From the NCBI GenBank assembly GCA_022572885.1, contig JACZVC010000020.1:1-63948 (forward strand): 63,948 nucleotides of DNA, read 5' to 3'. The position numbers and the translations under genes were made by a program. Below are positions 1 to 63,948 of this stretch, one piece after another (position 1 is the stretch's first letter; each line of letters opens with the position of its first letter). This stretch comes from Pseudomonadota bacterium. GTDB lineage: Bacteria > Pseudomonadota > Gammaproteobacteria > Steroidobacterales > MnTg04. Below the pieces are notes generated by a model. The model made no database searches. It worked only from the letters and a program-made list of their open reading frames with translations, and had not been told where the DNA came from.

Positions 1-706
1 TTGCACAGGCAAACTTGAGCCCCATGAGAGGGACAAGTTTATTGATGACCAGCGCGCCGGTCTCGATGAGCGGTTTGCGGACGCCAAAGAGAAAGCCGAG
101 AAACGCGCATCCTACAGTATCGCTAAGTGGGGCAAAATTATTGCTCAGGCCGGGGGGCAAGTGTCGCACGAGGTTGCTCTAGGCGTATTTCCCGATCCGC
201 CCGCAAAAGAGAAAAAAATCTCGCTTAGCTACGCACTTTCGGCTGATAACGCGCAGGAAGTAGAGAATGCGAAATTCGGATTCAGTTTCAGAGAGAAATG
301 GTGGGCATCGCCGACAACCAACTCAAAATTCTCGACCGCGCTCGCTGTTGATCTTTCCTGGAAAGAAGTAGATACGAATGCGGCTTCAACTGTTACAAGA
401 GCCGCCGACTTCCTACCACTGTCGTTTTCAATTGCCCCGATCGAGCCTTTGAAAATTAGCGCGTCTGCTGGAATCGCCTATCTTGAAACAGAAGAGTTGG
501 ATATTGTCAGCGGCATCAAAGACTCCAGAGACGATGTTGCCCATGTCTATAAGATTGGCGTTTCCTATCAAACGTCAATGCCATGTTTGGCGCTCGGTGT
601 CGAATACAAGATACGCACGGATAAAGTGTTTAGCGAGCGTTTGTCCTATGAGTGGCTGCCTACAATGACGTTCGATTTGTTAAAAACCTGCTCTCTAAAC
701 AAATAG
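1..706 (+). CDS. Partial hypothetical protein, possibly envelope-associated, start outside the window
   Basis: The frame is open from base 2 to the TAG stop at 704-706, so about 234 C-terminal residues are present and the true start lies upstream. A first methionine near base 161 is probably not the start because the coding frame continues before it with a charged, helix-prone stretch rich in Glu, Lys and Asp. The rest alternates polar and hydrophobic residues in short runs, such as KISLSYAL, FGFSFREKWW and LALGVEYKI, with many aromatic residues, which suggests beta strands and possibly an outer-membrane or secreted beta protein. I recognise no family. It belongs to the AT-richer accessory stretch that ends at 4163. 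Confidence 0.55.
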   Translation, partial: CTGKLEPHERDKFIDDQRAGLDERFADAKEKAEKRASYSIAKWGKIIAQAGGQVSHEVALGVFPDPPAKEKKISLSYALSADNAQEVENAKFGFSFREKWWASPTTNSKFSTALAVDLSWKEVDTNAASTVTRAADFLPLSFSIAPIEPLKISASAGIAYLETEELDIVSGIKDSRDDVAHVYKIGVSYQTSMPCLALGVEYKIRTDKVFSERLSYEWLPTMTFDLLKTCSLNK

Positions 707-826
707 GAGTAGTGCGACTGGGGCCGCGACATGCATCGCAAGAAGAAACAACGCCGATGGGATTCTCGCGGTGTAGATCGTGAATGAGCTATTATGTTCC
801 TATCCAGCGAATAATTAGGGGTAGAT

Positions 827-1264
827 ATGCGACAAGCTGCGTACCTTCTAATCGGGTTTGGTCTAATCCTGGCTATCATTGGCGTATACCTTTTTTCTAG
901 AGAGGGAACGAAGGGTAGAAATACGATTAAGGCGCTTGGATTCGAATTCCAATTTGCTGGATCTTCGCTCGTGATATTTCTGGTGGGTTGTGGATTTGTT
1001 CTTTTCCCGTTCTTGTATCCAGATGCATTCATCATTCGTTCGTGTAAAACGGACCCAGATATCGCCTTTGCTCTTACGGGCTATAGAGATTCAATTAGGG
1101 AAAGTGACTTCCTCATAGCCGAAATAGCCTTAGCGGAGTTTCGAGAAAAGATAACGATAGCATTGTCAGAAAAAGGTTATCCGCATCGTAAGCTTCAGCA
1201 AATGAGCACAGAGGCACTTATCGTTGCGGGGGAAAAAGAGTGCTTAGTTCCTTTGGAACAATAG
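827..1264 (+). CDS. Small hypothetical membrane protein
   Basis: Encodes 145 residues. Two hydrophobic segments, roughly residues 4-23 and 45-68, look like a transmembrane hairpin, followed by a soluble, charged C-terminal tail of about 75 residues with two cysteines (SCKTD and KECLV). A ribosome site reading GGGG lies a few bases before the ATG. I do not recognise a family. It stands alone in the accessory stretch, about 120 bases after the preceding gene in the same direction, and its base composition is richer in A and T than the housekeeping genes further right, which fits horizontal acquisition. Confidence 0.5.
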   Translation: MRQAAYLLIGFGLILAIIGVYLFSREGTKGRNTIKALGFEFQFAGSSLVIFLVGCGFVLFPFLYPDAFIIRSCKTDPDIAFALTGYRDSIRESDFLIAEIALAEFREKITIALSEKGYPHRKLQQMSTEALIVAGEKECLVPLEQ

Positions 1265-1400
1265 GGATGTGTGGCATAGCGTCTGGAATTTGTGAGAAAA
1301 GGAAAAGCCTTGCTAACGACCTTAAGCGGTCACCATTGGAACTTGGATTTTGCCAGATTGAGTTAACCGTCCAGCAGAGTTTTCAACTTGTACTACACTT

Positions 1401-1495
1401 AAATTAAAATCACGATAAAGCCAAACCTGCCGAAAGGCGGGGACGGATAGTCATGGATCCTCACTTGCTCCGAGAAGCGAGGGAAGACTCCCCGA
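1401..1495 (+). promoter_or_regulatory. GEMM-like (cyclic dinucleotide class I) riboswitch candidate
   Basis: CACG at 1411 is followed by AAAGCCAAACC, then a stem closed by a GAAA tetraloop (CTGCC-GAAA-GGCGG), then GGGACG. The order and spacing match the first half of the c-di-GMP-I (GEMM) aptamer as I remember it, including the 17-base CACG..AAACC segment. The second half has a stem-loop at about 1463-1480 (CTTGCT pairing with AGCGAG) but differs from the usual consensus: GACGGATAGTC stands where GACGCAAAGCC is expected. It could be a variant class or a chance look-alike. It lies about 170 bases upstream of the cfa-like gene on the same strand, the position of a 5' leader. Confidence 0.4.
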
Positions 1496-1661
1496 AGAAG
1501 CCAGAAGCCGATGAGTAACGCTGCGCGGGAGACTGAAAATGACTTCAAAACCGAAGGAGCAGTCGTGACAAAATCCCCGAAACCGACCGATACTGCTGTG
1601 GTTCTTCAGTCACGCGGCCTGCGATCGATGGTACGTATCTCGCAGCGGCCGCTTCAATATT

Positions 1662-2789
1662 ATGTCTTCGCGTAGTCAGAAACTGCTTGAACCGATGCTC
1701 CGCGAGGTGGGCATACGGATAAACGGTCCTGAACCGTGGGATATGACCATTCATGATGCGCGCTTTTTTGACCGCTTCATAAGAGACGGCACGCTGGGTG
1801 CGGGCGAGAGTTACGTGGATGGCTGGTGGGACTGCGAGCGCCTCGATGAGCTTACTGTGCGCGTACTCAGTTCTAAACTTTCGGACCTATTTGCCAGAAA
1901 CTGGAAACTCCGGCTGCATCATTTGCAAAAGGTACTCCTCGATCGGCAAAGAGGACACCGCAGCATGGCCGTCGCGGAACAGCATTACGATCTCGGCAAT
2001 GAATTCTTTGCCCGAATGCTTGGTCCGACCATGGTGTACTCCTGCGCTTACTGGCACGACGCCGACAATCTCGATGAGGCTCAGCGGAACAAGATGGACC
2101 TGTGCTGCCGCAAGCTCGAGCTCAAAGAAGGTGACAGGCTGCTCGACGTCGGATGTGGCTGGGGATCGATGATGAAGTACGCGGCGGAAAACTACGGCTG
2201 TGAGGTTATCGGCATCACAATCTCGGAGCAGCAGTGCGAATATGCTGAACGTATCACCAAAGATCTACCGGTCGAAGTGCGGCTTCTGAATTATCGCGAT
2301 GCTCGACCGGATGACCTTGGTACATTCGACAAAGTCGTTTCGATAGGCATGTTCGAGCATGTCGGAAAACGTAATTACCGGAGTTTCATGCAATTTATCG
2401 ACCGGGTTCTGGCGCCCGGTGGTCTGTTTCTTCTGCACACCATCGGCAGAATTGCCGACGTGCAAGATCGATGGTTTGAACGGTATATCTTTCCCAACAG
2501 TTGTCTGCCCGAGCTTAAGGACCTGGCGGATGCAATCGCTAAAATTTTCGTCCTGGAAGACGTGCAGAACATCGGTCCGCATTACGATAAGACCACGCTC
2601 GCCTGGCATCGGAACTTCGAACAGTTTGCCAAGGAAGGTCTTGCTGAAGAAAACCCGAAGTTCTACCGCATGTGGCGCTATTACCTGCTGACGGGGGCCG
2701 GTAATTTTCGTATGCGCGACAGGGGCGCCGTTTGGCAGATGGTGTTATCCAAAGGTGGCGTCCCGGTGGGCTACGTTGCCCCCCGCTAA
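1662..2789 (+). CDS. cfa: Cyclopropane-fatty-acyl-phospholipid synthase
   Basis: A 375-residue SAM-dependent enzyme that adds a methylene bridge across double bonds of membrane phospholipid acyl chains. The N-terminal domain (about 1-95) contains GESYVDGWW. The Rossmann methyltransferase domain carries the SAM motif LDVGCGWG at 161-168. Active-site residues known from the E. coli enzyme are present: Cys128 (YSCAYW), Glu232 (MFEHVG), His259 (LLHTIG) and Tyr308. The residue equivalent to E. coli Cys354 is Gly345 in YYLLTGAGNF. The ATG at 1662 lacks a strong ribosome site; a GTG frame at 1565-1675 with a perfect AAGGAG site overlaps the start and might couple translation. The upstream leader resembles a cyclic dinucleotide riboswitch. 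It sits in an accessory stretch, so it may be a second, acquired copy. Confidence 0.93.
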   Translation: MSSRSQKLLEPMLREVGIRINGPEPWDMTIHDARFFDRFIRDGTLGAGESYVDGWWDCERLDELTVRVLSSKLSDLFARNWKLRLHHLQKVLLDRQRGHRSMAVAEQHYDLGNEFFARMLGPTMVYSCAYWHDADNLDEAQRNKMDLCCRKLELKEGDRLLDVGCGWGSMMKYAAENYGCEVIGITISEQQCEYAERITKDLPVEVRLLNYRDARPDDLGTFDKVVSIGMFEHVGKRNYRSFMQFIDRVLAPGGLFLLHTIGRIADVQDRWFERYIFPNSCLPELKDLADAIAKIFVLEDVQNIGPHYDKTTLAWHRNFEQFAKEGLAEENPKFYRMWRYYLLTGAGNFRMRDRGAVWQMVLSKGGVPVGYVAPR

Positions 2790-2984
2790 TTCAGTTGCCC
2801 CCAGAACTTGAGGAAATCACGGCGGTCTTCTTCTGACCGTAAGCGGGCACTAAGACGCAGGAAGCCACTAATTCTGGCAGAAGGTCGCTTTACGACCCAA
2901 AGCGGTCTTTGACCGGCACGCAGGTCGTAGCTATCAATTCTAGGTCGCCCATTTGGCGACTCAGTAAACACCGAGGGAATATCC

Positions 2985-3917
2985 ATGCGTCGTCCAGCGC
3001 TTATCCTATTTCTTTGCTGTCTTTTTGTGACCGTAACCGCACATAGCGAGATCTGCGCGGAGCGAGGATTGTCCATGGGATCCGGCAGCTACGTGATTGA
3101 CGGTGGTGCAGGTCGAAACGACAAATGTATCGAGGTTTATTACCATGTGCCGCAAGGACTCACAAATGAGTCACCAGTTGTCATTGTGGTCCCGGGCGCA
3201 GGTCGGAACGGTTGGGACTATCGTGATTCGTGGATTGAAGCATCGGAGAAATACAACGTGCTGGTACTTTCTCCCAGTTTCTCGGAAGAACATTACCCGA
3301 GATTTTGGAATTACAACCTAGCAGGAATGATCTCTGACGTTGAAATTGGCGGAAATCCGCGGCGTATCGCTGGGTACAACATCAGCACCAATCCCAAAGA
3401 GTGGATACTCAGTGACTTGGACCGCATATTCAGCAACGCTACGAAACAACTCGACATGACTGCGTCGTTCTATGATGCTTTCGGACATTCGGCAGGTGGT
3501 CAGTTTTTGCATCGCATGGCGATGTTTCACGTTGGGCATAAAGCCCGTCGAATTCTAGCGGCCAATTCCGGTTGGTATACAGTACCGGTATTCGACGTCC
3601 GGTTTCCCTACGGACTAGACGGAAGCATCGCAACGCGCGAATTGCTTGTTCAATCATTCAAGGCTCCTCTGGTTGTTTTTCTTGGCGAGCGTGATGATAA
3701 AGACGAGACGCGAGGAGATTTAGCCAGCTCCCCCGAAATCGATATCCAAGGTCCTGGCCGTATCGAGCGGGGCCAATACTTTTATTCGAACGCCATGAAG
3801 ACAGCGGTGGAAATCGACGTGGACATCGAGTGGAACATGGTTGTCGTGCCCGACGTTGGTCACGACTATCGGCGTATGAGCAGAGCCGCAGCAGAGTATC
3901 TATACGCGCCAAAATAG
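2985..3917 (+). CDS. Secreted alpha/beta-hydrolase
   Basis: A 310-residue protein with an N-terminal signal peptide (hydrophobic core about 5-18, ending in HSE). The mature part is an alpha/beta-hydrolase: oxyanion-strand motif VVIVVPGAGRNG at about 65-76, nucleophile elbow GHSAGG with Ser169, an acid in the GERDDKD loop (Asp237 or Asp238), and His293 in VGHDY. This matches the poly(3-hydroxybutyrate) depolymerase/esterase-like fold, but the substrate cannot be told from the sequence. The start ATG follows a GAGGGAATATCC ribosome site. It is the last gene of the left accessory stretch and is transcribed towards the tRNA-Glu fragment. I infer periplasmic or extracellular hydrolysis of an ester or peptide. 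Confidence 0.8.
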   Translation: MRRPALILFLCCLFVTVTAHSEICAERGLSMGSGSYVIDGGAGRNDKCIEVYYHVPQGLTNESPVVIVVPGAGRNGWDYRDSWIEASEKYNVLVLSPSFSEEHYPRFWNYNLAGMISDVEIGGNPRRIAGYNISTNPKEWILSDLDRIFSNATKQLDMTASFYDAFGHSAGGQFLHRMAMFHVGHKARRILAANSGWYTVPVFDVRFPYGLDGSIATRELLVQSFKAPLVVFLGERDDKDETRGDLASSPEIDIQGPGRIERGQYFYSNAMKTAVEIDVDIEWNMVVVPDVGHDYRRMSRAAAEYLYAPK

Positions 3918-4046
3918 ATACATAACAGACCGTTCCGGCCCAAGCTCGCTTCACCTGTTCGACCGCTTGTGGCCGTTTGCTGCCCGTCGCGTCCTGCACC
4001 AGATTTTTTTTGAACGACCGCTTTTGACGGAACCGGACAGTTTCTC

Positions 4047-4070
4047 GGTTGGTTAAACGGTTGGTTAAAC
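4047..4070. repeat. Two tandem copies of GGTTGGTTAAAC
   Basis: The 12-base unit GGTTGGTTAAAC occurs twice head to tail, 44 bases before the tRNA-Glu fragment. It is followed by two CCAAAAAC blocks at about 4070-4100. Such short direct repeats beside an attachment-like tRNA fragment could be integrase arm-type sites, but nothing here proves that. Confidence 0.5.
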
Positions 4071-4113
4071 CAAAAACGGGCTAGCCAAAAACCTGCTAAC
4101 CCGTTGATTTAAT

Positions 4114-4163
4114 TGGTACTCCCTAGGGGATTCGAACCCCTGTTACCGCCGTGAGAGGGCGGT
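4114..4163 (-). other. 3' fragment of a tRNA-Glu (CTC) gene, attachment-site remnant
   Basis: On the minus strand this 50-base segment holds the anticodon stem-loop CCGCC-CTCTCAC-GGCGG (anticodon CTC), a perfect T arm (AGGGG-TTCGAAT-CCCCT), the 3' acceptor strand and an encoded CCA. The 5' acceptor strand and D arm are absent; the sequence to the right is instead the end of a truncated pyrophosphatase. Site-specific integrases often recombine within tRNA anticodon or T loops and leave exactly such a fragment. It marks a junction between the left accessory stretch and the genes to the right. Confidence 0.75.
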
Positions 4164-4165
4164 TG

Positions 4166-4473
4166 TTACTCCCCTGCCAGCGCATCCTCGAGTAATGACT
4201 CGAGCCGGGAGAATCGCTTGCTGTAATCGTTGCACCAGGTCTGCGGGATCAAACCATACATCGTCGGGCAGACGTTGGAATAGGCCTGCGGCCGATCCAC
4301 TTTCAAATGGCCGGTCGACTCGTCCAGTTCGTACTTGATGGTGTCACCGGGAACGACCTCGATATAGGCATTGACCAACTCCGGAAATTCATCGCCAATC
4401 GGTATGCCATGCCAGGGGTAAGCCTTGAAAAGATAGCCGAGCAAATTCCAAAGCGTTTCTTTTTTTCAGCCAT
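4166..4473 (-). pseudogene. Inorganic pyrophosphatase relic (frameshifted and truncated)
   Basis: The readable part (from about 4444) contains KAYPWHGIPIGDEFPELVNA, KYELDESTGHLKVDRP and YGLIPQTWC, which match the N-terminal part of family I soluble pyrophosphatases of the type that begins with a PWHG motif. An ATG at 4473 starts MAEKK and then loses frame in a run of seven A bases; one more A would join it to the ETLWNLLGYLFKAYPWHG frame. At the other end the protein stops soon after PQTWC, without the GDGDPLD active-site region, right beside the tRNA-Glu fragment. Both ends are therefore damaged, and activity is not expected. Confidence 0.75.
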
Positions 4474-4488
4474 TGCCCACTCGTACGG

Positions 4489-5790
4489 TCAATTTGTATA
4501 GGCCGGGGGCAGCGGTCTATCGAGATCCTTGTAGCGCTCGAACAGCAACGTCGACCGGCTTACCATCGGAATTGTTTTGCCACGAATCATTACGAAATCG
4601 GCGAAGGTACTCACTTCCAGCGGGTCACCGCTCCAGATCACGAGATCGGCCTCCGCGCCGACGGAAACCGTGCCATAGCTTGCCTGCACACCAAAAATTT
4701 TCGCTGGATTAATGGTCAAAGCCCGCAAAGCGGTCTCGTAGGACAACCCGTTCGCTACGGCTACGCCAGCCGCCTGCTTCATATTTCGCGAATTGTGCGA
4801 ATTGCCGGAGGAAAAAGCCACCATCACGCCGGCCGCGTCCAGCCTGGCGGCATTCTCCAAAGTAGAGCCGAGCGCTGCAAAACTGCTCGGCAGATTCTGC
4901 AGCGGATCGAGGATCACCGGCACATTGGCATCAGCCAGTTTGTCGGCGACGATCCACGCCTCGGCGCCGCTGTTTATTACCAGGCGTATACCAAACTCGT
5001 TGGCCAGACGCAGTGCGGATTCGATGTCGCTCGCGCGATCGACCGTCGCCACGATCGGGCGCTGGCCATTGAGCACTTCCACCAGGGAGTCCAGGTCCAG
5101 CCTGTTTAGCCGGTAGGCTCGTCGCCGGCCCTGCGCATACGCATCATGATTGGCGGCATAGTCGCGGGCATCCTGCAGCGCCTCGCGGAGCAGCAACAGC
5201 GCATTGGCCCGCGACCCGCCGGCAAGTCTCGCACCGGTTTCGCCAAGCATGACAAACAGGGCGCTGTTTCGGGCGACAATAAAGTTCTCGGTCGAGCCAA
5301 GGTGAATAACACTGCCAAGACCGAGTATCGGCGAGTTATTGATTTCCTGGTAGAACCCGGCCCGCGGAGCAACCATCGCCCGGGTCACTCCCTCGATACG
5401 ATTGATCGGAATCAACGTGGACCGCGGGTTGATAACATCGGCAAGCTCAAACGCAGCGGTATACCTTTCATCGGTTTGAATAACATCGACTGTCTCCTGG
5501 ACGAGGTCGATCTCCACAACGCCAAAATAACTGTAAGCATCGAAAAAACCCGGCGTGACGATACGGCCGTTCGCTTCAATTTCCTCGGCGCCATCCGGGA
5601 TTGCAATGCCACTGCCAACTGCAACGATATGGCCATTTTCCACCAGCACAGTCGCATCATTAAGCGTGCCTTGCTCGGTCATCGTGTAAACCGTGGCGCC
5701 CGTAATGGCAATTACCTCCGCCGCCAAAACGCCCGGTACGAACACCAGGGATACAAAAACTGCCCACAAATATTTACCCTGATGATTCAT
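4489..5790 (-). CDS. Exported amidohydrolase-family protein lacking metal ligands
   Basis: 433 residues, with a signal peptide (about 1-24, cleavage after VLAA) and an amidohydrolase/imidazolonepropionase-like fold: N-terminal beta sandwich with ITGATVYT, GRIVTPGFFDAYSYFG, and C-terminal NPAKIFGV.. GAEADLVIWSGDPL. The metal-binding HxH after the first barrel strand is replaced by Tyr86-Ser-Tyr88. The region matching SFHHAIEAY in the upstream paralogue reads INSGAEAW, and the HSD-type acidic residue near the end is SSG. It is probably a non-catalytic partner. Its start overlaps the end of the paralogue by four bases (ATGA), so the two are translationally coupled and may form a heteromeric periplasmic complex. 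Confidence 0.85.
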   Translation of the reverse strand: MNHQGKYLWAVFVSLVFVPGVLAAEVIAITGATVYTMTEQGTLNDATVLVENGHIVAVGSGIAIPDGAEEIEANGRIVTPGFFDAYSYFGVVEIDLVQETVDVIQTDERYTAAFELADVINPRSTLIPINRIEGVTRAMVAPRAGFYQEINNSPILGLGSVIHLGSTENFIVARNSALFVMLGETGARLAGGSRANALLLLREALQDARDYAANHDAYAQGRRRAYRLNRLDLDSLVEVLNGQRPIVATVDRASDIESALRLANEFGIRLVINSGAEAWIVADKLADANVPVILDPLQNLPSSFAALGSTLENAARLDAAGVMVAFSSGNSHNSRNMKQAAGVAVANGLSYETALRALTINPAKIFGVQASYGTVSVGAEADLVIWSGDPLEVSTFADFVMIRGKTIPMVSRSTLLFERYKDLDRPLPPAYTN

Positions 5791-7175
5791 TTGATTTCTC
5801 CATCGATCTCGATAATACCGAGCATGAAATCGGACTTGGGCTGTTTTGCCGGATCATTGCGGTCATAAACCAGCGCCCCGTCGATAAAAACGTTTTCGGC
5901 GTGACTGTATACACTGAACGGGTTGCCGTCCCAGATCACCAGGTCGGCATCCTTGCCAACGGCCAGCGTCCCCGTTTGGTCGATGATGCCGAGCGCCTTG
6001 GCCGGATTCTCGGTCAGCCATCGCATGGCGTGTTCTTCAGTCACCGGAATTCCGCCCCGGTTTGCCGCCGCAATCACCTTGGCAGCCTCCTGGTTCAGCC
6101 TCTGGATTCCCTTCGATGAATCCGAATGAACGATCGCGCAGGCGCCGGCTTTATCAACCAATGCAATATTCTCGCGGACACCGTCATAAGCCTCGATCTT
6201 GAAACCCCACCAGTCGGCCCACATCGAAGCGCAAGTGCCGCTCTCGGCGAGCAAATCAGCAATTTTATATGCCTCAATCGCGTGGTGGAACGACGTGACC
6301 TTGTAGCCAAACTCCTTCGCGATATCCAGCATCACAGCCATCTCGTCGGCGCGGTAGCAATGATTGTGGACCAGTATTTCGCCGTTCAAGACTCCAGCGA
6401 GCGTCTCCAGGCCCAGATCCCTGACCGGCTTTTCGTCGGATTCACCATCCAGGTACTCCTGCCAAAGACGGTTGTATTCTTCGGCCTCAATCCACGCGGC
6501 ACGATAACCGGCCACATTCCCCATCGCGGTACTCGGCGCGACACCAACGCCTTCTCCGTACACGCGTTTGGGGTTTTCGCCACAGGCCATTTTCAGCCCA
6601 TAGGGAGCGCCGGGGAATTTCATACCCTGCATGGTGCGTGACGGCACGTTTTTCAGCGTTACGCTGCGACCGCCGATCAGGTTGGCCGAACCGGGCAGGA
6701 TTTGCATGCTGGTCACCCCACCGGCGAGCGCTTTGGCGAAGCCCGGGTCCTTCGGATTGACCGAGTGCTCGGCCCAGACCTCGGCGGTCACCGGGGCGGT
6801 CATTTCATTGCCATCGGATTGCGGCTTGACACCGGGCGAAGCGTAAACCCCCAGGTGGGAATGGGTATCGATGATGCCGGGCGTCAGCCATTTGCCGGAT
6901 GCGTCAATCTCAGACGCCCCCGCGGGTAAAGCGAGACCCTGACCGACCTCGGCGATTTTCCCGTCGCGGACCAGGAGATCGCCATTTTCTATCTTGCCGC
7001 CGTCGCCGGTATATATGGTCGCACCCGTGATCAGCAAGGTGACCGACGGTAGCGCTTGATAGGTCGAAGGGAACGGGTCCTTGCCCGGTGCGACGCGCGC
7101 ATCGGAGTCACCGCCTGGCGGGCTGCAGGCTGCCAGCATCAAAATCAGCGCCAGCGCCGGAATATTTTTGCTCAT
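5787..7175 (-). CDS. Amidohydrolase lipoprotein
   Basis: 462 residues from the ATG at 7175, chosen because GGAG lies at proper distance and the N terminus becomes a lipoprotein signal, LILMLAAC, with Cys17 as the lipidated residue. The catalytic domain is that of metal-dependent amidohydrolases: TPGIIDTHSHLG with the HxH pair His105/His107, SFHHAIEAY, and a late IVHSDSS segment providing the conserved Asp. The C terminus returns to the beta sandwich (GKDADLVIWDGNPF). It probably hydrolyses a cyclic amide or dipeptide-like substrate while anchored to the envelope. It is the first gene of a two-gene unit with the ligand-less paralogue downstream (ATGA overlap). Confidence 0.88.
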   Translation of the reverse strand: MSKNIPALALILMLAACSPPGGDSDARVAPGKDPFPSTYQALPSVTLLITGATIYTGDGGKIENGDLLVRDGKIAEVGQGLALPAGASEIDASGKWLTPGIIDTHSHLGVYASPGVKPQSDGNEMTAPVTAEVWAEHSVNPKDPGFAKALAGGVTSMQILPGSANLIGGRSVTLKNVPSRTMQGMKFPGAPYGLKMACGENPKRVYGEGVGVAPSTAMGNVAGYRAAWIEAEEYNRLWQEYLDGESDEKPVRDLGLETLAGVLNGEILVHNHCYRADEMAVMLDIAKEFGYKVTSFHHAIEAYKIADLLAESGTCASMWADWWGFKIEAYDGVRENIALVDKAGACAIVHSDSSKGIQRLNQEAAKVIAAANRGGIPVTEEHAMRWLTENPAKALGIIDQTGTLAVGKDADLVIWDGNPFSVYSHAENVFIDGALVYDRNDPAKQPKSDFMLGIIEIDGEIK

Positions 7176-7365
7176 TAACATTCTCCGTAAGCGTCCCTGG
7201 AATAATCCAGAGGTCCGAAAGGCTGTGAATCGTAGCACGGATTCCGCTTGCCAAGGTCCGTAAAAAGCAGGCCGGGACCAGTCACGCGCGGTCCGTGAAA
7301 ACTTGGTGTGTGCGTTGCATTAACGCATTATCCGCCTGCATCGGCTCACCCGCACAGGAGGCGTA

Positions 7366-7626
7366 ATGACGACGATAGGCACGCCATTGACCGATCGGGC
7401 TACACGCATGATGTTGCTGGGTTCGGGTGAACTGGGCAAGGAAGTCGTTATCGAAGCACAGCGATTCGGTGTCGAAGTGATTGCCGTCGACCGCTACGCG
7501 AATGCGCCGGCGATGCTGGTTGCCAATCGCAGCCATGTCATCGACATGCTGGACCCCGCCGCATTGAGAAGCGTAATTTCGCAAGAGCAGCCAGACATTT
7601 TGGTACCCGAAGATGCAAAGCCATAA
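7366..7626 (+). pseudogene. purT: Truncated purT (first 86 codons only)
   Basis: The 86-residue product matches the N terminus of formate-dependent phosphoribosylglycinamide formyltransferase: [33 protein letters not shown], then RSHVIDMLD. PurT proteins are about 390 residues; here the frame ends after DILVPE, and the ATP-grasp domain is missing. The start is intact and has an excellent ribosome site (AGGAGG five bases before the ATG), so the stump may still be translated. The break lies eight bases from the end of the convergent RND transporter gene, which suggests a deletion or rearrangement joined the two. It cannot be an active transformylase. Confidence 0.88.
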
Positions 7627-7633
7627 CAACCGG

Positions 7634-10600
7634 TCAGGCGTATTCGGCAAAGTCGACTTTGAACATCAGGCTGTACAAGACCGGCACGACTATCAGCGTC
7701 AGCATGGTCGCGAAAATCAGGCCGAAAATAATGGTTATCGCCAGCGGCTCCCACATCGGTCCGCCACCCAGCCACAACGGAACCATACCGGCCACGGTCG
7801 TCGTCGTCGTCAGCAGGATGGGGCGAATTCTCCGTTGAGCCGCCTTGACAATCGCATCCTGCGGAGTGATGCCCGGCTCGGCAGCTTCCCGGCCGATCCG
7901 ATCGATCAGAACGATAGCGTTATTGATCACAATGCCCGCCAGCGAAATGATGCCGAGCAAGGTAATGAAGCCGAAATAGGAGCGTGCCACCAGGAGACCA
8001 ATGACAACGCCAATGATTGACAAGGGAATCGTCAAAAGAATAATCGCCGGCTTGCGCAGGGAATTGAACTGACCGACCAGCAATAACAGGATAATCAACC
8101 CGGCAATCGGCAGTTTCTCATTAATAGACTTGCTGGACTCCACGGACTTTTCCATGACGCCGCCGAATTCCCAACCAAAGCCAAAACCCCAGTCGGCTGA
8201 TTCCTGGTCCAACCAGGGTTTTATTGCCTGGTTGACACCGGCGGCGGTATATCCCGGTTCCAGCAGGGACGATATGGTTACTGTCCGCAGGCGATCCCGC
8301 CTGCGAATTATTCCCGGCTCCCATAGCATCTTGGCCTCGGCAACCTGACTCAAGGGAACCGACCTGCCGGTCGCCTGCGAAAAAACGTTTATAGATTGCA
8401 CCACACCCAGTTCCGCGACCTGCGGGGCCCGAGAGCGCAAGACTATCGGTATGACCATGTCTTCCTCCCGGTATTCAGCCACTTCAACGCCCGACAGGAA
8501 AGTCTGCAGGGAGATTGCAATATCCTGATGGCTGACCCCCGCGAGTTTTGCCCGGGTTTCGTCAACCTCTACAGCAATTTTCTTGATTCTCGCGCCCCAG
8601 TCGTCGGAGACCTGCCTGGTACCGGGAATCTCAGCCAACTGGCGCCGGACCTTAGCCGAGATTTCAAATAACTGATCGCTGTCCCTGCCCGATATCCTGA
8701 TCTCGACCGGCGGCCATGCAGGCGGTCCCAGCGGCAATGGCCGTACCGTTGGCTTTAGCCCGGGGAAATTGTTTTCGAGAAAATCCCGGATCGGCGGGAT
8801 TAGTTGCGTTTCCAGAATATCCCTGCTGCTGGCATTGACAATGACGTAGGCATACTCCGGTGTGGGCGGCTCGGGACGGTAGGAAAGAATGTACCTCGGC
8901 GCTCCTTCGCCAATAAACGCCCCCCAGTTAATGATGCCGGAACCGCCGTTTTGGTCCGCCATCAGATTGTCGAACATGAATTGTTCCAGCGCGATGACTA
9001 CTTCGTTGGTGGGTTCGATAGGACTACCGACCGGCAATTCGATTTCAATCGCCAGTGTCGGTCTGTCGTTCGCCGGAAAAAAGATCTTCGGTATAATCCT
9101 GAATCCCTGTAGAGCCAGAAAAAACACGCCGCCGGCTACCAGCAGAACCAACGCCGGTCTCTTCAACGCACTGACGATGATGCTCCGGTATGCCGAATAA
9201 AAGCTGCCGGCATACTGCTCCCCGGATTGCTTTACTTTCATGAACGCGACACAAAGTATCGGAATAATAGTCAGTGTAAAAATCCATGAGCACAACAAGG
9301 TGATGGTTACGACCGTAAACAAAGAGGCGGTGTACTCGCCGGCGTTTGATTCCGCCAATCGAATCGGCAAAAAGGCCGCGGCTGTCGTCAATGAAGAAAC
9401 CAGCAAGGGAACTCGCAGCTCGGTCGCCGAATCGATAGCTGCGCGCCTGGCCGGTTTACCGTCCTTCATTTGCACCATGATCGATTCCGCCATCACGATC
9501 GCGTTATCGACCAGCATTCCGAGTGAGATGATCAGGCCCGCCAGCGACATCTGGTGGAGACCGACATCCAGCAAGCCCATAAAAAAGATCGCAGCGAACA
9601 TCGCCGACGGGATCAACGTCGCAACGATCAGGCCGGTTCGCAGCCCAAGAAACAGCAGCATGACCACGGCGACCACAATGATCGCCTGCAAGAGGTTTTT
9701 GGCAAAGGCATCGATTTTTCTCTCGACATCGCCGGCCTGAAATTGAATAAAGTCAAATTCCACGCCAACCGGGTAAACGCTGTTTGCTCTGCGGATCACA
9801 TCCTTGACCGCCTGACCAAGCTGCAAAATGTTGCCGCCTTCGCGCATCGATATTGCCAGCCCCAGGCTGCTGTCTCCGGCGCTCCGCATCATGCTTCGCG
9901 GCGGATCAACGTAACCGCGACGAATCGTTACCAGATCCTCCAGCCGAATCAGGTCCGTTGTTCCCGGTAGATTGATGATGCTACGGCCGAGTTCGGACAG
10001 TGACTCGAAGTTGCCCGATGGCTCGAGAAAAACCCTTTCATATGGGGTCGAGAAGTTACCGCCGGGCAAAATAATATTCCTGGACTCCAGGATCTGCTTG
10101 AGCTGGGTCGGCGACAAACCGAGTTCTGCCAGGCGCGAGTTGTTGAACTCGACAAAAACCTGCTCGGCCTGGTCTCCATATATCTCGACCTTGGCGACGT
10201 TGGTAATCAGCAGAAGCTCATCCCTGACATCATCGGCAATCGTTTTCAATTCACGATAGTCAAAACCGTCCCCGGTTATCGCAACGATCGTGCCAAAAAC
10301 ATCGCCGAATTCGTCATCAACGATCGGGCCGATCACATCTGCTGGCAACTGGGCGCGCGTATCCTCCACTTTTCGCCTGAGCTTGTCCCAGATAGGCTGG
10401 ATGTCCTTGTATTCATGTCGCAGGTTGACCTTGATAACCGAAATACCTGTTTTCGACCGGCTGCTAATGAAATCAAGTTCCGGAATTTCCTGGATCGCCT
10501 TTTCCAGCTTGTCGGTTACCAGATCCTCGATTCGTTTCGGGCTGGCGCCTGGCAATATGGTCCTCACTTGCGCGGTTCGAATCGTGAACCCCGGATCCTC

Positions 10601-10705
10601 GGCTCGAGGCATCTGCGTATAGGTCATCACTCCCGAAATCAACACGACAAAAAGCAGGGTCAGTGCAATGCGGTTTTTCTCGATGGCGAACTGCGTAATA
10701 TTCAT
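7634..10705 (-). CDS. RND-family inner-membrane efflux transporter
   Basis: 1023 residues, the normal length for the AcrB/MexB-like superfamily. An N-terminal transmembrane helix is followed by the porter domain (with LPGASPKRIEDLVTDKLE), a cluster of helices containing SLGMLVDNAIVMAESI (the proton-relay helix with its Asp), a second porter half and a final helix group with SLAGIVINNAIVLIDRI. It uses the proton gradient to export hydrophobic or amphiphilic compounds. Its ATG overlaps the stop of the adaptor gene by one base (TAATG), so the genes are coupled. Sequence style (MPRAEDPGFTIRTAQV) is that of environmental RND pumps of unknown substrate rather than of AcrB itself. Transcribed as the third gene after the outer-membrane factor and the adaptor. 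Confidence 0.93.
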   Translation of the reverse strand: MNITQFAIEKNRIALTLLFVVLISGVMTYTQMPRAEDPGFTIRTAQVRTILPGASPKRIEDLVTDKLEKAIQEIPELDFISSRSKTGISVIKVNLRHEYKDIQPIWDKLRRKVEDTRAQLPADVIGPIVDDEFGDVFGTIVAITGDGFDYRELKTIADDVRDELLLITNVAKVEIYGDQAEQVFVEFNNSRLAELGLSPTQLKQILESRNIILPGGNFSTPYERVFLEPSGNFESLSELGRSIINLPGTTDLIRLEDLVTIRRGYVDPPRSMMRSAGDSSLGLAISMREGGNILQLGQAVKDVIRRANSVYPVGVEFDFIQFQAGDVERKIDAFAKNLLQAIIVVAVVMLLFLGLRTGLIVATLIPSAMFAAIFFMGLLDVGLHQMSLAGLIISLGMLVDNAIVMAESIMVQMKDGKPARRAAIDSATELRVPLLVSSLTTAAAFLPIRLAESNAGEYTASLFTVVTITLLCSWIFTLTIIPILCVAFMKVKQSGEQYAGSFYSAYRSIIVSALKRPALVLLVAGGVFFLALQGFRIIPKIFFPANDRPTLAIEIELPVGSPIEPTNEVVIALEQFMFDNLMADQNGGSGIINWGAFIGEGAPRYILSYRPEPPTPEYAYVIVNASSRDILETQLIPPIRDFLENNFPGLKPTVRPLPLGPPAWPPVEIRISGRDSDQLFEISAKVRRQLAEIPGTRQVSDDWGARIKKIAVEVDETRAKLAGVSHQDIAISLQTFLSGVEVAEYREEDMVIPIVLRSRAPQVAELGVVQSINVFSQATGRSVPLSQVAEAKMLWEPGIIRRRDRLRTVTISSLLEPGYTAAGVNQAIKPWLDQESADWGFGFGWEFGGVMEKSVESSKSINEKLPIAGLIILLLLVGQFNSLRKPAIILLTIPLSIIGVVIGLLVARSYFGFITLLGIISLAGIVINNAIVLIDRIGREAAEPGITPQDAIVKAAQRRIRPILLTTTTTVAGMVPLWLGGGPMWEPLAITIIFGLIFATMLTLIVVPVLYSLMFKVDFAEYA

Positions 10706-11811
10706 TACTGTCGTGCTTGATCGTCATCGAGCAGGCGAACCTGCTGGCCATCTGCGAGCCGCCTTACACCGGCGGTCGCGACTCGCTCGCCGGCGAGCAA
10801 GCCACTGGTGATTTCCATACCCGAGCGGTCGAAATCGCTGGTTTGTACCGCTCGTCTTATCGCGACATAATGATCGCCGGTTTTTTCCAGTACGAAAACA
10901 TAGTTGCCCAGACGATCCTGGCCTACCGCGACCAGCGGTACGACGATTCTGCTGCGGGGATCCGCAGTGGCGATTGTTATCCGCACATCCACGGCCATGC
11001 CGGCACGCACCTGGTCACAGTTTTCGATGATAGAGACGGTCACGGGAAACGCGCTGCTCGTGCCGGATGGCGCTACGCCGACTTCCTTCACAACGCCTGC
11101 GAAAGCCTGGTCACCCAATGCGGCAATGATGATTTCGGCATTCATGCCAGTGCTTATGCTGCCGATCAAGGTCTCCGAGACCGATACCGCGGCTTCGGCG
11201 CAGATACCGCAGGTCAAGCGGAGGACTGCCTGCCCGGGAGAAACATTCTCATTTTCAATCGCAAATATTTCCGCGACACTGCAGGCTTGCGGGGCAAACA
11301 ATCGCGTATACGACAACTGGAGCTGGGTTGCTTCGAGTTGCTGATTGGCCGCGCGTACCTGGGCGCTGGCAGACTCCGATGCCGCGCGCGCGGCGTCGAG
11401 GTCGGCCTTTGAAGCACTGCGATTTTCGTACAGTCCCCGCGTTCTTTCATAACTGGCTTCGGCGTTCCTGAGTTCGGCATTCGCCTGCGCCAGACCGGCC
11501 AGCGCCTCCTGTCGCAGGACCTGGTAGTCCTTGGGATCGATCCGCGAAAGCAATTGCCCCGCCTCTACTTCCTGGCCCACATCGACCAGGTTCTCGGTAA
11601 TGTTGCCAGCCACGCGAAAACTCAAGGTACTGTCCAGTTCGGCGCGGGTGCTGCCCGAAAAAGAGTGAACGGAATCCGCGCCGCTGGCGGTTACGACCAT
11701 CGACCTGACCGGCCGAAACTCGGCCACTGGCTCAGGCTCGGAACGATCGCAGGCCCCGGCAGCCAGAGACAAAACTGCGATTCCAGCCAATGATATCTGC
11801 TTAAGTTTCAT
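10705..11811 (-). CDS. RND periplasmic adaptor subunit (membrane fusion protein)
   Basis: 368 residues from the ATG at 11811, chosen because GAGGGGAG lies just upstream and the N terminus then begins with a lipoprotein-like signal (LSLAAGAC). The order is typical of HlyD/AcrA-type adaptors: a lipoyl half-motif (NLVDVGQEVEAGQLLSRID), an alpha-helical coiled-coil hairpin rich in Ala, Glu and Gln (about 90-150), the second lipoyl half with APQACSVAEIF, then a beta barrel and membrane-proximal domain. Two cysteines in LTCGICAE are unusual. It bridges the RND pump downstream and the TolC-like protein upstream. Its start is 41 bases beyond the end of the outer-membrane factor gene. Confidence 0.92.
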   Translation of the reverse strand: MKLKQISLAGIAVLSLAAGACDRSEPEPVAEFRPVRSMVVTASGADSVHSFSGSTRAELDSTLSFRVAGNITENLVDVGQEVEAGQLLSRIDPKDYQVLRQEALAGLAQANAELRNAEASYERTRGLYENRSASKADLDAARAASESASAQVRAANQQLEATQLQLSYTRLFAPQACSVAEIFAIENENVSPGQAVLRLTCGICAEAAVSVSETLIGSISTGMNAEIIIAALGDQAFAGVVKEVGVAPSGTSSAFPVTVSIIENCDQVRAGMAVDVRITIATADPRSRIVVPLVAVGQDRLGNYVFVLEKTGDHYVAIRRAVQTSDFDRSGMEITSGLLAGERVATAGVRRLADGQQVRLLDDDQARQ

Positions 11812-11851
11812 TTGCTCCCCTCGATCCAGGTACCGCGCGACGCCGTCACGA

Positions 11852-14227
11852 TCACCTGGCGTCCAACGGCGCAACGCCTTGCTCCCGGTAGTACTTTTCC
11901 AGCGCGTCCAGCCAGTCCTGCCAGGCCAGCGGATCCATGATCAATTCAAAATTCGACTGCGCCCGCAAGAGATTCATAAAATCAATGACAAAACTGTACA
12001 GGGAAACCGCGGCATCCAAATCTGCCGACAACGCTGCGTTTTGCGCATCAATCAGATCGGTTATGGAAACGGCTCCCCGCGAATAGGAATCGGTCACCAG
12101 GGCCAGGCTGCCGCGCGCGGCGGCGGCGGCGTCCTGAGACAACTCTATTGAGGCGTAGGTATGTCTGGCCAGTTGCAGCATCGTTCGCACCCTCGCTTCA
12201 ACCGCTTCAGCCACCGCCGCCTCCTGCACCTTTAATTTTCTTGCCTCGTGCCGCGACTGCGCCAGAATCGCCTTCCTCGCGCCTCCCGAAAAAAGAGGCA
12301 GGCGCGCTTCAAGAAGAACCGTCCAGTTGTCGTCGGCCCGGGCTATACCCAGTGCGCCCGCAGGCTGGCTAGCGGAGCCGATGCCACCGCGATCGAGTAC
12401 GTGGCTGGAAGTCCCGCGCAGACTGACATCCGGCACGTAGAAATCCCTTTTGTCCGCCAGGACCTGTCTTTCCTGCGCAAGCACCAGGTTTCTGGCCACC
12501 TGAAGTTCCGGTGATAACTGCAATGCGCTGTCAATGACGAATTTCTGAAACACATCCCAAACCACCGGGTTGCCGACAAAAGTCTGGAATCTTTCATCCT
12601 GCACCTGGCTCATTGCCTGGTCCAGACCAGGATCGGCGGTAATAAACCCGAAATTCTGCGGCAAATGCATGACCCGGCTGACTTCGATGGCCGCAGCGCG
12701 CCTGGCCGCTTCCGCCGCGAGCAAATCCTGCATGTCGGCCGCTATCTGGCTTTCCCAGCGCAAAACGTCGGAGCGCCCTGAAAAGCCGATCGCCGCCCTC
12801 GCCTTGGCCAGTTCCAGGTTGAGCCGGGTCACTTCGAGGTTTGATTGGCGTACCTGTTCGACGGCATTGGCGCTGAGCAACTCGAGATAACTGACCGCGC
12901 TGGCCTGCAACGTGTCCAGCGACCGGCTCTTGAAAACCAGGTCGCTCGAATCCCGCAGGTATCTTGATATGGCCAGGGCGGCGCTGGCATCGTCCGAGTA
13001 GATCAACTGAGACGCGGTAAGCGCAGCGCTGATCGTGGTTTCGGATTGAAAAAACGGGTTTGCTTGTTCTTCGTTGACCCGGACTCCCGCTGCGGAGACT
13101 GAAAGTTGCGGCAACAGAGCACCCCTGGCCGCTTTTAGCTGCTCTTCTGCCACATCGATCTCAAAGCGTGCCGCCTTCAGGTCCAGGTTGTGTTGCATCG
13201 CCCCGCGCATCGCACCCAGCAATGTCAACGGACGGGCATCGTCGTATTCGTTGTCAAAAAGTTTTTCGGCGCCGGTCAGCACCGCCCAGCGCGGCAGCAC
13301 GCCGATGGCACGGGCGGTTGCCATATTGATGACCAGCCTCGACGTCCCGATATCCGGGCTGCGCGGCGCCGGATCGGCCTCGTTTAGCAGCAAGGCCTGC
13401 AATGTCAGTGCAATGCGCCGCGCCAGCCGGGTATGATCGGCGGTCAGTCCGGTTGCCGACATCATCAGACCCATCTCGACCTCTAATTTTCCCAGCAATG
13501 AAAAGCTGGGAAGCTTCCTGGCTATAAGACGTTGCGCGAGGTATTTCATTTGCTGGTCGTCAAGACGAAACAGTGGCGCCACATAAACCATGTCTGTTTC
13601 TTCGGGAATCTGACTGATCAAATCGTCGACTGAGTCCTCGACGGCAATAACGCTGACCTCAAAATACGGGTTCTGCCTTAGCCTTTCTGTCATGGCCTGG
13701 ATCGCTGGCACACCTTCCAGCGTCACCCGCTGCACCAGAACAGCCAGGTGACTGAACGGCACCGCATTACGAATAAGCGTCAGGTCGTCATCGACGCTAT
13801 GAAAGCTGCTCAGGTAAACGAAGTTGCTGCGCAGCGCTTCGCGTCGTTCGGCAAAACCCTGCAGCTTCGCATCAATCACAATGGGCGCGATGACCGGTTT
13901 TTTGAGCTTCCCCCACTGACCGGCCAGGTGTGATGCGACAACGCCGTTTGCGATGATCACTTCGACTTCGGGGTCATTGAGCAGCTCGTTGAGCGCCGAA
14001 CGAACGCCCTCGACCGTCCAGCCGCCATTCAATTGTTTGTCCACGGGCATCCGCACATTGAATTCCGGCAGCATCAGGTCGCTGAACTCTTTTTGCAGCA
14101 GTTCAACGGGAATGACAGCACGGGATTGCAATCCGTCGCCCAACACACCAACGACAACATCGCGGGCCCATCCCGTGCTCGTGATTACAAACAGGAAACA
14201 GGCAAGGACGGCAATTCTTCCAGTCAT
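11852..14227 (-). CDS. Fusion of ABC substrate-binding-like domain with TolC-family outer-membrane factor
   Basis: 791 residues, against about 430-500 for ordinary TolC proteins. After a signal peptide (1-21), residues about 22-330 resemble the periplasmic ABC_sub_bind family: DVVVGVLGD at the start, EVEVIIANG, DMVYVAPLF, and the closing INMATARAIGVLPRWAVLTGAEKLFD, which resembles the NLKTAKALG end of that family. Residues about 345-775 form two outer-membrane-efflux repeats with long Ala/Glu/Arg-rich helices, including LPLFSGGARKA and ITDLIDAQNAAL. The gene opens the efflux operon with the adaptor and RND pump. I infer a tripartite pump whose exit duct carries its own periplasmic binding module. 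No stop or frameshift separates the halves. Confidence 0.87.
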   Translation of the reverse strand: MTGRIAVLACFLFVITSTGWARDVVVGVLGDGLQSRAVIPVELLQKEFSDLMLPEFNVRMPVDKQLNGGWTVEGVRSALNELLNDPEVEVIIANGVVASHLAGQWGKLKKPVIAPIVIDAKLQGFAERREALRSNFVYLSSFHSVDDDLTLIRNAVPFSHLAVLVQRVTLEGVPAIQAMTERLRQNPYFEVSVIAVEDSVDDLISQIPEETDMVYVAPLFRLDDQQMKYLAQRLIARKLPSFSLLGKLEVEMGLMMSATGLTADHTRLARRIALTLQALLLNEADPAPRSPDIGTSRLVINMATARAIGVLPRWAVLTGAEKLFDNEYDDARPLTLLGAMRGAMQHNLDLKAARFEIDVAEEQLKAARGALLPQLSVSAAGVRVNEEQANPFFQSETTISAALTASQLIYSDDASAALAISRYLRDSSDLVFKSRSLDTLQASAVSYLELLSANAVEQVRQSNLEVTRLNLELAKARAAIGFSGRSDVLRWESQIAADMQDLLAAEAARRAAAIEVSRVMHLPQNFGFITADPGLDQAMSQVQDERFQTFVGNPVVWDVFQKFVIDSALQLSPELQVARNLVLAQERQVLADKRDFYVPDVSLRGTSSHVLDRGGIGSASQPAGALGIARADDNWTVLLEARLPLFSGGARKAILAQSRHEARKLKVQEAAVAEAVEARVRTMLQLARHTYASIELSQDAAAAARGSLALVTDSYSRGAVSITDLIDAQNAALSADLDAAVSLYSFVIDFMNLLRAQSNFELIMDPLAWQDWLDALEKYYREQGVAPLDAR

Positions 14228-14309
14228 TTTGGCTCGCGTTGTTATTCTGGCTTGCGGCGGAATAGCGATTGTAACGCTTTCTTCTTGTTCCTGTTACAAG
14301 CTGCCGGCG

Positions 14310-14346
14310 AAAAAAAAGGCGGTTACCGGTACTTCTGGCAACCGCC
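14310..14346 (-). terminator. Intrinsic terminator of the GntR-ABC-DUF4097 operon
   Basis: On the minus strand a stem GGCGGTT / AACCGCC with further inner pairing is followed by eight T residues, 31 bases after the DUF4097 stop codon. It separates this operon from the efflux operon that starts at 14227. Confidence 0.8.
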
Positions 14347-14376
14347 GTAAGGCTTAGGGTGTAGCTTTCGTCGTCT

Positions 14377-15570
14377 CTATTTCATGCTCACGCTCACGCT
14401 GCCTGAGCCGGTATCGATGATCCCCTGGCCATCGCCCTGGCCAATCCGTGCCTCGAATCGATTGTCTCTCGAACGGACTCCACTCAGATTGGGCAGATCG
14501 ACGTGGATGCCGCCGGAACCGGTTTCGATTCGCAGCACCATGTTTAGCGAATGATCGGTCTTGACTCGCACGCGGCCGCTACCGGTATCCAGACGCAGAC
14601 TCCTCACGGCGCCGAGATCGCCCTCAACAATGATACTGCCGCTGCCGGTATCGATATCGACAATTTTGCCTGCCGTGATATTTTTCGCACTCACGCCGCC
14701 TGAGCCCGTATCCACTTTTAGCGAACCGGTGACTTTATTCAGAATTACCCGCCCGGAACCGGTATCAACGAGTATTTCTTCTGCCTGTACATTGCTCAGT
14801 TCGACAGAACCAGATCCCGTATCGGCATTCACATTGCCTTCGACATCGGTGACGGTGACAGAGCCGGAACCGGTATCGGCGTTAACATTGCCTTCGACAT
14901 CGGTGATGGTGACAGACCCGGAGCCGGTGTCGGCGTGTATGTCTCCTGCATAACCGGTAACGCTAACGCGGCCAGAACCGGTGTCGGCGCGCAAAGACCC
15001 GCGGCTCTTTTCAATACTGATCGCCCCCGAACTGGTATCGAGATCCAGATCTGCATGCACGCCGTTGCCTTTGATCGGGCCAAACCGGTTTTTTACCTGC
15101 AGGCGGCTCCCGGCCGGCACGCGGATTACCAGATCCACATGAACTTTCAGTGCATCGTTCCTGGATTTGCTATTGACCGATACTCTCTTTTTCTGATACC
15201 GGGTCCTCGCCCAATTGTTGCCCCGCCTTGCACCGTCCTTGTATGTGTATTTTCGATAATCGTCCACCGGGTACAGCACCTGGAAATGATGCTTGCCGCC
15301 TTTCTTTACTGAATAGAAGCCAATCAAATCGGCGACCTCAGACGCGGCCAGGCCTGCACTTTTGTCTGCCTTCACGGTCGCCTGGATTTCGAATTTATCG
15401 CCGGTCGCCGCTAACAGCTTTATCGAGCCGGCCAGGTTGTCGACCTCCAGGACCTGGCTATCGACGGTGAATTCCTTCTTTGTCTCAACATCCGCTGCGG
15501 ATAAAGGGCCTGCAAGGGCAAAGGCCACGAACGTCAGCCAGATGGGGAGTAGTGTTTTCATTTTGTTCAT
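14377..15570 (-). CDS. Exported DUF4097-family beta-repeat protein
   Basis: 397 residues from the ATG at 15570, which has CCGGAG at correct distance and gives a clean signal peptide (LTFVAFALAGPLSAAD). The C-terminal half consists of about ten short repeats, each with a DTGSG motif every 17-24 residues, typical of DUF4097 / adhesin-like beta-solenoids. Two neighbouring repeats are nearly identical in DNA as well. The N-terminal part contains a basic loop (YKDGARRGNNWARTRYQKKR). It is the last gene of an operon with an ABC permease, an ATPase and a GntR regulator, a frequent genomic companion set for this family. Its function is unknown; a surface or periplasmic beta-helix is likely. Confidence 0.85.
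   Translation of the reverse strand: MNKMKTLLPIWLTFVAFALAGPLSAADVETKKEFTVDSQVLEVDNLAGSIKLLAATGDKFEIQATVKADKSAGLAASEVADLIGFYSVKKGGKHHFQVLYPVDDYRKYTYKDGARRGNNWARTRYQKKRVSVNSKSRNDALKVHVDLVIRVPAGSRLQVKNRFGPIKGNGVHADLDLDTSSGAISIEKSRGSLRADTGSGRVSVTGYAGDIHADTGSGSVTITDVEGNVNADTGSGSVTVTDVEGNVNADTGSGSVELSNVQAEEILVDTGSGRVILNKVTGSLKVDTGSGGVSAKNITAGKIVDIDTGSGSIIVEGDLGAVRSLRLDTGSGRVRVKTDHSLNMVLRIETGSGGIHVDLPNLSGVRSRDNRFEARIGQGDGQGIIDTGSGSVSVSMK
14831..14938. repeat. Two near-identical 54-bp tandem repeats inside the DUF4097 gene
   Basis: The segments 14831-14884 and 14885-14938 differ at only a few bases and encode 18-residue units (DTGSGSVT.TDVEGNVNA). Flanking units in the gene share the DTGSG core but are much more diverged, so this pair is a recent duplication that could expand or contract. 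Confidence 0.75.
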
Positions 15571-15682
15571 TGGCTTGTCTCCGGAATACCATTGGTTAAA
15601 TCTGTATGGCATTTGATGCGCGAACGAGGGCCCTGGTTTAAATCGGGGTCCGTAGTGTGGTTTTTTTGCGCTATTGCTTTCC

Positions 15683-16633
15683 TCAGGTCTCGTCGCGGTA
15701 ACGGCGAAGGAAGATCGCGCCGGTGATGAATCCCGCGGCAACGATAATTCCGCCGTACAACCCGGGCTCTGAAAGTAGCTGTGTAAAACTGACCATCTGG
15801 CTAATAGAAGCGGGCACTGATACGTCAAGGCTCCCATGCAGGCTTCTGGAAACAATGTCTACCGAGGATGCCGTATCCCGAAACATGACGAGAAAGCCTT
15901 CTACGCGACTAGTTAGCAGGTTCCGGAAATACTCACTGTCGAACAACCAACGCTCGACAAAAACAATACTAAGCGGCGGTAGCACAGCCCAAAGAAATAC
16001 CGAGCGTCGCGCCCAGACTGAGACCAGCAGCAACCAGCTGGCAATCGGCAGATACCACAACAACAGGCCGGCGCCGCTTTCTATCGCAATTGCGATACCG
16101 TGAAACAAGGTGTCCGGCTGCCACAGGACCAGCCAGCCGTTCCCGCCAAGCAGGCCGATTGTGACCGCCGCGATGAGTTGCAAAACGATCCAGCACACCA
16201 CAACAGAAAACAGCGCGACAACCGGCACCAAAACGGTGGCTGTTACGAGCTTTGACAGTACGGTCTCAGTATCCGAGATTGGCAACGACTTCCAAAAAAG
16301 GATGCTGCGATTCTTGCGCTCTGCATACAAACTATCGAGCATGTAAAATATTGCGACAACCGTTCCTGCTAAAAAAATGATAATGAAAAGTAAGGACATT
16401 ATGATCGGGCTGCCAACTCGTAGATAATGCGGCGCAAGCATTTCCGACGATAGATTACGTTCTACCATCCACTCGGAAAATTGACCTGCGGCCCCGAATT
16501 CACCGCCGGCCGCAACCTTGAAGAGCACAAGCAGAGTTACAACGATTAATACAGCAGCCGTAATCACCGGCCCGCGAATCAGGCCTTTGTGTTCCCAGGT
16601 CTCCCGGCGAATCAGGTATGCAAATGCGTTCAT
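15683..16633 (-). CDS. ABC transporter permease
   Basis: 316 residues with about six hydrophobic segments (for instance about 22-42, 75-98, 120-150, 180-215, 290-310), typical of ABC-2-like permeases. A cytoplasmic loop after the second segment reads DSLYAERKNRSILFWKSLPISD, a conserved feature of ABC-2 permeases found with YtrB-type ATPases. A stretch of about 90 residues between the last helices is predicted outside the membrane. The start overlaps the ATPase stop by four bases. It is followed after about 110 bases by the DUF4097 gene. The exported substrate is unknown; related systems respond to envelope stress, which is background and not shown here. Confidence 0.85.
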   Translation of the reverse strand: MNAFAYLIRRETWEHKGLIRGPVITAAVLIVVTLLVLFKVAAGGEFGAAGQFSEWMVERNLSSEMLAPHYLRVGSPIIMSLLFIIIFLAGTVVAIFYMLDSLYAERKNRSILFWKSLPISDTETVLSKLVTATVLVPVVALFSVVVCWIVLQLIAAVTIGLLGGNGWLVLWQPDTLFHGIAIAIESGAGLLLWYLPIASWLLLVSVWARRSVFLWAVLPPLSIVFVERWLFDSEYFRNLLTSRVEGFLVMFRDTASSVDIVSRSLHGSLDVSVPASISQMVSFTQLLSEPGLYGGIIVAAGFITGAIFLRRYRDET

Positions 16634-17487
16634 GCGGCCTCCCCTCGGACCTTCGCCACAAACAAGTCGGCAACGCTAGGCGTACGAACGTCGCCGAGCT
16701 CGCTCAGCTTATCCTTTGCAATGCCGTCGTAAAGAAAAACGGAACGGCCAAAATCCTGGTGCTGATATACGGGCCGCAAGGATTCCGCCCGTTCCCGGTT
16801 ATCCGGGTGGACCGCCACTTCCACGAAATTTTCGGCCACCGCCTCCATGCTGGCGTCCAGGACGATGCGTCCCTTATTGATGAACAGCAGATCGGTGAGA
16901 ATGTACTCGATCTCCTCAACCTGGTGGGTGGTGATCAGGATGGTGCGTTTTTCGTCGAAATAATCCGACAGCAGCGCCCGATAAAAATCCTTTCGATAAA
17001 GGATATCCAGTCCCAGCGTGGGCTCGTCCAGAACCAGGAGTTTCGCGTCGATGGCCATGATCAGGGCCAGGTGAAGCTGCGTGACCATGCCCTTGGACAG
17101 CTGACCGACTTTCTTGTCCAGCGAAACATCGGTGCGGGAAAGGAAATCCAGCGCCCGGGAGCGATCGAACTTCGAGTGTATCGCGTCCATGAAATCCACG
17201 GCGTTGCTGACTTTCAGCCAGCGCGGCAATACGGCGACGTCGGCGACAAAACAAACATCCTGCATCAATAAATTACGCTGGCGATAAGGATCCAGGCCAA
17301 GCACTTTCAGCTCACCTTCGAAATTGGTCAGGCCCAGGATCGCCTTGAGAGCCGTGGTCTTGCCGGCGCCATTGGGCCCGATCAGCCCGACGATTCTTCC
17401 CTCTTCGATCGAAAAATCGGCTCCGTCCAGGGCACGGGTCTTGCCATAATTTTTGGTCAGCCCCCTGGCTTCGATGATGGCGCTCAT
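16630..17487 (-). CDS. ABC transporter ATP-binding protein
   Basis: 285 residues with Walker A GPNGAGKTT at about 37-45, a signature LSKGM in place of the canonical LSGGQ, Walker B LLVLDEPTLGLD and a switch His in ITTHQ. The length and the SKG-type signature match the YtrB/BcrA-like subgroup of exporter ATPases. It overlaps the GntR regulator upstream by four bases and the permease downstream by four bases, so all three are translated as a unit. It energises the neighbouring permease. Confidence 0.9.
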   Translation of the reverse strand: MSAIIEARGLTKNYGKTRALDGADFSIEEGRIVGLIGPNGAGKTTALKAILGLTNFEGELKVLGLDPYRQRNLLMQDVCFVADVAVLPRWLKVSNAVDFMDAIHSKFDRSRALDFLSRTDVSLDKKVGQLSKGMVTQLHLALIMAIDAKLLVLDEPTLGLDILYRKDFYRALLSDYFDEKRTILITTHQVEEIEYILTDLLFINKGRIVLDASMEAVAENFVEVAVHPDNRERAESLRPVYQHQDFGRSVFLYDGIAKDKLSELGDVRTPSVADLFVAKVRGEAA

Positions 17488-17876
17488 GATTCCTTGTCTC
17501 CCGCCTGTGCTTTGGCTTTTTTCTTGTCGGCTTTGTTCATCAGATCTTCCAGGCTAAGTCCGAGCCTGTCTATGCTGGCCACAACCAACGGCCATTCCTG
17601 ATCCAGAAATCTTTGTCTCTCATTTTTGAGTAACTTGGTTTTTGCTCCGGCGGTCACGAACATGCCAAGGCCACGCTTTTTCTCAACCAGGTCGTCGTCA
17701 ACCAGTTCCTGGTAACCTTTGAGCACAGTCAGCGGGTTGAGGCGGTATTCTGCGGCGACGTTTCTCACCGATGGCAAGGCATCGCCATCCTTGAGTACAT
17801 CCTCCAAAATCATCGCCACAACTTTGTCCCGCAACTGGCGATAAATGGGCTGATTGTCGTTCCAGTTTGGATCCAT
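17484..17876 (-). CDS. GntR-family (YtrA-type) transcriptional regulator
   Basis: 130 residues from the ATG at 17876 (AAGGCA upstream). The N-terminal winged helix has QPIYRQLRDKVV followed by GDALPSVRNVAAEYRLNPLTVLKGYQEL, the classic GntR helix-turn-helix, and EKKRGLGMFV in the wing. The effector domain is a short helical tail with a Lys-rich end, as in the YtrA subfamily, which usually represses its own operon with an ABC transporter. The gene overlaps the ATPase gene by four bases. Self-regulation of this operon is expected from the family; no operator was proven here. Confidence 0.88.
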   Translation of the reverse strand: MDPNWNDNQPIYRQLRDKVVAMILEDVLKDGDALPSVRNVAAEYRLNPLTVLKGYQELVDDDLVEKKRGLGMFVTAGAKTKLLKNERQRFLDQEWPLVVASIDRLGLSLEDLMNKADKKKAKAQAGDKES

Positions 17877-17977
17877 GTTTTCTGCCTTGTAGTCCTTGAG
17901 ACGTCCTTGCGCCTCGCCTCGGCCTATCGATTGCAACCAGAGACGAGCCTCATGGTTGCTGTATTTGCCAGCCGCAC

Positions 17978-18232
17978 TTATGGCTTATTCCCTTCACGAC
18001 GCTCCGCGACAAGCGCAGCGCCAGTAATCGTCAGCTGCTTTGCCTGCAGCAAAACATGATGCAAATCGTCCAGTTCTTCCATCGATGACTGAATCTGGAC
18101 CATGACCGGCTTTATCGCAGCGCTGGCGATTTCTGCCTCGTGAATCTGGCTGCCCACGAGCGCCAGGCCCATCATCGCGAACATCACCAGGCTGGCGGGA
18201 CTGCCGCGGTATCTGTTTGTCCAGGCGTTCAT
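17978..18232 (-). CDS. Small hypothetical membrane protein, first gene of the GntR-ABC operon
   Basis: 84 residues. One hydrophobic segment (about 12-28, SLVMFAMMGLALVGSQI) precedes a helical amphipathic tail (about 40-75). The ATG follows an AGGAACGG ribosome site. It lies 101 bases upstream of the GntR gene on the same strand and behind the presumed operon promoter (a TATAGT-like hexamer around 18300), so it is probably co-transcribed. I recognise no family; a small accessory subunit or membrane sensor of the transporter is possible. Confidence 0.55.
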   Translation of the reverse strand: MNAWTNRYRGSPASLVMFAMMGLALVGSQIHEAEIASAAIKPVMVQIQSSMEELDDLHHVLLQAKQLTITGAALVAERREGNKP

Positions 18233-18633
18233 GCCGTTCCTCCTGTGTCGGTAGTCGCTATGCGAAAAAAGCCCCTCTTGGTGCAGGGGTGTTGTACTCC
18301 ACTATAACACTACATATCCAAATTACAAGCAGCTGGCTCACTTGTTGTTAGAATTGGCTATTTATCTATATTAAACAAAGGCTTAGGTTTTCATTTTTTT
18401 TCCTCTGGGAATTTCCCCGATCCTGATCCGCAGTATTTTTCCGGTCAACTGGGGCAAAATCGACCCCTGTTTGCTGAGCTCGCCAACGGGAAGGGCCGCA
18501 GCAAATCGCAAACATTTTGAGCAATTTGGTCGCAGTTGCGACCGCACAGCTTGAAAATCGCGGGGCACCTATACATTGTGGACAAACCACCTTTTCCTGG
18601 CTGGCCAGGGTATGGGTTTGCGACATCCGGTGC

Positions 18634-18639
18634 TACAAT
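18634..18639 (+). promoter_or_regulatory. Candidate -10 element (TACAAT) for mdh
   Basis: TACAAT followed by a GC-rich discriminator lies 36 bases before the mdh start codon. No good -35 sits at 16-18 bases. The stretch 18233-18675 between the divergent operons otherwise shows no gene; it holds the A/T-rich segment 18290-18375 that probably contains the promoter for the minus-strand ABC operon. Confidence 0.3.
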
Positions 18640-18675
18640 CTGCGCCCGTTTTCGGCCGCAAAGAATGCAAACCAG

Positions 18676-19656
18676 ATGAAAGATCCTGTACGAATCAGTA
18701 TTACCGGCGCCGCCGGGCAAATCGGTTATCAACTGGCATTTCGCATCGCGTCGGGCCAGATGCTCGGTGTCGACCAGCCGGTCATCTTGCAACTACTGGA
18801 GATACCGCCGGCGATCGACGCTCTGAAAGGCGTGGAAATGGAGCTGCGCGATTGCGCCTTCGGGACTTTGCATGACGTGGTCTCGACAACCGACGCGGCG
18901 GTCGCTTTCAAGGAAGCCGATTACGCGGTTTTGGTCGGCGCAAAACCGCGCGGCCCGGGCATGGAGCGCAAGGACCTGTTGCTGGAAAACGCGAAAATAT
19001 TTTCTGCGCAGGGAAAAGCGATTAATAATCATGCCAGCCGCGATATCAGGGTGCTGGTGGTTGGCAATCCGGCCAACACGAATGCTTTGATAGCGCAAAA
19101 AAATGCGCCCGATCTGAGCCCGGCGAATTTTACCGCGATGACACGTCTCGATCACAACAGGGCGATGACCCAGCTGGCGGCAAAGACCGGCTCACACGTC
19201 AGCCAGATTCGGAAAATGACAATCTGGGGAAACCATTCGGCGACGCAATATCCAGATATTTTTCATTGTCAGATTAACGGTGAACCGGCCAGGGAAAAAG
19301 TCGACATGGCCTGGATCAGCGATGAATTTATTCCCACTGTCCAGCAACGCGGCGCCGCCATCATCAAGGCCCGGGGATTGTCCTCGGCCGCCTCGGCGGC
19401 GTCTGCCGCCATTGACCACATGCGTGACTGGATTCTTGGCTCGCCGGATGGCGACTGGGTCAGCATGGCTGTGCCCTCCAATGGCAGCTACGGGGTTGCC
19501 GAGGGCATTATTTATTCCTTCCCGGTAACGTGCGCTGACGGTATATACCGGATCGTGGGGGGTCTCGATATCAACGACTTCAGTCGCGAGAGGATGGACC
19601 AGACCGAGGCGGAACTGCGCGAGGAGCGCGACGGCGTCAAAGACCTGTTGAGCTAG
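18676..19656 (+). CDS. mdh: Malate dehydrogenase
   Basis: 326 residues, NAD-dependent oxidation of malate to oxaloacetate in the TCA cycle, cytoplasmic. The N-terminal nucleotide fold begins [10 protein letters not shown]. The substrate loop contains [14 protein letters not shown] with the two catalytic-site arginines, then [17 protein letters not shown] and the catalytic His in WGNHSATQ. The length and the [10 protein letters not shown] start place it with the cytosolic-type MDH found in many proteobacteria rather than the E. coli type. The ATG at 18676 is preferred because it begins right before the fold; the open frame upstream has no support. It is transcribed away from the ABC operon. 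Confidence 0.95.
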
Positions 19657-19759
19657 GAGTCTGACCGCAAGCGCAGCCGGATTGACCCAAAGTAAACGCC
19701 ATTCCTCCCGTTTGCGGTATATTGCTTGTTAACCGTTTGTCGGATCGAGGACCACACGC

Positions 19760-22237
19760 ATGATGGCATTCATCTGGTTTCTGCTTTTTTTCGGTATCGC
19801 CGGCCTGTTGAGTTACCGGCGAGTATCGCTGCTGCTGTCTACCGCCATTTTCGGCCTGCTGCTGACCGCATATACCTATTTGGGTAATGGGGTGCTCCTG
19901 TGGAACCTGTTGCTGTGGGCTCTGTATTCGGCATTGTTATTTCTGAACATCAAGGCGTTGCGCCGGCCGTACCTGACCCGGCCGATGCTCAAGTTCTACC
20001 GCAAACTGGTTCCCAGTATGTCGGACACCGAACGGGAGGCGCTCGAAGCCGGTACGGTCTGGTGGGAAGGCGAGCTTTTCACCGGCATGCCCGACTGGGA
20101 CAAGCTGGAGAATTTGCCCGCGGCTAAACTGAGCAGGGAAGAACAGGCTTTTGTCGACGGCCCGACCGAGGAGCTCTGCCGGATGCTGGACGACTGGCAC
20201 ATTACCCATGAACGTGGGGACTTGCCGCCGGAGGTCTGGGAGTTCATCAAGAAAAACGGGTTTTTCGGGATGATAATCCCGAAAAAGTACGGGGGTCTCG
20301 AGTTTTCAGCTTATGGGCACTCCCAGGTCCTGATCAAGATAGGCAGCGTTTCGGCCACCGCCGTATCCACGGTGGCGGTACCGAATTCTCTGGGCCCTGC
20401 GGAGTTGCTGCTTCATTACGGTACGGATGAACAAAAAGAACGCTATCTGCCCGGCCTGGCGGCCGGCGATGAAGTTCCCTGTTTCGCCCTGACCAGCCCG
20501 CGCGCAGGATCGGATGCTGCGTCGATTCCCGATACCGGGATCATTGGCAAGGGCCAGTGGGAGGGCAAGGAAATCACCGGCATACTACTCAACTGGGACA
20601 AACGCTATATCACGCTGGCGCCGGTCGCCACCGTGCTTGGCCTCGCTTTCAAGCTTTATGATCCCGACCATATGATCGGTGAAAAAGAGGACCTCGGCAT
20701 CACCGCGGCCCTGATTCCGACCGCCACCGAAGGGGTGGTTATCGGGCGCCGGCACCTGCCGCTGAATAACCCGTTTCAGAACGGGCCTACCAGCGGGAAG
20801 GACGTATTCGTGCCGCTGGACTTCATCATCGGCGGACCCGAAATGGCTGGCCAGGGCTGGCGCATGCTGATGGAACAACTGGCGGTCGGCCGCTGTATAT
20901 CCTTGCCATCGAACACCACCGGCGGCGCAAAAGCCGCAGCCTATGCGACCGGAGCCTATGCCCGGATTCGCCAGCAGTTCAACCTCCCCATCGGGCGCTT
21001 TGAAGGCGTCGGCGAGGCTATCGCCAGGCTGACCGGCCTGACCTATATCATGGATGCGGGGCGCAGCGTCACGGCCGCGGCAGTGGGCGAAGGGGCAAAA
21101 CCATCGGTAGCCTCCGCTATCTTGAAATATCACTGCACCGAAATGGGGCGGGTTGTTGCCAACGATGCGATGGATGTTCATGGCGGCAAGGGCGTTTGCC
21201 TCGGCCCTTCGAACTACCTGGCCAGGGGCTGGCAGTCGGTCCCTATCGCCATCACCGTGGAAGGCGCGAACATCCTGACTCGCAGCCTGATTATTTTCGG
21301 CCAGGGCGCGATTCGCTGCCACCCGTATGTACTCAAGGAACTGGAGGCGGCGCGCAATGAAGACCTGGCCGAAGGGCTGAAGCAGTTCGACGAGGCTCTG
21401 TTCAGCCATATCGGTTTCGCCCTCAGTAATGCGGTTCGCAGCATCAGCCTGGCATTGACCAATGCCCGCTACACCGCGGTACCCGCCGAGGGAGCGACCC
21501 GGCGTTATTACCAGCACATAAACCGTTACAGCTCCGCGTTCGCGCTCGCCGCCGATTGGGCCATGCTGACACTGGGCGGCGACCTCAAGAAACGCGAGCT
21601 GCTGTCCGCACGGCTCGGTGATGTACTCAGCGCGACATTTCTCGCCTCGATGGTACTCAAGCATTACGAGAACCAGGGACGCCCGGCCGACGACCTTCCT
21701 ATCGTGACCTGGGCTTGTCGCCACTTGCTGTACACAGCTCAGGAACAGCTGCACAGCTTCCTGCGCAATTTCCCCAACCGTGGTGTTGCCACCATGCTGC
21801 GCTTCCTGATTTTCCCGCGCGGCCTGACATACAACGCACCCAGCGACAAGCTCGGCAACGAAGTGGCCGAACTGATGATCAGTCCCAGCATGGCCAGGGA
21901 AAGAGTTACCCATGGCATATACAAAACCGTTGAACCTGGAAATCCGCTGGGGATGCTGCAAAAGACCATGGAGATGGCGGTCGCAGCGGCGCCGGTGGAA
22001 AAGATGCTCAAGAAAGCGGTCAGGGAGGGGAAAATCAGCGCGCCGCATCCACTGGAACAAATTGAGCAAGCCGTCAGTCTTGGCGTGTTGAGCAAGGATC
22101 AGGCAAAGACACTTCGTCAACTGGATGAGGCGGTCATGGAAGTGGTGCGCGTGGATGATTTCGAGTCACACGAACTCGGCACACTCACCAGCGAACTGCA
22201 ATCCGCTATGGATCGGCCAAAGGACGCTGTCGCCTGA
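19760..22237 (+). CDS. fadE: FadE-type acyl-CoA dehydrogenase
   Basis: 825 residues, as long as E. coli FadE (about 814), which catalyses the first, FAD-dependent step of fatty acid beta-oxidation at the membrane. Residues 1-65 hold two or three hydrophobic segments that anchor the protein. The dehydrogenase core follows with FFGMIIPKKYGGLEFS, then CFALTSPRAGSDAASI, then DVHGGKGVCLGPSNYLARGW, plus the long C-terminal domain special to FadE. The start ATG (with a second ATG next to it) follows a GAGGACC site. The end overlaps or abuts the DUF4286-DUF3667 gene. No frameshift is visible. Confidence 0.93.
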   Translation: MMAFIWFLLFFGIAGLLSYRRVSLLLSTAIFGLLLTAYTYLGNGVLLWNLLLWALYSALLFLNIKALRRPYLTRPMLKFYRKLVPSMSDTEREALEAGTVWWEGELFTGMPDWDKLENLPAAKLSREEQAFVDGPTEELCRMLDDWHITHERGDLPPEVWEFIKKNGFFGMIIPKKYGGLEFSAYGHSQVLIKIGSVSATAVSTVAVPNSLGPAELLLHYGTDEQKERYLPGLAAGDEVPCFALTSPRAGSDAASIPDTGIIGKGQWEGKEITGILLNWDKRYITLAPVATVLGLAFKLYDPDHMIGEKEDLGITAALIPTATEGVVIGRRHLPLNNPFQNGPTSGKDVFVPLDFIIGGPEMAGQGWRMLMEQLAVGRCISLPSNTTGGAKAAAYATGAYARIRQQFNLPIGRFEGVGEAIARLTGLTYIMDAGRSVTAAAVGEGAKPSVASAILKYHCTEMGRVVANDAMDVHGGKGVCLGPSNYLARGWQSVPIAITVEGANILTRSLIIFGQGAIRCHPYVLKELEAARNEDLAEGLKQFDEALFSHIGFALSNAVRSISLALTNARYTAVPAEGATRRYYQHINRYSSAFALAADWAMLTLGGDLKKRELLSARLGDVLSATFLASMVLKHYENQGRPADDLPIVTWACRHLLYTAQEQLHSFLRNFPNRGVATMLRFLIFPRGLTYNAPSDKLGNEVAELMISPSMARERVTHGIYKTVEPGNPLGMLQKTMEMAVAAAPVEKMLKKAVREGKISAPHPLEQIEQAVSLGVLSKDQAKTLRQLDEAVMEVVRVDDFESHELGTLTSELQSAMDRPKDAVA

Positions 22238-22265
22238 TCACCTTGGCACACCTTGGCCGACTGAA

Positions 22266-23840
22266 TTGCAAGCTGCCGACAAACAACTGATTTACGAAGT
22301 CAGCCTGGACCTGGATCCGGACATCCAATCCGAGTACGACGCGTGGCTCGAAGATCACGTTGCCGAGATGCTGGCCATCCCCGGCTTTTTGTCGGCCGAG
22401 ATATCCCGTATCGATCCGCAAGAGGATCGACCTGACGACTGGCCACGGCGCTGTGTCCGCTACCGGGTCGCCAGCCAGGAAGTTTTCGACGACTATTTGC
22501 AAAGCCACGCGCCGCGAATGCGGGCGCTCGGCGTCGAAAAATTTGGCGATCGATTCCGTGCGCACCGGAGAATCCTCCGGGACCAGGCAACCTACCAGTC
22601 AGAGGCATCAGCGGCCGAAACGCCGGATTGCCCCAACTGCGGTACGCCGTTGCATGGTCAGTACTGCTGGCAATGCGGGCAACGCTCCCGGGTCCGCCTG
22701 ATCACCTTGTGGGAGCTGTTGCGGGACGCAGTGGGCGACTTGTTCGAGCTGGATTCGCGATTGTGGCGCAGCCTGAAACCCTTGCTGTTCAGACCGGGCC
22801 TCCTGACCAGCGATTATCTTGCCGGCCGGCGGGCGCGTTACATGCCGCCGTTTCGAATGTACCTGGTCCTGAGCATTATTTTCTTTCTGGTCTGGGGCCT
22901 GGACTCCGCTGGGTTCCGGGTTACCCCGGGTAACGAAGCTGCCAGTCAGGCCATCAGTGAGCGACTGAGCGTGCTCGAAGAATTGCAACAGCAGGATCCG
23001 GACCCGGCGCGACAAAAGCAAATAGCCCAGCTTAAAGCGGCGATGGCAATGTTGGACCGGGTCGATGGGGCAGATCAGCCCGTCGAGCAAGGGATGCGCA
23101 TGGTACTCGATGGCGGCAGCATTGAGACCGAAACAGGAACTGCCGGCATGGATGCCGTGTCCGGTGCATCACCCTACGAGGATGCTGTGCCCGCTGCATC
23201 GCCTTCCGAGGGCGCGGTCGATGAAGCACAGACGGAATCTATCGATGCAGGCGGACCGTTCGAATCCGCAAAGCCGGCGGCGGAAGTCGCCGAGACGGAT
23301 AACGAGAAAAGCAATAAGGGCTGGAAATGCGACAAGCTTGAATTCGACCTGGGCTGGGGCTGGTTGAACCAGCAGATCGGCGAACAAAAAATCCAGGCTG
23401 CCTGCAGGAAAATGGAGCAAGACGAGGGCGAGTCGTTTGGCAAGGCGATGCTCGACAACCTGCCGGCCATGATGTTTCTCTTCCTGCCCCTGCTGGCGCT
23501 TGCGTTAAAGGTGCTCTACGTCGGCAGCGGCCGTTACTACGTCGAACACCTGTTGTTCACCGTGCATTACCATGCTTTCTTTTTCCTGATCGTCACGCTG
23601 ACGATTTTCGTCCACGCCAGCGAGGAACTGCTGCACCTGCCCGATTGGCTGCTCGGAATATTCACGGCCGTCGTCGTTTTGTATATCCAGCCGGTTTATC
23701 TGTACAAGGCCTTGCGCAGGGTATATCAACAAGGTCATATTGCGACTTTTATCCGCTGGGCACTGCTCAGCGTCGCCTATATCGCAGCATTTTTTACGAC
23801 CATGGCGGTTACGCTAATTTATACGGCCCTGAACCTGTGA
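22266..23840 (+). CDS. DUF4286-DUF3667 fusion membrane protein
   Basis: About 524 residues if it begins at the TTG at 22266; ATG codons in the same frame at 22125 and 22155 lie inside fadE and would add residues that look non-coding. The N-terminal about 105 residues (LIYEVSLDLDPDI, PGFLSAEI, VRYRV, ending HRRIL) match DUF4286. A zinc ribbon follows, with Cys122-x2-Cys125 and Cys134-x2-Cys137, and then DUF3667 helices. A long acidic, low-complexity insert (about 250-360) separates the first membrane segment from a terminal group of about four transmembrane helices. The function is unknown; the fusion links a small cytoplasmic domain to a membrane protein. It is co-directional with fadE and the next gene. 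Confidence 0.8.
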   Translation: MQAADKQLIYEVSLDLDPDIQSEYDAWLEDHVAEMLAIPGFLSAEISRIDPQEDRPDDWPRRCVRYRVASQEVFDDYLQSHAPRMRALGVEKFGDRFRAHRRILRDQATYQSEASAAETPDCPNCGTPLHGQYCWQCGQRSRVRLITLWELLRDAVGDLFELDSRLWRSLKPLLFRPGLLTSDYLAGRRARYMPPFRMYLVLSIIFFLVWGLDSAGFRVTPGNEAASQAISERLSVLEELQQQDPDPARQKQIAQLKAAMAMLDRVDGADQPVEQGMRMVLDGGSIETETGTAGMDAVSGASPYEDAVPAASPSEGAVDEAQTESIDAGGPFESAKPAAEVAETDNEKSNKGWKCDKLEFDLGWGWLNQQIGEQKIQAACRKMEQDEGESFGKAMLDNLPAMMFLFLPLLALALKVLYVGSGRYYVEHLLFTVHYHAFFFLIVTLTIFVHASEELLHLPDWLLGIFTAVVVLYIQPVYLYKALRRVYQQGHIATFIRWALLSVAYIAAFFTTMAVTLIYTALNL

Positions 23841-23877
23841 AACAATTCCGCCACCTGATCCTCGCCGGGAGATACTC

Positions 23878-24300
23878 GTGATTGGCAGACCACATATTCT
23901 TTTTTTCGCCCTGTTACCGTTGATTGCGATCGCAGCCGATACCCCCCTGACCCCATCGAAGGAAGGCGCGACCGTGCGCATCATCTCGCCGGCTGACGGC
24001 GAGGATCTGGCCAGCCCGGTGACGATCGTATTCGGCCTGGCCGGGATGGGTGTTGCGCCCGCCGGTGTGGACAAAGCCGGTACCGGCCATCACCATTTGC
24101 TTGTCGATGCCCCCTTGCCACCGCTGGGGCAAGCGATACCATCGAACGAGAACTACCGGCATTTCGGCGGCGGACAGACCCAGGTCACGCTGGAACTCGA
24201 CCCGGGGGAACACACCTTGCAGCTATTGCTGGCCGACTATAAGCACATGCCTCATGAACCACCGGTCTACTCCGAAGTCATCAAGATCCACGTCCGCTAG
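23878..24300 (+). CDS. DUF4399 periplasmic protein
   Basis: 140 residues starting with GTG, with CGGGAGA upstream. A signal peptide (1-19, ending IAIAAD) leads to a single small beta-rich domain: VRIISPADGEDLASPVTIVFGLAGMGVAPAG, GTGHHHLLVD with three adjacent His residues that look metal-binding, and GEHTLQLLLADYKHMPH. This is the DUF4399 family, usually annotated as a rod-shape-related or unknown periplasmic protein. It follows the DUF3667 gene by 37 bases and ends an operon-like run. A decayed copy of its last 30 codons lies at 30941-31032, marking the far side of the accessory block that begins after this gene. Confidence 0.85.
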   Translation: MIGRPHILFFALLPLIAIAADTPLTPSKEGATVRIISPADGEDLASPVTIVFGLAGMGVAPAGVDKAGTGHHHLLVDAPLPPLGQAIPSNENYRHFGGGQTQVTLELDPGEHTLQLLLADYKHMPHEPPVYSEVIKIHVR

Positions 24301-24343
24301 CGGCGCACAGGTCGATTGACCCCGAACTGAACTGAAACACCGG

Positions 24344-24459
24344 TTTATTCCCGATCGGGAATAAACCTAGATGCCCAACCAATACACCGGAAAATATTAC
24401 CGAACGGGAATTTCTGGTTGCCAAATGACCGGATCCGGGATAATCTTACCGAGCGGTAA
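24344..24459 (+). promoter_or_regulatory. Three phased operators upstream of hipBA
   Basis: Three inverted repeats of the form TTnCCG-NN-CGGnAA occur at 24348-24361 (TTCCCGATCGGGAA, within a longer perfect palindrome 24344-24365), 24397-24410 (TTACCGAACGGGAA) and 24446-24459 (TTACCGAGCGGTAA). Their centres are spaced exactly 49 bases apart. A -10-like GATAAT at 24439-24444 and a TTGCCA at 24418-24423 lie between the second and third sites. HipB proteins bind several inverted repeats in their own promoter, so these are the expected operators. Confidence 0.75.
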
Positions 24460-24480
24460 CATTATTGGGAAAGCCAAAGC

Positions 24481-24705
24481 ATGTCAGTAACACCGGAGCA
24501 ACTGGGCCAGATTGTCAGAAAGACGCGCAAGGAAATGGGCGTCATACAGTCCGACCTTGCCCTCACATCGGGCACGGGCTTGCGTTTTATCAGCGATCTG
24601 GAAAACGGCAAACCAACCTGCCAGATCGGCAAAGTCTTGCAGGTCTTGCAGACCCTCGGAATCCGGATTGCGCTACAAACGCCATCGGGGAAAGGAGGGC
24701 GTTAG
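24481..24705 (+). CDS. hipB: HipB-like antitoxin / transcriptional repressor
   Basis: 74 residues with one helix-turn-helix of the Xre/HipB type: LGQIVRKTRKEMGVIQSDLALTSGTGLRFISDLENGKPTCQIGKVLQVLQTLGI covers all five helices. HipB dimers bind operator repeats, repress the operon and neutralise HipA by complex formation. Three matching inverted repeats lie immediately upstream. The stop is three bases before the hipA start, and the operon order antitoxin-toxin is standard. The C-terminal tail is short (SGKGGR), so any degradation signal is minimal. It sits at the start of an accessory block inserted between DUF4399 and dinB. Confidence 0.9.
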   Translation: MSVTPEQLGQIVRKTRKEMGVIQSDLALTSGTGLRFISDLENGKPTCQIGKVLQVLQTLGIRIALQTPSGKGGR

Positions 24706-24708
24706 TCG

Positions 24709-25947
24709 ATGGCCCGGACGCTAAACGTCTATCTTGACCGTGACCTGGTCGGGCACCTGATCCAGGACGATGGCGGTCAGATGCTGTTTGAATACGCCGA
24801 ATCCTGGCGCGATGACCCCGACACTATTGCCTTGTCCCGCTCCCTGCCAAAGCGGGAAGAGTCATTCAGGCAAAAGGAATGCCGGGGCTTTTTCGGCGGC
24901 ATATTGCCCGAAGAAGGCAATCGAAGGACCATCGCGAAAATTCTCGGCATAAGCGCCAAAAACGATTTTGCGATGCTGGAACAAATCGGCGGAGAATGCG
25001 CGGGCGCGGTGACCTTCCTCCCCGAGGGCACTGCACCACCCGGGGACGACGATCGCTATCGCGAACTGGATGAGACAGAGCTTGCCAAAATACTGCGCGA
25101 ACTGCCGCGCCGCCCGCTGATGGCCGGCGAGGATGGCATCCGGCTCTCACTGGCCGGCGCACAGGACAAAATCGCCGTTCGCCTCGATAAAGGCAAGATT
25201 TCGATTCCGCGGGGCAGCGCGCCCAGCTCCCATATCCTGAAACCGGCTATCGCGACTTTTGCGGGCGTGGTCTTCAATGAAGCCTTCTGCCTGGCGCTGG
25301 CCAGAGAAATCGGGCTCGACGCGGCCCCTGCAACTATCGCCCGCACGGAAGACATCGACTATCTTCTGGTTGAACGCTTTGACCGGCATCCAGGTGAGGA
25401 AGACAGGATTGCGCGCTTGCATCAGGAGGATTTTTGTCAGGCGCTCGGGATTCCCTCGGAAATCAAATATCAGGGCGAAGGCGGTCCCTCGCTGGCTGAC
25501 TGCTTCACTTTGCTGCGCGAGACGTCGAACGCGCCGGTAGTTGATCTTCGGGCCTTGCTGGATGCCGTGCTCTTCAACCTCATCATCGGCAACCATGACG
25601 CCCATGCGAAGAATTTCTCCCTGCTTTATCTGCCGGACCGTAGCATGCGGCTTGCTCCGCTCTATGACCTGGTCTGCACAGTGTTCTATCCGGAACTCAC
25701 GAAAAAGATGGCGATGAAAATCGGCGGGGAAGGAAAATCCAACCTGGTATTGCCGAAGCACGTTGCAAGATTCGCAAAAGATGCCGGGCTGGCAGTGCCG
25801 CTGACTCTTGCCCGGGTTGCCGCACTGGCAAAAGCAATCTCGGCAGCGATTCCAAATATCGAGAAACCGCACGAGATTTCTGAACAAGTCGCTGCGCTCA
25901 TCGTCGAACGCGCCGAAAGCTTTGTCCACCGTTTCAAGAAAGCGTAA
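24709..25947 (+). CDS. hipA: HipA-like serine/threonine kinase toxin
   Basis: 412 residues. HipA kinases phosphorylate translation factors (glutamyl-tRNA synthetase in E. coli) and cause growth arrest and persistence. The N-subdomain has the LYLDRDLVGHL-like start and FFGGILPE. The regulatory loop RLSLAGAQDK (145-154, Ser147) matches the autophosphorylated Ser150 site of E. coli HipA. Catalytic residues are visible: Asp297 in NHDAHAKNF and Asp320 in LYDLV. All key motifs are intact, so it is probably active. Start ATG at 24709, with the hipB end providing GGAGGGCG as ribosome site. Its downstream neighbour is a transposase relic. Confidence 0.92.
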   Translation: MARTLNVYLDRDLVGHLIQDDGGQMLFEYAESWRDDPDTIALSRSLPKREESFRQKECRGFFGGILPEEGNRRTIAKILGISAKNDFAMLEQIGGECAGAVTFLPEGTAPPGDDDRYRELDETELAKILRELPRRPLMAGEDGIRLSLAGAQDKIAVRLDKGKISIPRGSAPSSHILKPAIATFAGVVFNEAFCLALAREIGLDAAPATIARTEDIDYLLVERFDRHPGEEDRIARLHQEDFCQALGIPSEIKYQGEGGPSLADCFTLLRETSNAPVVDLRALLDAVLFNLIIGNHDAHAKNFSLLYLPDRSMRLAPLYDLVCTVFYPELTKKMAMKIGGEGKSNLVLPKHVARFAKDAGLAVPLTLARVAALAKAISAAIPNIEKPHEISEQVAALIVERAESFVHRFKKA

Positions 25948-26035
25948 ACCGGAACCGGACAATCTATTTGCCGGCCAAACGCTACCGCGTTGTCAGCTAC
26001 CGATATGGGTATCTGCCACAGGCAGCCGTACGTTC

Positions 26036-26283
26036 GCCATTGCCGGCACCAAGCATGCGACCAGGTGATAGTGATTGCGCATCACTGCATAGGCACAGAC
26101 ATCGATCGCGAATACCTTGGCCAGGAACAGAATGCGTTGTTCGAGCTAGCCATGGCGATGTTCGACGCTCTTGCCGGTGTAGTTGTCCTTGCCGCACAGA
26201 AAGTCCCGCCGGACACAGCGTGAGACGCAGTGGTAATAGGGAGTACATTCCAGGCTGATCTGGTGCTTGCGGGCTATGGTCAT
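26036..26283 (-). pseudogene. 5' relic of a RAYT-type transposase gene
   Basis: About 250 bases are strongly similar to the first quarter of the intact RAYT gene (29828-30075), including the start codon region, and the similarity continues upstream of the start as far as about 26360, where the two share ACTCAGATAGGCTGTGGATG. The frame is interrupted and the remaining three quarters of the gene are missing. The stretch 25948-26427 contains nothing else I can identify. The relic and the intact copy flank the TPR gene at 26428-28665. Confidence 0.85.
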
Positions 26284-26427
26284 CGTGCAAGTACAGCACT
26301 ACCGGCATTCGGCAGACAGCGGAATATTCGTATCATTTACTCAGATAGGCTGTGGATGTCCTTTTTTCCTTTTGCCGGCCATCAACGGAATTAAATGTCT
26401 GGCCCAGGTATATAGCTCTGCTGGTTT

Positions 26428-28665
26428 CTAGTCGCCGAGGGTGCTTCGAATCGCTGCAAGTTCGGCACGAAAATCGTGTTCGGCATCGGCCTGTTCGACC
26501 AGGACTCGTTGTCTTTCCAATTCGACCTTGACGTCATCGAGCATGCGGGCGATACGCGGGTCAGCAATCGTTTTTGCCCACGTCGGGTCATTCACAACCC
26601 AGAGGTATTGTAACCAACCGGCCTTGATGGCAGATTGAAAAGCGTCTGCGGCAGCGTCAAAGTCACCGCGCAGGCCGAAGTTCTGTGCAAGCAGGTGGTG
26701 AAGCGGCCCATAGTCCATCTTACGCTCAACGACTAATACGTTGAGTTGTTCATGGACTCGAGTCAAAAGCACATTTGCTTCATCGTCTCGTCCAGCTTGT
26801 TGATAGGCATAGGCGAGTACGTGTGAAAACTCTAATCCCTGCCGGAAGGCTGCAGGATGCTGGAGAGTGGATAGTGACTCGAAATCAAACGTTTTCTCAA
26901 ACACGTCAATGCCCACATCAAAATTTCCCACCAAAATATTGGCGGACGCATACTCGGCTGCGTAAATACCGTGCAACGCATCTATATCAGGGCCGAGTGC
27001 TATACGAAGCTTGTCGGTCTCTGCTCGTATTCCTGCCAGGTCGCCACGTATTTGAAACTGCATGGCCTTGTACCAAAACCTTTGCTCTGGCTGCGGCGTA
27101 TGCGCCAATCCAACGGCCGCCCAGTAGTCCGCATCTTCGGTCAGGCCGAGGTTTTCATAACGCCACGCCAACATGATGGGTAAACCGGGTAACTCGTGGT
27201 AAGCCAGTACGACTTCCTTGGCCCAGTGCACTGCTTTGTCGAATTCGCCTGTAAGGTGGTACAGACTCATCAACCCTACGTAGGCCATCCCGGGAGTGCC
27301 GGGCAGATGGGTCAGTCGCATGAGGATTTGCTCTGCACGTTCGCGTTCACCGAGCCTTCTTAACCGGAAAGCACTATTCACAGACAATACGGGGTTCAGC
27401 GGATCGACGAGCAGGCCCTGCTCCTGCACGGCCTCCGATTCTTCGTAACGACCCTGTTGCTGCAGAGTAATAGACAGCAAGTTGTAGGCAATCGAGAGCG
27501 ACGGATCGAGCTCCAGAGCCCGCCGCAACGATCGTTCGGCGCGTTCAAGTTCGTTTTGGGTATCGCCAAGCCGACTTGTATCGTTAAGCGAAATCAAGCC
27601 GAGCGCAGCGTGCCCTTCGGCCAGTTCGGGGTCCAATTCGATAGCTGTTTTGGCCGCTCGGACGGCGGACTCACGAGCAGCAACCCAGTCGTCATTACTG
27701 TGATGAAGCTCTAGCGCCACGGCCAGTCCGGCATACGGAGGAGCGTAGTTCTCATCCAGACTAATAGCTTCTTCAAAAGCCGCAACAGCTTTGCCTTGAT
27801 AACCGGCCGTTCTTGCATTAAGGAAAGAGCGTCCCACCAGGTAGGCATCATAAGCCTCCATGTTCGTGGTTGTGCGGCCGGCAGGAAGTTCAGCAGGAGG
27901 AATAATCTGGCGCTCGATGCGACTGGCAACCGTACTCGCGATTTCAGATTGAATCGCAAAAATGCCTTCGAGTTTGCGATCGAAGGTTTCACTCCAGACC
28001 TGGTAGCCCGTGTCGTCGATCAGGCGCGCGGTGACGCGTACAAAGTTGTTGTCACGACGAACGCTGCCATGCAGCAAATACCTGACACCCAGTATTTCGC
28101 TAATACGCGCCGGGCCCTCGTTGCTATTACGAAGTGCAAAAGACGAGGTTCGACTCAGTATGTGCAGCGCTTTTATCGAGGACAAGCGGTGAAGAATTTC
28201 TTCAGTGACGCCATCGGAGAAATAGCCGGTGTCCGGATTGGAGTCCAGGTTGACGAACGGCAGAACAGCGACCGAGTTATCGATTTTTTCAGCCGCAGCC
28301 ACCGCATCGTCCACTTCCTCGACAATTTTTTGCAGACTGCCGAACACAATGGCAGCACCGATTGCGAGTAAGGCGGCCAGGACGACGTAATCGGTGCGCT
28401 TGAGTGAGTTATCAAAAATGCCGCCAGGGTCACCTGGTTCCGTTTTGACAATGCCCGATGTGCTTATGTCGAAGGTCCAGGAAAAAATCAGCGCAATCGG
28501 GAAGCACAATATCGTGGCGATGATAAGAAAGCGCAGGGCGGTTTCCGGCAGACCCCAGGCAGGGAAAAACACATCGGCAACCTGAATGATAAGCCAGGCG
28601 CCAACAACGTAGAAGCCGACCGTCCGGTAAACGCGCCGTCTTCGCAGTTCTTGCCAGAATCCCAT
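26428..28665 (-). CDS. Membrane-anchored TolB/FlgO-like TPR protein
   Basis: 745 residues from the ATG at 28665; an earlier ATG at 28704 adds 13 residues without a ribosome site. The N terminus is a membrane module: RRRRVYRTVGFYVVGAWLIIQ then a second hydrophobic helix (about 40-62), and a third around 95-110. Next comes a TolB/FlgO-like domain (VAVLPFVNLDSNPDTGYFSDGVTEEIL, then SRTSSFAL and YLLHGSVRR), and then about ten TPR-like helical repeats (YAPPYAGLAVALE, AEGHAALGLISL and others). Such proteins are often labelled adenylate cyclase-like, but no cyclase domain is present. It lies in the accessory block and has two relatives at 52065-55300. The role is unknown; a signalling scaffold is likely. 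Confidence 0.8.
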   Translation of the reverse strand: MGFWQELRRRRVYRTVGFYVVGAWLIIQVADVFFPAWGLPETALRFLIIATILCFPIALIFSWTFDISTSGIVKTEPGDPGGIFDNSLKRTDYVVLAALLAIGAAIVFGSLQKIVEEVDDAVAAAEKIDNSVAVLPFVNLDSNPDTGYFSDGVTEEILHRLSSIKALHILSRTSSFALRNSNEGPARISEILGVRYLLHGSVRRDNNFVRVTARLIDDTGYQVWSETFDRKLEGIFAIQSEIASTVASRIERQIIPPAELPAGRTTTNMEAYDAYLVGRSFLNARTAGYQGKAVAAFEEAISLDENYAPPYAGLAVALELHHSNDDWVAARESAVRAAKTAIELDPELAEGHAALGLISLNDTSRLGDTQNELERAERSLRRALELDPSLSIAYNLLSITLQQQGRYEESEAVQEQGLLVDPLNPVLSVNSAFRLRRLGERERAEQILMRLTHLPGTPGMAYVGLMSLYHLTGEFDKAVHWAKEVVLAYHELPGLPIMLAWRYENLGLTEDADYWAAVGLAHTPQPEQRFWYKAMQFQIRGDLAGIRAETDKLRIALGPDIDALHGIYAAEYASANILVGNFDVGIDVFEKTFDFESLSTLQHPAAFRQGLEFSHVLAYAYQQAGRDDEANVLLTRVHEQLNVLVVERKMDYGPLHHLLAQNFGLRGDFDAAADAFQSAIKAGWLQYLWVVNDPTWAKTIADPRIARMLDDVKVELERQRVLVEQADAEHDFRAELAAIRSTLGD

Positions 28666-28747
28666 GCCCTGATTATGGCCTAAAGGTCTGGAGTAGAGAA
28701 GCAACAGATAACCCCGCCCCTGGCTGAACCAACGCGTCTAATGAAGC

Positions 28748-28766
28748 CGTCGGAGTTTTGCCGACG
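28748..28766. repeat. Short hairpin, possible REP-like element
   Basis: CGTCGG and CCGACG form a perfect six-pair stem around a seven-base loop. It lies about 350 bases from the end of a RAYT gene, the class of transposase that acts on REP hairpins. A single copy was noticed, so the REP assignment is weak. Confidence 0.3.
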
Positions 28767-28870
28767 CGAGGTGCAATGGTTGCCCCCGGGTCAAACCTTA
28801 CAACCTGAATTTAACACCGATGAAATAACGTCGCCCGAATATATCGAAAAGCTGGGGTGCGGTATTGGAC

Positions 28871-28976
28871 TGGCGAAAAAACGAGGATGGCGAAAAAACG
28901 AGGACATCCACAGTCTTCACGAAGTGGCGAAAAAACGAGCACCGAAAAAACGAGGACATCCACAGTCTTCACGAAG
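28871..28976. repeat. Irregular tandem repeats with CGAAAAAACGAG core
   Basis: Four copies of a CGAAAAAACGAG core start at about 28873, 28890, 28927 and 28943. The second and fourth are extended by GACATCCACAGTCTTCACGA, so the array is two long units with partial copies before each. The extension begins with GGACATCCACAG, the complement of CTGTGGATGTCC found beside both the intact RAYT gene (30141-30152) and its relic (about 26349-26360). The stretch 28706-29118 has no gene besides this. Confidence 0.75.
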
Positions 28977-29118
28977 GACCGTTGGTCGCCAACACTGTCA
29001 TCGACAGGCATTTGAGTCGCGTGATGAAGCCGGTTAATTGTCAGCTGACGATATAGGTTTCGGTAACAAGCAGCAGCGCTCCTCCGGTAACCGGATCAGC
29101 ACGATCGCAGGCAAGTTC

Positions 29119-30075
29119 TTACGATCCGGTGGCGACAGGCTTGGCCAGGCTCAAATGATGTTGCAGCCCCAACATCCAGCGCTGCCCAAGATGCTCACAA
29201 TAAGCCTGCAATGCTTCGATTGAGCCCAAGGCACGGCCACGCCAGGAATTCATTCGTTTAAGATCCTTAAGCCAGGTCTCCTGATCCGTTTCCAAGCGCA
29301 CCAGGATAAAGGGTAAATCCGAGTCGATTCGCCCGCGTTTGCCCTGGCTCCACTCCCGGCCGGTCCACTCCACCAGCGTGAGATAATCTTTCCAACAACA
29401 AGGTAAGGCAGGATGGGGGTTTTGGTCTTCGAATCCCAGCAACGATTCGCCCTTGCCATTGATGCGCGCATGCACCGAGGTATGAACCGAGGTTTCCGGC
29501 GTGGTTGCCAGTTGGGCCCGGATCGGGTTGAGATCCACATAAGCCATGCAACGTAACAAGGCGGCCTCATCCAGCAAGGCCTGGACTTTGAACCGCCCCT
29601 CCCAAAAGCGCCCGCTGCAATCGTCTTCTTTGTTAGACCGACGCGCCAAGGGCTCGTTGATGCAACGCATGAACCAGCTCAGGCTGGCAAGACGTTCTCG
29701 GTACACGCTGATCCATTCAGCCACGCCGTCAGGGGACGGGAGATGACCGTTGGACTTGGCAACGGCGGGTGGGATTTCAAACACCTGGCCCCAGCGTCGC
29801 AGCACTTCCGCTTCGTCCCAGTCCTCAGCCGTTGCCGGCGCCAGGTGTACGACCAGGTGATAGTGATTGCTCATCACCGCATAGGCACAGACATCGATCG
29901 CGAATATCTTGGCCAGAAACAGAATGCGCTGTTCGATCCAGCGACGGCGATGTTCGAAGCTCTTGCCGGTGTAGCGGTCTTTGCCACACAGAAAGGCCCG
30001 CCGGACACAGCGTGAGACGCAGTGGTAATAGCGAGTACATTCCAAACTGATCTGGTGCTTGCGGGCGATGGTCAT
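29119..30075 (-). CDS. RAYT: REP-associated Y1 (HUH) transposase
   Basis: 318 residues. The N-terminal Y1_Tnp domain contains the HUH pair as NHYHLVVHL (His71, His73) after a beta strand CAYAVMSN, plus the helix with SVYRERLASLSWFMRCINEPLARR, followed by GRFWEGRFK and YVDLNPIRAQ, which are typical of the IS200-like REP-associated family. The C-terminal extension of about 110 residues (SLLGFED and SWRGRALGS) is found in the long RAYT subgroup. RAYTs cut single-stranded DNA at REP hairpins and are not usually flanked by inverted repeats. A degraded second copy lies at 26036-26283, and local repeats sit 140 bases beyond the end. Confidence 0.9.
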   Translation of the reverse strand: MTIARKHQISLECTRYYHCVSRCVRRAFLCGKDRYTGKSFEHRRRWIEQRILFLAKIFAIDVCAYAVMSNHYHLVVHLAPATAEDWDEAEVLRRWGQVFEIPPAVAKSNGHLPSPDGVAEWISVYRERLASLSWFMRCINEPLARRSNKEDDCSGRFWEGRFKVQALLDEAALLRCMAYVDLNPIRAQLATTPETSVHTSVHARINGKGESLLGFEDQNPHPALPCCWKDYLTLVEWTGREWSQGKRGRIDSDLPFILVRLETDQETWLKDLKRMNSWRGRALGSIEALQAYCEHLGQRWMLGLQHHLSLAKPVATGS

Positions 30076-30157
30076 GCTTCAAGTACAGCACTGTGGGCCT
30101 CAGGCAGACAGCTCGATATTCGGGGGGTTTACTCAGATAGGCTGTGGATGTCCTGCT

Positions 30158-30661
30158 ATGCTTTTGCTGCTATGCTTTTGCCGAATCATCGTAGCCGTTT
30201 TCTTGTGCGTACTCAGTTCAGCGGCGGCTCCGCAATCAGTTAGCTTTTGGAAGGTTTCGAACGGCGTAGCCCACACATCAATACTGCTGCCAGAAGCGAA
30301 GAAGCCAAATACTCAAGCGACACTGACAATTGAATACTCAATTGTCGGTGGCATGTGCCGCGTAATGGTTGGAGTCGCCGTACTATCGGGCCGCGAGTAT
30401 GGCACACGGCAAGGCAATCGAATAATCGATGACATTATGACGGTGACTATTTTGGGTATGCACCAATGGACCGCAAAGCCGCTTGTCGCGCTCTACTCAA
30501 ATGGCTTCGAGGCAGCAATTCCCGCCTCAGACCAATTCATTAACGAGTTGAAGGCAGGATCAACGGTGCACGTGCGCTCTTTGCCAAACACACCGACTTT
30601 CGAATTCTCACTAAGAGGATCGAGCGCCGCAATTAACAAAGCGTCCTCCACGTGCAAGTAA
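30158..30661 (+). CDS. Hypothetical secreted protein
   Basis: 167 residues if it starts at the ATG at 30158, which gives a strong signal peptide (MLLLLCFCRIIVAVFLCVLSSAAA) and cleavage before APQS. Earlier in-frame ATGs lie in the RAYT upstream region. The mature part is about 140 residues, probably beta-rich, with two cysteines (GGMCRVMV and the terminal STCK) that could form a disulfide. I do not recognise the family. It is transcribed divergently from the RAYT gene. The 280 bases after it contain no clear gene; a short open frame ending KRNYLANEINQ near 30790 may be the tail of a lost gene. Confidence 0.5.
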   Translation: MLLLLCFCRIIVAVFLCVLSSAAAPQSVSFWKVSNGVAHTSILLPEAKKPNTQATLTIEYSIVGGMCRVMVGVAVLSGREYGTRQGNRIIDDIMTVTILGMHQWTAKPLVALYSNGFEAAIPASDQFINELKAGSTVHVRSLPNTPTFEFSLRGSSAAINKASSTCK

Positions 30662-30940
30662 GAGACCATTAGTTTCCGTTGGACTACGTGAGGACTCGTG
30701 CCCTTACCCCATCAGCCGCCATCCCTAACAAGCTCATCGACGCAATTACCGCTATCAAACGAAACTACTTGGCCAACGAAATAAACCAATAAACCAGGGA
30801 CATCCACACCTTTTAGTGAAAATCATAGCACTGCTGATTGGCCCAACAATCAGCCACCGGGATATTCGTAGCGATTACTCAGAAAGTTTGCGGGTACCTT
30901 TGTTGTTGTCCTTGTTGTTGACGCGGAACATGGAATCCGG

Positions 30941-31032
30941 AGAACATACACTGTAGCTATTGCTCGCCGACTATATGCACATCCCTCATGAACCACCGAT
31001 CTATTCCGAAGTCGTCAGGATCCGCGTCAGCC
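30941..31032 (+). pseudogene. Relic of the 3' end of a DUF4399 gene
   Basis: The segment reads GEHTL-stop-LLLADYMHIPHEPPIYSEVV and matches the last about 30 codons of the intact DUF4399 gene (24205-24300) at roughly five bases in six. An in-frame TAG and the absence of the rest of the gene show it is dead. It directly precedes and overlaps the predicted start of dinB, which suggests DUF4399 and dinB were neighbours before the 24301-30940 block was inserted. Confidence 0.85.
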
Positions 31033-32211
31033 AGCGACGTAACGGGGCAGCGCCCCCGGTATGTGCTGCATGTCGACATGGATGCGTTCTATGCGTCGGT
31101 GGAAAAACGCGACAACCCGGAACTGGAGAACGAGCCCGTACTGGTGGGTGGCGCGGGCCCGCGCGGCGTGGTCGCGGCGGCCAGTTATGAAGCGAGAAAA
31201 TACGGCGTCCACTCGGCGATGCCGATGCGCCGTGCGTTGCAGCTTTGCCCGAACGCCACGGTCGTCCGGCCGAGAATTTCCCGTTACCAGGAAGTTTCCG
31301 CGGTAATTTTCTCGATCTTCAGGGAGGTCACGCCGATCGTCGAAGGCCTCTCCCTGGACGAGGCGTTCCTGGACATCAGTGAGCGGGTTCCCGCACACGG
31401 ACAACCCGTCCAGATTGCCCGGCGCATCAAGCAAAGAATCCTGACGGACACCGGGCTGACCGCGTCGGTTGGCATTGGGCCAAACAAACTGGTCGCCAAA
31501 ATTGCGTCGGACCTGGAAAAGCCGGATGGCCTGTGTGAAGTCAGGCCCGGTAATGTGCGCACAGTGCTGGATCCGCTGCCGATCGAAGCCTTGTTCGGGA
31601 TCGGCCCCAAGACCGCGGCGCGCTTGCACCAACTTGGGGTCAAAAGTTTTCACGATTTGCGAACCGCCGATGATGCAGTCCTGGCGCCTGTGTTCGGCCG
31701 TTATGCGCAGCGCATGCGCGATCGCGCGGCAGGCATCGATCACCGGCCGGTCGGCGAAAATTCCCAGGACAAGTCGGTGAGCGCCGAAGAAACCTTCGAC
31801 CGGGATATCGGCGATCGCCAGACGCTGCACCACTGTCTGATGGACATGACGGACCGTATCTCGAAAAAAATCCGGCGTAAGGACTGGGTAGCCAGCCGGT
31901 TAAATATCAAGGTGCGCCTGGCGGATTTCACGACCTTGAGCCGGCAGAAAAGCGTCAATCCGCCGACCAACGGCTGCCGTGAACTCCAGCTGATCGCGGG
32001 TGGACTGCTCGGCGACTGGCTGGATGCCCATCCGGGTGCGGAACTCCGCCTGCTGGGGGTCGGCGTTTCAGGGTTGGGCGAGGACCGGCAACAAGACCTG
32101 TTTCCGGAGGAAAGCGGCGCAAAAAACCGCAAAGTCGACAAGCTCCTTGGCCAGGTGGCAGACCGTTTCGGCGATGCTGCGTTGCGGCGAGGACAACATA
32201 AAATGTCCTGA
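30988..32211 (+). CDS. dinB: DNA polymerase IV (Y-family)
   Basis: Error-prone translesion polymerase. The palm begins YVLHVDMDAFYASVE with the first catalytic Asp, then GVVAAASYEARKYGV, SLDEAFLD with the second acidic pair, and GIGPNKLVAKIASD. The thumb HhH motif is LFGIGPKTAARL and the little-finger domain follows. A C-terminal QQDLFPEE resembles the QL[SD]LF beta-clamp-binding motif. The ATG at 30988 adds 25 residues encoded by a DUF4399 relic in another frame; a GTG at 31063 is closer to the usual DinB start, so the true start is uncertain. The protein is about 380-407 residues. No LexA box was recognised. Confidence 0.93.
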   Translation: MNHRSIPKSSGSASASDVTGQRPRYVLHVDMDAFYASVEKRDNPELENEPVLVGGAGPRGVVAAASYEARKYGVHSAMPMRRALQLCPNATVVRPRISRYQEVSAVIFSIFREVTPIVEGLSLDEAFLDISERVPAHGQPVQIARRIKQRILTDTGLTASVGIGPNKLVAKIASDLEKPDGLCEVRPGNVRTVLDPLPIEALFGIGPKTAARLHQLGVKSFHDLRTADDAVLAPVFGRYAQRMRDRAAGIDHRPVGENSQDKSVSAEETFDRDIGDRQTLHHCLMDMTDRISKKIRRKDWVASRLNIKVRLADFTTLSRQKSVNPPTNGCRELQLIAGGLLGDWLDAHPGAELRLLGVGVSGLGEDRQQDLFPEESGAKNRKVDKLLGQVADRFGDAALRRGQHKMS

Positions 32212-32300
32212 TTCACGTCTGCACTTGTGAGCAGGCACGGCAAACGGGCATCATCGGTGGTTCCCTCGCCCGACAGATGACGCCGCAACGCGCACGAGCA

Positions 32301-33929
32301 ATGTATAGCAGTTTTTTTGGACTCAGCGAGAAACCCTTCTCGATCACACCGGACCCGAGGTATTTGTACCTCAGCGAACGGCATGCCGATGCGTTGGCCC
32401 ACCTGCTGTACGGCATTACCGAGAGCGGGGGGTTCATACAACTCACCGGCGAAGTCGGCACCGGCAAGACCACGCTGCTCAGGAGCCTGCTCGAACAATT
32501 GCCCGAGAACGTGGATATTGCCCTGATCGTCAATCCGCGCCTGGGCACAGCGGATTTTCTGGAAACCATCTGCCAGGAACTGCACGTTCCCCTGGCCAGA
32601 AAACGCAGCGAAAAGGATCTGGTCGATGCGCTCAACAAGCATCTGCTGAAAGCATATGCGGACGGGAGGCGGGTCGTGCTGATGGTGGACGAGGCACAAA
32701 ACCTTTCGGCAGACGTCCTCGAACAAGTACGCCTGCTGACCAACCTGGAAACCAGCAAGCAGAAACTGCTGCAGATCATCCTCGTCGGCCAGCCCGAACT
32801 GAGAAAATTGCTGTCGAGGAACGATCTGCGGCAACTCGCGCAGCGTATTACCAGCCGCTTTCACCTTCGGCCGCTGGACCGGAAAGAGTCGGCCGCCTAC
32901 CTGCAACACCGGCTGAAGATTGCCGGCGCCACCGGCGAGATCTTTTTGCCATCCGCCAGCCGGGTGATATTCAAATTGTCCGGCGGCGTGCCGCGCCTGA
33001 TCAACGTAATCGCGGATCGCGCCCTGCTGGGCGCCTATACGCGTGAACTCACCACAATCAATGGTGCCCTGGTTCGCGAGGCGGCTGCCGAAGTCCAGGG
33101 CCGCCAGTACCGCCCTGCCTGGCTGAGCTGGATCGCCGGCGTACTGATGCTGGGCGCGACGGCTGCGCTGGCGATGGGAGTCGGCCACTTGATCGGGCAA
33201 CGCAATGCGCCAACAACCGATATTCAGTCGGCGAGCGCGCTGCCTGCCCGGCTGCCGGACAACCCGGCCAGCGCCATGATCGATGACCCACCCGCCATGA
33301 AGACGGTGGCAAGCCTCCAGTCAATTTTGCAGGCATACGCTGCGGAAACCGGTACCGACAACGCGTTCGAAACGCTGCTTGGCCTGTGGCGCGGTGCGTA
33401 CCAGCCAGGAGGAACGCCGGCTTGCCAGCAGGCAGCGGAGCAAGGCTTGCGATGCGTGTTCCAGCAGGGCAGCTGGGCGCAGCTCAGACAGCACAATCGA
33501 CCGGTAATTCTCACCCTTCTCGATGAACTGGGACTGGAACACCACCTGGTTCTGCGCTCGCTGGACGCAGGAATGGCGGAGCTGCTGATCGGCGGAAATT
33601 CCTTCGATGTCACCATGGAGGCAATTGCAAGATATTGGTTTGGCGACTATCTCCTCGTGTGGCAGCCGGTTTCCGATGACAATCGTGCACTTTCCCTGGG
33701 CATGGCAGGCGCCGATGTGCGCTGGTTGCGGGAAAACCTGGATCGAGTCAATGGCTACGCCACAGCCATGCATGATTCGGACCTGTTCGACCAGGAACTC
33801 CAGCAAAAAGTGCGTGACTTCCAGCGCCGGAACCGCCTGCGTATCGACGGGATAGCCGGGGCCCAGACCTTGATCACCCTCGCCAGCGCCAACAGCCAGC
33901 CGGACACACCGGTGCTAATCAGGCCTTAG
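32301..33929 (+). CDS. gspA: GspA/ExeA-like AAA ATPase with peptidoglycan-binding domain
   Basis: 542 residues from the ATG at 32301 (MYSSFFGLSEKPFSITPDP is the usual family start; an ATG at 32277 adds eight residues). The AAA domain has Walker A GEVGTGKTT and Walker B VVLMVDEAQNL. A single transmembrane helix (about 268-290, LSWIAGVLMLGATAALAMGV) is followed by a periplasmic part with a C39-peptidase-like segment and a C-terminal peptidoglycan-binding domain (VRWLRENLDRVN.. VRDFQRRNRLRIDGIAG). ExeA works with ExeB to place the type II secretin in the cell wall. The gene is three bases before gspB. Confidence 0.9.
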   Translation: MYSSFFGLSEKPFSITPDPRYLYLSERHADALAHLLYGITESGGFIQLTGEVGTGKTTLLRSLLEQLPENVDIALIVNPRLGTADFLETICQELHVPLARKRSEKDLVDALNKHLLKAYADGRRVVLMVDEAQNLSADVLEQVRLLTNLETSKQKLLQIILVGQPELRKLLSRNDLRQLAQRITSRFHLRPLDRKESAAYLQHRLKIAGATGEIFLPSASRVIFKLSGGVPRLINVIADRALLGAYTRELTTINGALVREAAAEVQGRQYRPAWLSWIAGVLMLGATAALAMGVGHLIGQRNAPTTDIQSASALPARLPDNPASAMIDDPPAMKTVASLQSILQAYAAETGTDNAFETLLGLWRGAYQPGGTPACQQAAEQGLRCVFQQGSWAQLRQHNRPVILTLLDELGLEHHLVLRSLDAGMAELLIGGNSFDVTMEAIARYWFGDYLLVWQPVSDDNRALSLGMAGADVRWLRENLDRVNGYATAMHDSDLFDQELQQKVRDFQRRNRLRIDGIAGAQTLITLASANSQPDTPVLIRP

Positions 33930-33932
33930 CCC

Positions 33933-34673
33933 ATGTCCTTCATACTCGATGCACTGCAGAAATCGGAAAATCAGCGCCAGCGGCAACTCGGCCCCGGCCT
34001 TGCCACCGTGCGCCGGGGAAAAGTCCGTCAGGCTGTTCCGGTCTGGGTTCCCCTGCTGGCATTCCTGCTGGTCGTCAACATCGTAATACTGGCTTTTGTC
34101 ATGTGGCCTGGTGAAGTGACAGAACAAGCTGCCGCAGCACAAAGGCAAACCGAAGCCGGCTCGGTTATCGATGATCCAGTGGTCCGGGAAACCGCGGCGC
34201 CGGAAAAGCGTGGTGAAATTCGATCCCTTTCCCGGGAAGCTATAGTGGCCGCGCCCAAAGAAAGCGGATTGGCTGTAGTAGCGAACAAGACGCGAGACCG
34301 GGGGAGCGCTGGCAGCGTGACCGTCATGACAGAACAGGAAATGGATGAATTCCTGGCCACAGACGAAGCCGCGGCAAAGGCCGATGCAGCCCCTGCCGGG
34401 TCGGTAAACGAGTTGCTGTTTGACGAAAATACGCCAGTGGAACTACTGCCGGCAATGCAGGAATTGCAGTTAAGGGGTCTGATCGTATTACCGGATTTAC
34501 ACCTGGATGTGCATGTTTACAGCGACACGGACGATAAGCGTTTTGTTTTTGTCAATATGAAGAAGTACCGTGAGGGAGAGCGCCTTCGCGAAGGTCCGTT
34601 GCTCGAATCCATTACTCCGCAAGGAATAATCCTGCGGCACAACGGCCAGCGTTTCATTGTGAACCAGGATTGA
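33933..34673 (+). CDS. gspB: GspB/ExeB-like type II secretion assembly protein
   Basis: 246 residues. It begins MSFILDALQKSENQRQ, the highly typical ExeB/GspB start, then one transmembrane helix (about 37-58), an acidic, Ala-rich linker and a C-terminal T2SSB domain (LPAMQELQLRGLIVLPDLHLDVHVYS, then GQRFIVNQD at the end). It pairs with GspA to carry secretin subunits across the peptidoglycan. It is transcribed with gspA; the next gene begins four bases after its stop. No other Gsp genes are in the window. Confidence 0.88.
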   Translation: MSFILDALQKSENQRQRQLGPGLATVRRGKVRQAVPVWVPLLAFLLVVNIVILAFVMWPGEVTEQAAAAQRQTEAGSVIDDPVVRETAAPEKRGEIRSLSREAIVAAPKESGLAVVANKTRDRGSAGSVTVMTEQEMDEFLATDEAAAKADAAPAGSVNELLFDENTPVELLPAMQELQLRGLIVLPDLHLDVHVYSDTDDKRFVFVNMKKYREGERLREGPLLESITPQGIILRHNGQRFIVNQD

Positions 34674-34677
34674 GCGC

Positions 34678-36567
34678 TTGAAGCTGTCCGCCACTGCCAA
34701 CCGGCGACCGATTGTCGCTATACGCTACCTTGACGGGCACAGATTGTCCCGCGCATTACGCGCCGGCATGCTGAATGTCATCGCCGACCAGGATCGCCTG
34801 AACCGCATCAATGTTTTCCCCGTGCCCGACGGTGACACCGGGACCAACCTGACCCTGACGATGCGCACCATGATCGGCGCGCTGAAGCGCAAAAGCAGTG
34901 GCCACATTGGCAAGACCCTGATTACCGCAGCCGATGCCGCGCTTGACGGCGCGCGCGGCAATTCAGGCGCGATACTTGCGCAGTTTTTCCAGGGTCTTTG
35001 TGATTCGGCGGCCGAATACCCGATTCTGAATACCAGGCAATTCTCCACGGCCGTCGCCAGCGGTGCACAATACGCCGCACAAGCACTGCAGGAACCGGTA
35101 GAAGGCACAATCCTGACCGTGCTCAGGGATTACTCCAACGCGGTTGCAAACTGGACCGAAAAACGAGCCGGCTCTGATTTTATCGCCTTGCTTCATCATG
35201 GACTGGAACAGGCCAAACGATCACTGGCGAACACGCCGAAACAGCTCGCAGCACTACGCAAGGCAGGGGTAGTGGACGCCGGCGGCCAGGGCTTTGTCGA
35301 TCTGTTGCAGGGGATACATGATTTTGTCGCTTCGGGTTCGCTGAGACCGGGCTCGGATCTGCCTGAGATCGAAGAATACGAACCCGGGCCTGGCGCCGGT
35401 GAGGTCGAAGACCTCGAGTATCGATACTGTACCGAATGCATGGTTAGCGGAACGGAAATCGACCGGCGCAAACTTCGCGAACAGATTTCCGAACTTGGCA
35501 ACAGCATGGTAATCGCAGGCACCCATCGCAAAGTCAAAATTCATATCCATGTCAATCATCCGCAGGAAGTGTTCGAGCGCGCCGGGAAATTTGGCCGGGT
35601 CAGTGCAAGCAAGGCCGATGACATGCATAAACAACAGCTTTCCGCTCACGCACGCGGCAAGGTTGCGGTGATTGCCGACTCGGCGGCCGATATTCCCGAC
35701 GACCAGTTCGAGAAACTCAACATACACATGGTGCCGGTGCAGCTGCATTTCGGCAATCGCACCTACCTGGACAAGGTCAGCATCACTGCAGACGAATTTC
35801 TTGCTTTGCTCGAAAGCCACCCCGAGCATCCACAGACTTCGCAGCCGGCGCCGGGAGACTTTCGGCGACAGTTCGAATTTCTGTGCAGCCACTATGCCGA
35901 AGTTATTTCGATCAGCGTGACCGGCGCGGGGAGCGGCACTTACCAGGCTGCGTTGGCAGCGGCCCGCAGGTTGCCGGGCAAGTCGATTACCTGCATCGAC
36001 AGCCGCAACATATCGATCGGCGAGGGATTGGTTGCCATGTATGCGGCAGAATGTGCGCAGGCAGGCCTCGATGGCGATCGGCTGGTTCGCGCGATAGAGG
36101 AAATTATTCCAAAAACGCGCGCATACGCTTTGCTTGGCGATATCGAATACACCGTCAGGGGCGGCCGGGTATCGCGCTGGGTCAAGCAAGTGGCCGGCCT
36201 GCTGAGAATTTCACCCATTATCACTGCGGACCGCGACGGCAAAGTCACGCTGGCGGGCTTTTTACCGGGCCGCACCAGCCTGGTCCGGAAGTTTCATCGC
36301 TTCGCCTGTAGAAAAATGAAACCCGGGAAAATTTACCGCATCGTGGTCGGCCATGCCGGCTGCCCCGAGCGGGCAAACCGATTGCTGAAATCCCTGCACG
36401 AATCCCTACCTGATTTACACTCCGTTCATCTCGCGGAAGTCGGTAGTGGAATTGCCTGTCATGGCGGGCCAGGCACGCTGGCTCTTGGCATTCAGGAATA
36501 CGATCACCTGCCCGGAGCAGGCAGTGCAGGCCGGCGATCGCCTGCCGATGAACCGAACTGTCTCTAA
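34678..36567 (+). CDS. FakA-FakB-like fusion (DhaL/DAK2 domain plus DegV domain)
   Basis: 629 residues starting with TTG four bases after gspB. Residues about 15-225 form a DhaL/DAK2 ATP-binding domain with NVFPVPDGDTGTNL (51-57 DGDTGTN, the metal-binding Asp residues) and DGARGNSGAILAQFFQG. A middle segment contains YRYCTECMVSG, as in FakA proteins. Residues about 322-600 form a DegV fatty-acid-binding domain: VAVIADSAADIPDD, ISVTGAGSGTYQAA and RGGRVSRWVKQVAGLL. In Firmicutes FakA and FakB are separate chains that phosphorylate exogenous fatty acids. Here both lie on one chain, so I infer a self-contained fatty acid kinase. Confidence 0.88.
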   Translation: MKLSATANRRPIVAIRYLDGHRLSRALRAGMLNVIADQDRLNRINVFPVPDGDTGTNLTLTMRTMIGALKRKSSGHIGKTLITAADAALDGARGNSGAILAQFFQGLCDSAAEYPILNTRQFSTAVASGAQYAAQALQEPVEGTILTVLRDYSNAVANWTEKRAGSDFIALLHHGLEQAKRSLANTPKQLAALRKAGVVDAGGQGFVDLLQGIHDFVASGSLRPGSDLPEIEEYEPGPGAGEVEDLEYRYCTECMVSGTEIDRRKLREQISELGNSMVIAGTHRKVKIHIHVNHPQEVFERAGKFGRVSASKADDMHKQQLSAHARGKVAVIADSAADIPDDQFEKLNIHMVPVQLHFGNRTYLDKVSITADEFLALLESHPEHPQTSQPAPGDFRRQFEFLCSHYAEVISISVTGAGSGTYQAALAAARRLPGKSITCIDSRNISIGEGLVAMYAAECAQAGLDGDRLVRAIEEIIPKTRAYALLGDIEYTVRGGRVSRWVKQVAGLLRISPIITADRDGKVTLAGFLPGRTSLVRKFHRFACRKMKPGKIYRIVVGHAGCPERANRLLKSLHESLPDLHSVHLAEVGSGIACHGGPGTLALGIQEYDHLPGAGSAGRRSPADEPNCL

Positions 36568-36618
36568 GCTGTGGTCATAATTCGCACATCGATGGGAAAA
36601 CCACTGCCACCAGCTTCG

Positions 36619-37746
36619 TCAGACCAGGGCCTGCTCCAGATCGCCGAGCAAATCGTCTATGTTTTCAATGCCGACCGACATCCTCAGCATGTTTTCCGGC
36701 GCCAGGGTGCGCGGCCCTTCGATGGAGGCACGATGCTCGATCAGGGTTTCCACGCCGCCGAGGCTGGTTGCGCGAACCAGCAATTTCAGCCTCGCGAGGA
36801 ACGCCATTGCCTGCGCGGCGTTGTCGCCGGTACAGAAACTCAGCATGGCGCCGTATCCACTCATTTGCCTGCTTGCCAGTTTGTGGCCCGGATGGCTCGC
36901 CAGACCCGGGTAATAAACCCGGGAGACCTGGTCATTGGCCAGCAGGAACTCTGCCAGGCGGGCAGCGTTGTCTGACTGGGCGCGCACTCGCAGGGGCAGG
37001 GTCGATAAGCTACGCATCAGCAACCAGCAATCAAATGCCGACGGCACCGCGCCACCTTTGACCTGAAAATCCCGTACCCAGGAAATATTTTCGTCCTCGG
37101 CCGCCGCAATCACGACCCCGCCGGTCAGATCGCTGTGACCGCCCAGGTACTTGGTTGCGCTATGAATCACCAGGTCGGCGCCCAACGCCAGCGGGTTTTG
37201 CAGTATCGGGGTGGCAAAAGTATTATCGCACGCGAGCAGCAAATTGTGGTCGCGTGCAAGTGCCGCCAGACCGGCGATATCGCACAGCCGCAACAGTGGA
37301 TTGGTTGGTGTTTCGACCCACAGCAGCCGGCTGTTCGGGCCGATCGAATCTCTTACCTCCGCCAGATCCGTCGTATCGACATGGCGTACGACCACCCCCC
37401 AACGGCCGACGATATCGTCGAGCTGTTGCAAAGTGCCATGATATGAATCACGGCAGGCGAGAATCTCGTCGCCGCTTTTCAACAACGAAAACACGGCCAG
37501 GGTAGCGGCAGTACCCGAAGAGAAAGCTACCGCCGCCGTTCCCCCTTCCAGGCTTGCAAGCTTTTCTTCGAGGCGCTCGCGACTGGGATTGGCGGCGCGG
37601 GCGTAACTATAGCCGCTGGGGTAACTGCCATCCGTCTCCCGCAGGAAAGTGGTGGAAAAAGTAATCCCCGGAGCGATCGCGCCGCTGCCCGGGTCGGGCC
37701 GGTGTCCCGCATGCACTGCGCGGGTCTCGAGATGATACTTTTTCAT
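36619..37746 (-). CDS. Transsulfuration-family PLP enzyme (cystathionine gamma-synthase/lyase-like)
   Basis: 375 residues with the Cys/Met metabolism PLP fold: [22 protein letters not shown] (phosphate and substrate region), [20 protein letters not shown], Asp174 in ACDNTFATP (pyridine contact) and the Schiff-base Lys199 in [11 protein letters not shown]. The C-terminal [16 protein letters not shown] is also typical. Cystathionine gamma-synthase, gamma-lyase and methionine gamma-lyase cannot be told apart confidently by eye, so no symbol is given. It overlaps the SRAP gene upstream by four bases, so the two are translated together. Confidence 0.88.
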
Positions 37747-38426
37747 TGTTGTTCCCCTCGCTGTCCCGGCGCTGCCTCAATCAATTCCGAACCCTGGTTC
37801 CCCGGGCTGTTCACTTTGCGATCGACCGGCCAGGCAACCATCTCGCCGGCCGGTGACGGCAACAGCATCAACCTGAGCCGATCGGCATCCAGCAACGCGC
37901 CCGACAACCAGTCCGTTTGCCGATCCGCGCTCAGGATCACCGGCATCCGATGATGTATGGGCGCAACCAGTTCATTTGCCGTCGTAGTGATAATCGTACA
38001 GGACTCCAGGATCTCGCCTCCTTTGTCCCAACTCTCCCACAGCCCGGCAAATGCCATGGGTCGTTGATCCTGCATGCAAATATAATGAGGCTGTTTTACG
38101 GCGCCGGTTTTTTGCCACTCGTAAAAGCCGTTGGCCAGCACCAGGCAACGCCTGCTCTTGAGCGCGTTTCTGAAGGATGGTTTTTCAGCGATAGTCTCCG
38201 CCCGCGCGTTGATCATGCGGTTGCCGATCGATTTCTCCTGCGCCCAGAACGGCACCAGCCCCCAATGCAGCAGCACCAGTTCCTTGCTGCCATCGCGCCG
38301 CCTGATTACGGGGACATCCTGGGTCGGCGCAATGTTGTAGCGCGGCTGCAGATCGAGCTCGCTATCGACGGCAAAATATTGTCGTATTGCTTCGGCCGGT
38401 GAATAGAAAGCATACCGCCCGCACAT
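37743..38426 (-). CDS. SRAP (HMCES/YedK) abasic-site protection protein
   Basis: 227 residues. The initiator Met is followed by Cys2 (MCGRY), the nucleophile that forms a thiazolidine cross-link with abasic sites in single-stranded DNA. Other active-site residues are present: Asn73-Ala-Arg75 (INARAE), Glu103 in GFYEW and His159 in IHHRMPVIL. The family shields abasic sites in replication forks. A tail of about 25 residues (after KVNSPGNQ) is variable. The gene overlaps the transsulfuration enzyme by four bases and follows the ABC permease by four bases, so it may be part of a longer minus-strand unit starting at 40154. Confidence 0.93.
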   Translation of the reverse strand: MCGRYAFYSPAEAIRQYFAVDSELDLQPRYNIAPTQDVPVIRRRDGSKELVLLHWGLVPFWAQEKSIGNRMINARAETIAEKPSFRNALKSRRCLVLANGFYEWQKTGAVKQPHYICMQDQRPMAFAGLWESWDKGGEILESCTIITTTANELVAPIHHRMPVILSADRQTDWLSGALLDADRLRLMLLPSPAGEMVAWPVDRKVNSPGNQGSELIEAAPGQRGEQQ

Positions 38427-38430
38427 TTTC

Positions 38431-39204
38431 TTATTCCCGAATTCCCCGGCCGGTTTTCATCAGGTAAAGACTCAAAGAAAAGAGCAGCACGATAAAACCG
38501 CTGATAATCATGTATGCCCAGGCAATCGGTATATCGGATACGCCAAGGATTCCGTAGCGAAAGGCGTTGACCATATAGAGAATCGGGTTGGCCTTTGACA
38601 CCTGCTGCCAGAAATCCGGCAACAGGCTGATGCTGTAAAAGACGCCACCAAGGTAGGTTAACGGCGCAAGAACAAAAGTGGGAATAATCGCAATGTCGTC
38701 GAAATCCCTGGCAAAAACGGCGTTGATAAACCCGGCCAGCGAAAAAACGATCGAAGTCAGAAAAACAATGCTAATCGTTATCCAGACATGCTGAACATCT
38801 AGTTTGGTAAAAAATAATGCGATTATCGTTACCGCGACGCCGACCATTAGTCCACGCATCAATCCGCCCGCCACATGGCCAATAATAATGAAAGCGTTGG
38901 GTAGCGGAGAGACCAGCATCTCTTCGATATGCTTACCGAATTTCGCCCCGAAAAAGGATGAGACCACGTTGCCGTAGGAATTCGTAATGACCGACATCAT
39001 AATCAGGCCCGGGGCGATGAACTGCATGTAGTCAAAGCCATCCATTTGCCCGATGCGCTTGCCGATCAGGTTGCCGAAAATAATGAAATACAAAGTCATG
39101 GTGATCGATGGCGGCAGCAGCGTCTGCATCCAGATCCGCATGATCCGCTTGTATTCCCGATAGACTATGGTCTGCAAACCAATCAGGTCGGCCTTGAGTC
39201 TCAT
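38431..39204 (-). CDS. yadH: ABC-2 type permease (YadH-like)
   Basis: 257 residues with six predicted membrane helices. It begins LQTIVYREYKRIMRIWMQTLLPPSITMTLYFIIFG, which is close to the YadH/ABC-2 permease start, and contains DGFDYMQFIAPGLIMMSVI and the LAPLTYLGGVFYSISLLP segment characteristic of the family. It overlaps the ATPase gene by four bases. YadGH-type exporters are widespread in Gammaproteobacteria, with unknown substrates; the resemblance to YadH is strong by motif, but identity was not computed. Confidence 0.85.
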   Translation of the reverse strand: MRLKADLIGLQTIVYREYKRIMRIWMQTLLPPSITMTLYFIIFGNLIGKRIGQMDGFDYMQFIAPGLIMMSVITNSYGNVVSSFFGAKFGKHIEEMLVSPLPNAFIIIGHVAGGLMRGLMVGVAVTIIALFFTKLDVQHVWITISIVFLTSIVFSLAGFINAVFARDFDDIAIIPTFVLAPLTYLGGVFYSISLLPDFWQQVSKANPILYMVNAFRYGILGVSDIPIAWAYMIISGFIVLLFSLSLYLMKTGRGIRE

Positions 39205-40154
39205 GGATCGGTTCCCGGTTCAGCGTCGGCGCCCTGGTGGTTGCCCTTGCTCTCGACCAACCTCATAAACAACTCCTCAAGCCGGTTGGACTTGTTTCTC
39301 ATACTGCAGGCCGTCAGCCCCAGGGCCGAAAATTTCTCGAAAACCTGGTTCAGGTTTTGGTCCGGCCCGATTTCGATTTCGAGCGAATTTTCGTCCACCT
39401 GCCGCACCACGAAACCATCGATCGTCGGTGTCTCGTCGATCTCTTCGCAAAGGTTGAAAACAAAGGTTTCGACCTGCAGCTTGCGCAAAACCCGGCTCAT
39501 GCGGTCATTAACGACGATCTTCCCCTGGTCGATGATCGCAACATTCCGGCACAGGCTTTCCGCTTCCTCCAGGTAGTGGGTGGTCAGGATGATCGTCGTG
39601 CCTTGTTCGTTGATGCGGCGGATGAAATCCCACATGGACCGGCGAATCTCAATGTCGACCCCCGCCGTAGGTTCATCCAGTATAAGCAGGCGGGGCTCAT
39701 GCACCAGCGCCCGCGCAATCATCAGGCGACGCTTCATGCCACCGGACAAGGTTCGTGATAATTCCTGCCTTTTGTCCCAAAGTTGCAATTGGCGCAGGTA
39801 TTTTTCCGCCCGCTTCCGCGCCAGGGACCGAGGAATCCCGTAATACCCGGCCTGATTCAGAACGACATTGCTGACTTTTTCGAACTGGTTGAAATTGATT
39901 TCCTGTGGCACGACTCCGATGCAGGCTTTTGCGCTATCCAGATCCTCGTCGATATCGTAATCGAAGACGCTGACCATCCCGGCGGTCTTGTTGACCAGCG
40001 ACGTCACGATACCGATTATTGTGGTCTTGCCGGCGCCATTTGGCCCGAGCAACGCAAAAAAATCACCTTCCTCGACCTCCAGGTCGATACCTTTCAGGGC
40101 CTGCACACCGTTGGCATAGGTTTTTTGCAGACCGGATATGGAAAGTGCTTTCAT
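39201..40154 (-). CDS. yadG: ABC transporter ATP-binding protein (YadG-like)
   Basis: 317 residues from the ATG at 40154, chosen because GGTAAC lies upstream and the family starts with the MKALSISGL-type sequence; an earlier ATG at 40193 adds 13 residues. Walker A is GPNGAGKTT, the signature is LSGGMKRRLMIARAL, Walker B is LLILDEPTAGVDIE and the switch is LTTHYLEEAE. The C-terminal about 80 residues form a regulatory tail. It pairs with the permease downstream by an ATGA-type four-base overlap. Together they export an unknown substrate. Confidence 0.88.
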   Translation of the reverse strand: MKALSISGLQKTYANGVQALKGIDLEVEEGDFFALLGPNGAGKTTIIGIVTSLVNKTAGMVSVFDYDIDEDLDSAKACIGVVPQEINFNQFEKVSNVVLNQAGYYGIPRSLARKRAEKYLRQLQLWDKRQELSRTLSGGMKRRLMIARALVHEPRLLILDEPTAGVDIEIRRSMWDFIRRINEQGTTIILTTHYLEEAESLCRNVAIIDQGKIVVNDRMSRVLRKLQVETFVFNLCEEIDETPTIDGFVVRQVDENSLEIEIGPDQNLNQVFEKFSALGLTACSMRNKSNRLEELFMRLVESKGNHQGADAEPGTDP

Positions 40155-40221
40155 AACAGTTACCAGCTTTGCCCGGGTCGGGTCGGGGTTCAAAATCAGG
40201 AAGGGGGAATTCTAGCAAAGC

Positions 40222-40851
40222 ATGAGCAAAGGATACGACACCCGGATGAATCGGCAAGCGTACGAGACGTCGATCGAGTGGTTATGCGGGCGGGACGAGG
40301 ATTTCAAAAAAGTCGTCAATCGCCACGGTCTGCCGCCGATGTGGCAACGAAAGCCGGGCTTTGTCACGTTGATCCACACCATACTGGAACAACAGGTGTC
40401 GCTGGCCAGCGCCAAAGCGGTCTTGAACAAGCTCAGGAAAATCTGTACTCCGCTCGACCCAGAGACTCTGCTTGGGCTGTCGAGCGCGCAACTGGCTTCG
40501 GCCGGGTTCAGCCGGCAAAAGATGCGTTATTGCCGCGCGCTCGCGGAGGCCATAGCCAGCGGAGACTTGTATCTCAGGAGACTTCACAAGCTGGATGATG
40601 ATGCATTCCGCAAGGAAATTACGGCTTACCCCGGTATCGGACCGTGGACCGCGAATGTTTACTTGCTGATGGCGCTGGGCAGACCCGATATCTGGCCGAG
40701 CGGAGATCTCGCGCTACAGGCCGCCGCGCAATCGCTGAAAAACCTGAAAACGAGGCCATCGCCGGAAAAACTGGACCGGATCGGCGAGAAATGGCGGCCC
40801 TATCGTTCCTCGGCGGCGCGCATACTGTGGCATCACTACCAAAAAAACTGA
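40222..40851 (+). CDS. DNA-3-methyladenine glycosylase II-like protein
   Basis: 209 residues of the HhH-GPD superfamily. The helix-hairpin-helix reads YPGIGPWTANVYLLMALGRPD at 136-156, and the catalytic Asp162 lies in WPSGDLAL, as in AlkA. The ILEQQVSLASAKAVLNKL segment is also family-typical. It excises alkylated purines in base excision repair. Compared with E. coli AlkA (282 residues) it lacks the N-terminal beta domain, as many short homologues do. It is transcribed divergently from the YadG-like gene (67 bases apart) and is followed after four bases by the DUF1648 gene. Confidence 0.88.
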   Translation: MSKGYDTRMNRQAYETSIEWLCGRDEDFKKVVNRHGLPPMWQRKPGFVTLIHTILEQQVSLASAKAVLNKLRKICTPLDPETLLGLSSAQLASAGFSRQKMRYCRALAEAIASGDLYLRRLHKLDDDAFRKEITAYPGIGPWTANVYLLMALGRPDIWPSGDLALQAAAQSLKNLKTRPSPEKLDRIGEKWRPYRSSAARILWHHYQKN

Positions 40852-40855
40852 GCTT

Positions 40856-41347
40856 ATGATTCTGAAACGCATATGGCCTTTCCTTGTAATTCTGGCTCTT
40901 GGCATGGTGCAGTTGGCCGTGTACTACCCGCAATTGCCGGAGACGATGTCCGTTCACTTCAACAAAGACGGGCTGGCCAACGGGTGGTCGAGCCGCAAAG
41001 TTTATTTCTCCATACAGATCGGCCTGCTGGTCATGCTGACTGGGATCGCGGTGTTTGCGCCGCTGTGGAGCCTCCGACCCGGAATGAAGTTTCACCTGCC
41101 AAACCGCGAGTATTGGCTGGCCAAGGAAAGAAAAGAGGAAACGATGGCCTGGGTAGAAAACAGTTATCGCAAATTGTTTCTGCTATCGATGATCCTGATG
41201 TTACTGGTCAGCGAGCAGGTGTTGAGGGCGAATCTCAGTCAGCCTGTGCGCCTGGACTCTACCCTGTTTCTGGTGGCGCTAGGCATATATTTTCTGATCA
41301 TCGCCGCGTGGCTGATCCGGCTGTTCAGAAGATTTCGCAGACCGTGA
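40856..41347 (+). CDS. DUF1648-family membrane protein
   Basis: 163 residues with four hydrophobic segments (about 6-22, 50-70, 108-122, 133-153). Between the first two lies the DUF1648 hallmark PQLPETMSVHFNKDGLANGW, in which a short extracytoplasmic loop carries the HFN..G motif. It starts four bases after the glycosylase stop, so the two are co-transcribed. The family has no established biochemical role; members occur with SdpI-type immunity proteins, which is background and not evidence for that role here. Confidence 0.8.
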   Translation: MILKRIWPFLVILALGMVQLAVYYPQLPETMSVHFNKDGLANGWSSRKVYFSIQIGLLVMLTGIAVFAPLWSLRPGMKFHLPNREYWLAKERKEETMAWVENSYRKLFLLSMILMLLVSEQVLRANLSQPVRLDSTLFLVALGIYFLIIAAWLIRLFRRFRRP

Positions 41348-41363
41348 CCAGCAACAACCGGTA

Positions 41364-41585
41364 TCAAAGCCGATGAGTCCCATGCAAATAGCAAGGATCA
41401 GCGTCTGATGCTGCTGTTCTTACATGCATTGCATGCCTCGCCGCATGGTGAAATGGAACTGAATCAAACTCTGCACCCACGCCGAGCAATGCTTCTCCAA
41501 TCAAACCCTCGCCGGCCGGAGCGATACAACCGATCAGCGCCTGTCCGTATAACAATGCCGTACCGATAACAAATACCCTGATCAC
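41364..41585 (-). CDS. Small hypothetical protein with signal-like N terminus
   Basis: 73 residues starting with GTG. Support comes from a very good ribosome site (GAGGGGAAATC before GTG) and a hydrophobic N terminus (IRVFVIGTALLYGQALIGC) that resembles a secretion or lipoprotein signal with Cys20. The rest is short and His-rich (PFHHAARHAMHV). It lies just downstream of the FlhD-like gene on the same strand (51 bases apart) and could be co-transcribed. No family is recognised, and the coding call is uncertain. Confidence 0.35.
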   Translation of the reverse strand: MIRVFVIGTALLYGQALIGCIAPAGEGLIGEALLGVGAEFDSVPFHHAARHAMHVRTAASDADPCYLHGTHRL

Positions 41586-41635
41586 GATTTCCCCTCTTGC
41601 CTCCTGTCATATGATGCGTCGGCCGGGAAGGAGTT

Positions 41636-42238
41636 CTAGCGCCCTGTCGTATGCAGGCCTCCCGCTGCCGCAGCAAGCAACTGCATACCCTGCAGGCGGG
41701 TCGATTTCAGGACAAATTCTCCCGGGTCCCTGGCCGCCCTGACCAGGCCTTGCCAAAAAAGAGGCGCCCACAGGAAATTCGCACGCAGACGCAGCTTCCC
41801 CTGGCACTCCTGGGCTCTGAGCATGTTGATCGAGCACCTCAGCAGCTTCTGGCGCTCGGCTTCACCGACACCCAGAACCAGCGAACTCGTCTCGCTACCG
41901 GCGCCCGCAAGCGAACGGCAAAAAGTCGCCGCCAGCAAAACCAGGGCGGAGTCGTCGCGCATGGCACCTTCCCGGTATACCGAGGACGGTTCCGCGCTCA
42001 GCAAATGGTCTGAAAAATCGACCCGAAAAAGGGCGAAGGGACCGCCCGCCAGTCGGTTTATCGCCCTTGCATCAAGTTTTCGCAGGCCACACGGCGGCGG
42101 CCGGCGTATTTCATGCCGCACCGGCGATGAGATACAGCGGTCGATAAAGGACAGGTTCAAATCCATCAAGTCCATGCATTGTTCCGCCTTGAGAATCATG
42201 TGGTGCTGGCTTGTTTGGCCATATTCGTTGGTGTCCAT
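41636..42238 (-). CDS. FlhD-like transcriptional regulator subunit (divergent)
   Basis: 200 residues from the ATG at 42238, which has GGGGAGA at ideal spacing; an in-frame start at 42286 would lack one. Residues about 22-100 resemble FlhD: MDLMDLNLSFIDRC matches the DINLSYLLLAQ start of FlhD, and LRKLDARAINRLAGGPFALFRVDF matches the [25 protein letters not shown] stretch. Beyond that lies an extra C-terminal part of about 80 residues with no recognised match. The neighbouring divergent gene encodes a FlhC-like protein. FlhD4C2 activates flagellar class II promoters, but no flagellar gene is in the window. The match is weak and rests on pattern reading. Confidence 0.6.
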   Translation of the reverse strand: MDTNEYGQTSQHHMILKAEQCMDLMDLNLSFIDRCISSPVRHEIRRPPPCGLRKLDARAINRLAGGPFALFRVDFSDHLLSAEPSSVYREGAMRDDSALVLLAATFCRSLAGAGSETSSLVLGVGEAERQKLLRCSINMLRAQECQGKLRLRANFLWAPLFWQGLVRAARDPGEFVLKSTRLQGMQLLAAAAGGLHTTGR

Positions 42239-42340
42239 AGTGCAATCTCCCCTGTTTGCACAAAAATAGTGGTTGAAAAAGCCCATATAAAGAGTAGTAT
42301 CTCCCTAAAATGGTCAAAAAGGAACAGTTAAGGCGAAAAT

Positions 42341-42886
42341 ATGAAAGTTACCGAAGAACGATATCTCAGGGAGCGACAATGCTTCGACCTTGCAATCAGG
42401 ATGATCGGGCATGAGGCAAGAACCCAGACCATACAAAGCTGTACCCACCTGTCCGAAGACCGAATCCGCAAGCTTTACCGCAATTTCTTCAAATTCTCGG
42501 CCTCGAGCAATGTCCGCCGGCACCGTGGCAAGGCGCCCAGACGGTGTGAATATTTTGTCGAAACGCTGGCAACACAAGTTGAAGCGGCCACCCTCGCCGC
42601 GCTTTTTATCACCGGCGGCATGCTGATCCGGAAAACGAGTCCGCTCATGCGGGAAAAAAACCTCGGCTTTGGCCACGCCTTTTGCCGGGTCTACGATCGC
42701 TTCCTCGACTTTCATCCGTCTCCACGCATCAGCTTCGACCACGGTTGGTTCCTGCTCGAGGCGTTACTTGAAGGGGACGAGCTGGCTTTGCGCGCTTGCG
42801 CGATCTGCAACAATTGGTACCCGCATGACATCCTTGGCCTGCGCCCATTGAAATGCCCCGGGTGCCGCGTCCTCAAGCTGGGCTAA
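42341..42886 (+). CDS. FlhC-like transcriptional regulator with zinc-binding cysteines
   Basis: 181 residues. The start ERYLRERQCFDLAIRMIGHEARTQTIQSCTHLSEDRIRKLYR resembles FlhC ([34 protein letters not shown]). Four Cys residues are placed as in the E. coli zinc site: Cys153-x2-Cys156 and Cys172-x2-Cys175, with 15 residues between the pairs. AAG lies upstream of the ATG. It is divergent to the FlhD-like gene over a 102-base shared promoter region, unlike the standard flhDC operon. FlhC is the DNA-contacting subunit of FlhD4C2. The target genes here are unknown. Confidence 0.75.
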   Translation: MKVTEERYLRERQCFDLAIRMIGHEARTQTIQSCTHLSEDRIRKLYRNFFKFSASSNVRRHRGKAPRRCEYFVETLATQVEAATLAALFITGGMLIRKTSPLMREKNLGFGHAFCRVYDRFLDFHPSPRISFDHGWFLLEALLEGDELALRACAICNNWYPHDILGLRPLKCPGCRVLKLG

Positions 42887-42962
42887 GCCGGCAAAACCGG
42901 AATCGCCAGCGCTCACGGCGAGGATGGTTCCTGCCGGTATAATCCCAGCCGGGGGAGCAACG

Positions 42963-43109
42963 ATGCCAAGCAAACCACATTTTTTCGCCAGTCACTCTTT
43001 CGAGCGCATGGCCCATCGGCGCGGTCAGGACGTCTGGCTGGAACCAATCCGCCGCAGCGGCAAAAGCCAGCCACCATGGCCGGAAACCGCAGACTGGCTG
43101 CGAAAGTAA
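42963..43109 (+). CDS. Small hypothetical protein (48 residues)
   Basis: A 48-codon frame with a strong ribosome site (GGGGGAGCAACG before ATG). The product MPSKPHFFASHSFERMAHRRGQD.. is basic and Trp/Pro-rich (WLEPIRR, PPWPETADWL). No family is recognised. It ends 15 bases before the NRDE gene in the same direction, so it may belong to that transcript. The evidence is only the ribosome site and its position. Confidence 0.35.
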   Translation: MPSKPHFFASHSFERMAHRRGQDVWLEPIRRSGKSQPPWPETADWLRK

Positions 43110-43124
43110 GCACAGGCGTAGATT

Positions 43125-43889
43125 ATGTGCCTGGTACTCATGGCCTATGAGCATCACCCGCGCTATCGCCTGGTGCTGGCAGCCAACCGGGATGAGTTTC
43201 ATGAGCGGCCGAGCCAGTCCGCGCATTGGTGGCAAGAGCACCCGGGGCTCCTGGCGGGGCGGGATCTGGAAGCCGGCGGCACGTGGCTCGGTGTGAACCG
43301 GAGCGGACGGCTGGCGCTGGTGACGAATTTCCGCGAGCCTGGCGCCCGCGCCCCTGGAAAGCGCAGCCGAGGCGAGCTGGTCAGGGACTTCCTCACAACC
43401 GACCTGCCGGTTGCAGAGTTTGCCGCAGACTTGTCGGCCAATGTTTCTGATTACAGTGGTTTTAACCTGGTCGTTTTCGATGGCAAAGACTGCCTGTATT
43501 TGTGCAATCGCGGTGAATTTCAGCAAGCCCTGCAACCGGGAGTCCACGGACTAAGCAACCATCGCCTGGATACGGCCTGGCCAAAAGTCGAGAAAACACG
43601 CCATCGGTTTGCCGATACCCTGTCGTCTGCTGATATCGATAAAGCAGAATTATTTTCCATAATTGGTGATAATCGCCCATCTGATGATAAGATATTGGCC
43701 GATACCGGGACCGGCCGTGATCTGGAAAGATTGCTGTCGGCACCGTTTGTCATTAGCCCCGGATATGGCACCCGCTGCTCTACGCTGGTGTTGTGGGACA
43801 ACTCCGGTGAGATTCATTTTAGCGAACGCAGTTTTACGCCAGCCGGCAAAATGGACCAGGAAAAGACCTACAAAATCCGGCTCGACTGA
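43125..43889 (+). CDS. NRDE (TANGO2-like) family protein
   Basis: 254 residues. It begins MCLVLMAYEHHPRYRLVLAANRDEFHERP, the diagnostic start of the NRDE/TANGO2 family; Cys2 sits where an N-terminal nucleophile would be exposed after Met removal, and the NRDE motif is complete at about 21-24. Later family landmarks include GGTWLGVNRSGRLALVTNFRE, LSNHRLDTAWPKV and YGTRCSTLVLW. Human TANGO2 has been linked to haem and lipid handling, and the bacterial role is unsettled. The neighbouring S9 peptidase gene starts 12 bases after the stop, suggesting co-expression. Confidence 0.9.
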   Translation: MCLVLMAYEHHPRYRLVLAANRDEFHERPSQSAHWWQEHPGLLAGRDLEAGGTWLGVNRSGRLALVTNFREPGARAPGKRSRGELVRDFLTTDLPVAEFAADLSANVSDYSGFNLVVFDGKDCLYLCNRGEFQQALQPGVHGLSNHRLDTAWPKVEKTRHRFADTLSSADIDKAELFSIIGDNRPSDDKILADTGTGRDLERLLSAPFVISPGYGTRCSTLVLWDNSGEIHFSERSFTPAGKMDQEKTYKIRLD

Positions 43890-43901
43890 AAAGGACCAGT
43901 A

Positions 43902-45842
43902 ATGAAGGATGGCGCTAGCGACGAAGTAAAAGTTTCACCGTATGGATCGTGGTCCTCATCGCTGAGCCTGGACCAGATGGTCGAGGACGTGGTGCGTCTC
44001 GCTGAACCCACCGTCGATGGCGGCACGCTGTACTGGATAGAAACCCGGCCATCGGAGCAAGGCCGCAATGTCCTGGTTACCTGCGCCCCGGGCCAGGAAC
44101 AGACCTACCTGACCCCGGTTGATTACAGCGTGCGCAGCCGGGCACACGAATATGGCGGCGGCAGTTACCTGGCCAGGGGCGGCAGAGTCTGGTTCGTAAA
44201 CGACAACGATCAATGCATCTACACCCAGGTCCTGCCGGCTGGATCGCCGGAACGTCTGACTGCAGCGGGTACGATGCGCTTTGCCGACATGGAACTGGAC
44301 CAGGCGCGTAACCGGCTGCTAGCCGTCTGCGAAGATCACGGCAAAGACGGCGATCCGGAAAATCTGATCGTCGGTGTCGATCTGGATACCGGCGAAATCA
44401 GCGTCCTGGTTAGTGGCGCCGATTTCTACAGCAACCCGCGGCTGTCGCCGGACGGTTCGAGACTGAGCTGGTTGTGCTGGAATCATCCGAATCTCCCGTG
44501 GGATACGACGGAGCTCTGGCTGGCCAAGGTTGGCGCGGACGGCGAAATTCGCGAGCAAAAATGCGTAAGCCTGGCCAAGGATGAGTCTGTATTCCAACCG
44601 CAATGGTCGCCTGATGGTGAACTCTATTTTGTTTCAGATCGCAGCGGCTGGTGGAACCTGTTTCGTTTCCGAAACGATGTTGCGGAAGTCGTCATCCCGG
44701 AGCAGGCGGAATGCGGTTTGCCACAGTGGGTATTCGGCATGTCCACTTACGCCTTTCCTTCTCCTGGTCAGGTCGTGGTTGCAACCACCCGCAACGGATC
44801 GTGGCAACTCAGCAGATTCGATCTTGAAACAGGTCAGCGGGAAGCGCTGGCGGGTGGCTGGACTTCGATAGACGGTGTTGCAGCCGCCGCTGGGAACATT
44901 CTGATGCTGGCGGGCGGCGGTTCCCGCGCGCTCAGCGTCGTTTCAATAAACGCCTCAGGCAAGGAAACCGTACTTAAATGTGCAATCGACGGCACCCTGG
45001 ATCAGTCTGCGATCAGTAAGCCCCAGGCCATCACTTTCGCGACTTCGGACGGAGACCAGGCTCATGGCTTTTTTTATCCACCCGCCAATCCTGTGTTTCG
45101 CGGCCCCAACAACGAAAAGCCGCCGCTGCTTTTAATTTGCCATGGCGGCCCGACTTCGGCGACCGCAACCACTCTCAAACTGGACATACAATTCTGGACC
45201 AGCCGCGGTTTTGCTGTATTTGATGTGAACTACCGCGGCAGCACCGGCTATGGCAGGAGCTACCGGCAGAAGCTCTATGGCACATGGGGTCTGGCCGATG
45301 TCGATGACTGTATACACGGCGCCAGGTATCTTGTTCAGCAAGGCCTGGTAGACCCCAAGCGCATGGCGATCCGCGGCGGCAGCGCCGGCGGCTATACGGT
45401 ATTGAGCGCGCTGACTGGTCACGATGAATTCAGCGCCGGCTCCAGTTTCTTCGGCATCGGCGACCTGGAAAGCATGTTCGAGACGACCCACAAATTCGAA
45501 GCCAGCTACGACCATTGGCTGATCGGCCCAAGAGAAACTCGCAAGGCGATCGTCGAGCAGCGCTCACCGATAAACTTTGCCGACCGGATCAAATGCCCGG
45601 TCATATTCTTCCAGGGTCTGGATGATAAAGTCGTGTCGCCGGATCAATCCGTATCGATGGTGCAGGCGTTGAAAGACAACAAGGTTCCGGTAGCCTACAT
45701 CGAGTATGCAGGCGAAGGGCACGGCTTTCGCCAGTCGCAGAATATTCGGCGCAGCTACGAAGCCGAGTTATATTTCTTCGGCAAAGTCATGGGTTTTGAA
45801 CCAGCCGACAAACTGAACGCCGTCGAGATCACCCACCTTTAA
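43902..45842 (+). CDS. S9 family prolyl-oligopeptidase-like peptidase
   Basis: 646 residues without a signal peptide, so probably cytoplasmic. The N-terminal about 370 residues form a beta propeller with repeats such as ISVLVSGADFYSNPRLSPDGSRLSWLCW and VFQPQWSPDGELYFVSDRSG. The C-terminal alpha/beta-hydrolase domain has the nucleophile Ser494 in GGSAGGY, the acid Asp574/Asp575 in LDDKVVSP and His607 in GEGHGF. Intact catalytic residues imply cleavage of short peptides, probably after proline or acyl-amino acids. It follows the NRDE gene by 12 bases and converges with the esterase gene, with one base between the two stops. Confidence 0.93.
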   Translation: MKDGASDEVKVSPYGSWSSSLSLDQMVEDVVRLAEPTVDGGTLYWIETRPSEQGRNVLVTCAPGQEQTYLTPVDYSVRSRAHEYGGGSYLARGGRVWFVNDNDQCIYTQVLPAGSPERLTAAGTMRFADMELDQARNRLLAVCEDHGKDGDPENLIVGVDLDTGEISVLVSGADFYSNPRLSPDGSRLSWLCWNHPNLPWDTTELWLAKVGADGEIREQKCVSLAKDESVFQPQWSPDGELYFVSDRSGWWNLFRFRNDVAEVVIPEQAECGLPQWVFGMSTYAFPSPGQVVVATTRNGSWQLSRFDLETGQREALAGGWTSIDGVAAAAGNILMLAGGGSRALSVVSINASGKETVLKCAIDGTLDQSAISKPQAITFATSDGDQAHGFFYPPANPVFRGPNNEKPPLLLICHGGPTSATATTLKLDIQFWTSRGFAVFDVNYRGSTGYGRSYRQKLYGTWGLADVDDCIHGARYLVQQGLVDPKRMAIRGGSAGGYTVLSALTGHDEFSAGSSFFGIGDLESMFETTHKFEASYDHWLIGPRETRKAIVEQRSPINFADRIKCPVIFFQGLDDKVVSPDQSVSMVQALKDNKVPVAYIEYAGEGHGFRQSQNIRRSYEAELYFFGKVMGFEPADKLNAVEITHL

Positions 45843-45843
45843 T

Positions 45844-46512
45844 TCAGCGCTTTTCCAGAACGCGGCTCAGCCAGCGGCCGATGTCCTGGATCTCCGCCTG
45901 GCACACGCCATGGGCCACCAGATAACTGCGCCACTCAACCGAGTAGCCTTGCTGGATCAGAAAATCGCGCGCATTCTCGCCCAGGGCCTGCGGCAAAACC
46001 GGATCCATGCTGCCGTGGGCGAGCAATACCGGTGTGGCCAGATTCTCCTGGCTGCACGATTTCTCGAAACCCTTTTGCAACGGCAGGTAACAAGATAATC
46101 CCATGATCCCGGCCAGGCGGCGTGGATAAGCCAGGCCTGCCTGCAAGGCAATCGCGCCACCTTGTGAAAAACCGGCCAGCACGGTGCGCTGAGGAGAAAT
46201 ACCTCGTTGCTGCTCCCGTTTGAGCAGGGCCTCGACACTCTGCTGACTATCCCGCATACCGGCTTCGTCAACCGGCCCGCCGCGCTCGAAGGAGTAGATG
46301 TCATACCAGGCACGCATGGCCATGCCATTGTTTATCGTGACGTTCCTGACCGGCGCGTGCGGGAATACGTAGCGCACCGGGAACGGCAAATCGAGTTCGG
46401 GAACGATGGACTCGAAATCGTGCCCGTCTGCGCCAAGACCGTGCAACCACAAGACAGAAGCTTCGGGTTCCTCCCCTGTTTCGATTTCCACGGTTTGCAA
46501 ATATTCGTCCAA
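45844..46512 (-). CDS. Carboxylesterase / lysophospholipase-like hydrolase
   Basis: 222 residues if it starts at the TTG at 46512, which has a perfect GGAGG five bases upstream; another possible start at 46542 has none. The alpha/beta-hydrolase core shows LWLHGLGADGHDF (oxyanion region), the nucleophile Ser116 in AGFSQGGA, Asp170 in HGSMDPVLP and His201 in AHGVC. The size and motifs match the phospholipase/carboxylesterase type 2 family (acyl-protein-thioesterase-like), cytoplasmic and monomeric or dimeric. The substrate is unknown. The gene converges with the S9 peptidase gene. Confidence 0.9.
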   Translation of the reverse strand: MDEYLQTVEIETGEEPEASVLWLHGLGADGHDFESIVPELDLPFPVRYVFPHAPVRNVTINNGMAMRAWYDIYSFERGGPVDEAGMRDSQQSVEALLKREQQRGISPQRTVLAGFSQGGAIALQAGLAYPRRLAGIMGLSCYLPLQKGFEKSCSQENLATPVLLAHGSMDPVLPQALGENARDFLIQQGYSVEWRSYLVAHGVCQAEIQDIGRWLSRVLEKR

Positions 46513-46663
46513 GTGATCCTCCAATCTTCGCTGAACAGGCAAAACAGCAGCGATATTAGCCCAGATTATTGACCAATGCGCTCGCGCCGTTGCTCCGGTT
46601 GCAGCGGACCAACCGCCAGCGTGGCTGGGCTATACTCTGGGCAAACAAATCATCGAGGCCGAA

Positions 46664-46852
46664 ATGAAAAAACACTCGCCGTTCCCAGCCGCTTTTTTTG
46701 CCGCGTTGCCGCTCCTGTCCGGTTGCGGGCAGAGCGGTGACTTGTACCTGCCGACAGACCCTGAACCTGAAACGACAATCAGCAGCGCCGATGAACGACC
46801 GCCCGAAACGGCAAAAGACAGCCAGGATGACGACGCGCAGGATCAACCCTGA
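46664..46852 (+). CDS. lptM: LptM-like (YifL) small lipoprotein
   Basis: 62 residues. The lipobox PLLSGC places the lipidated Cys21 after a short hydrophobic signal, and the mature N terminus CGQSGDLYLP is diagnostic of the LptM/YifL family, which assists maturation of the LptD/LptE LPS translocon. The remainder is an acidic, disordered tail. It ends two bases before the polA start, an arrangement I read as translational coupling. Confidence 0.85.
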   Translation: MKKHSPFPAAFFAALPLLSGCGQSGDLYLPTDPEPETTISSADERPPETAKDSQDDDAQDQP

Positions 46853-46854
46853 GC

Positions 46855-49551
46855 ATGCCTGAAAAGAGAAAAGTCCTGGTCCTGGTTGACGGATCCAGTT
46901 ACCTCTATCGCGCGTTTCACGCCCTGCCGCCGCTAACCACATCGAAAGGCGAACCGACCGGCGCAATCCACGGCGTGCTCAATATGCTGCAAAAACTGAT
47001 CCGTGATTATCAGCCCGAGCATATCGCGGTGGTTTTCGATGCGGGTGGCAAGACTTTCAGGGACGAGATGTACGAGGATTACAAGGCGAACCGCCCGCCC
47101 ATGCCCGACGAACTTCGCTCACAGATCGATCCGATACTCGAGGCGGTCAGGGCCATGGGCTTACCGCTGCTGCAAACCCCGGGTGTCGAGGCCGATGACG
47201 TGATCGGCACGCTGGCGCGCTGGGCGGACCAGGAAAACATGGTCACGGTCATATCAACCGGCGACAAGGACATGGCGCAACTGGTCAACGACAACATTTC
47301 GCTGGTCAACACGATGACCGGCAAAACCATGGATCGAGATGGCGTCAAGGACAAGTTCGATGTTTACCCGGAGCAGATCGTGGATTTTCTGGCCCTGACC
47401 GGCGACAGCTCCGATAATATCCCCGGCGTCCCGAAAGTCGGACCGAAGACCGCGGCCAAATGGCTGAACCAGTATGCAACGCTGGACAAAATCGTGGCCA
47501 ACGCCGATCAGATCAAGGGCAAGGTCGGCGAAAGTCTGCGTGAAAATCTCGAACAGTTAGAATTGTCGCGCAAGCTCGCGACGATACGCTGCGATCTCGA
47601 TCTGGACCAGGGCGCGCAGGATCTTGCGCCGGGCAAGCCGGATATCGATAGACTCAGAAAGCTGTATCAGCGCCTGGAGATGAACTCGTTGTTGCGCAAG
47701 CTGCCGGAACCGGAAGTAGAGGCAACCGCTGCCAAACCGGTCAGCGGCAAATACCAGACCATTTTTACGCACAAGGATTTTTCCGTCTGGCTCAAAAAGC
47801 TGGAGCAGGCGCAGCTGATCGCTATCGATACCGAAACCGACAGTCTCGACTACATGAACGCCCAGATCGTCGGGCTGTCTTTTGCGGTCGAGGAAGGTGA
47901 GGCGGCCTACCTGCCGGTGGCTCACGATTACCCGGGTGCGCCGGACCAGTTGTCACGTGACGAAGTGCTCGCGACCCTGCAGCCGCTACTTGAAAACCCG
48001 AAATTGCAAAAAGTCGGTCATCATCTGAAATACGACGCGCACATACTGGCCAATTACGGAATCCGCATGAGGGGCATGAAATATGACTCGATGCTCGAAT
48101 CCTACGTGTTGAACAGCACGGCGACCCGCCACGACATGGATTCGGTTGCCAGGCGATACCTCGGCGCCAAGACTATTTCTTTTGAGGATGTCGCCGGCAA
48201 GGGCGCGAAGCAACTGACCTTCAACCAAGTCTCTTTGGAGCAGGCCGGACCGTACGCGGCAGAGGATGCGGACATTAGCTTGCGCTTGCACCACGAGTTG
48301 TGGCGCCAACTGAAAGCTGTGCCAAAACTCTGCGCCTTGTACGAGGAAATCGAGCAGCCGCTGGTCCCGGTCCTGCTGCGGATGGAGCGCACCGGCGTAT
48401 TGCTGGATGCCGATCTGCTGCGAGAGCAGAGCGCGGAAATCGCCGTGCGTCTGCAGGAACTGGAAAAACAATCCCATGAAGCCGCCGGCCAGCCGTTCAA
48501 CCTGGGATCGCCAAAACAACTGCAGGAAATACTGTTCGAGAAACAACAGCTGCCAATTATTCGGAAAACGCCCAAAGGGCAACCGTCGACTGCAGAGGAC
48601 GTACTCCAGGAACTCGCCGCGGACTATGAGCTGCCCCGGTTGATTCTCGACTACCGGATGCTGTCCAAGCTCAAATCCACCTATACCGACCGCCTGCCCG
48701 AGCAAATCAACCCGCGCACCGGCCGCGTACACACTTCGTACCACCAGGCAGTCACGGCGACCGGCCGCTTGTCATCGAGCGACCCGAATCTGCAGAATAT
48801 CCCGATCCGGACCGCAGAAGGCCGGCGCATTCGCCAGGCTTTTGTCGCCCCGGATGGGCGTCGGCTTCTCGCCGCCGACTATTCCCAGATCGAGTTGAGA
48901 ATCATGGCTCACCTGTCAGGCGACGAGGGCCTTTTGCAAGCCTTTGCCGATGACCAGGATATCCACCGCGCGACCGCGGCCGAAGTGTTCTCGGTTGCCC
49001 TCGATGAGGTCAGCGATGATCAGCGTCGTTCAGCCAAGGCGATTAATTTTGGCTTGATATACGGGATGTCGGCATTTGGCCTGGCGCGCCAACTGAACAT
49101 CAGGCGCGGTGAAGCGCAAGATTACGTAGACCTCTACTTCGACCGCTACCCGGGCGTCAGGGCATATATGGACAACACCCGCCAACTGGCCAGGGAGCAA
49201 GGCTATGTCGAGACTGTTTTCGGCCGCCGCCTGTACCTGCCTGAGATCAACGCACGCAATTCGCAACGACGACAGTACGCCGAGCGCAGCGCGATCAACG
49301 CACCGATGCAGGGCACCGCGGCCGATATCATCAAAATGGCGATGATCCAGGTCGATGACTGGATCCAGCGTGAAGCCACGGACATCAGCCTGCTGATGCA
49401 GGTTCACGACGAACTGGTTCTGGAAGTCCCCGAGTCCCGGGTCGAGGAGGCCGGCGAGCGTATTCGGGAACTGATGACCAGCGCTGCAACGCTAAATGTT
49501 CCCCTGAAAGTCGATCTGGGCTTCGGTGAGAACTGGGACGAAGCTCATTAG
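46855..49551 (+). CDS. polA: DNA polymerase I
   Basis: 898 residues with all three domains intact. The 5'-3' exonuclease (about 1-290) has VLVDGSSYLYRAFHALPPL and GVEADDVIGTLA. The proofreading exonuclease (about 300-490) has IAIDTETDSLDYM, so both Asp and Glu are kept. The polymerase holds motif A DYSQIELRIMAHLSGD, motif B RRSAKAINFGLIYG and motif C QVHDELVLEV. It removes RNA primers and fills gaps in replication and repair. The ATG lies two bases after the lptM stop. A TAG ends it at 49551; between polA and engB (49552-49724) no obvious Spot 42-like RNA is seen. Confidence 0.97.
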   Translation: MPEKRKVLVLVDGSSYLYRAFHALPPLTTSKGEPTGAIHGVLNMLQKLIRDYQPEHIAVVFDAGGKTFRDEMYEDYKANRPPMPDELRSQIDPILEAVRAMGLPLLQTPGVEADDVIGTLARWADQENMVTVISTGDKDMAQLVNDNISLVNTMTGKTMDRDGVKDKFDVYPEQIVDFLALTGDSSDNIPGVPKVGPKTAAKWLNQYATLDKIVANADQIKGKVGESLRENLEQLELSRKLATIRCDLDLDQGAQDLAPGKPDIDRLRKLYQRLEMNSLLRKLPEPEVEATAAKPVSGKYQTIFTHKDFSVWLKKLEQAQLIAIDTETDSLDYMNAQIVGLSFAVEEGEAAYLPVAHDYPGAPDQLSRDEVLATLQPLLENPKLQKVGHHLKYDAHILANYGIRMRGMKYDSMLESYVLNSTATRHDMDSVARRYLGAKTISFEDVAGKGAKQLTFNQVSLEQAGPYAAEDADISLRLHHELWRQLKAVPKLCALYEEIEQPLVPVLLRMERTGVLLDADLLREQSAEIAVRLQELEKQSHEAAGQPFNLGSPKQLQEILFEKQQLPIIRKTPKGQPSTAEDVLQELAADYELPRLILDYRMLSKLKSTYTDRLPEQINPRTGRVHTSYHQAVTATGRLSSSDPNLQNIPIRTAEGRRIRQAFVAPDGRRLLAADYSQIELRIMAHLSGDEGLLQAFADDQDIHRATAAEVFSVALDEVSDDQRRSAKAINFGLIYGMSAFGLARQLNIRRGEAQDYVDLYFDRYPGVRAYMDNTRQLAREQGYVETVFGRRLYLPEINARNSQRRQYAERSAINAPMQGTAADIIKMAMIQVDDWIQREATDISLLMQVHDELVLEVPESRVEEAGERIRELMTSAATLNVPLKVDLGFGENWDEAH

Positions 49552-49724
49552 TCTGCCGGTCCGGCTGCCGTCGCGTCGGTGATCTAGAAACTGGTCCAAG
49601 CCCGGAACTTTCTTGCATCGCGGCACTCTTACTGAATGAGCGCAGAAATGCAGCTCGCTTGCTTACCTCCCTGAGCAAGCTAGCACCCGGCATCCCCATT
49701 CCGGGTTCATTTCCCCGGTGCAAT

Positions 49725-50354
49725 TTAGCCCCGGGGATTTTTTTGCCGGTAATTTGCGCTGGCGACCGGCTGCCGATTCAGCAAGGCCATCAGCGCTTCC
49801 CGCGCCTGATCGATGCCAGATTTCTTGGTAGCCGAAAACAACTGGACCGATGTTTCCGCGTCAACCGCGGACCTGACCTCGTGTAGCATCGCCGAGGCCT
49901 TTCCGCGGCTAAGTTTGTCGGCCTTGGTCAGCAAAATATGGGTCAGGCAACCAACACCCTCGGACCAGGCCAGCATCTGGCGGTCGAACTCGGTCAGCGG
50001 CCTGCGTGCATCCATCACCAGGATCAGGCCCGCCAATGATCTTCTTTGCCTAAAGTAGGCCTCCATCAAGTGCCGCCAGTGTCGCCTCACTGCTGCGGGA
50101 ACTCGCGCATAACCATAACCGGGCAAATCGACCAGGCGATCGCCATCCGGCAAGGCAAAGAAATTGACCAACTGGGTGCGCCCCGGCGTCTTGCTGGTTC
50201 GTGCCAGGCTCTTCCTGCCGGCAATCGCGTTCAGGGCGCTGGACTTGCCGACATTGGAGCGGCCCGCAAAAGCCACTTCGCTGCCCTTATCCGGCGGAAA
50301 CTGCGCCGGCCGGTTGGCGCTGATCACGAATTCGGCCTGGTTGAATGGAGACAT
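49725..50354 (-). CDS. engB: Ribosome biogenesis GTP-binding protein EngB (YihA/YsxC)
   Basis: 209 residues. G1 is GRSNVGKSS, G3 is DLPGYGYA and G4 is TKADK; the start NQAEFVISANRPAQFPPD matches the family. EngB assists 50S ribosomal subunit assembly and is usually essential. The ATG at 50354 lies 114 bases upstream of the cytochrome c4 gene on the other strand. The polA-engB adjacency with opposite orientation is conserved in many Gammaproteobacteria. Confidence 0.95.
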   Translation of the reverse strand: MSPFNQAEFVISANRPAQFPPDKGSEVAFAGRSNVGKSSALNAIAGRKSLARTSKTPGRTQLVNFFALPDGDRLVDLPGYGYARVPAAVRRHWRHLMEAYFRQRRSLAGLILVMDARRPLTEFDRQMLAWSEGVGCLTHILLTKADKLSRGKASAMLHEVRSAVDAETSVQLFSATKKSGIDQAREALMALLNRQPVASANYRQKNPRG

Positions 50355-50467
50355 TATGTCGTTCTATGGTGGACTGAAATAAAGGCTTTTAGTGTACAAT
50401 GCTGCGCTTGCGACAACCCGTCTATTTTCCAGCGCGGGGGCCAAAAAGACGGGGGAGGCTGAGCACA

Positions 50468-51073
50468 ATGTATCGCATGTTTATTATTGCCGTATTGTCG
50501 ATGTTCAGCCAGAACATCGCTCTAGCCGAGGGATCGGTTGAAGCAGGCAAACAAAAATCCGCAGCCTGTGCCGCCTGCCACGGCGCGGACGGCAACAGCG
50601 TAAACCCGGCCTGGCCGCGGCTGGCCGGTCAGAATCAGAGATACCTGATCGAGCAACTGGAAGGCTTCAAGAATGGCGATCGCCAGGACCCGTTGATGAC
50701 GCCGCTTGCGATGATACTGTCCGATCAGGACATGGCAGACCTGGCGGCCTTTTACGAGGCACAGGAATCCGGGCATGGCGAGGCCGACCTCGCACTGGTC
50801 CCTCTTGGTCAGAAAATCTACCGGGCAGGCGTCGTGGGGGAGGCCATTATTCCGGCCTGCTATGCGTGTCATGGACCGAATGGTCACGGCGTGGCGCCGG
50901 CCGGATATCCGGCGCTGGGCGGTCAGCATGCAGCCTATACCGAAGCCCAGCTCAGGGCCTTTCGTTCCGGCGCGCGCCGGACCGATCCAGACCAGCAAAT
51001 GCGCAACGTAGCGGCCCGCCTGAGCGATGAGGAAATCATCGCCGTGGCTTCCTATTTGCAGGGATTGCATTGA
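50468..51073 (+). CDS. Diheme cytochrome c4
   Basis: 201 residues from the ATG at 50468, which gives a proper signal peptide (MYRMFIIAVLSMFSQNIALAEG). Two haem sites CxxCH are present, Cys34-Ala-Ala-Cys37-His38 and Cys131-Tyr-Ala-Cys134-His135, one in each of two similar domains, and methionines that may serve as sixth ligands follow each. Cytochrome c4 carries electrons from complex III to terminal oxidases, periplasmic and often membrane-attached. A GGGGGAGG site precedes the start. A TACAAT hexamer at 50395-50400 is a possible -10. The dsbA gene follows after 37 bases. Confidence 0.93.
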   Translation: MYRMFIIAVLSMFSQNIALAEGSVEAGKQKSAACAACHGADGNSVNPAWPRLAGQNQRYLIEQLEGFKNGDRQDPLMTPLAMILSDQDMADLAAFYEAQESGHGEADLALVPLGQKIYRAGVVGEAIIPACYACHGPNGHGVAPAGYPALGGQHAAYTEAQLRAFRSGARRTDPDQQMRNVAARLSDEEIIAVASYLQGLH

Positions 51074-51110
51074 CCATCATTGCTATACACCAGACCACGG
51101 AACATAAATC

Positions 51111-51965
51111 ATGAATCTGAAAACGCTACTGATTCTTTTTCTTTTCGCCCTCGGCAGCGCTTGTTCGGATAGCGCGGATCAGGCCTTGAGTACTGCCGTA
51201 GAAATCCCGGCGGAGCAAATTGCCGAAACCGATGCCACGGAAGCGGCGGACGCCACAGCGGAGATGGCGATCGAAGAAGAAGAGCAGGTAATCGCCGCGG
51301 GCGAATCCGATGACGCCGCCGAAGAAGAGCCCAAAGCCAGCGAGAAAATCGTCCTTGCCCAGGCGGACCCGGACCCATCGCAAGCGGCTCGCGAGTCCCG
51401 ATTTATCGATGGCAAGCATTACACGTCGCTGATACCGGCGCAGCCGACTTCAAGCCCGCCCGAGAAGATCGAAGTCGCGGAAGTGTTTATGTTCAGCTGT
51501 CCGCATTGCTACAACTTCCAGCCGCATATTCAACAGTGGCTAAAAAACAAAGCCTCATACGTCGAATTCGTACGCATCCCGGCGACTTTCAACCCGCTGG
51601 CGCGCGAACACTCACGCGCTTATTACGCGGCGGTACAACTGGGTATAGCGGAACAAATCTCGATACCGTTTTTCCGCGAATTTCACAGCAACAGAAATCC
51701 GCTGAATACCCCGGATCGGCTCACCAAGTTCTTCTCCGGCTTCGGTATCAGCGAGCAAGATTTTCTCAAGGCGTTCAACTCCTTCGAAGTGGATTCGAAG
51801 GTACGCCAGGCAGACAAGCTGACCCGGCGTTACCAGATCAGCGGCGTGCCTGCGGTGGTCATCAACGGGAAGTATGTATCGGCCGCCGACAAGGTCGGCG
51901 GCTATGAAAACCTGATCGCGCTGATGGATGACCTGGCCGCGCAGGAAAATCGCGAGCGCAACTAA
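51111..51965 (+). CDS. dsbA: DsbA-like thiol:disulfide oxidoreductase with acidic linker
   Basis: 284 residues, longer than usual DsbA (about 210). The N-terminal signal ends LGSAC, a possible but imperfect lipobox with Cys18. Residues about 20-90 form an Ala/Glu/Asp-rich disordered linker, then the thioredoxin-fold domain begins (HYTSLIP). The active site is Cys130-Pro-His-Cys133 (FSCPHCY), and the cis-proline loop is SGVPAVVING. It oxidises cysteines of exported proteins in the periplasm. It probably shares a transcript with the cytochrome c4 gene, and a strong terminator lies 22 bases after the stop. The acidic linker is the odd feature. Confidence 0.92.
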   Translation: MNLKTLLILFLFALGSACSDSADQALSTAVEIPAEQIAETDATEAADATAEMAIEEEEQVIAAGESDDAAEEEPKASEKIVLAQADPDPSQAARESRFIDGKHYTSLIPAQPTSSPPEKIEVAEVFMFSCPHCYNFQPHIQQWLKNKASYVEFVRIPATFNPLAREHSRAYYAAVQLGIAEQISIPFFREFHSNRNPLNTPDRLTKFFSGFGISEQDFLKAFNSFEVDSKVRQADKLTRRYQISGVPAVVINGKYVSAADKVGGYENLIALMDDLAAQENRERN

Positions 51966-51987
51966 TCGGCCGTTCTTGAGCAAGGAA

Positions 51988-52016
51988 ACGCCCGCTGCCT
52001 TCAGCGGGCGTTTTTT
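51988..52016 (+). terminator. Intrinsic terminator after dsbA
   Basis: A perfect ten-pair stem ACGCCCGCTG / CAGCGGGCGT with a four-base loop is followed by six T residues. Confidence 0.93.
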
Positions 52017-52064
52017 GTTGCCTCTTTCAGCCTGACAAATATCCCGCACCAGCAGATAGCGCAG

Positions 52065-53867
52065 CTAGGTTTCGCCGGGGCCGTCCTCTTCGATGGGATA
52101 ACCATCGCAAATGAAATCATCCTCACCCAGCGGCCGGCAGGCATCGGCCCAGCCAAATTGCCGCCAGTATTCGACCAGACCTGCCTCTTCCACCAGGTCT
52201 TTAAATTCCTGCAGTCGATGGACGCGCCCACAATCGCGAATCCATACATTAGGCCAGTACCAGTACGCCTCCGTTTCGTAAGCATCGAAAAAAATCGGCG
52301 TCAGATGCTCATTCCAGCAAGCTGAAGCATTAAACCGGTTTATCATCCACGGCTGTTCCTTGAGTAATTCACGCGCGGCGCCCAGTGACGCGTCAAGCTG
52401 CTCCGCATTCTCCGGCACCGTGAATACAAGCCGCATTTGCTCTTTGTAGGGCTGTAAATGCGGCGGTAGATTCTCGACGAAACATTCGACGTCTTTCTGG
52501 CAGGCGTACATCTTTTTCATCTGCGCCGCAAAATTCGGCCCTTCCCGGCCCAGTTCCGCGGCCCGTTCAAACATCCTGACCGCCTCGTCGATTGTCTCGG
52601 GCTCCATCAGCGCCAACGCGTAGCTTCTGACAGCGCGCACCGACAGCGGATTCATCAGATAGGTATTGCGTACCGCTTCGCGCGAATCTGATTTCCGCCC
52701 GGCATCCACCAGATGCCGATTGAGATGGTCATGGAGCATGAGCTTGTTGGGCTGCATCTCTACCGCCGCCGCAAGATTCTGGTAAGCATTGATCCAGCGA
52801 TTCGGATGGTCGTACTGGTTGGGCAAAATAACCATCGCCTCACCCAGGTGTTCGCACAGGGCAAACGCCTGCCTGGCCTGTTCCTTCGACTTCCGGTCAT
52901 TCTCCTGTTTTTCACTGCCATCCAGTGTTTCGTCATAGAAATTGATAAATAGATATGCCCAGGCCAAACCCGATCTCGCCTCGGCAAAATCCGGATCAGC
53001 TTCGATCAATTCCTGGTACAAGCTAACGGCGGTGTATAGCGTGTCCACATCCATCCCCCGCTTCTCGACGTGGTAACGAGCCGTGTAATATTTCTCCAGC
53101 ACCGCCGGATCCGCCGGCATCTCGCAACGCTGCGCGATGGTCTCTTGCACCTTTTGTTGACCTGCAGAACCACCCAGTTCACGGGCGACAGCGCTGGCGA
53201 TCAATTCCTGCGTCGCAAACAAACGATCCACGTCATCGCTGATCTGGCTGCTCCAGATCAGCTCGCCATTCTCATCCGCCAGCCGGGTATCGATACTCAT
53301 CAAATCGCCATCCATGCGAATGCTGCCGGTCAGGATGTGCTTGACCTTGAGTCTTCGTGCAACCTGCGGCAGGTTCAGCCCATCGAGCAGCGCAGAAGTC
53401 GCGGACTCGAAGCCGATGACATCGAAGCGCCGGGAACGCATTAACAAGCTGTTGATCTCATAGGTCAATGCGCGAGAAATGGTGCGTGTCAATGCGCTGT
53501 CGCCTTCACCGGAAAACGGCAACACCACGATACTGGTACGGCTCAGCGTGCCCTCGGGCAGATTCCGCCAAGCATAAAGGCCTGCGCCCAATACGATCAC
53601 AGCAAGCACGAGCAGGTCAACCGTCATCCGCCCGCGACCATGGCTGTGCCACGGATGCTCCAACAGCCACGCACCCCCGACGGTAACCGGGAACAAGGCT
53701 ACTCCGGCAATAATCGTCCACCGGATCGGGTTATCGACGATACCGACATAGGGCAGGACCACATCGGCAAACTGCACCAGCAGCCAGAAAAAAACCACGT
53801 GGGCGACGGCCGCGCGGATGACATGACGGCGTTGCAACCGGTCCCACAGCGTTTTGATATTAGACAT
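52065..53867 (-). CDS. Membrane-anchored TolB/FlgO-like TPR protein
   Basis: 600 residues. The N-terminal membrane module begins LQRRHVIRAAVAHVVFFWLLVQFADVVLP with further helices at about 47-66 and 82-98 and EHPWHSHGRG between them. A TolB/FlgO-like region follows (SIVVLPFSGEGDSALTRTISRALTYEI, then KHILTGSIRMDGDLMSIDTRL). The second half is TPR-like helical repeats (AEARSGLAWAYLFINFYDE, and others) with several Cys residues near the end. The ATG has AGGAGCAGG upstream. It shares the RRxVIRA..W-L-Q-AD module with the neighbouring broken gene and with the protein at 26428-28665, so it belongs to a paralogue family. Function unknown. Confidence 0.82.
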   Translation of the reverse strand: MSNIKTLWDRLQRRHVIRAAVAHVVFFWLLVQFADVVLPYVGIVDNPIRWTIIAGVALFPVTVGGAWLLEHPWHSHGRGRMTVDLLVLAVIVLGAGLYAWRNLPEGTLSRTSIVVLPFSGEGDSALTRTISRALTYEINSLLMRSRRFDVIGFESATSALLDGLNLPQVARRLKVKHILTGSIRMDGDLMSIDTRLADENGELIWSSQISDDVDRLFATQELIASAVARELGGSAGQQKVQETIAQRCEMPADPAVLEKYYTARYHVEKRGMDVDTLYTAVSLYQELIEADPDFAEARSGLAWAYLFINFYDETLDGSEKQENDRKSKEQARQAFALCEHLGEAMVILPNQYDHPNRWINAYQNLAAAVEMQPNKLMLHDHLNRHLVDAGRKSDSREAVRNTYLMNPLSVRAVRSYALALMEPETIDEAVRMFERAAELGREGPNFAAQMKKMYACQKDVECFVENLPPHLQPYKEQMRLVFTVPENAEQLDASLGAARELLKEQPWMINRFNASACWNEHLTPIFFDAYETEAYWYWPNVWIRDCGRVHRLQEFKDLVEEAGLVEYWRQFGWADACRPLGEDDFICDGYPIEEDGPGET

Positions 53868-53974
53868 TCCTGCTCCTTATTTGTTTTTTCGGCCACGAGG
53901 CTGGTACCGATTCCAATATAGTTCAGGCTTTGCCAGTTTGCTCGACGCACAATACCAAATACAAAAGTGGCAGC

Positions 53975-54574
53975 CTATGGTTGGCAGTTTTTTCTTCTTC
54001 CGGCGTTATCGGAGACCATGGTAAGTTGCTCCTGCCATTCGGCATTTTCACTGGTCTGTGCCAGTTGCTGGTAAGAGCAGTACAGGTCGGCGGCAAACGG
54101 GTCCAACTCGAACGCCTGCCGTGCGAGATCGATCGCTGTCTCGATATCGCCGTTGTCGATGGCGATCCGGGCCAGCGATTTTCTGATCGAGGCTGCGTTC
54201 GGATACTGATCGAGCAATTCGGCATAGTCTGTATCCGGTCTTTCCAGTGTCCGTGTGAACTGCAGGCGGTACAGTTGAGTACCGGGATGGGACGAACATA
54301 AATAGGATGCGTCCTCCAGGTCTTTCATGACCAGTCGCTGCAGAACCGTCTTTTTGTTTGCCGGCGACAAGTTCAGTATGTGCCAACGCGATCTGGCTCT
54401 GAGCAGGTGCAGGAAACCATTTTCCTCTGTGCCGCCGATCAGCGCATCCAGTTCCGACACCATTAGCTCATATTCCTGCAAACCGTAGGTTTCCCGCCCG
54501 CCCAATCGTCCCCCTAGCGTTGCGATGGCTCTGACGGCATTTTCGTCGACCGGGTATGCGCAACCTCGAATCAT
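53975..54574 (-). pseudogene. C-terminal part of split TPR protein, after an in-frame stop
   Basis: 199 codons in the same reading frame as the upstream gene, which ends in a single TAA at 54584-54586. Only three codons (IRE) separate that stop from the ATG at 54574, and there is no ribosome site in front of it. The sequence contains helical TPR-like stretches (DIETAIDLARQAFELDPFAADLYCSYQQLAQ). It is therefore best read as the C-terminal half of one gene whose reading is interrupted by a nonsense codon. Reinitiation or readthrough could rescue it, but a decayed gene is the simplest explanation. Confidence 0.72.
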
Positions 54575-54583
54575 TTCGCGAAT

Positions 54584-55300
54584 TTACAGCAAGCGGGATT
54601 CATCGAGCCCAAGTGCCGGCCAGACCGCCGCCATGATCGAGTATTGCAAGGATTGCTGGTTTATCAATCGATCGCTAAATCTTTCACTCCAAAGGAGTTT
54701 CCCGTTTGCATCGAACAATTGGATGCTCGCTCGAAGATTCTTCCTCGACTGGTTGACCGTGCCGGCCAGCAGGTAATCCGCTTGTAAGAGTTTCGCCTTT
54801 TCTTTGACCGGCAACGCGGTCAGCGATGGATGCTGACTGCTCGAGAGTTCCAGCACCTGGATTTCCGGCAAGGTTGCCAGCAGCATGCGCAAACGCGACG
54901 CCAGGTGGTTCGCCAGATCGCCGGTGCCCGGCCGTGTATCCGTCGGTTCCAGGTTCAATACGGCTACCATCGGTCGCGTGAAAGATTTGGACCACTGCTG
55001 ATGAGCCAGAAGCCCGGCCGCAAGTGTGACCATAAATAACATCGCGATATCACCGGCCACCGCAAGCCATGGCCGCCCATGCCATGGGTGTTCGAAGAAC
55101 CAGGTCAGCGCCAGAGTAACCGGGAAAAAAATCAGGGCAAGCAGGATCATCCAGCGCACAAAGTCATTACTGACCATATCCGCCTGTGCCAGCAAGTCGG
55201 CAGCCTGCAGAATCAACCACACACCGGCCGCGTATAAAACGCCGGCGCGGATAACGCGGCGCTGGCTGAGTTGCTGTAAAAAATCAGTCAGACGAGACAT
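54584..55300 (-). CDS. N-terminal part of split TolB/FlgO-like membrane protein
   Basis: 238 residues from the ATG at 55300 (MSRLTDFLQQLSQRRVIRAGVL..). It contains the membrane module shared with the protein at 52065-53867 (RRVIRAGVLYAAGVWLILQAADLL, EHPWHGRPWL) and a TolB-like domain (MVAVLNLEPTDTRPGTGDLANHL, KLLQADYLLAGTVNQ). It ends in TAA right after DESRLL; the same frame stays open beyond it for 199 codons of TPR-like sequence. As it stands it lacks the TPR part. The whole unit would be about 440 residues. Confidence 0.7.
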   Translation of the reverse strand: MSRLTDFLQQLSQRRVIRAGVLYAAGVWLILQAADLLAQADMVSNDFVRWMILLALIFFPVTLALTWFFEHPWHGRPWLAVAGDIAMLFMVTLAAGLLAHQQWSKSFTRPMVAVLNLEPTDTRPGTGDLANHLASRLRMLLATLPEIQVLELSSSQHPSLTALPVKEKAKLLQADYLLAGTVNQSRKNLRASIQLFDANGKLLWSERFSDRLINQQSLQYSIMAAVWPALGLDESRLL

Positions 55301-55356
55301 AGCTGGTCGCGGTCTCTGGCAGCTCGGGTCAAAAAAAGGAACCCGGATGATATTGC

Positions 55357-55773
55357 CTAGCCAGCTGTCATCACCCTGACAATCAGCGTCAGCCACAGCG
55401 CGATCAGTACAAGACAGCCAAGCACGAATACGCGAAAGCGGTGAATCAACTTGTTGCTGGTCAGGTGTATATAGCTGTGGACATAACGTAGCCCCACATA
55501 GGCCCACGCCAGCGAGAGCGTCAAGACACCAGTCTGGCCAGTCTGCAGTATCAGCATTCCGGCTACGTAAAAAAGCACCGGCATTTCGTAAAGATTAATC
55601 GAATGGCGCGAGATCACCCGCAAATGCTCGGGTTCATCGTATCCGTCGTAAGTCTTGAAAAACCGTGGATTGATTTGCCCGCTTTTTGCAGCAGCAAAGC
55701 GTAAATAGGCCATACGAAAGACCACAAATATAGTTAGCGCAAACATCGCAAACATCGGGTAAATGATTTCCAT
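55357..55773 (-). CDS. MAPEG-family membrane protein
   Basis: 138 residues from the ATG at 55773 (GGGA upstream; an ATG at 55794 is possible). Four transmembrane helices are visible: about 4-24, 65-85, 88-100 and 118-136. Between helices 1 and 2 is YDEPEHLRVISRHSINLYEMPVLFYV, and the RYVHSYIHLTSNKLIHRFRVF segment matches the MAPEG family, which includes glutathione-S-transferase-type eicosanoid and detoxification enzymes in animals. Bacterial members are of unknown substrate. It lies upstream of the split TPR gene on the same strand. Confidence 0.8.
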   Translation of the reverse strand: MEIIYPMFAMFALTIFVVFRMAYLRFAAAKSGQINPRFFKTYDGYDEPEHLRVISRHSINLYEMPVLFYVAGMLILQTGQTGVLTLSLAWAYVGLRYVHSYIHLTSNKLIHRFRVFVLGCLVLIALWLTLIVRVMTAG

Positions 55774-56038
55774 ACGCTGATCCCTTTTCTTCAAGCTGGA
55801 TTGAATTGCTAACCGATTATTTCATCAGGATATCGAGCGGTCCACCCGACACCGGGCACGATGCCACGGCAACGTTGTTTTTGAAAGGCGCAAAGAACCC
55901 CGACACAAATTGAATCGATAATTGTGCATCGCAGTATCCGCCAAAAAAACAGCAAAACTGAACCCAACAAAAGCCAAAACAGCGTTTTCTGCTATGGTTA
56001 TCGACAAATAACCAGAAAAAGAAGCTGGGAGAGAGCAA

Positions 56039-58873
56039 ATGAAGCTGCTGAACCTAAGCAAATCCATTCGTGCGGCCTTGGCGATGTCGGCGGCTGCCAC
56101 GTCGTTACTGGCGCAGAACACGGCGCTCGCCCAGGACGATGATGAAGACATCGCCGAGCAGGGTATGGTCGTCGTTACCGGCTCACGCATCCGCCGCGTG
56201 GATATCGAGGCGCCGCAACCGGTCACGGTGATCACCCGCGCCGACATCGAAGCAACCGGCGACATTTCGATCTCCGAAGTTCTTCGTGGCTCCAGCATAA
56301 ACCAGATCGGCTCATTCAAGGAACGCTCGGGCAATTCCGCCCAGTCCCAGTCTACGGTCAATCTTCGCGGTCTCGGCCCGGGCAAAACGCTGGTGCTGCT
56401 GGACGGACGGCGGATGGCCGGGTCGCCAACTTTCGGCCAGGGCTCAGTCCAGAACCTCAACATTATCCCGATGGAAGCGGTCGAGCGCATTGAAGTCCTC
56501 AGGGACGGCGCATCTGCGGTTTATGGCTCGGACGCAGTCGGGGGCGTGGTTAACATTATTTTGCGCGACGACTTCGATGGCGTGCAGATCCGTGCCCGCG
56601 GCAGCCGCCCGAGCCAGGCCGGCGGCGATGAAGTCGCTTACTCGGTCACCGGTGGAGTCGGTTCCGGCAAGGGCCATATCCTGTTCAGCATGGAACATAC
56701 CGAAAAAACGATCGTATTTGATCGCGACCGCGAGTTCACAAACCTGGGGCTCAGCTCGTTTGGCTTCCCCGGCTCGTTCCTGGTCAGCGACCCGGGTGGC
56801 TTTGGCTTCCTCGGCACCTTTGCCGACGCTCGCTGCCCGTCTGCGCTCGACACCAATGCGGAGTTTCCAAATTCGCGGATTGACGCACAAGAGTTTGTCT
56901 TCCCGTTCGGCACCTTTGTCCAGTCCAGATGCCGCTTCAATTACGCAGCGACCTCGGCAACCGAGGCATCGATCAAACGTGACAGTCTGTTTATCAACGC
57001 CAACTACCACGTTAACGAGGACATCGATTTTTTTGCCCGTGGCACTTATTCGAAAAACAACAGCTTCGGTGTGTACGCGCCCGCGCCAATCGTCGGTGGT
57101 TCGCCGTTCGCACCGACCATGAGCGCCGCCAACCCCAACAACCCGACGGCGCCCGGCGCAGTCGCCTTCAATCCCGCCCACCTGCCGGCGATTCCCTGCG
57201 AATTCCAGACCGACGGAATCACGCCCTGCAACGACTATTCGCAGTTTGATGCAAATGGCGATCGGATCGCCGATGCGGTCGGTCCATTCGACTTAACGAT
57301 TTTTTATCGCAATATCCCGGGTGGCTTGCGCACCAGTAATGTCACCGATAATTTCTATGATTACCTGGTGGGCTTCACAGGCGCGTCCGATTGGTTCGGC
57401 GGTTCCGAGTGGACCGTCGGTCTGCAATACAGCAAGCAGACCAGCGATGACACCTCGGATGGCCAGTTGTTCCAGGATTCTCTGCAAAGCGCGATCGACG
57501 ACGGCAGTTTCGACATTTTTGGCGTGAACGGCCCAACCAGCGCAGATGCCGCCGCTTCTTTCACGCACAATGCTTTCACCAACAGCGAGCATCGCTACGT
57601 TGGCTTCGACGCCTCACTAAGCTGGGACCTGTTTCAGACCAGGAATGGGCCCGCGCCAATCGTGGTCGGCGCCGAGTACCAGGACACGAAATACATCGAG
57701 GACTGGGATGCGCAGACCAATGCGGGCCGAGCTTTTGGCGGCGTGGGCCAAGTCCTCGACCTTGCCGCGGCACGCACGGTCAAATCGGTTTTCGTCGAGA
57801 CGGAGATCCCGATCCTGGATAATCTGTCGATCAACCTGGCCGTTCGTTATGACGGTTACAATGATTTTGGCACCACCGTCAACCCGAAGGTATCCATCGG
57901 CTGGCGTCCGACCGACAGCTTGCTGATCAGGAGCAGTTGGGGGCAGGGCTTCCGTGCACCAACCTTTCGCCAGCTCTATGATCCCGAACTCCTTGGGGTT
58001 TCGCGTGCGCAGGATTCGACATTGTGCTTTAACGCCGGTGACACCGATGCCAACGGGATTCAGGATATCGATGAAGACATCGATAAATGGCCAGGAGGCC
58101 ACCCGTGCAGCCGCATGGTTTTTGCCGGCATATCCGGCGGTAACCCGGATTTGAAGCCGGAGCTATCGGAGAATCTCAACGCAGGCATCGTCTGGAGCCC
58201 GAGCGACAGTTTGACGATGAGTTTCGATTACTACCGAATAGAGCTTGAGGACGAACCCCTGGGCGTTGGCCTGCAGTTCGTGTTCGACCGTGAACTGCGT
58301 GACAACATGGGTGGCCTGCAAGGCATCGATCTCGGCGCCCTCGCCATCGAGCGCGCGCCGAATGGTTCGGTACTATCGGCGAAGGCTCTCAATTTCAATG
58401 CCGGCAAAACCAGGACTGCCGGCTTCGACCTGATGGTCAATTACCAATTCTCGCTTGGCGCCGTTGGCGATTTCGGCGCCAAGTTCCAGGGCAGCAAGAT
58501 GCATTACAATGATATCGACAGGGGCGATGGGCTGGGTCTGATACCGAAGCAATTCTTTTTCTTGCCGCCCTGGCGGGCCACCGTGTCACTGGACTGGTCG
58601 CTTGGCGATTTCAGCAGCGTGCTGGTCGGTAACGGCATGGCGGCCGCTCCTATCTTTTTCGATGGAGCGCCATTCGAATCGCGGATCGGTTCTTTCGTTA
58701 CCTGGGATCTTCAATTCGGCTGGGATACGCCCGGGGACGGCAAGCTGACTATCGGGGCACGTAATATCTTCGACCGAGATCCACCGCTTGAGGAGATTTT
58801 TAGCTTTTACAGCAACCAGCTGCATGACATCTACGGTCGCGTTCCCTACATCCGCTACGAGAAAAACCTCTAG
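56039..58873 (+). CDS. TonB-dependent outer-membrane receptor
   Basis: 944 residues. After a signal peptide (about 1-32, ending ALAQ) comes EQGMVVVTGSRIRRVDIEAPQPVTVITRADIEATG, the plug start typical of large marine TonB receptors, in which MVVVTGSRI acts as the TonB-box region. The plug contains VNLRGLGPGKTLVLLDGRRM and EVLRDGASAVYGSDAVGGVVNI. A 22-strand barrel with aromatic girdles follows, with RSSWGQGFRAPTFRQLYDPELLG and the terminal strand PYIRYEKNL. It imports a nutrient using the proton gradient through TonB-ExbBD. The ligand is unknown; no TonB, ExbBD or transporter gene is adjacent. The ATG has GGGAGAG upstream. Confidence 0.93.
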   Translation: MKLLNLSKSIRAALAMSAAATSLLAQNTALAQDDDEDIAEQGMVVVTGSRIRRVDIEAPQPVTVITRADIEATGDISISEVLRGSSINQIGSFKERSGNSAQSQSTVNLRGLGPGKTLVLLDGRRMAGSPTFGQGSVQNLNIIPMEAVERIEVLRDGASAVYGSDAVGGVVNIILRDDFDGVQIRARGSRPSQAGGDEVAYSVTGGVGSGKGHILFSMEHTEKTIVFDRDREFTNLGLSSFGFPGSFLVSDPGGFGFLGTFADARCPSALDTNAEFPNSRIDAQEFVFPFGTFVQSRCRFNYAATSATEASIKRDSLFINANYHVNEDIDFFARGTYSKNNSFGVYAPAPIVGGSPFAPTMSAANPNNPTAPGAVAFNPAHLPAIPCEFQTDGITPCNDYSQFDANGDRIADAVGPFDLTIFYRNIPGGLRTSNVTDNFYDYLVGFTGASDWFGGSEWTVGLQYSKQTSDDTSDGQLFQDSLQSAIDDGSFDIFGVNGPTSADAAASFTHNAFTNSEHRYVGFDASLSWDLFQTRNGPAPIVVGAEYQDTKYIEDWDAQTNAGRAFGGVGQVLDLAAARTVKSVFVETEIPILDNLSINLAVRYDGYNDFGTTVNPKVSIGWRPTDSLLIRSSWGQGFRAPTFRQLYDPELLGVSRAQDSTLCFNAGDTDANGIQDIDEDIDKWPGGHPCSRMVFAGISGGNPDLKPELSENLNAGIVWSPSDSLTMSFDYYRIELEDEPLGVGLQFVFDRELRDNMGGLQGIDLGALAIERAPNGSVLSAKALNFNAGKTRTAGFDLMVNYQFSLGAVGDFGAKFQGSKMHYNDIDRGDGLGLIPKQFFFLPPWRATVSLDWSLGDFSSVLVGNGMAAAPIFFDGAPFESRIGSFVTWDLQFGWDTPGDGKLTIGARNIFDRDPPLEEIFSFYSNQLHDIYGRVPYIRYEKNL

Positions 58874-58973
58874 GCCGGTTCAGAAAAGGGATACAATCCG
58901 ACGCGGGTTTTTCCCGCCGGGCCAACCGGCTCGGCCAAAAACGGAACTCGCCGAGGGCAATGAACGCATCCTC

Positions 58974-59236
58974 CTAGTTCAGGCAATCGGCCAGGAATTT
59001 CTCGGTTTCTGTCAGGAACTTGAGTCGGTTAACGTAAAGACTCAGGTGTTGTTGACACGCGCAGCCAGAAACTCGCCGCCAGGAGAAATTTCAAGATCGG
59101 TAAACATCGGCAATTCCGCAAAGTCCGCAGCTGTCGGTACGGCAAGAGTTGCGTTGCTTAGCAGGCTCAAAAAACCAATACCGATGATTAGTATCATCAT
59201 CAACATGGATTTCTTCGCCATTGCAGGGTGCTTCAT
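58974..59236 (-). pseudogene. Relic of an exported S9-family peptidase (both ends, middle deleted)
   Basis: On the minus strand the ATG region gives a signal peptide (MLMMILIIGIGFLSLLSNATLA) and the N-terminal propeller start ADFAELPMFTDLEISPGGEFLA, which resembles exported S9 (DPP4/AAP-like) peptidases. The frame ends after ARVNNT. About 10 bases later, in a different frame, NRLKFLTETEKFLADCLN followed by TAG resembles the usual C-terminal end of such enzymes. About 600 residues in between are gone, so this is a deletion remnant. The stretch 58874-59399 shows nothing else. Confidence 0.65.
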
Positions 59237-59399
59237 GTCCCGCCCCTGTGCCTAATTGGATGTCTGCACGATAACCACGATCTGACTGATTTTAGTCTAA
59301 GCAAACCATAGCAGATAGCGCTGCTAACCGGCGAATCGGCGATATAACCCGCGGTTTGGTGTAGCCTTCGATCTGAATAACCATAAAGAGGAAAGAGGT

Positions 59400-59765
59400 A
59401 TGAACTTTCTCAGTAGCTTGTCTCCCCATGTACACTGGGGTCTGCGCCTGTCTCTGGCCGCGACCTTCCTTTATCATGGTTGGGGTAAATTTCCGATCGT
59501 GGAACCGATGATGGGCATGCCCGTCGCCGCCATCTGGATCCTGGCTCTTGGTGAAATCGCCGCAGGCGCGATGTTGATCGCAGGCGCGTTTGGCAAGGAG
59601 ATGCTGACTCGGCTGGGCGCCCTGATCGTTATCGTCGTCATGATCGGCGCCATCGTGATGGTTCATGCCAAAAATGGCTTTAGTGTCATGAATGGCGGCA
59701 TGGAGTTTCAACTTTTGATGCTGATGACAGCGCTTTATCTCGCCGCGAAGGGCAACGACGCCTAG
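59400..59765 (+). CDS. DoxX-family membrane protein
   Basis: 121 residues with four hydrophobic helices. RLSLAATFLYHGWGKF and the glycine-rich WILALGEIAAGAMLIAGAFG are the DoxX signature. A strong ribosome site (GAGGAAAGAGG) precedes the ATG. DoxX proteins are small integral membrane proteins of variable role, sometimes linked to quinone or thiosulfate redox chemistry; no such partner is seen here. Confidence 0.85.
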   Translation: MNFLSSLSPHVHWGLRLSLAATFLYHGWGKFPIVEPMMGMPVAAIWILALGEIAAGAMLIAGAFGKEMLTRLGALIVIVVMIGAIVMVHAKNGFSVMNGGMEFQLLMLMTALYLAAKGNDA

Positions 59766-59874
59766 AGAATGGGTCGGTTCGAGCCCATCGAAAGTCCATT
59801 CGCACCGGAGAAAGGTTTAACTATGTCTCCAGTATAAGGTGTAAACCATGTGACCGGAATGCACCGGGAAAAAG

Positions 59875-59921
59875 TGGCGCGCCCGACAGGATTCGAACCT
59901 GTGACCCCTGCCTTCGGAGGG
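59875..59921 (-). other. 3' fragment of a tRNA-Arg (CCG) gene, attachment site
   Basis: On the minus strand the sequence reads the anticodon loop CTCCGAA (anticodon CCG), 3' stem, variable loop, a perfect T arm (ACAGG-TTCGAAT-CCTGT), the acceptor 3' strand CGGGCGC, G and CCA. The 5' half of the gene is missing; the sequence to the right is unrelated. A tyrosine integrase gene begins 165 bases to the right. This is a classic tRNA-derived att half. The stretch 59766-60085 holds nothing else. Confidence 0.85.
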
Positions 59922-60085
59922 CTGCGCAGGCGTTGAATCGCCGTACTAGCCCATGAACGTCAATGAACAACGAATGACGAAAATTTGTTGTTACTCAATC
60001 ACTAGCCCTACACTCAGCGTTCTCCTGGATCTGCTGCAGTGCACGCAAGTGTTCTGCAATTGGACTTACTGAGGACTTACGAGGC

Positions 60086-61375
60086 GTGAAGGCAAAACTC
60101 TCCAGCCGGACTCTACAATCGCTGCAACCGTGCGATAAGCCGTTTGAGGTAGTCGATTCGGAGCTAAAAGGGTTCTTGCTGCGAGTCCAACCGTCCGGGG
60201 CAAAGACCTATTACTTCTCCTACCGGAACTCTCAGGGCAGACGCGGCCGTTATCGCATCGGCAATGGTGACGCGTTGAGCCCGGCCCAAGCCCGCGATCA
60301 AGCCGTGTTGCTCTCGGCGCGGGTAGTTGCCGGTGAAGATATACAGTCACAGAAGAAGCACGAGCGTCTATTGGCGGAACAAGCCAAGTCGCGAACCCTC
60401 GACGGTTTTTTGATCCACCAATACGAGCCATGGGTGACGAGTCAACGGAAGTCGGGTGCTGACACGGTGAAGCGTCTTCGAAGCAATTTTGCACACCTGA
60501 TGCAGCGACCACTCGTGGATATCAATCTGTGGGTCATCGAGAAATGGCGCTCCGAAGAGCTGAAGCGTGGCAAAGCCAAGACCACGATCAACCGCGATAT
60601 CACAACACTGAAAGCGTGTCTGTCGAAGGCTGTTGAGTGGGAATTACTGGATGCCAACCCGTTGCAGAAACTCAAGCCGATACGTACGGACGCTTTAACC
60701 CGCGCCCGCTATCTCAACGCAACAGAGGAAAGTGTATTGCGAAACGCTCTGATCGAGCGCGATCAGCGCCTGCGTAAGAATCGGGCGAGCGGCAATGCCT
60801 GGCGGCGCGCTCGGCACCACGAGGAGCTACCGGATCTTTCTTCAGTGGCATTCGCCGACTACTTGCAGCCGATGGTGCTTTTGAGCCTCAACACAGGACT
60901 TCGGCGCGGCGAGATTCTGCAACTCAGGTGGGCCGATGTCGACTTGCTGCGGCGAGAACTCATCGTTCGTGGCGACAATGCCAAGAGCGGCAAGACTCGA
61001 CACATTCCACTCAACCACGAGGCGCTGACAACGTTGCAGCAATGGCGATCCGAATCAAGGTCAACCGAGTGGGTATTCGTCGGAAAAGACGGCAAACGCA
61101 TGTGGGCGGTTAAGGCGTCCTGGAAGCGCGTGCTTCTCAGTGCGGCGATCGTTGATTTTCGCTGGCATGATCTCAGGCATCATTTTGCGAGTCGCCTGGT
61201 CATGAATGGCGTTGATCTCAATACGGTGCGCGAGTTGTTGGGCCACGCTGATCTAACGATGACCCTGCGGTACGCGCACCTGTCGCCCGAGCATAAAGCC
61301 GATGCGGTTGCTAGACTTTGTCGCTCCGATGAACATGAAGTAGAACTGCCCGCAGAAATTGCGGCACAACGCTAG
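60086..61375 (+). CDS. int: Tyrosine-recombinase integrase (P4-like)
   Basis: 429 residues starting with GTG. The N terminus LSSRTLQSLQPCDKPFEVVDSELKGFLLRVQPSG.. RNSQGRRGRYRIG is the arm-binding domain of P4-type integrases. A SAM-like core-binding domain follows at about 110-210. The catalytic domain contains Arg273 (NTGLRRGEI), a Lys in AKSGKTRHIPL, His361-x2-Arg364 (WHDLRHHF), His387 (GHADL) and the nucleophile Tyr396 (LRYAHLS). All are intact, so it should be active. It sits beside the tRNA-Arg 3' fragment that was its likely target. Confidence 0.93.
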   Translation: MKAKLSSRTLQSLQPCDKPFEVVDSELKGFLLRVQPSGAKTYYFSYRNSQGRRGRYRIGNGDALSPAQARDQAVLLSARVVAGEDIQSQKKHERLLAEQAKSRTLDGFLIHQYEPWVTSQRKSGADTVKRLRSNFAHLMQRPLVDINLWVIEKWRSEELKRGKAKTTINRDITTLKACLSKAVEWELLDANPLQKLKPIRTDALTRARYLNATEESVLRNALIERDQRLRKNRASGNAWRRARHHEELPDLSSVAFADYLQPMVLLSLNTGLRRGEILQLRWADVDLLRRELIVRGDNAKSGKTRHIPLNHEALTTLQQWRSESRSTEWVFVGKDGKRMWAVKASWKRVLLSAAIVDFRWHDLRHHFASRLVMNGVDLNTVRELLGHADLTMTLRYAHLSPEHKADAVARLCRSDEHEVELPAEIAAQR

Positions 61376-61386
61376 GATCAGTCGAA

Positions 61387-61998
61387 ATGGATAGACTACG
61401 TGACCTGTGTGAGCTGGCCCGGGATGTTAATGAAACACTTGAGTCCCTCATCCGCTTCGGCGCAAGCGGCGAGCTATCGATCTCTGTGATTGCTGATGAC
61501 TGGGCGGTGCGATCGGGCGACGACACCGTGGACATCGTCAGAGGCCAGATGTTCTTGGCGCCTGAAGATCTGCTTCAGAGCTTGAACGCGCAGTGCACGC
61601 GAGTTTGTCAGGTCAGGCGGCCAAAGGACGACGCAATTCTCACGCTTGAGGTACCGGTGGAGGTCAACCGGGGCATTCATTTTGTCACCGCGGATGAGGC
61701 GGAGCGATTCTGTAGGGAGCACGCGCTTACGCTGAAATCAACTGGAGACACTCCGCCGTATCTGAACCCGAACCATGACTTCTACTCCGAAGAGTTGGCT
61801 ATTGCGGTTAGGGCATGGGTGGCGCTCTTCGCGGACGGTAGCTTTGAGAAAGGATACAAAACTCCCAGGCAACACATCGAGTGCTGGTTGAGGGCTGGGA
61901 AATTCGACCTTGACGAAAACGCCGAGCAACGTATCGCTACGCTTGTCAATCCCAAGAAATCCAAGAAAGGTGGCACTCGAACCACATTGGCGGAATAA
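61387..61998 (+). CDS. Hypothetical island protein
   Basis: 203 residues, starting 11 bases after the integrase stop. It has no signal peptide or membrane segment and looks soluble. The C-terminal half has DDTPPYLNPNH-like YLNPNHDFYSEELAIAVRAW and YKTPRQHIECWLR, resembling uncharacterised proteins found next to integrases, followed by a basic tail (NPKKSKKGG). No known domain is recognised. Its position suggests co-expression with the integrase. Confidence 0.65.
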   Translation: MDRLRDLCELARDVNETLESLIRFGASGELSISVIADDWAVRSGDDTVDIVRGQMFLAPEDLLQSLNAQCTRVCQVRRPKDDAILTLEVPVEVNRGIHFVTADEAERFCREHALTLKSTGDTPPYLNPNHDFYSEELAIAVRAWVALFADGSFEKGYKTPRQHIECWLRAGKFDLDENAEQRIATLVNPKKSKKGGTRTTLAE

Positions 61999-62143
61999 TT
62001 TTACCCGCAAACTTCCCCAGAAAAAGCAAGCGCTTAGCGTAGTGCAATAGACAAGACGCCCAGGTCTTCCCAAACTGTTCCCCTTTCTTGTCGGGCACTC
62101 GTGTCCGATCCTACCGCTCGTAGTTCAACGTGCAACGAGAGGT

Positions 62144-62386
62144 ATGAACGTGCAAGACAGGACATCATTGAACTCCTTGGGAAGATCACCCAGACATCGG
62201 CTGCTAACAGAGAAGCAGGCAGCACCGTATATCGGAATGTCGCGCTCTTTCTTGCGCCAGTCGCGTATGAACGGCAAGCGACAAAACCGAACCGCAGGGC
62301 CGCCGTTTCTCAAGATAGGTCGCAAGGTGCTTTATCTGGCCGACGACCTGGATGACTGGCTGTTGGAGCACCGTCGTGACGGCTAA
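62144..62386 (+). CDS. AlpA/excisionase-like DNA-binding protein
   Basis: 80 residues with a compact winged helix-turn-helix: LLTEKQAAPYIGMSRSFLRQSRMNG and the wing GPPFLKIGRKVLYLADDLDDWLLEHRR. This is the MerR/AlpA-type fold of excisionases and integrase regulators in mobile elements. GAGAGGT precedes the ATG. It probably controls excision or integrase expression. A run of ACAC repeats separates it from the next gene. Confidence 0.85.
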   Translation: MNVQDRTSLNSLGRSPRHRLLTEKQAAPYIGMSRSFLRQSRMNGKRQNRTAGPPFLKIGRKVLYLADDLDDWLLEHRRDG

Positions 62387-62511
62387 GTGGGGCACAACCA
62401 TCTTTATGCGGTCTGGCACGTGCATGGAGACCACACACTGGTCGACACACCGGCCAACACACCGCAGAACACATCCAACACACACACCGGAATTACTGGG
62501 ATATACGCCTT

Positions 62512-62796
62512 ATGGACAGTGAAACTCGAATGTGGGAACGCCTTTGGGTCATTTTGGCGGAAGATGACTGGGATCAGATCGTGTACGTCTACGGCGTTGA
62601 TAGTTCGGGCCGGACGATAAAGCCCTTTCTTGCAAAGTGGGCGTTGCATGCGGAGCTGCTTGAAAGTATTCGTAACGAATTTGGTGCAGGCCTGTACCAC
62701 CTGATGATCCGGCAAGGCAAAACCATGCGGTTTACCGGGACCATTGGGCTCGGCCCTCGGGCCGGGGAACCATGGCCGGACGATTGGTCGGGTTAG
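62512..62796 (+). CDS. Hypothetical island protein (94 residues)
   Basis: A small soluble protein with Trp-rich ends (MWERLWVILAEDDWDQIVYVYGVD and EPWPDDWSG). Residues about 45-65 form a likely helix (KWALHAELLESIRNEFGAGLYHL). No family is recognised. It lies downstream of the excisionase-like gene in the same direction, in a mobile element, so it is probably element cargo. Confidence 0.45.
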   Translation: MDSETRMWERLWVILAEDDWDQIVYVYGVDSSGRTIKPFLAKWALHAELLESIRNEFGAGLYHLMIRQGKTMRFTGTIGLGPRAGEPWPDDWSG

Positions 62797-62879
62797 ACGG
62801 CGTATTCGTGATATCGGGTAATAGCCGGGTTGATCCAAGAGACCAACGCACAGGAATTAGTCGAACGTCTGCTTTCACC

Positions 62880-63233
62880 AAAAGCGGTCGTTCAAAGTGC
62901 TAGATATCCTAGGGTCCGACCGGCTGCTTTCGGCCAAGAGCGGTCATTCAATTGATCCGAAGAGCAACTCAGCGACGCGCTCAAAACGGCCAATAGCAGA
63001 CATTGTGGTTGTCGCCCCGGAGCACTGCCTCCCGAAGACGGGATGCATTCCAGAGCCCTTTATCTATGCGGTGTTCGAACCGCTTGCAACACACTTTTGA
63101 TACCTGAGAGCCCATAGAGGCCCACAGATGCACACCAGAACTCGTCAGTTATCGGCCAAGGTCCGTTTCGCGAGATGCTACTTACGAGCGACTTTCTATT
63201 GGCCGCAGCGTTCGGCAAAAAGCGGAAATTCAA
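62880..63233. repeat. Three copies of an AAAAGCGGTCGTTCAA-type short repeat
   Basis: Copies are AAAAGCGGTCGTTCAA (62880-62895), a two-mismatch copy at 62936-62951 and AAAAGCGGAAATTCAA (63218-63233). An exact copy lies on the minus strand at 4010-4025 and a related CAAAGCGGTCTTTGA at about 2898 in the left accessory stretch. The region 62797-63662 is otherwise empty apart from one doubtful frame. Confidence 0.6.
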
Positions 63234-63275
63234 TCTTGGGCTAACGGCAGTTTATGTTTGGCATATACCCGGCCT

Positions 63276-63509
63276 ATGAAGATACTGGACTACAAAGTTC
63301 CGGTTTGGCTTGCCCTTGTTGGAGTAGTGATTGTCAGTGCGCTAGGCGATGGTTGGATCATTGACTCGCTATCGCTGCGGCAGCTTGCTCAGTGCGCTCT
63401 GCCGAGTTGTCGCAGCTTCGTTCGGCGCTGCCCGACACGCAGCAGCGGCAACCAATGGCGGCGCGCCACGACCGTTTGGCTGAGCGATCGCCAACGGGAA
63501 GCTGTATAG
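63276..63509 (+). CDS. Doubtful small membrane protein
   Basis: A 77-codon frame beginning MKILDYKVPVWLALVGVVIVSALGDGW, with one likely membrane helix, then a basic, low-quality C terminus. A second frame opening at 63392 would replace the tail (SELSQLRSALPDTQQRQ), so a frameshift is possible. No ribosome site of note. It may be a remnant at the right edge of the element. Confidence 0.25.
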   Translation: MKILDYKVPVWLALVGVVIVSALGDGWIIDSLSLRQLAQCALPSCRSFVRRCPTRSSGNQWRRATTVWLSDRQREAV

Positions 63510-63662
63510 TCAGATCTTTGATGAGGCGAGAGTTTTTCGCGAATCAGGCGCCTCGCCGTACCGCGCCGCTGGAGTTAGAGCGATCTAACTAAAATGGGTC
63601 GACGGCCGCACAGCGCCTCCAGTCTTGTGCTGGCCACCAAGGGCCTCAATGGGGAAAGAATA

Positions 63663-63948
63663 ATGAGTCAGCCAAAAAATTTGATCGAACAGTTGCTGAG
63701 CGCGGCGGGCGTCTCCGACGGGTCCGGTCGACGAGGCGGCAGTACGGGCCGGCCCGGCGGTCCCGGAGCGAGGCAGATCGCCATCATCGTCGGACTCGCT
63801 TTTCTGGCTTGGGCCGCGTTTAGTTCGTTTTACACGGTGCAGCCGGAGGAGAGAGCCGTTGTCAAGCGCTTCGGCCGCGTCATCGGTATTACTGATCCGG
63901 GGCTGCATTTCAAGCTGCCTTTTGGCCTCGACAGGGTGCAGCTCGTGG
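63663..63948 (+). CDS. hflK: HflK, N-terminal part (runs off the window)
   Basis: 95 residues are present. A Gly/Arg-rich N-terminal segment (GSGRRGGSTGRPGGPGARQ) precedes a membrane helix (IAIIVGLAFLAWAAFSSFYTV) and then VQPEERAVVKRFGRVIGITDPGLHFKLPFG, the start of the SPFH/band 7 domain. HflK with HflC forms the membrane complex that modulates the FtsH protease. GGGGAAAG lies before the ATG at 63663. The 3' end is outside the window. The usual upstream hflX/hfq genes are not seen; the mobile element lies there instead. Confidence 0.93.
   Translation, partial: MSQPKNLIEQLLSAAGVSDGSGRRGGSTGRPGGPGARQIAIIVGLAFLAWAAFSSFYTVQPEERAVVKRFGRVIGITDPGLHFKLPFGLDRVQLV

Follow-up and report, generated by a model that had tools for sequence, protein, structure and literature searches.

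A periplasmic binding-protein-like domain fused to the TolC-type duct of bacterial export pumps with two kinds of motor

The fusion of a domain homologous to periplasmic substrate-binding proteins (SBPs) with a TolC-type outer-membrane duct is conserved over many bacterial families and two kinds of pump motor. We propose, at a probability of about 0.4, that the N-terminal domain acts as a ligand-responsive control of duct opening or of adaptor docking.

The fused gene and its operon

In the window, that is, the whole stretch of 63,948 nucleotides analysed here, a single uninterrupted frame of 791 amino acids runs on the minus strand from 14227 to 11852, while the plus strand at 11852-14227 has stops throughout. 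A first-pass annotation, made from the sequence alone, had described an uninterrupted frame at these positions, without giving the strand, with a TolC-type duct as its C-terminal part and at the head of a TolC-adaptor-RND operon, and it is borne out on each point: OEP is matched twice over the complete duct (9.9e-38), and genes matching RND_mfp and ACR_tran follow directly. The gene order on the minus strand is fusion duct (14227-11852), adaptor (11874-10705) and RND permease (10705-7634), and because their ends overlap or touch, the three pump genes most likely form one operon. The features are as follows.

14165..14227, minus strand: signal peptide, residues 1-21 (MTGRIAVLACFLFVITSTGWA), read from the sequence as the signal peptidase I type
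13253..14161, minus strand: N-terminal substrate-binding-protein-like domain, residues 23-325, assigned to the ABC_sub_bind / TrpX family, class I fold by homology
13223..13252, minus strand: short linker, residues 326-335, poorly conserved
11945..13222, minus strand: TolC-type outer-membrane duct with two OEP repeats, residues about 336-761 (OEP 9.9e-38, TIGR01844 1.8e-36)
10705..11874, minus strand: periplasmic adaptor, RND_mfp (TIGR01730 1.5e-63; HlyD_D23 and HlyD_3)
7634..10705, minus strand: RND permease of 1023 amino acids (ACR_tran 2.9e-155)

The signal peptide has no lipobox close to the mature start, and 25 of 29 orthologues likewise have no Cys within the 12 residues preceding the N-domain, AxA/AQ-type ends being typical. 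The linker boundary is marked by a fall in conservation to 0.35 at residues 324-330. Beyond it, TolC chains in the PDB match duct residues 342-757 (7.6e-12), where E. coli TolC also aligns. The fusion thus resembles TolC and other outer membrane factors (OEP, PF02321) in its two OEP repeats and in its operon with an adaptor and a motor, but standard TolC, OprM and CusC lack the N-terminal SBP-like domain of about 300 residues.

The adaptor carries a lipoprotein-type signal (LSLAAGAC), and its true start is likely to be the ATG near 11811. NCBIfam RND permease models match the permease down to 1.4e-144, under their curated cut-offs, so the permease is left without a named subtype. Its TM4 motif (window 7637-10705) reads LVDNAIVMAES, a single Asp followed by Asn; the AcrB TM4 motif is Asp-Asp, and the permease may thus be a proton-relay variant. 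Upstream of the pump, on the minus strand at 14377-17936, lie genes for a GntR-type regulator, an ABC ATPase, an ABC-2 permease and a DUF4097 'toastrack' protein in which DTGSG units recur, and similarly sized frames stand upstream of the pump in two close relatives. These genes and the pump may be part of a bigger envelope-stress cluster.

Homology of the N-terminal half and the fate of its ligand cleft

The first-pass annotation had likened residues about 22-330 to ABC_sub_bind proteins and had suggested HMM searches of both halves. The duct half is recognised directly by OEP, whereas the window's N-terminal half, searched alone against Pfam, gives no useful match even at E<=10, and its significant matches come through the profiles of its relatives. 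Four of 15 orthologues match ABC_sub_bind in Pfam (best 9.1e-6), the copy at L122 matches it at 2.9e-6, and the homologue in Sulfuricurvum does so at 9.8e-10, above Pfam's curated cut-off. When a 29-row profile of N-terminal halves was compared with PDB sequences, the three best matches were 3lkv (2.4e-9), 3lft (2.8e-5) and 6hni (4.3e-5), which are VC_1101, SP1069 and CD0873 with phenylalanine, tryptophan and tyrosine bound, respectively (PMC6816091). Alignment by hhalign of the fused N-terminal halves with nine free-standing ABC_sub_bind proteins gave 99.8% probability and E=5.3e-30 over 306 columns. Judged from these profiles, which belong to the relatives and not to the window protein by itself, the case for homology with the ABC_sub_bind / TrpX periplasmic binding proteins is decisive, and the earlier reading of this half, which a lack of any significant profile match would have overturned, stands. 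The class I SBP fold is likewise assigned by homology, the AlphaFold model of the N-terminal half having a pLDDT of 39 from only three near-identical input sequences; the full-chain model, on which the test of a trimeric barrel rests, has a pLDDT of 33, also from three near-identical sequences.

The likeness to TrpX / ABC_sub_bind proteins (PF04392; SP1069, VC_1101, CD0873) extends across most of the N-terminal half and includes a common C-terminal INMxTARxIGxxP stretch. Unlike these proteins, the N-terminal half stands outside any ABC importer and is joined to an export duct; no ABC importer permease or ATPase genes are present in the operon, the partner being an RND or an ABC-2 exporter. It also differs in that the TPxAQ and DN motifs of the solved binders are replaced. 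On these sequence grounds we regard it as akin by descent, yet do not class it as an aromatic amino acid binder, and since the canonical amino-acid motifs are gone, 'substrate-binding' here denotes homology and not demonstrated function.

Cleft positions were mapped in the 29 orthologues by HMM alignments to the solved binders. TPxAQ has become [VLFY]-[VLI]-x-[SN], the DN pair is x-R in 24 of 29, Tyr replaces the Gly of NvTG in 27 of 29, and the tDP motif keeps its Asp, also in 27 of 29. New and largely shared residues (G95, D119, Y138, R221, S243) occupy positions where ligand-contact motifs align. In CD0873, VC_1101 and SP1069 the specificity residue is Tyr279, Tyr262 and Gln284, respectively (PMC6816091). 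Position 265 of the fusion aligns with it and is fixed by clade, being W in all six gammaproteobacterial copies with ABC-2 partners and V or M in the six RND copies of family f7. The motif changes and the pattern at position 265 suggest a cleft re-made for other ligands. Conservation at the preset cleft positions does not significantly exceed that in the rest of the domain (0.545 vs 0.511, p = 0.20), and it peaks toward the linker, at residues 264-283 and 300-320. With the usual motifs lost and the cleft not significantly more conserved, ligand binding by the N-terminal half is plausible but unproven.

Distribution, pump partners and history

The distribution was surveyed in samples of the window's order, class and phylum, together with a Sulfuricurvum plasmid. 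The N-terminal half occurs in 46 of 396 genomes of the order, at 47 places, and all frames are at least 756 amino acids long save three, which run off contig ends. In the class sample it was found in 21 of 369 genomes at E<=1e-30, across about 20 families. Every intact copy in the order has the two halves joined, and the close class-level copies do too; no intact free-standing N-terminal half of the fusion's clade was found among the order (396) and class (369) genomes sampled. A phylum-wide sample of 398 genomes gave no additional fusion and a scan of viral contigs gave no relatives, while a genome scan with the single window protein as query returned near-identical relatives only. The fusion is also carried by one plasmid from beyond the phylum, in Sulfuricurvum kujiense (Campylobacterota).

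The weaker class-level matches, with E about 1e-13 to 1e-16, come from free-standing proteins 383-409 amino acids long; three of these proved to be ABC_sub_bind. The nearest unfused relatives found for the N-terminal half are SBP-like proteins in the genomes G1042, G1058 and G956. In G1042 two of these, of 409 and 383 amino acids, are neighbours (L128:8176-10646); beside the free-standing copy in G956 no importer genes were recognised. The sole separated N-terminal half is at a decayed locus in G993 (L129:7421-9321), where its frame comes to a stop and the next one encodes just the 219 C-terminal residues of an RND protein; the duct, the adaptor and the greater part of the RND gene are missing.

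Although the window comes from a 66-contig draft genome, the chance that assembly or gene calling has merged two adjacent genes is negligible, the frame having no internal stops, the one separated N-terminal half being a decayed locus, and the fusion recurring in dozens of other genomes and on the complete, annotated Sulfuricurvum plasmid. This recurrence, with open frames of at least 756 amino acids in most of the order's 46 genomes, also rules out a MAG chimaera.

The Sulfuricurvum protein (WP_041667226.1, plasmid pSULKU01, 803 amino acids) has the same two-domain architecture as the window protein, but adjoins genes for HlyD, an RbbA-like ABC protein and an ABC permease where the window fusion adjoins RND. 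NCBI names it 'ABC transporter substrate binding protein', so that the fusion architecture is already in the databases under an SBP name. We found no description of this architecture or of its function in the open-access full-text literature, although absence there is not proof, and the first-pass annotation had also known of no described role. A paper on Burkholderia in which both Pfam families are mentioned assigns them to separate proteins.

At 20 loci with sufficient flank (the window; L016-L023, L025-L028, L117, L118 and L121-L125) the fusion, adaptor and RND genes follow in that order; the adaptor and RND genes were tested with Pfam in the window and five others, and the remaining loci were judged by size, order and strand. 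At six further loci (L111-L116, with Pfam applied to L111) a HlyD adaptor, an ABC ATPase/ABC-2 protein of about 911 amino acids and an ABC-2 permease of about 375 amino acids precede the fusion, and Sulfuricurvum has the same gene set with the fusion placed first. HlyD/RbbA-like/ABC-2 exporter partners are thus found at seven loci in all, one of them in Campylobacterota. One fusion (L119:7326-9641) is an orphan: a cytochrome c gene and a phosphoribosyltransferase gene flank it, and neither an adaptor nor a motor is encoded close by. At L029 and L120, near contig ends, there is an adaptor-sized gene only. The idea raised in the first-pass annotation, that the fusion might always occur with RND genes, therefore fails on 20 RND loci against seven ABC-2 loci and one orphan. 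With two motor types among its partners, the fusion is a feature of the duct rather than one of RND pumps.

The other neighbours (a TonB receptor, a dipeptidase, a chaperonin, FHA/AAA, a mechanosensitive channel) are varied, and none was consistent across the loci examined as a clue to the substrate. At L018:558-8676 (G019) the fusion operon comes directly after a run of genes that read from their sequence as terpenoid-type: mevalonate-pathway kinase/decarboxylase-like, squalene/phytoene synthase-like, HMG-CoA reductase-like and an HpnH-like radical SAM with DUF3463. Such genes might point to a lipid or terpenoid cargo, but were not seen at the other loci examined.

Trees of the N-terminal and C-terminal halves give matching main groups, with weak support for the deep branches. 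The six gammaproteobacterial copies with ABC-2 partners form one clade in both trees (0.99), and Sulfuricurvum joins this clade in the C-terminal tree at 0.88. The agreement in main clades fits a single old fusion. Comparison of the window with two close relatives gives a dN/dS of 0.08-0.12 for the N-terminal half and of 0.10-0.16 for the duct; purifying selection acts on both halves, and the N-terminal half is constrained as much as the duct.

What the domain may do

The signal peptide would put the N-terminal half in the periplasm, and the mature N-terminus of TolC and OprM, as seen in their structures, is outside the channel. We infer that the domain sits on the outer face of the duct by the equatorial ring, three per trimer, where it could touch this ring, around which the helices of TolC pivot upon opening (PMC13095208). 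The open and closed states of the domain, most likely governed by a small periplasmic ligand other than a plain aromatic amino acid, would favour or disfavour duct opening or adaptor docking, and the pump would be active in the presence of its substrate or of a signal for that substrate. Since the module stayed with the duct through the change between RND and ABC-2 motors, its job would lie with the duct or with the cargo, not with RND chemistry. More tentative is the specific form of a ligand-gated exit duct, a channel that would open or assemble once its own SBP domain has sensed a small molecule in the periplasm. To our knowledge no such control point has been described for TolC-type ducts.

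Ligand-responsive control is favoured by the homology of the N-terminal half with ligand-binding SBPs, by similar purifying selection on both halves, by the agreement of the half-trees with all intact copies fused, and by the two motor types, the new shared residues at contact positions and the clade-fixed position 265. Against it count the cleft without extra conservation (p = 0.20), the loss of TPxAQ and DN, and the strongest conservation beside the linker, which would be expected of a structural role too; the clade-specific residues may reflect shared ancestry only.

Somewhat less probable is that the domain has turned into a structural collar: ligand binding would have been lost, and the domain would be a fixed brace round the equatorial ring that holds the duct in the envelope or stabilises the trimer. 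The E. coli lipoprotein YbjP, which sits on this outer side of TolC and binds it 3:3 at the equatorial domain, offers an analogue, TolC having no lipid anchor (PMC13095208, PMC13082787), and the fusion proteins are mostly without a lipobox as well. As a periplasmic partner at the equatorial ring YbjP resembles the N-domain in the location proposed here, but it is a separate lipoprotein from an unrelated family (DUF3828), whereas the N-domain is built into the duct. The missing canonical ligand motifs, the conservation maximum by the linker instead of in the cleft and the interchangeable motors all suit a brace; the invariant or near-invariant polar residues D31, D119 and R221 where ligand loops align, and the clade-specific change at the specificity position, do not.

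Still less probable is capture and hand-over, in which the domain would catch the pump substrate in the periplasm and pass it to the adaptor or the RND entrance, as an SBP in reverse. The SBP homology and the periplasmic side indicated by the signal peptide are compatible with this, and AcrB-type RND porters do take substrate from the periplasm. TolC geometry, however, sets the N-terminus far from the RND entrance, there is no evident way from the duct exterior into the sealed lumen, and the domain is kept with ABC-2 motors, whose substrate is expected mainly from the cytoplasm or inner membrane. Of the two roles proposed in the first-pass annotation, substrate sensing or loading, loading into the duct is the less likely, because the domain is joined at the mature N-terminus, which structures of TolC and OprM place outside the channel. 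We therefore favour ligand-responsive control over a fixed collar, and a collar over capture and hand-over.

The control of tripartite pumps and their choice of substrate are for the most part attributed to the inner-membrane motor and the adaptor. With a conserved binding-protein domain borne by the duct, and kept across RND and ABC-2 motors, a step of control or recognition would lie at the outer-membrane end. As the isolated N-domain is small and probably soluble, its ligand can be sought directly, and that ligand could show what this uncharacterised pump family exports.
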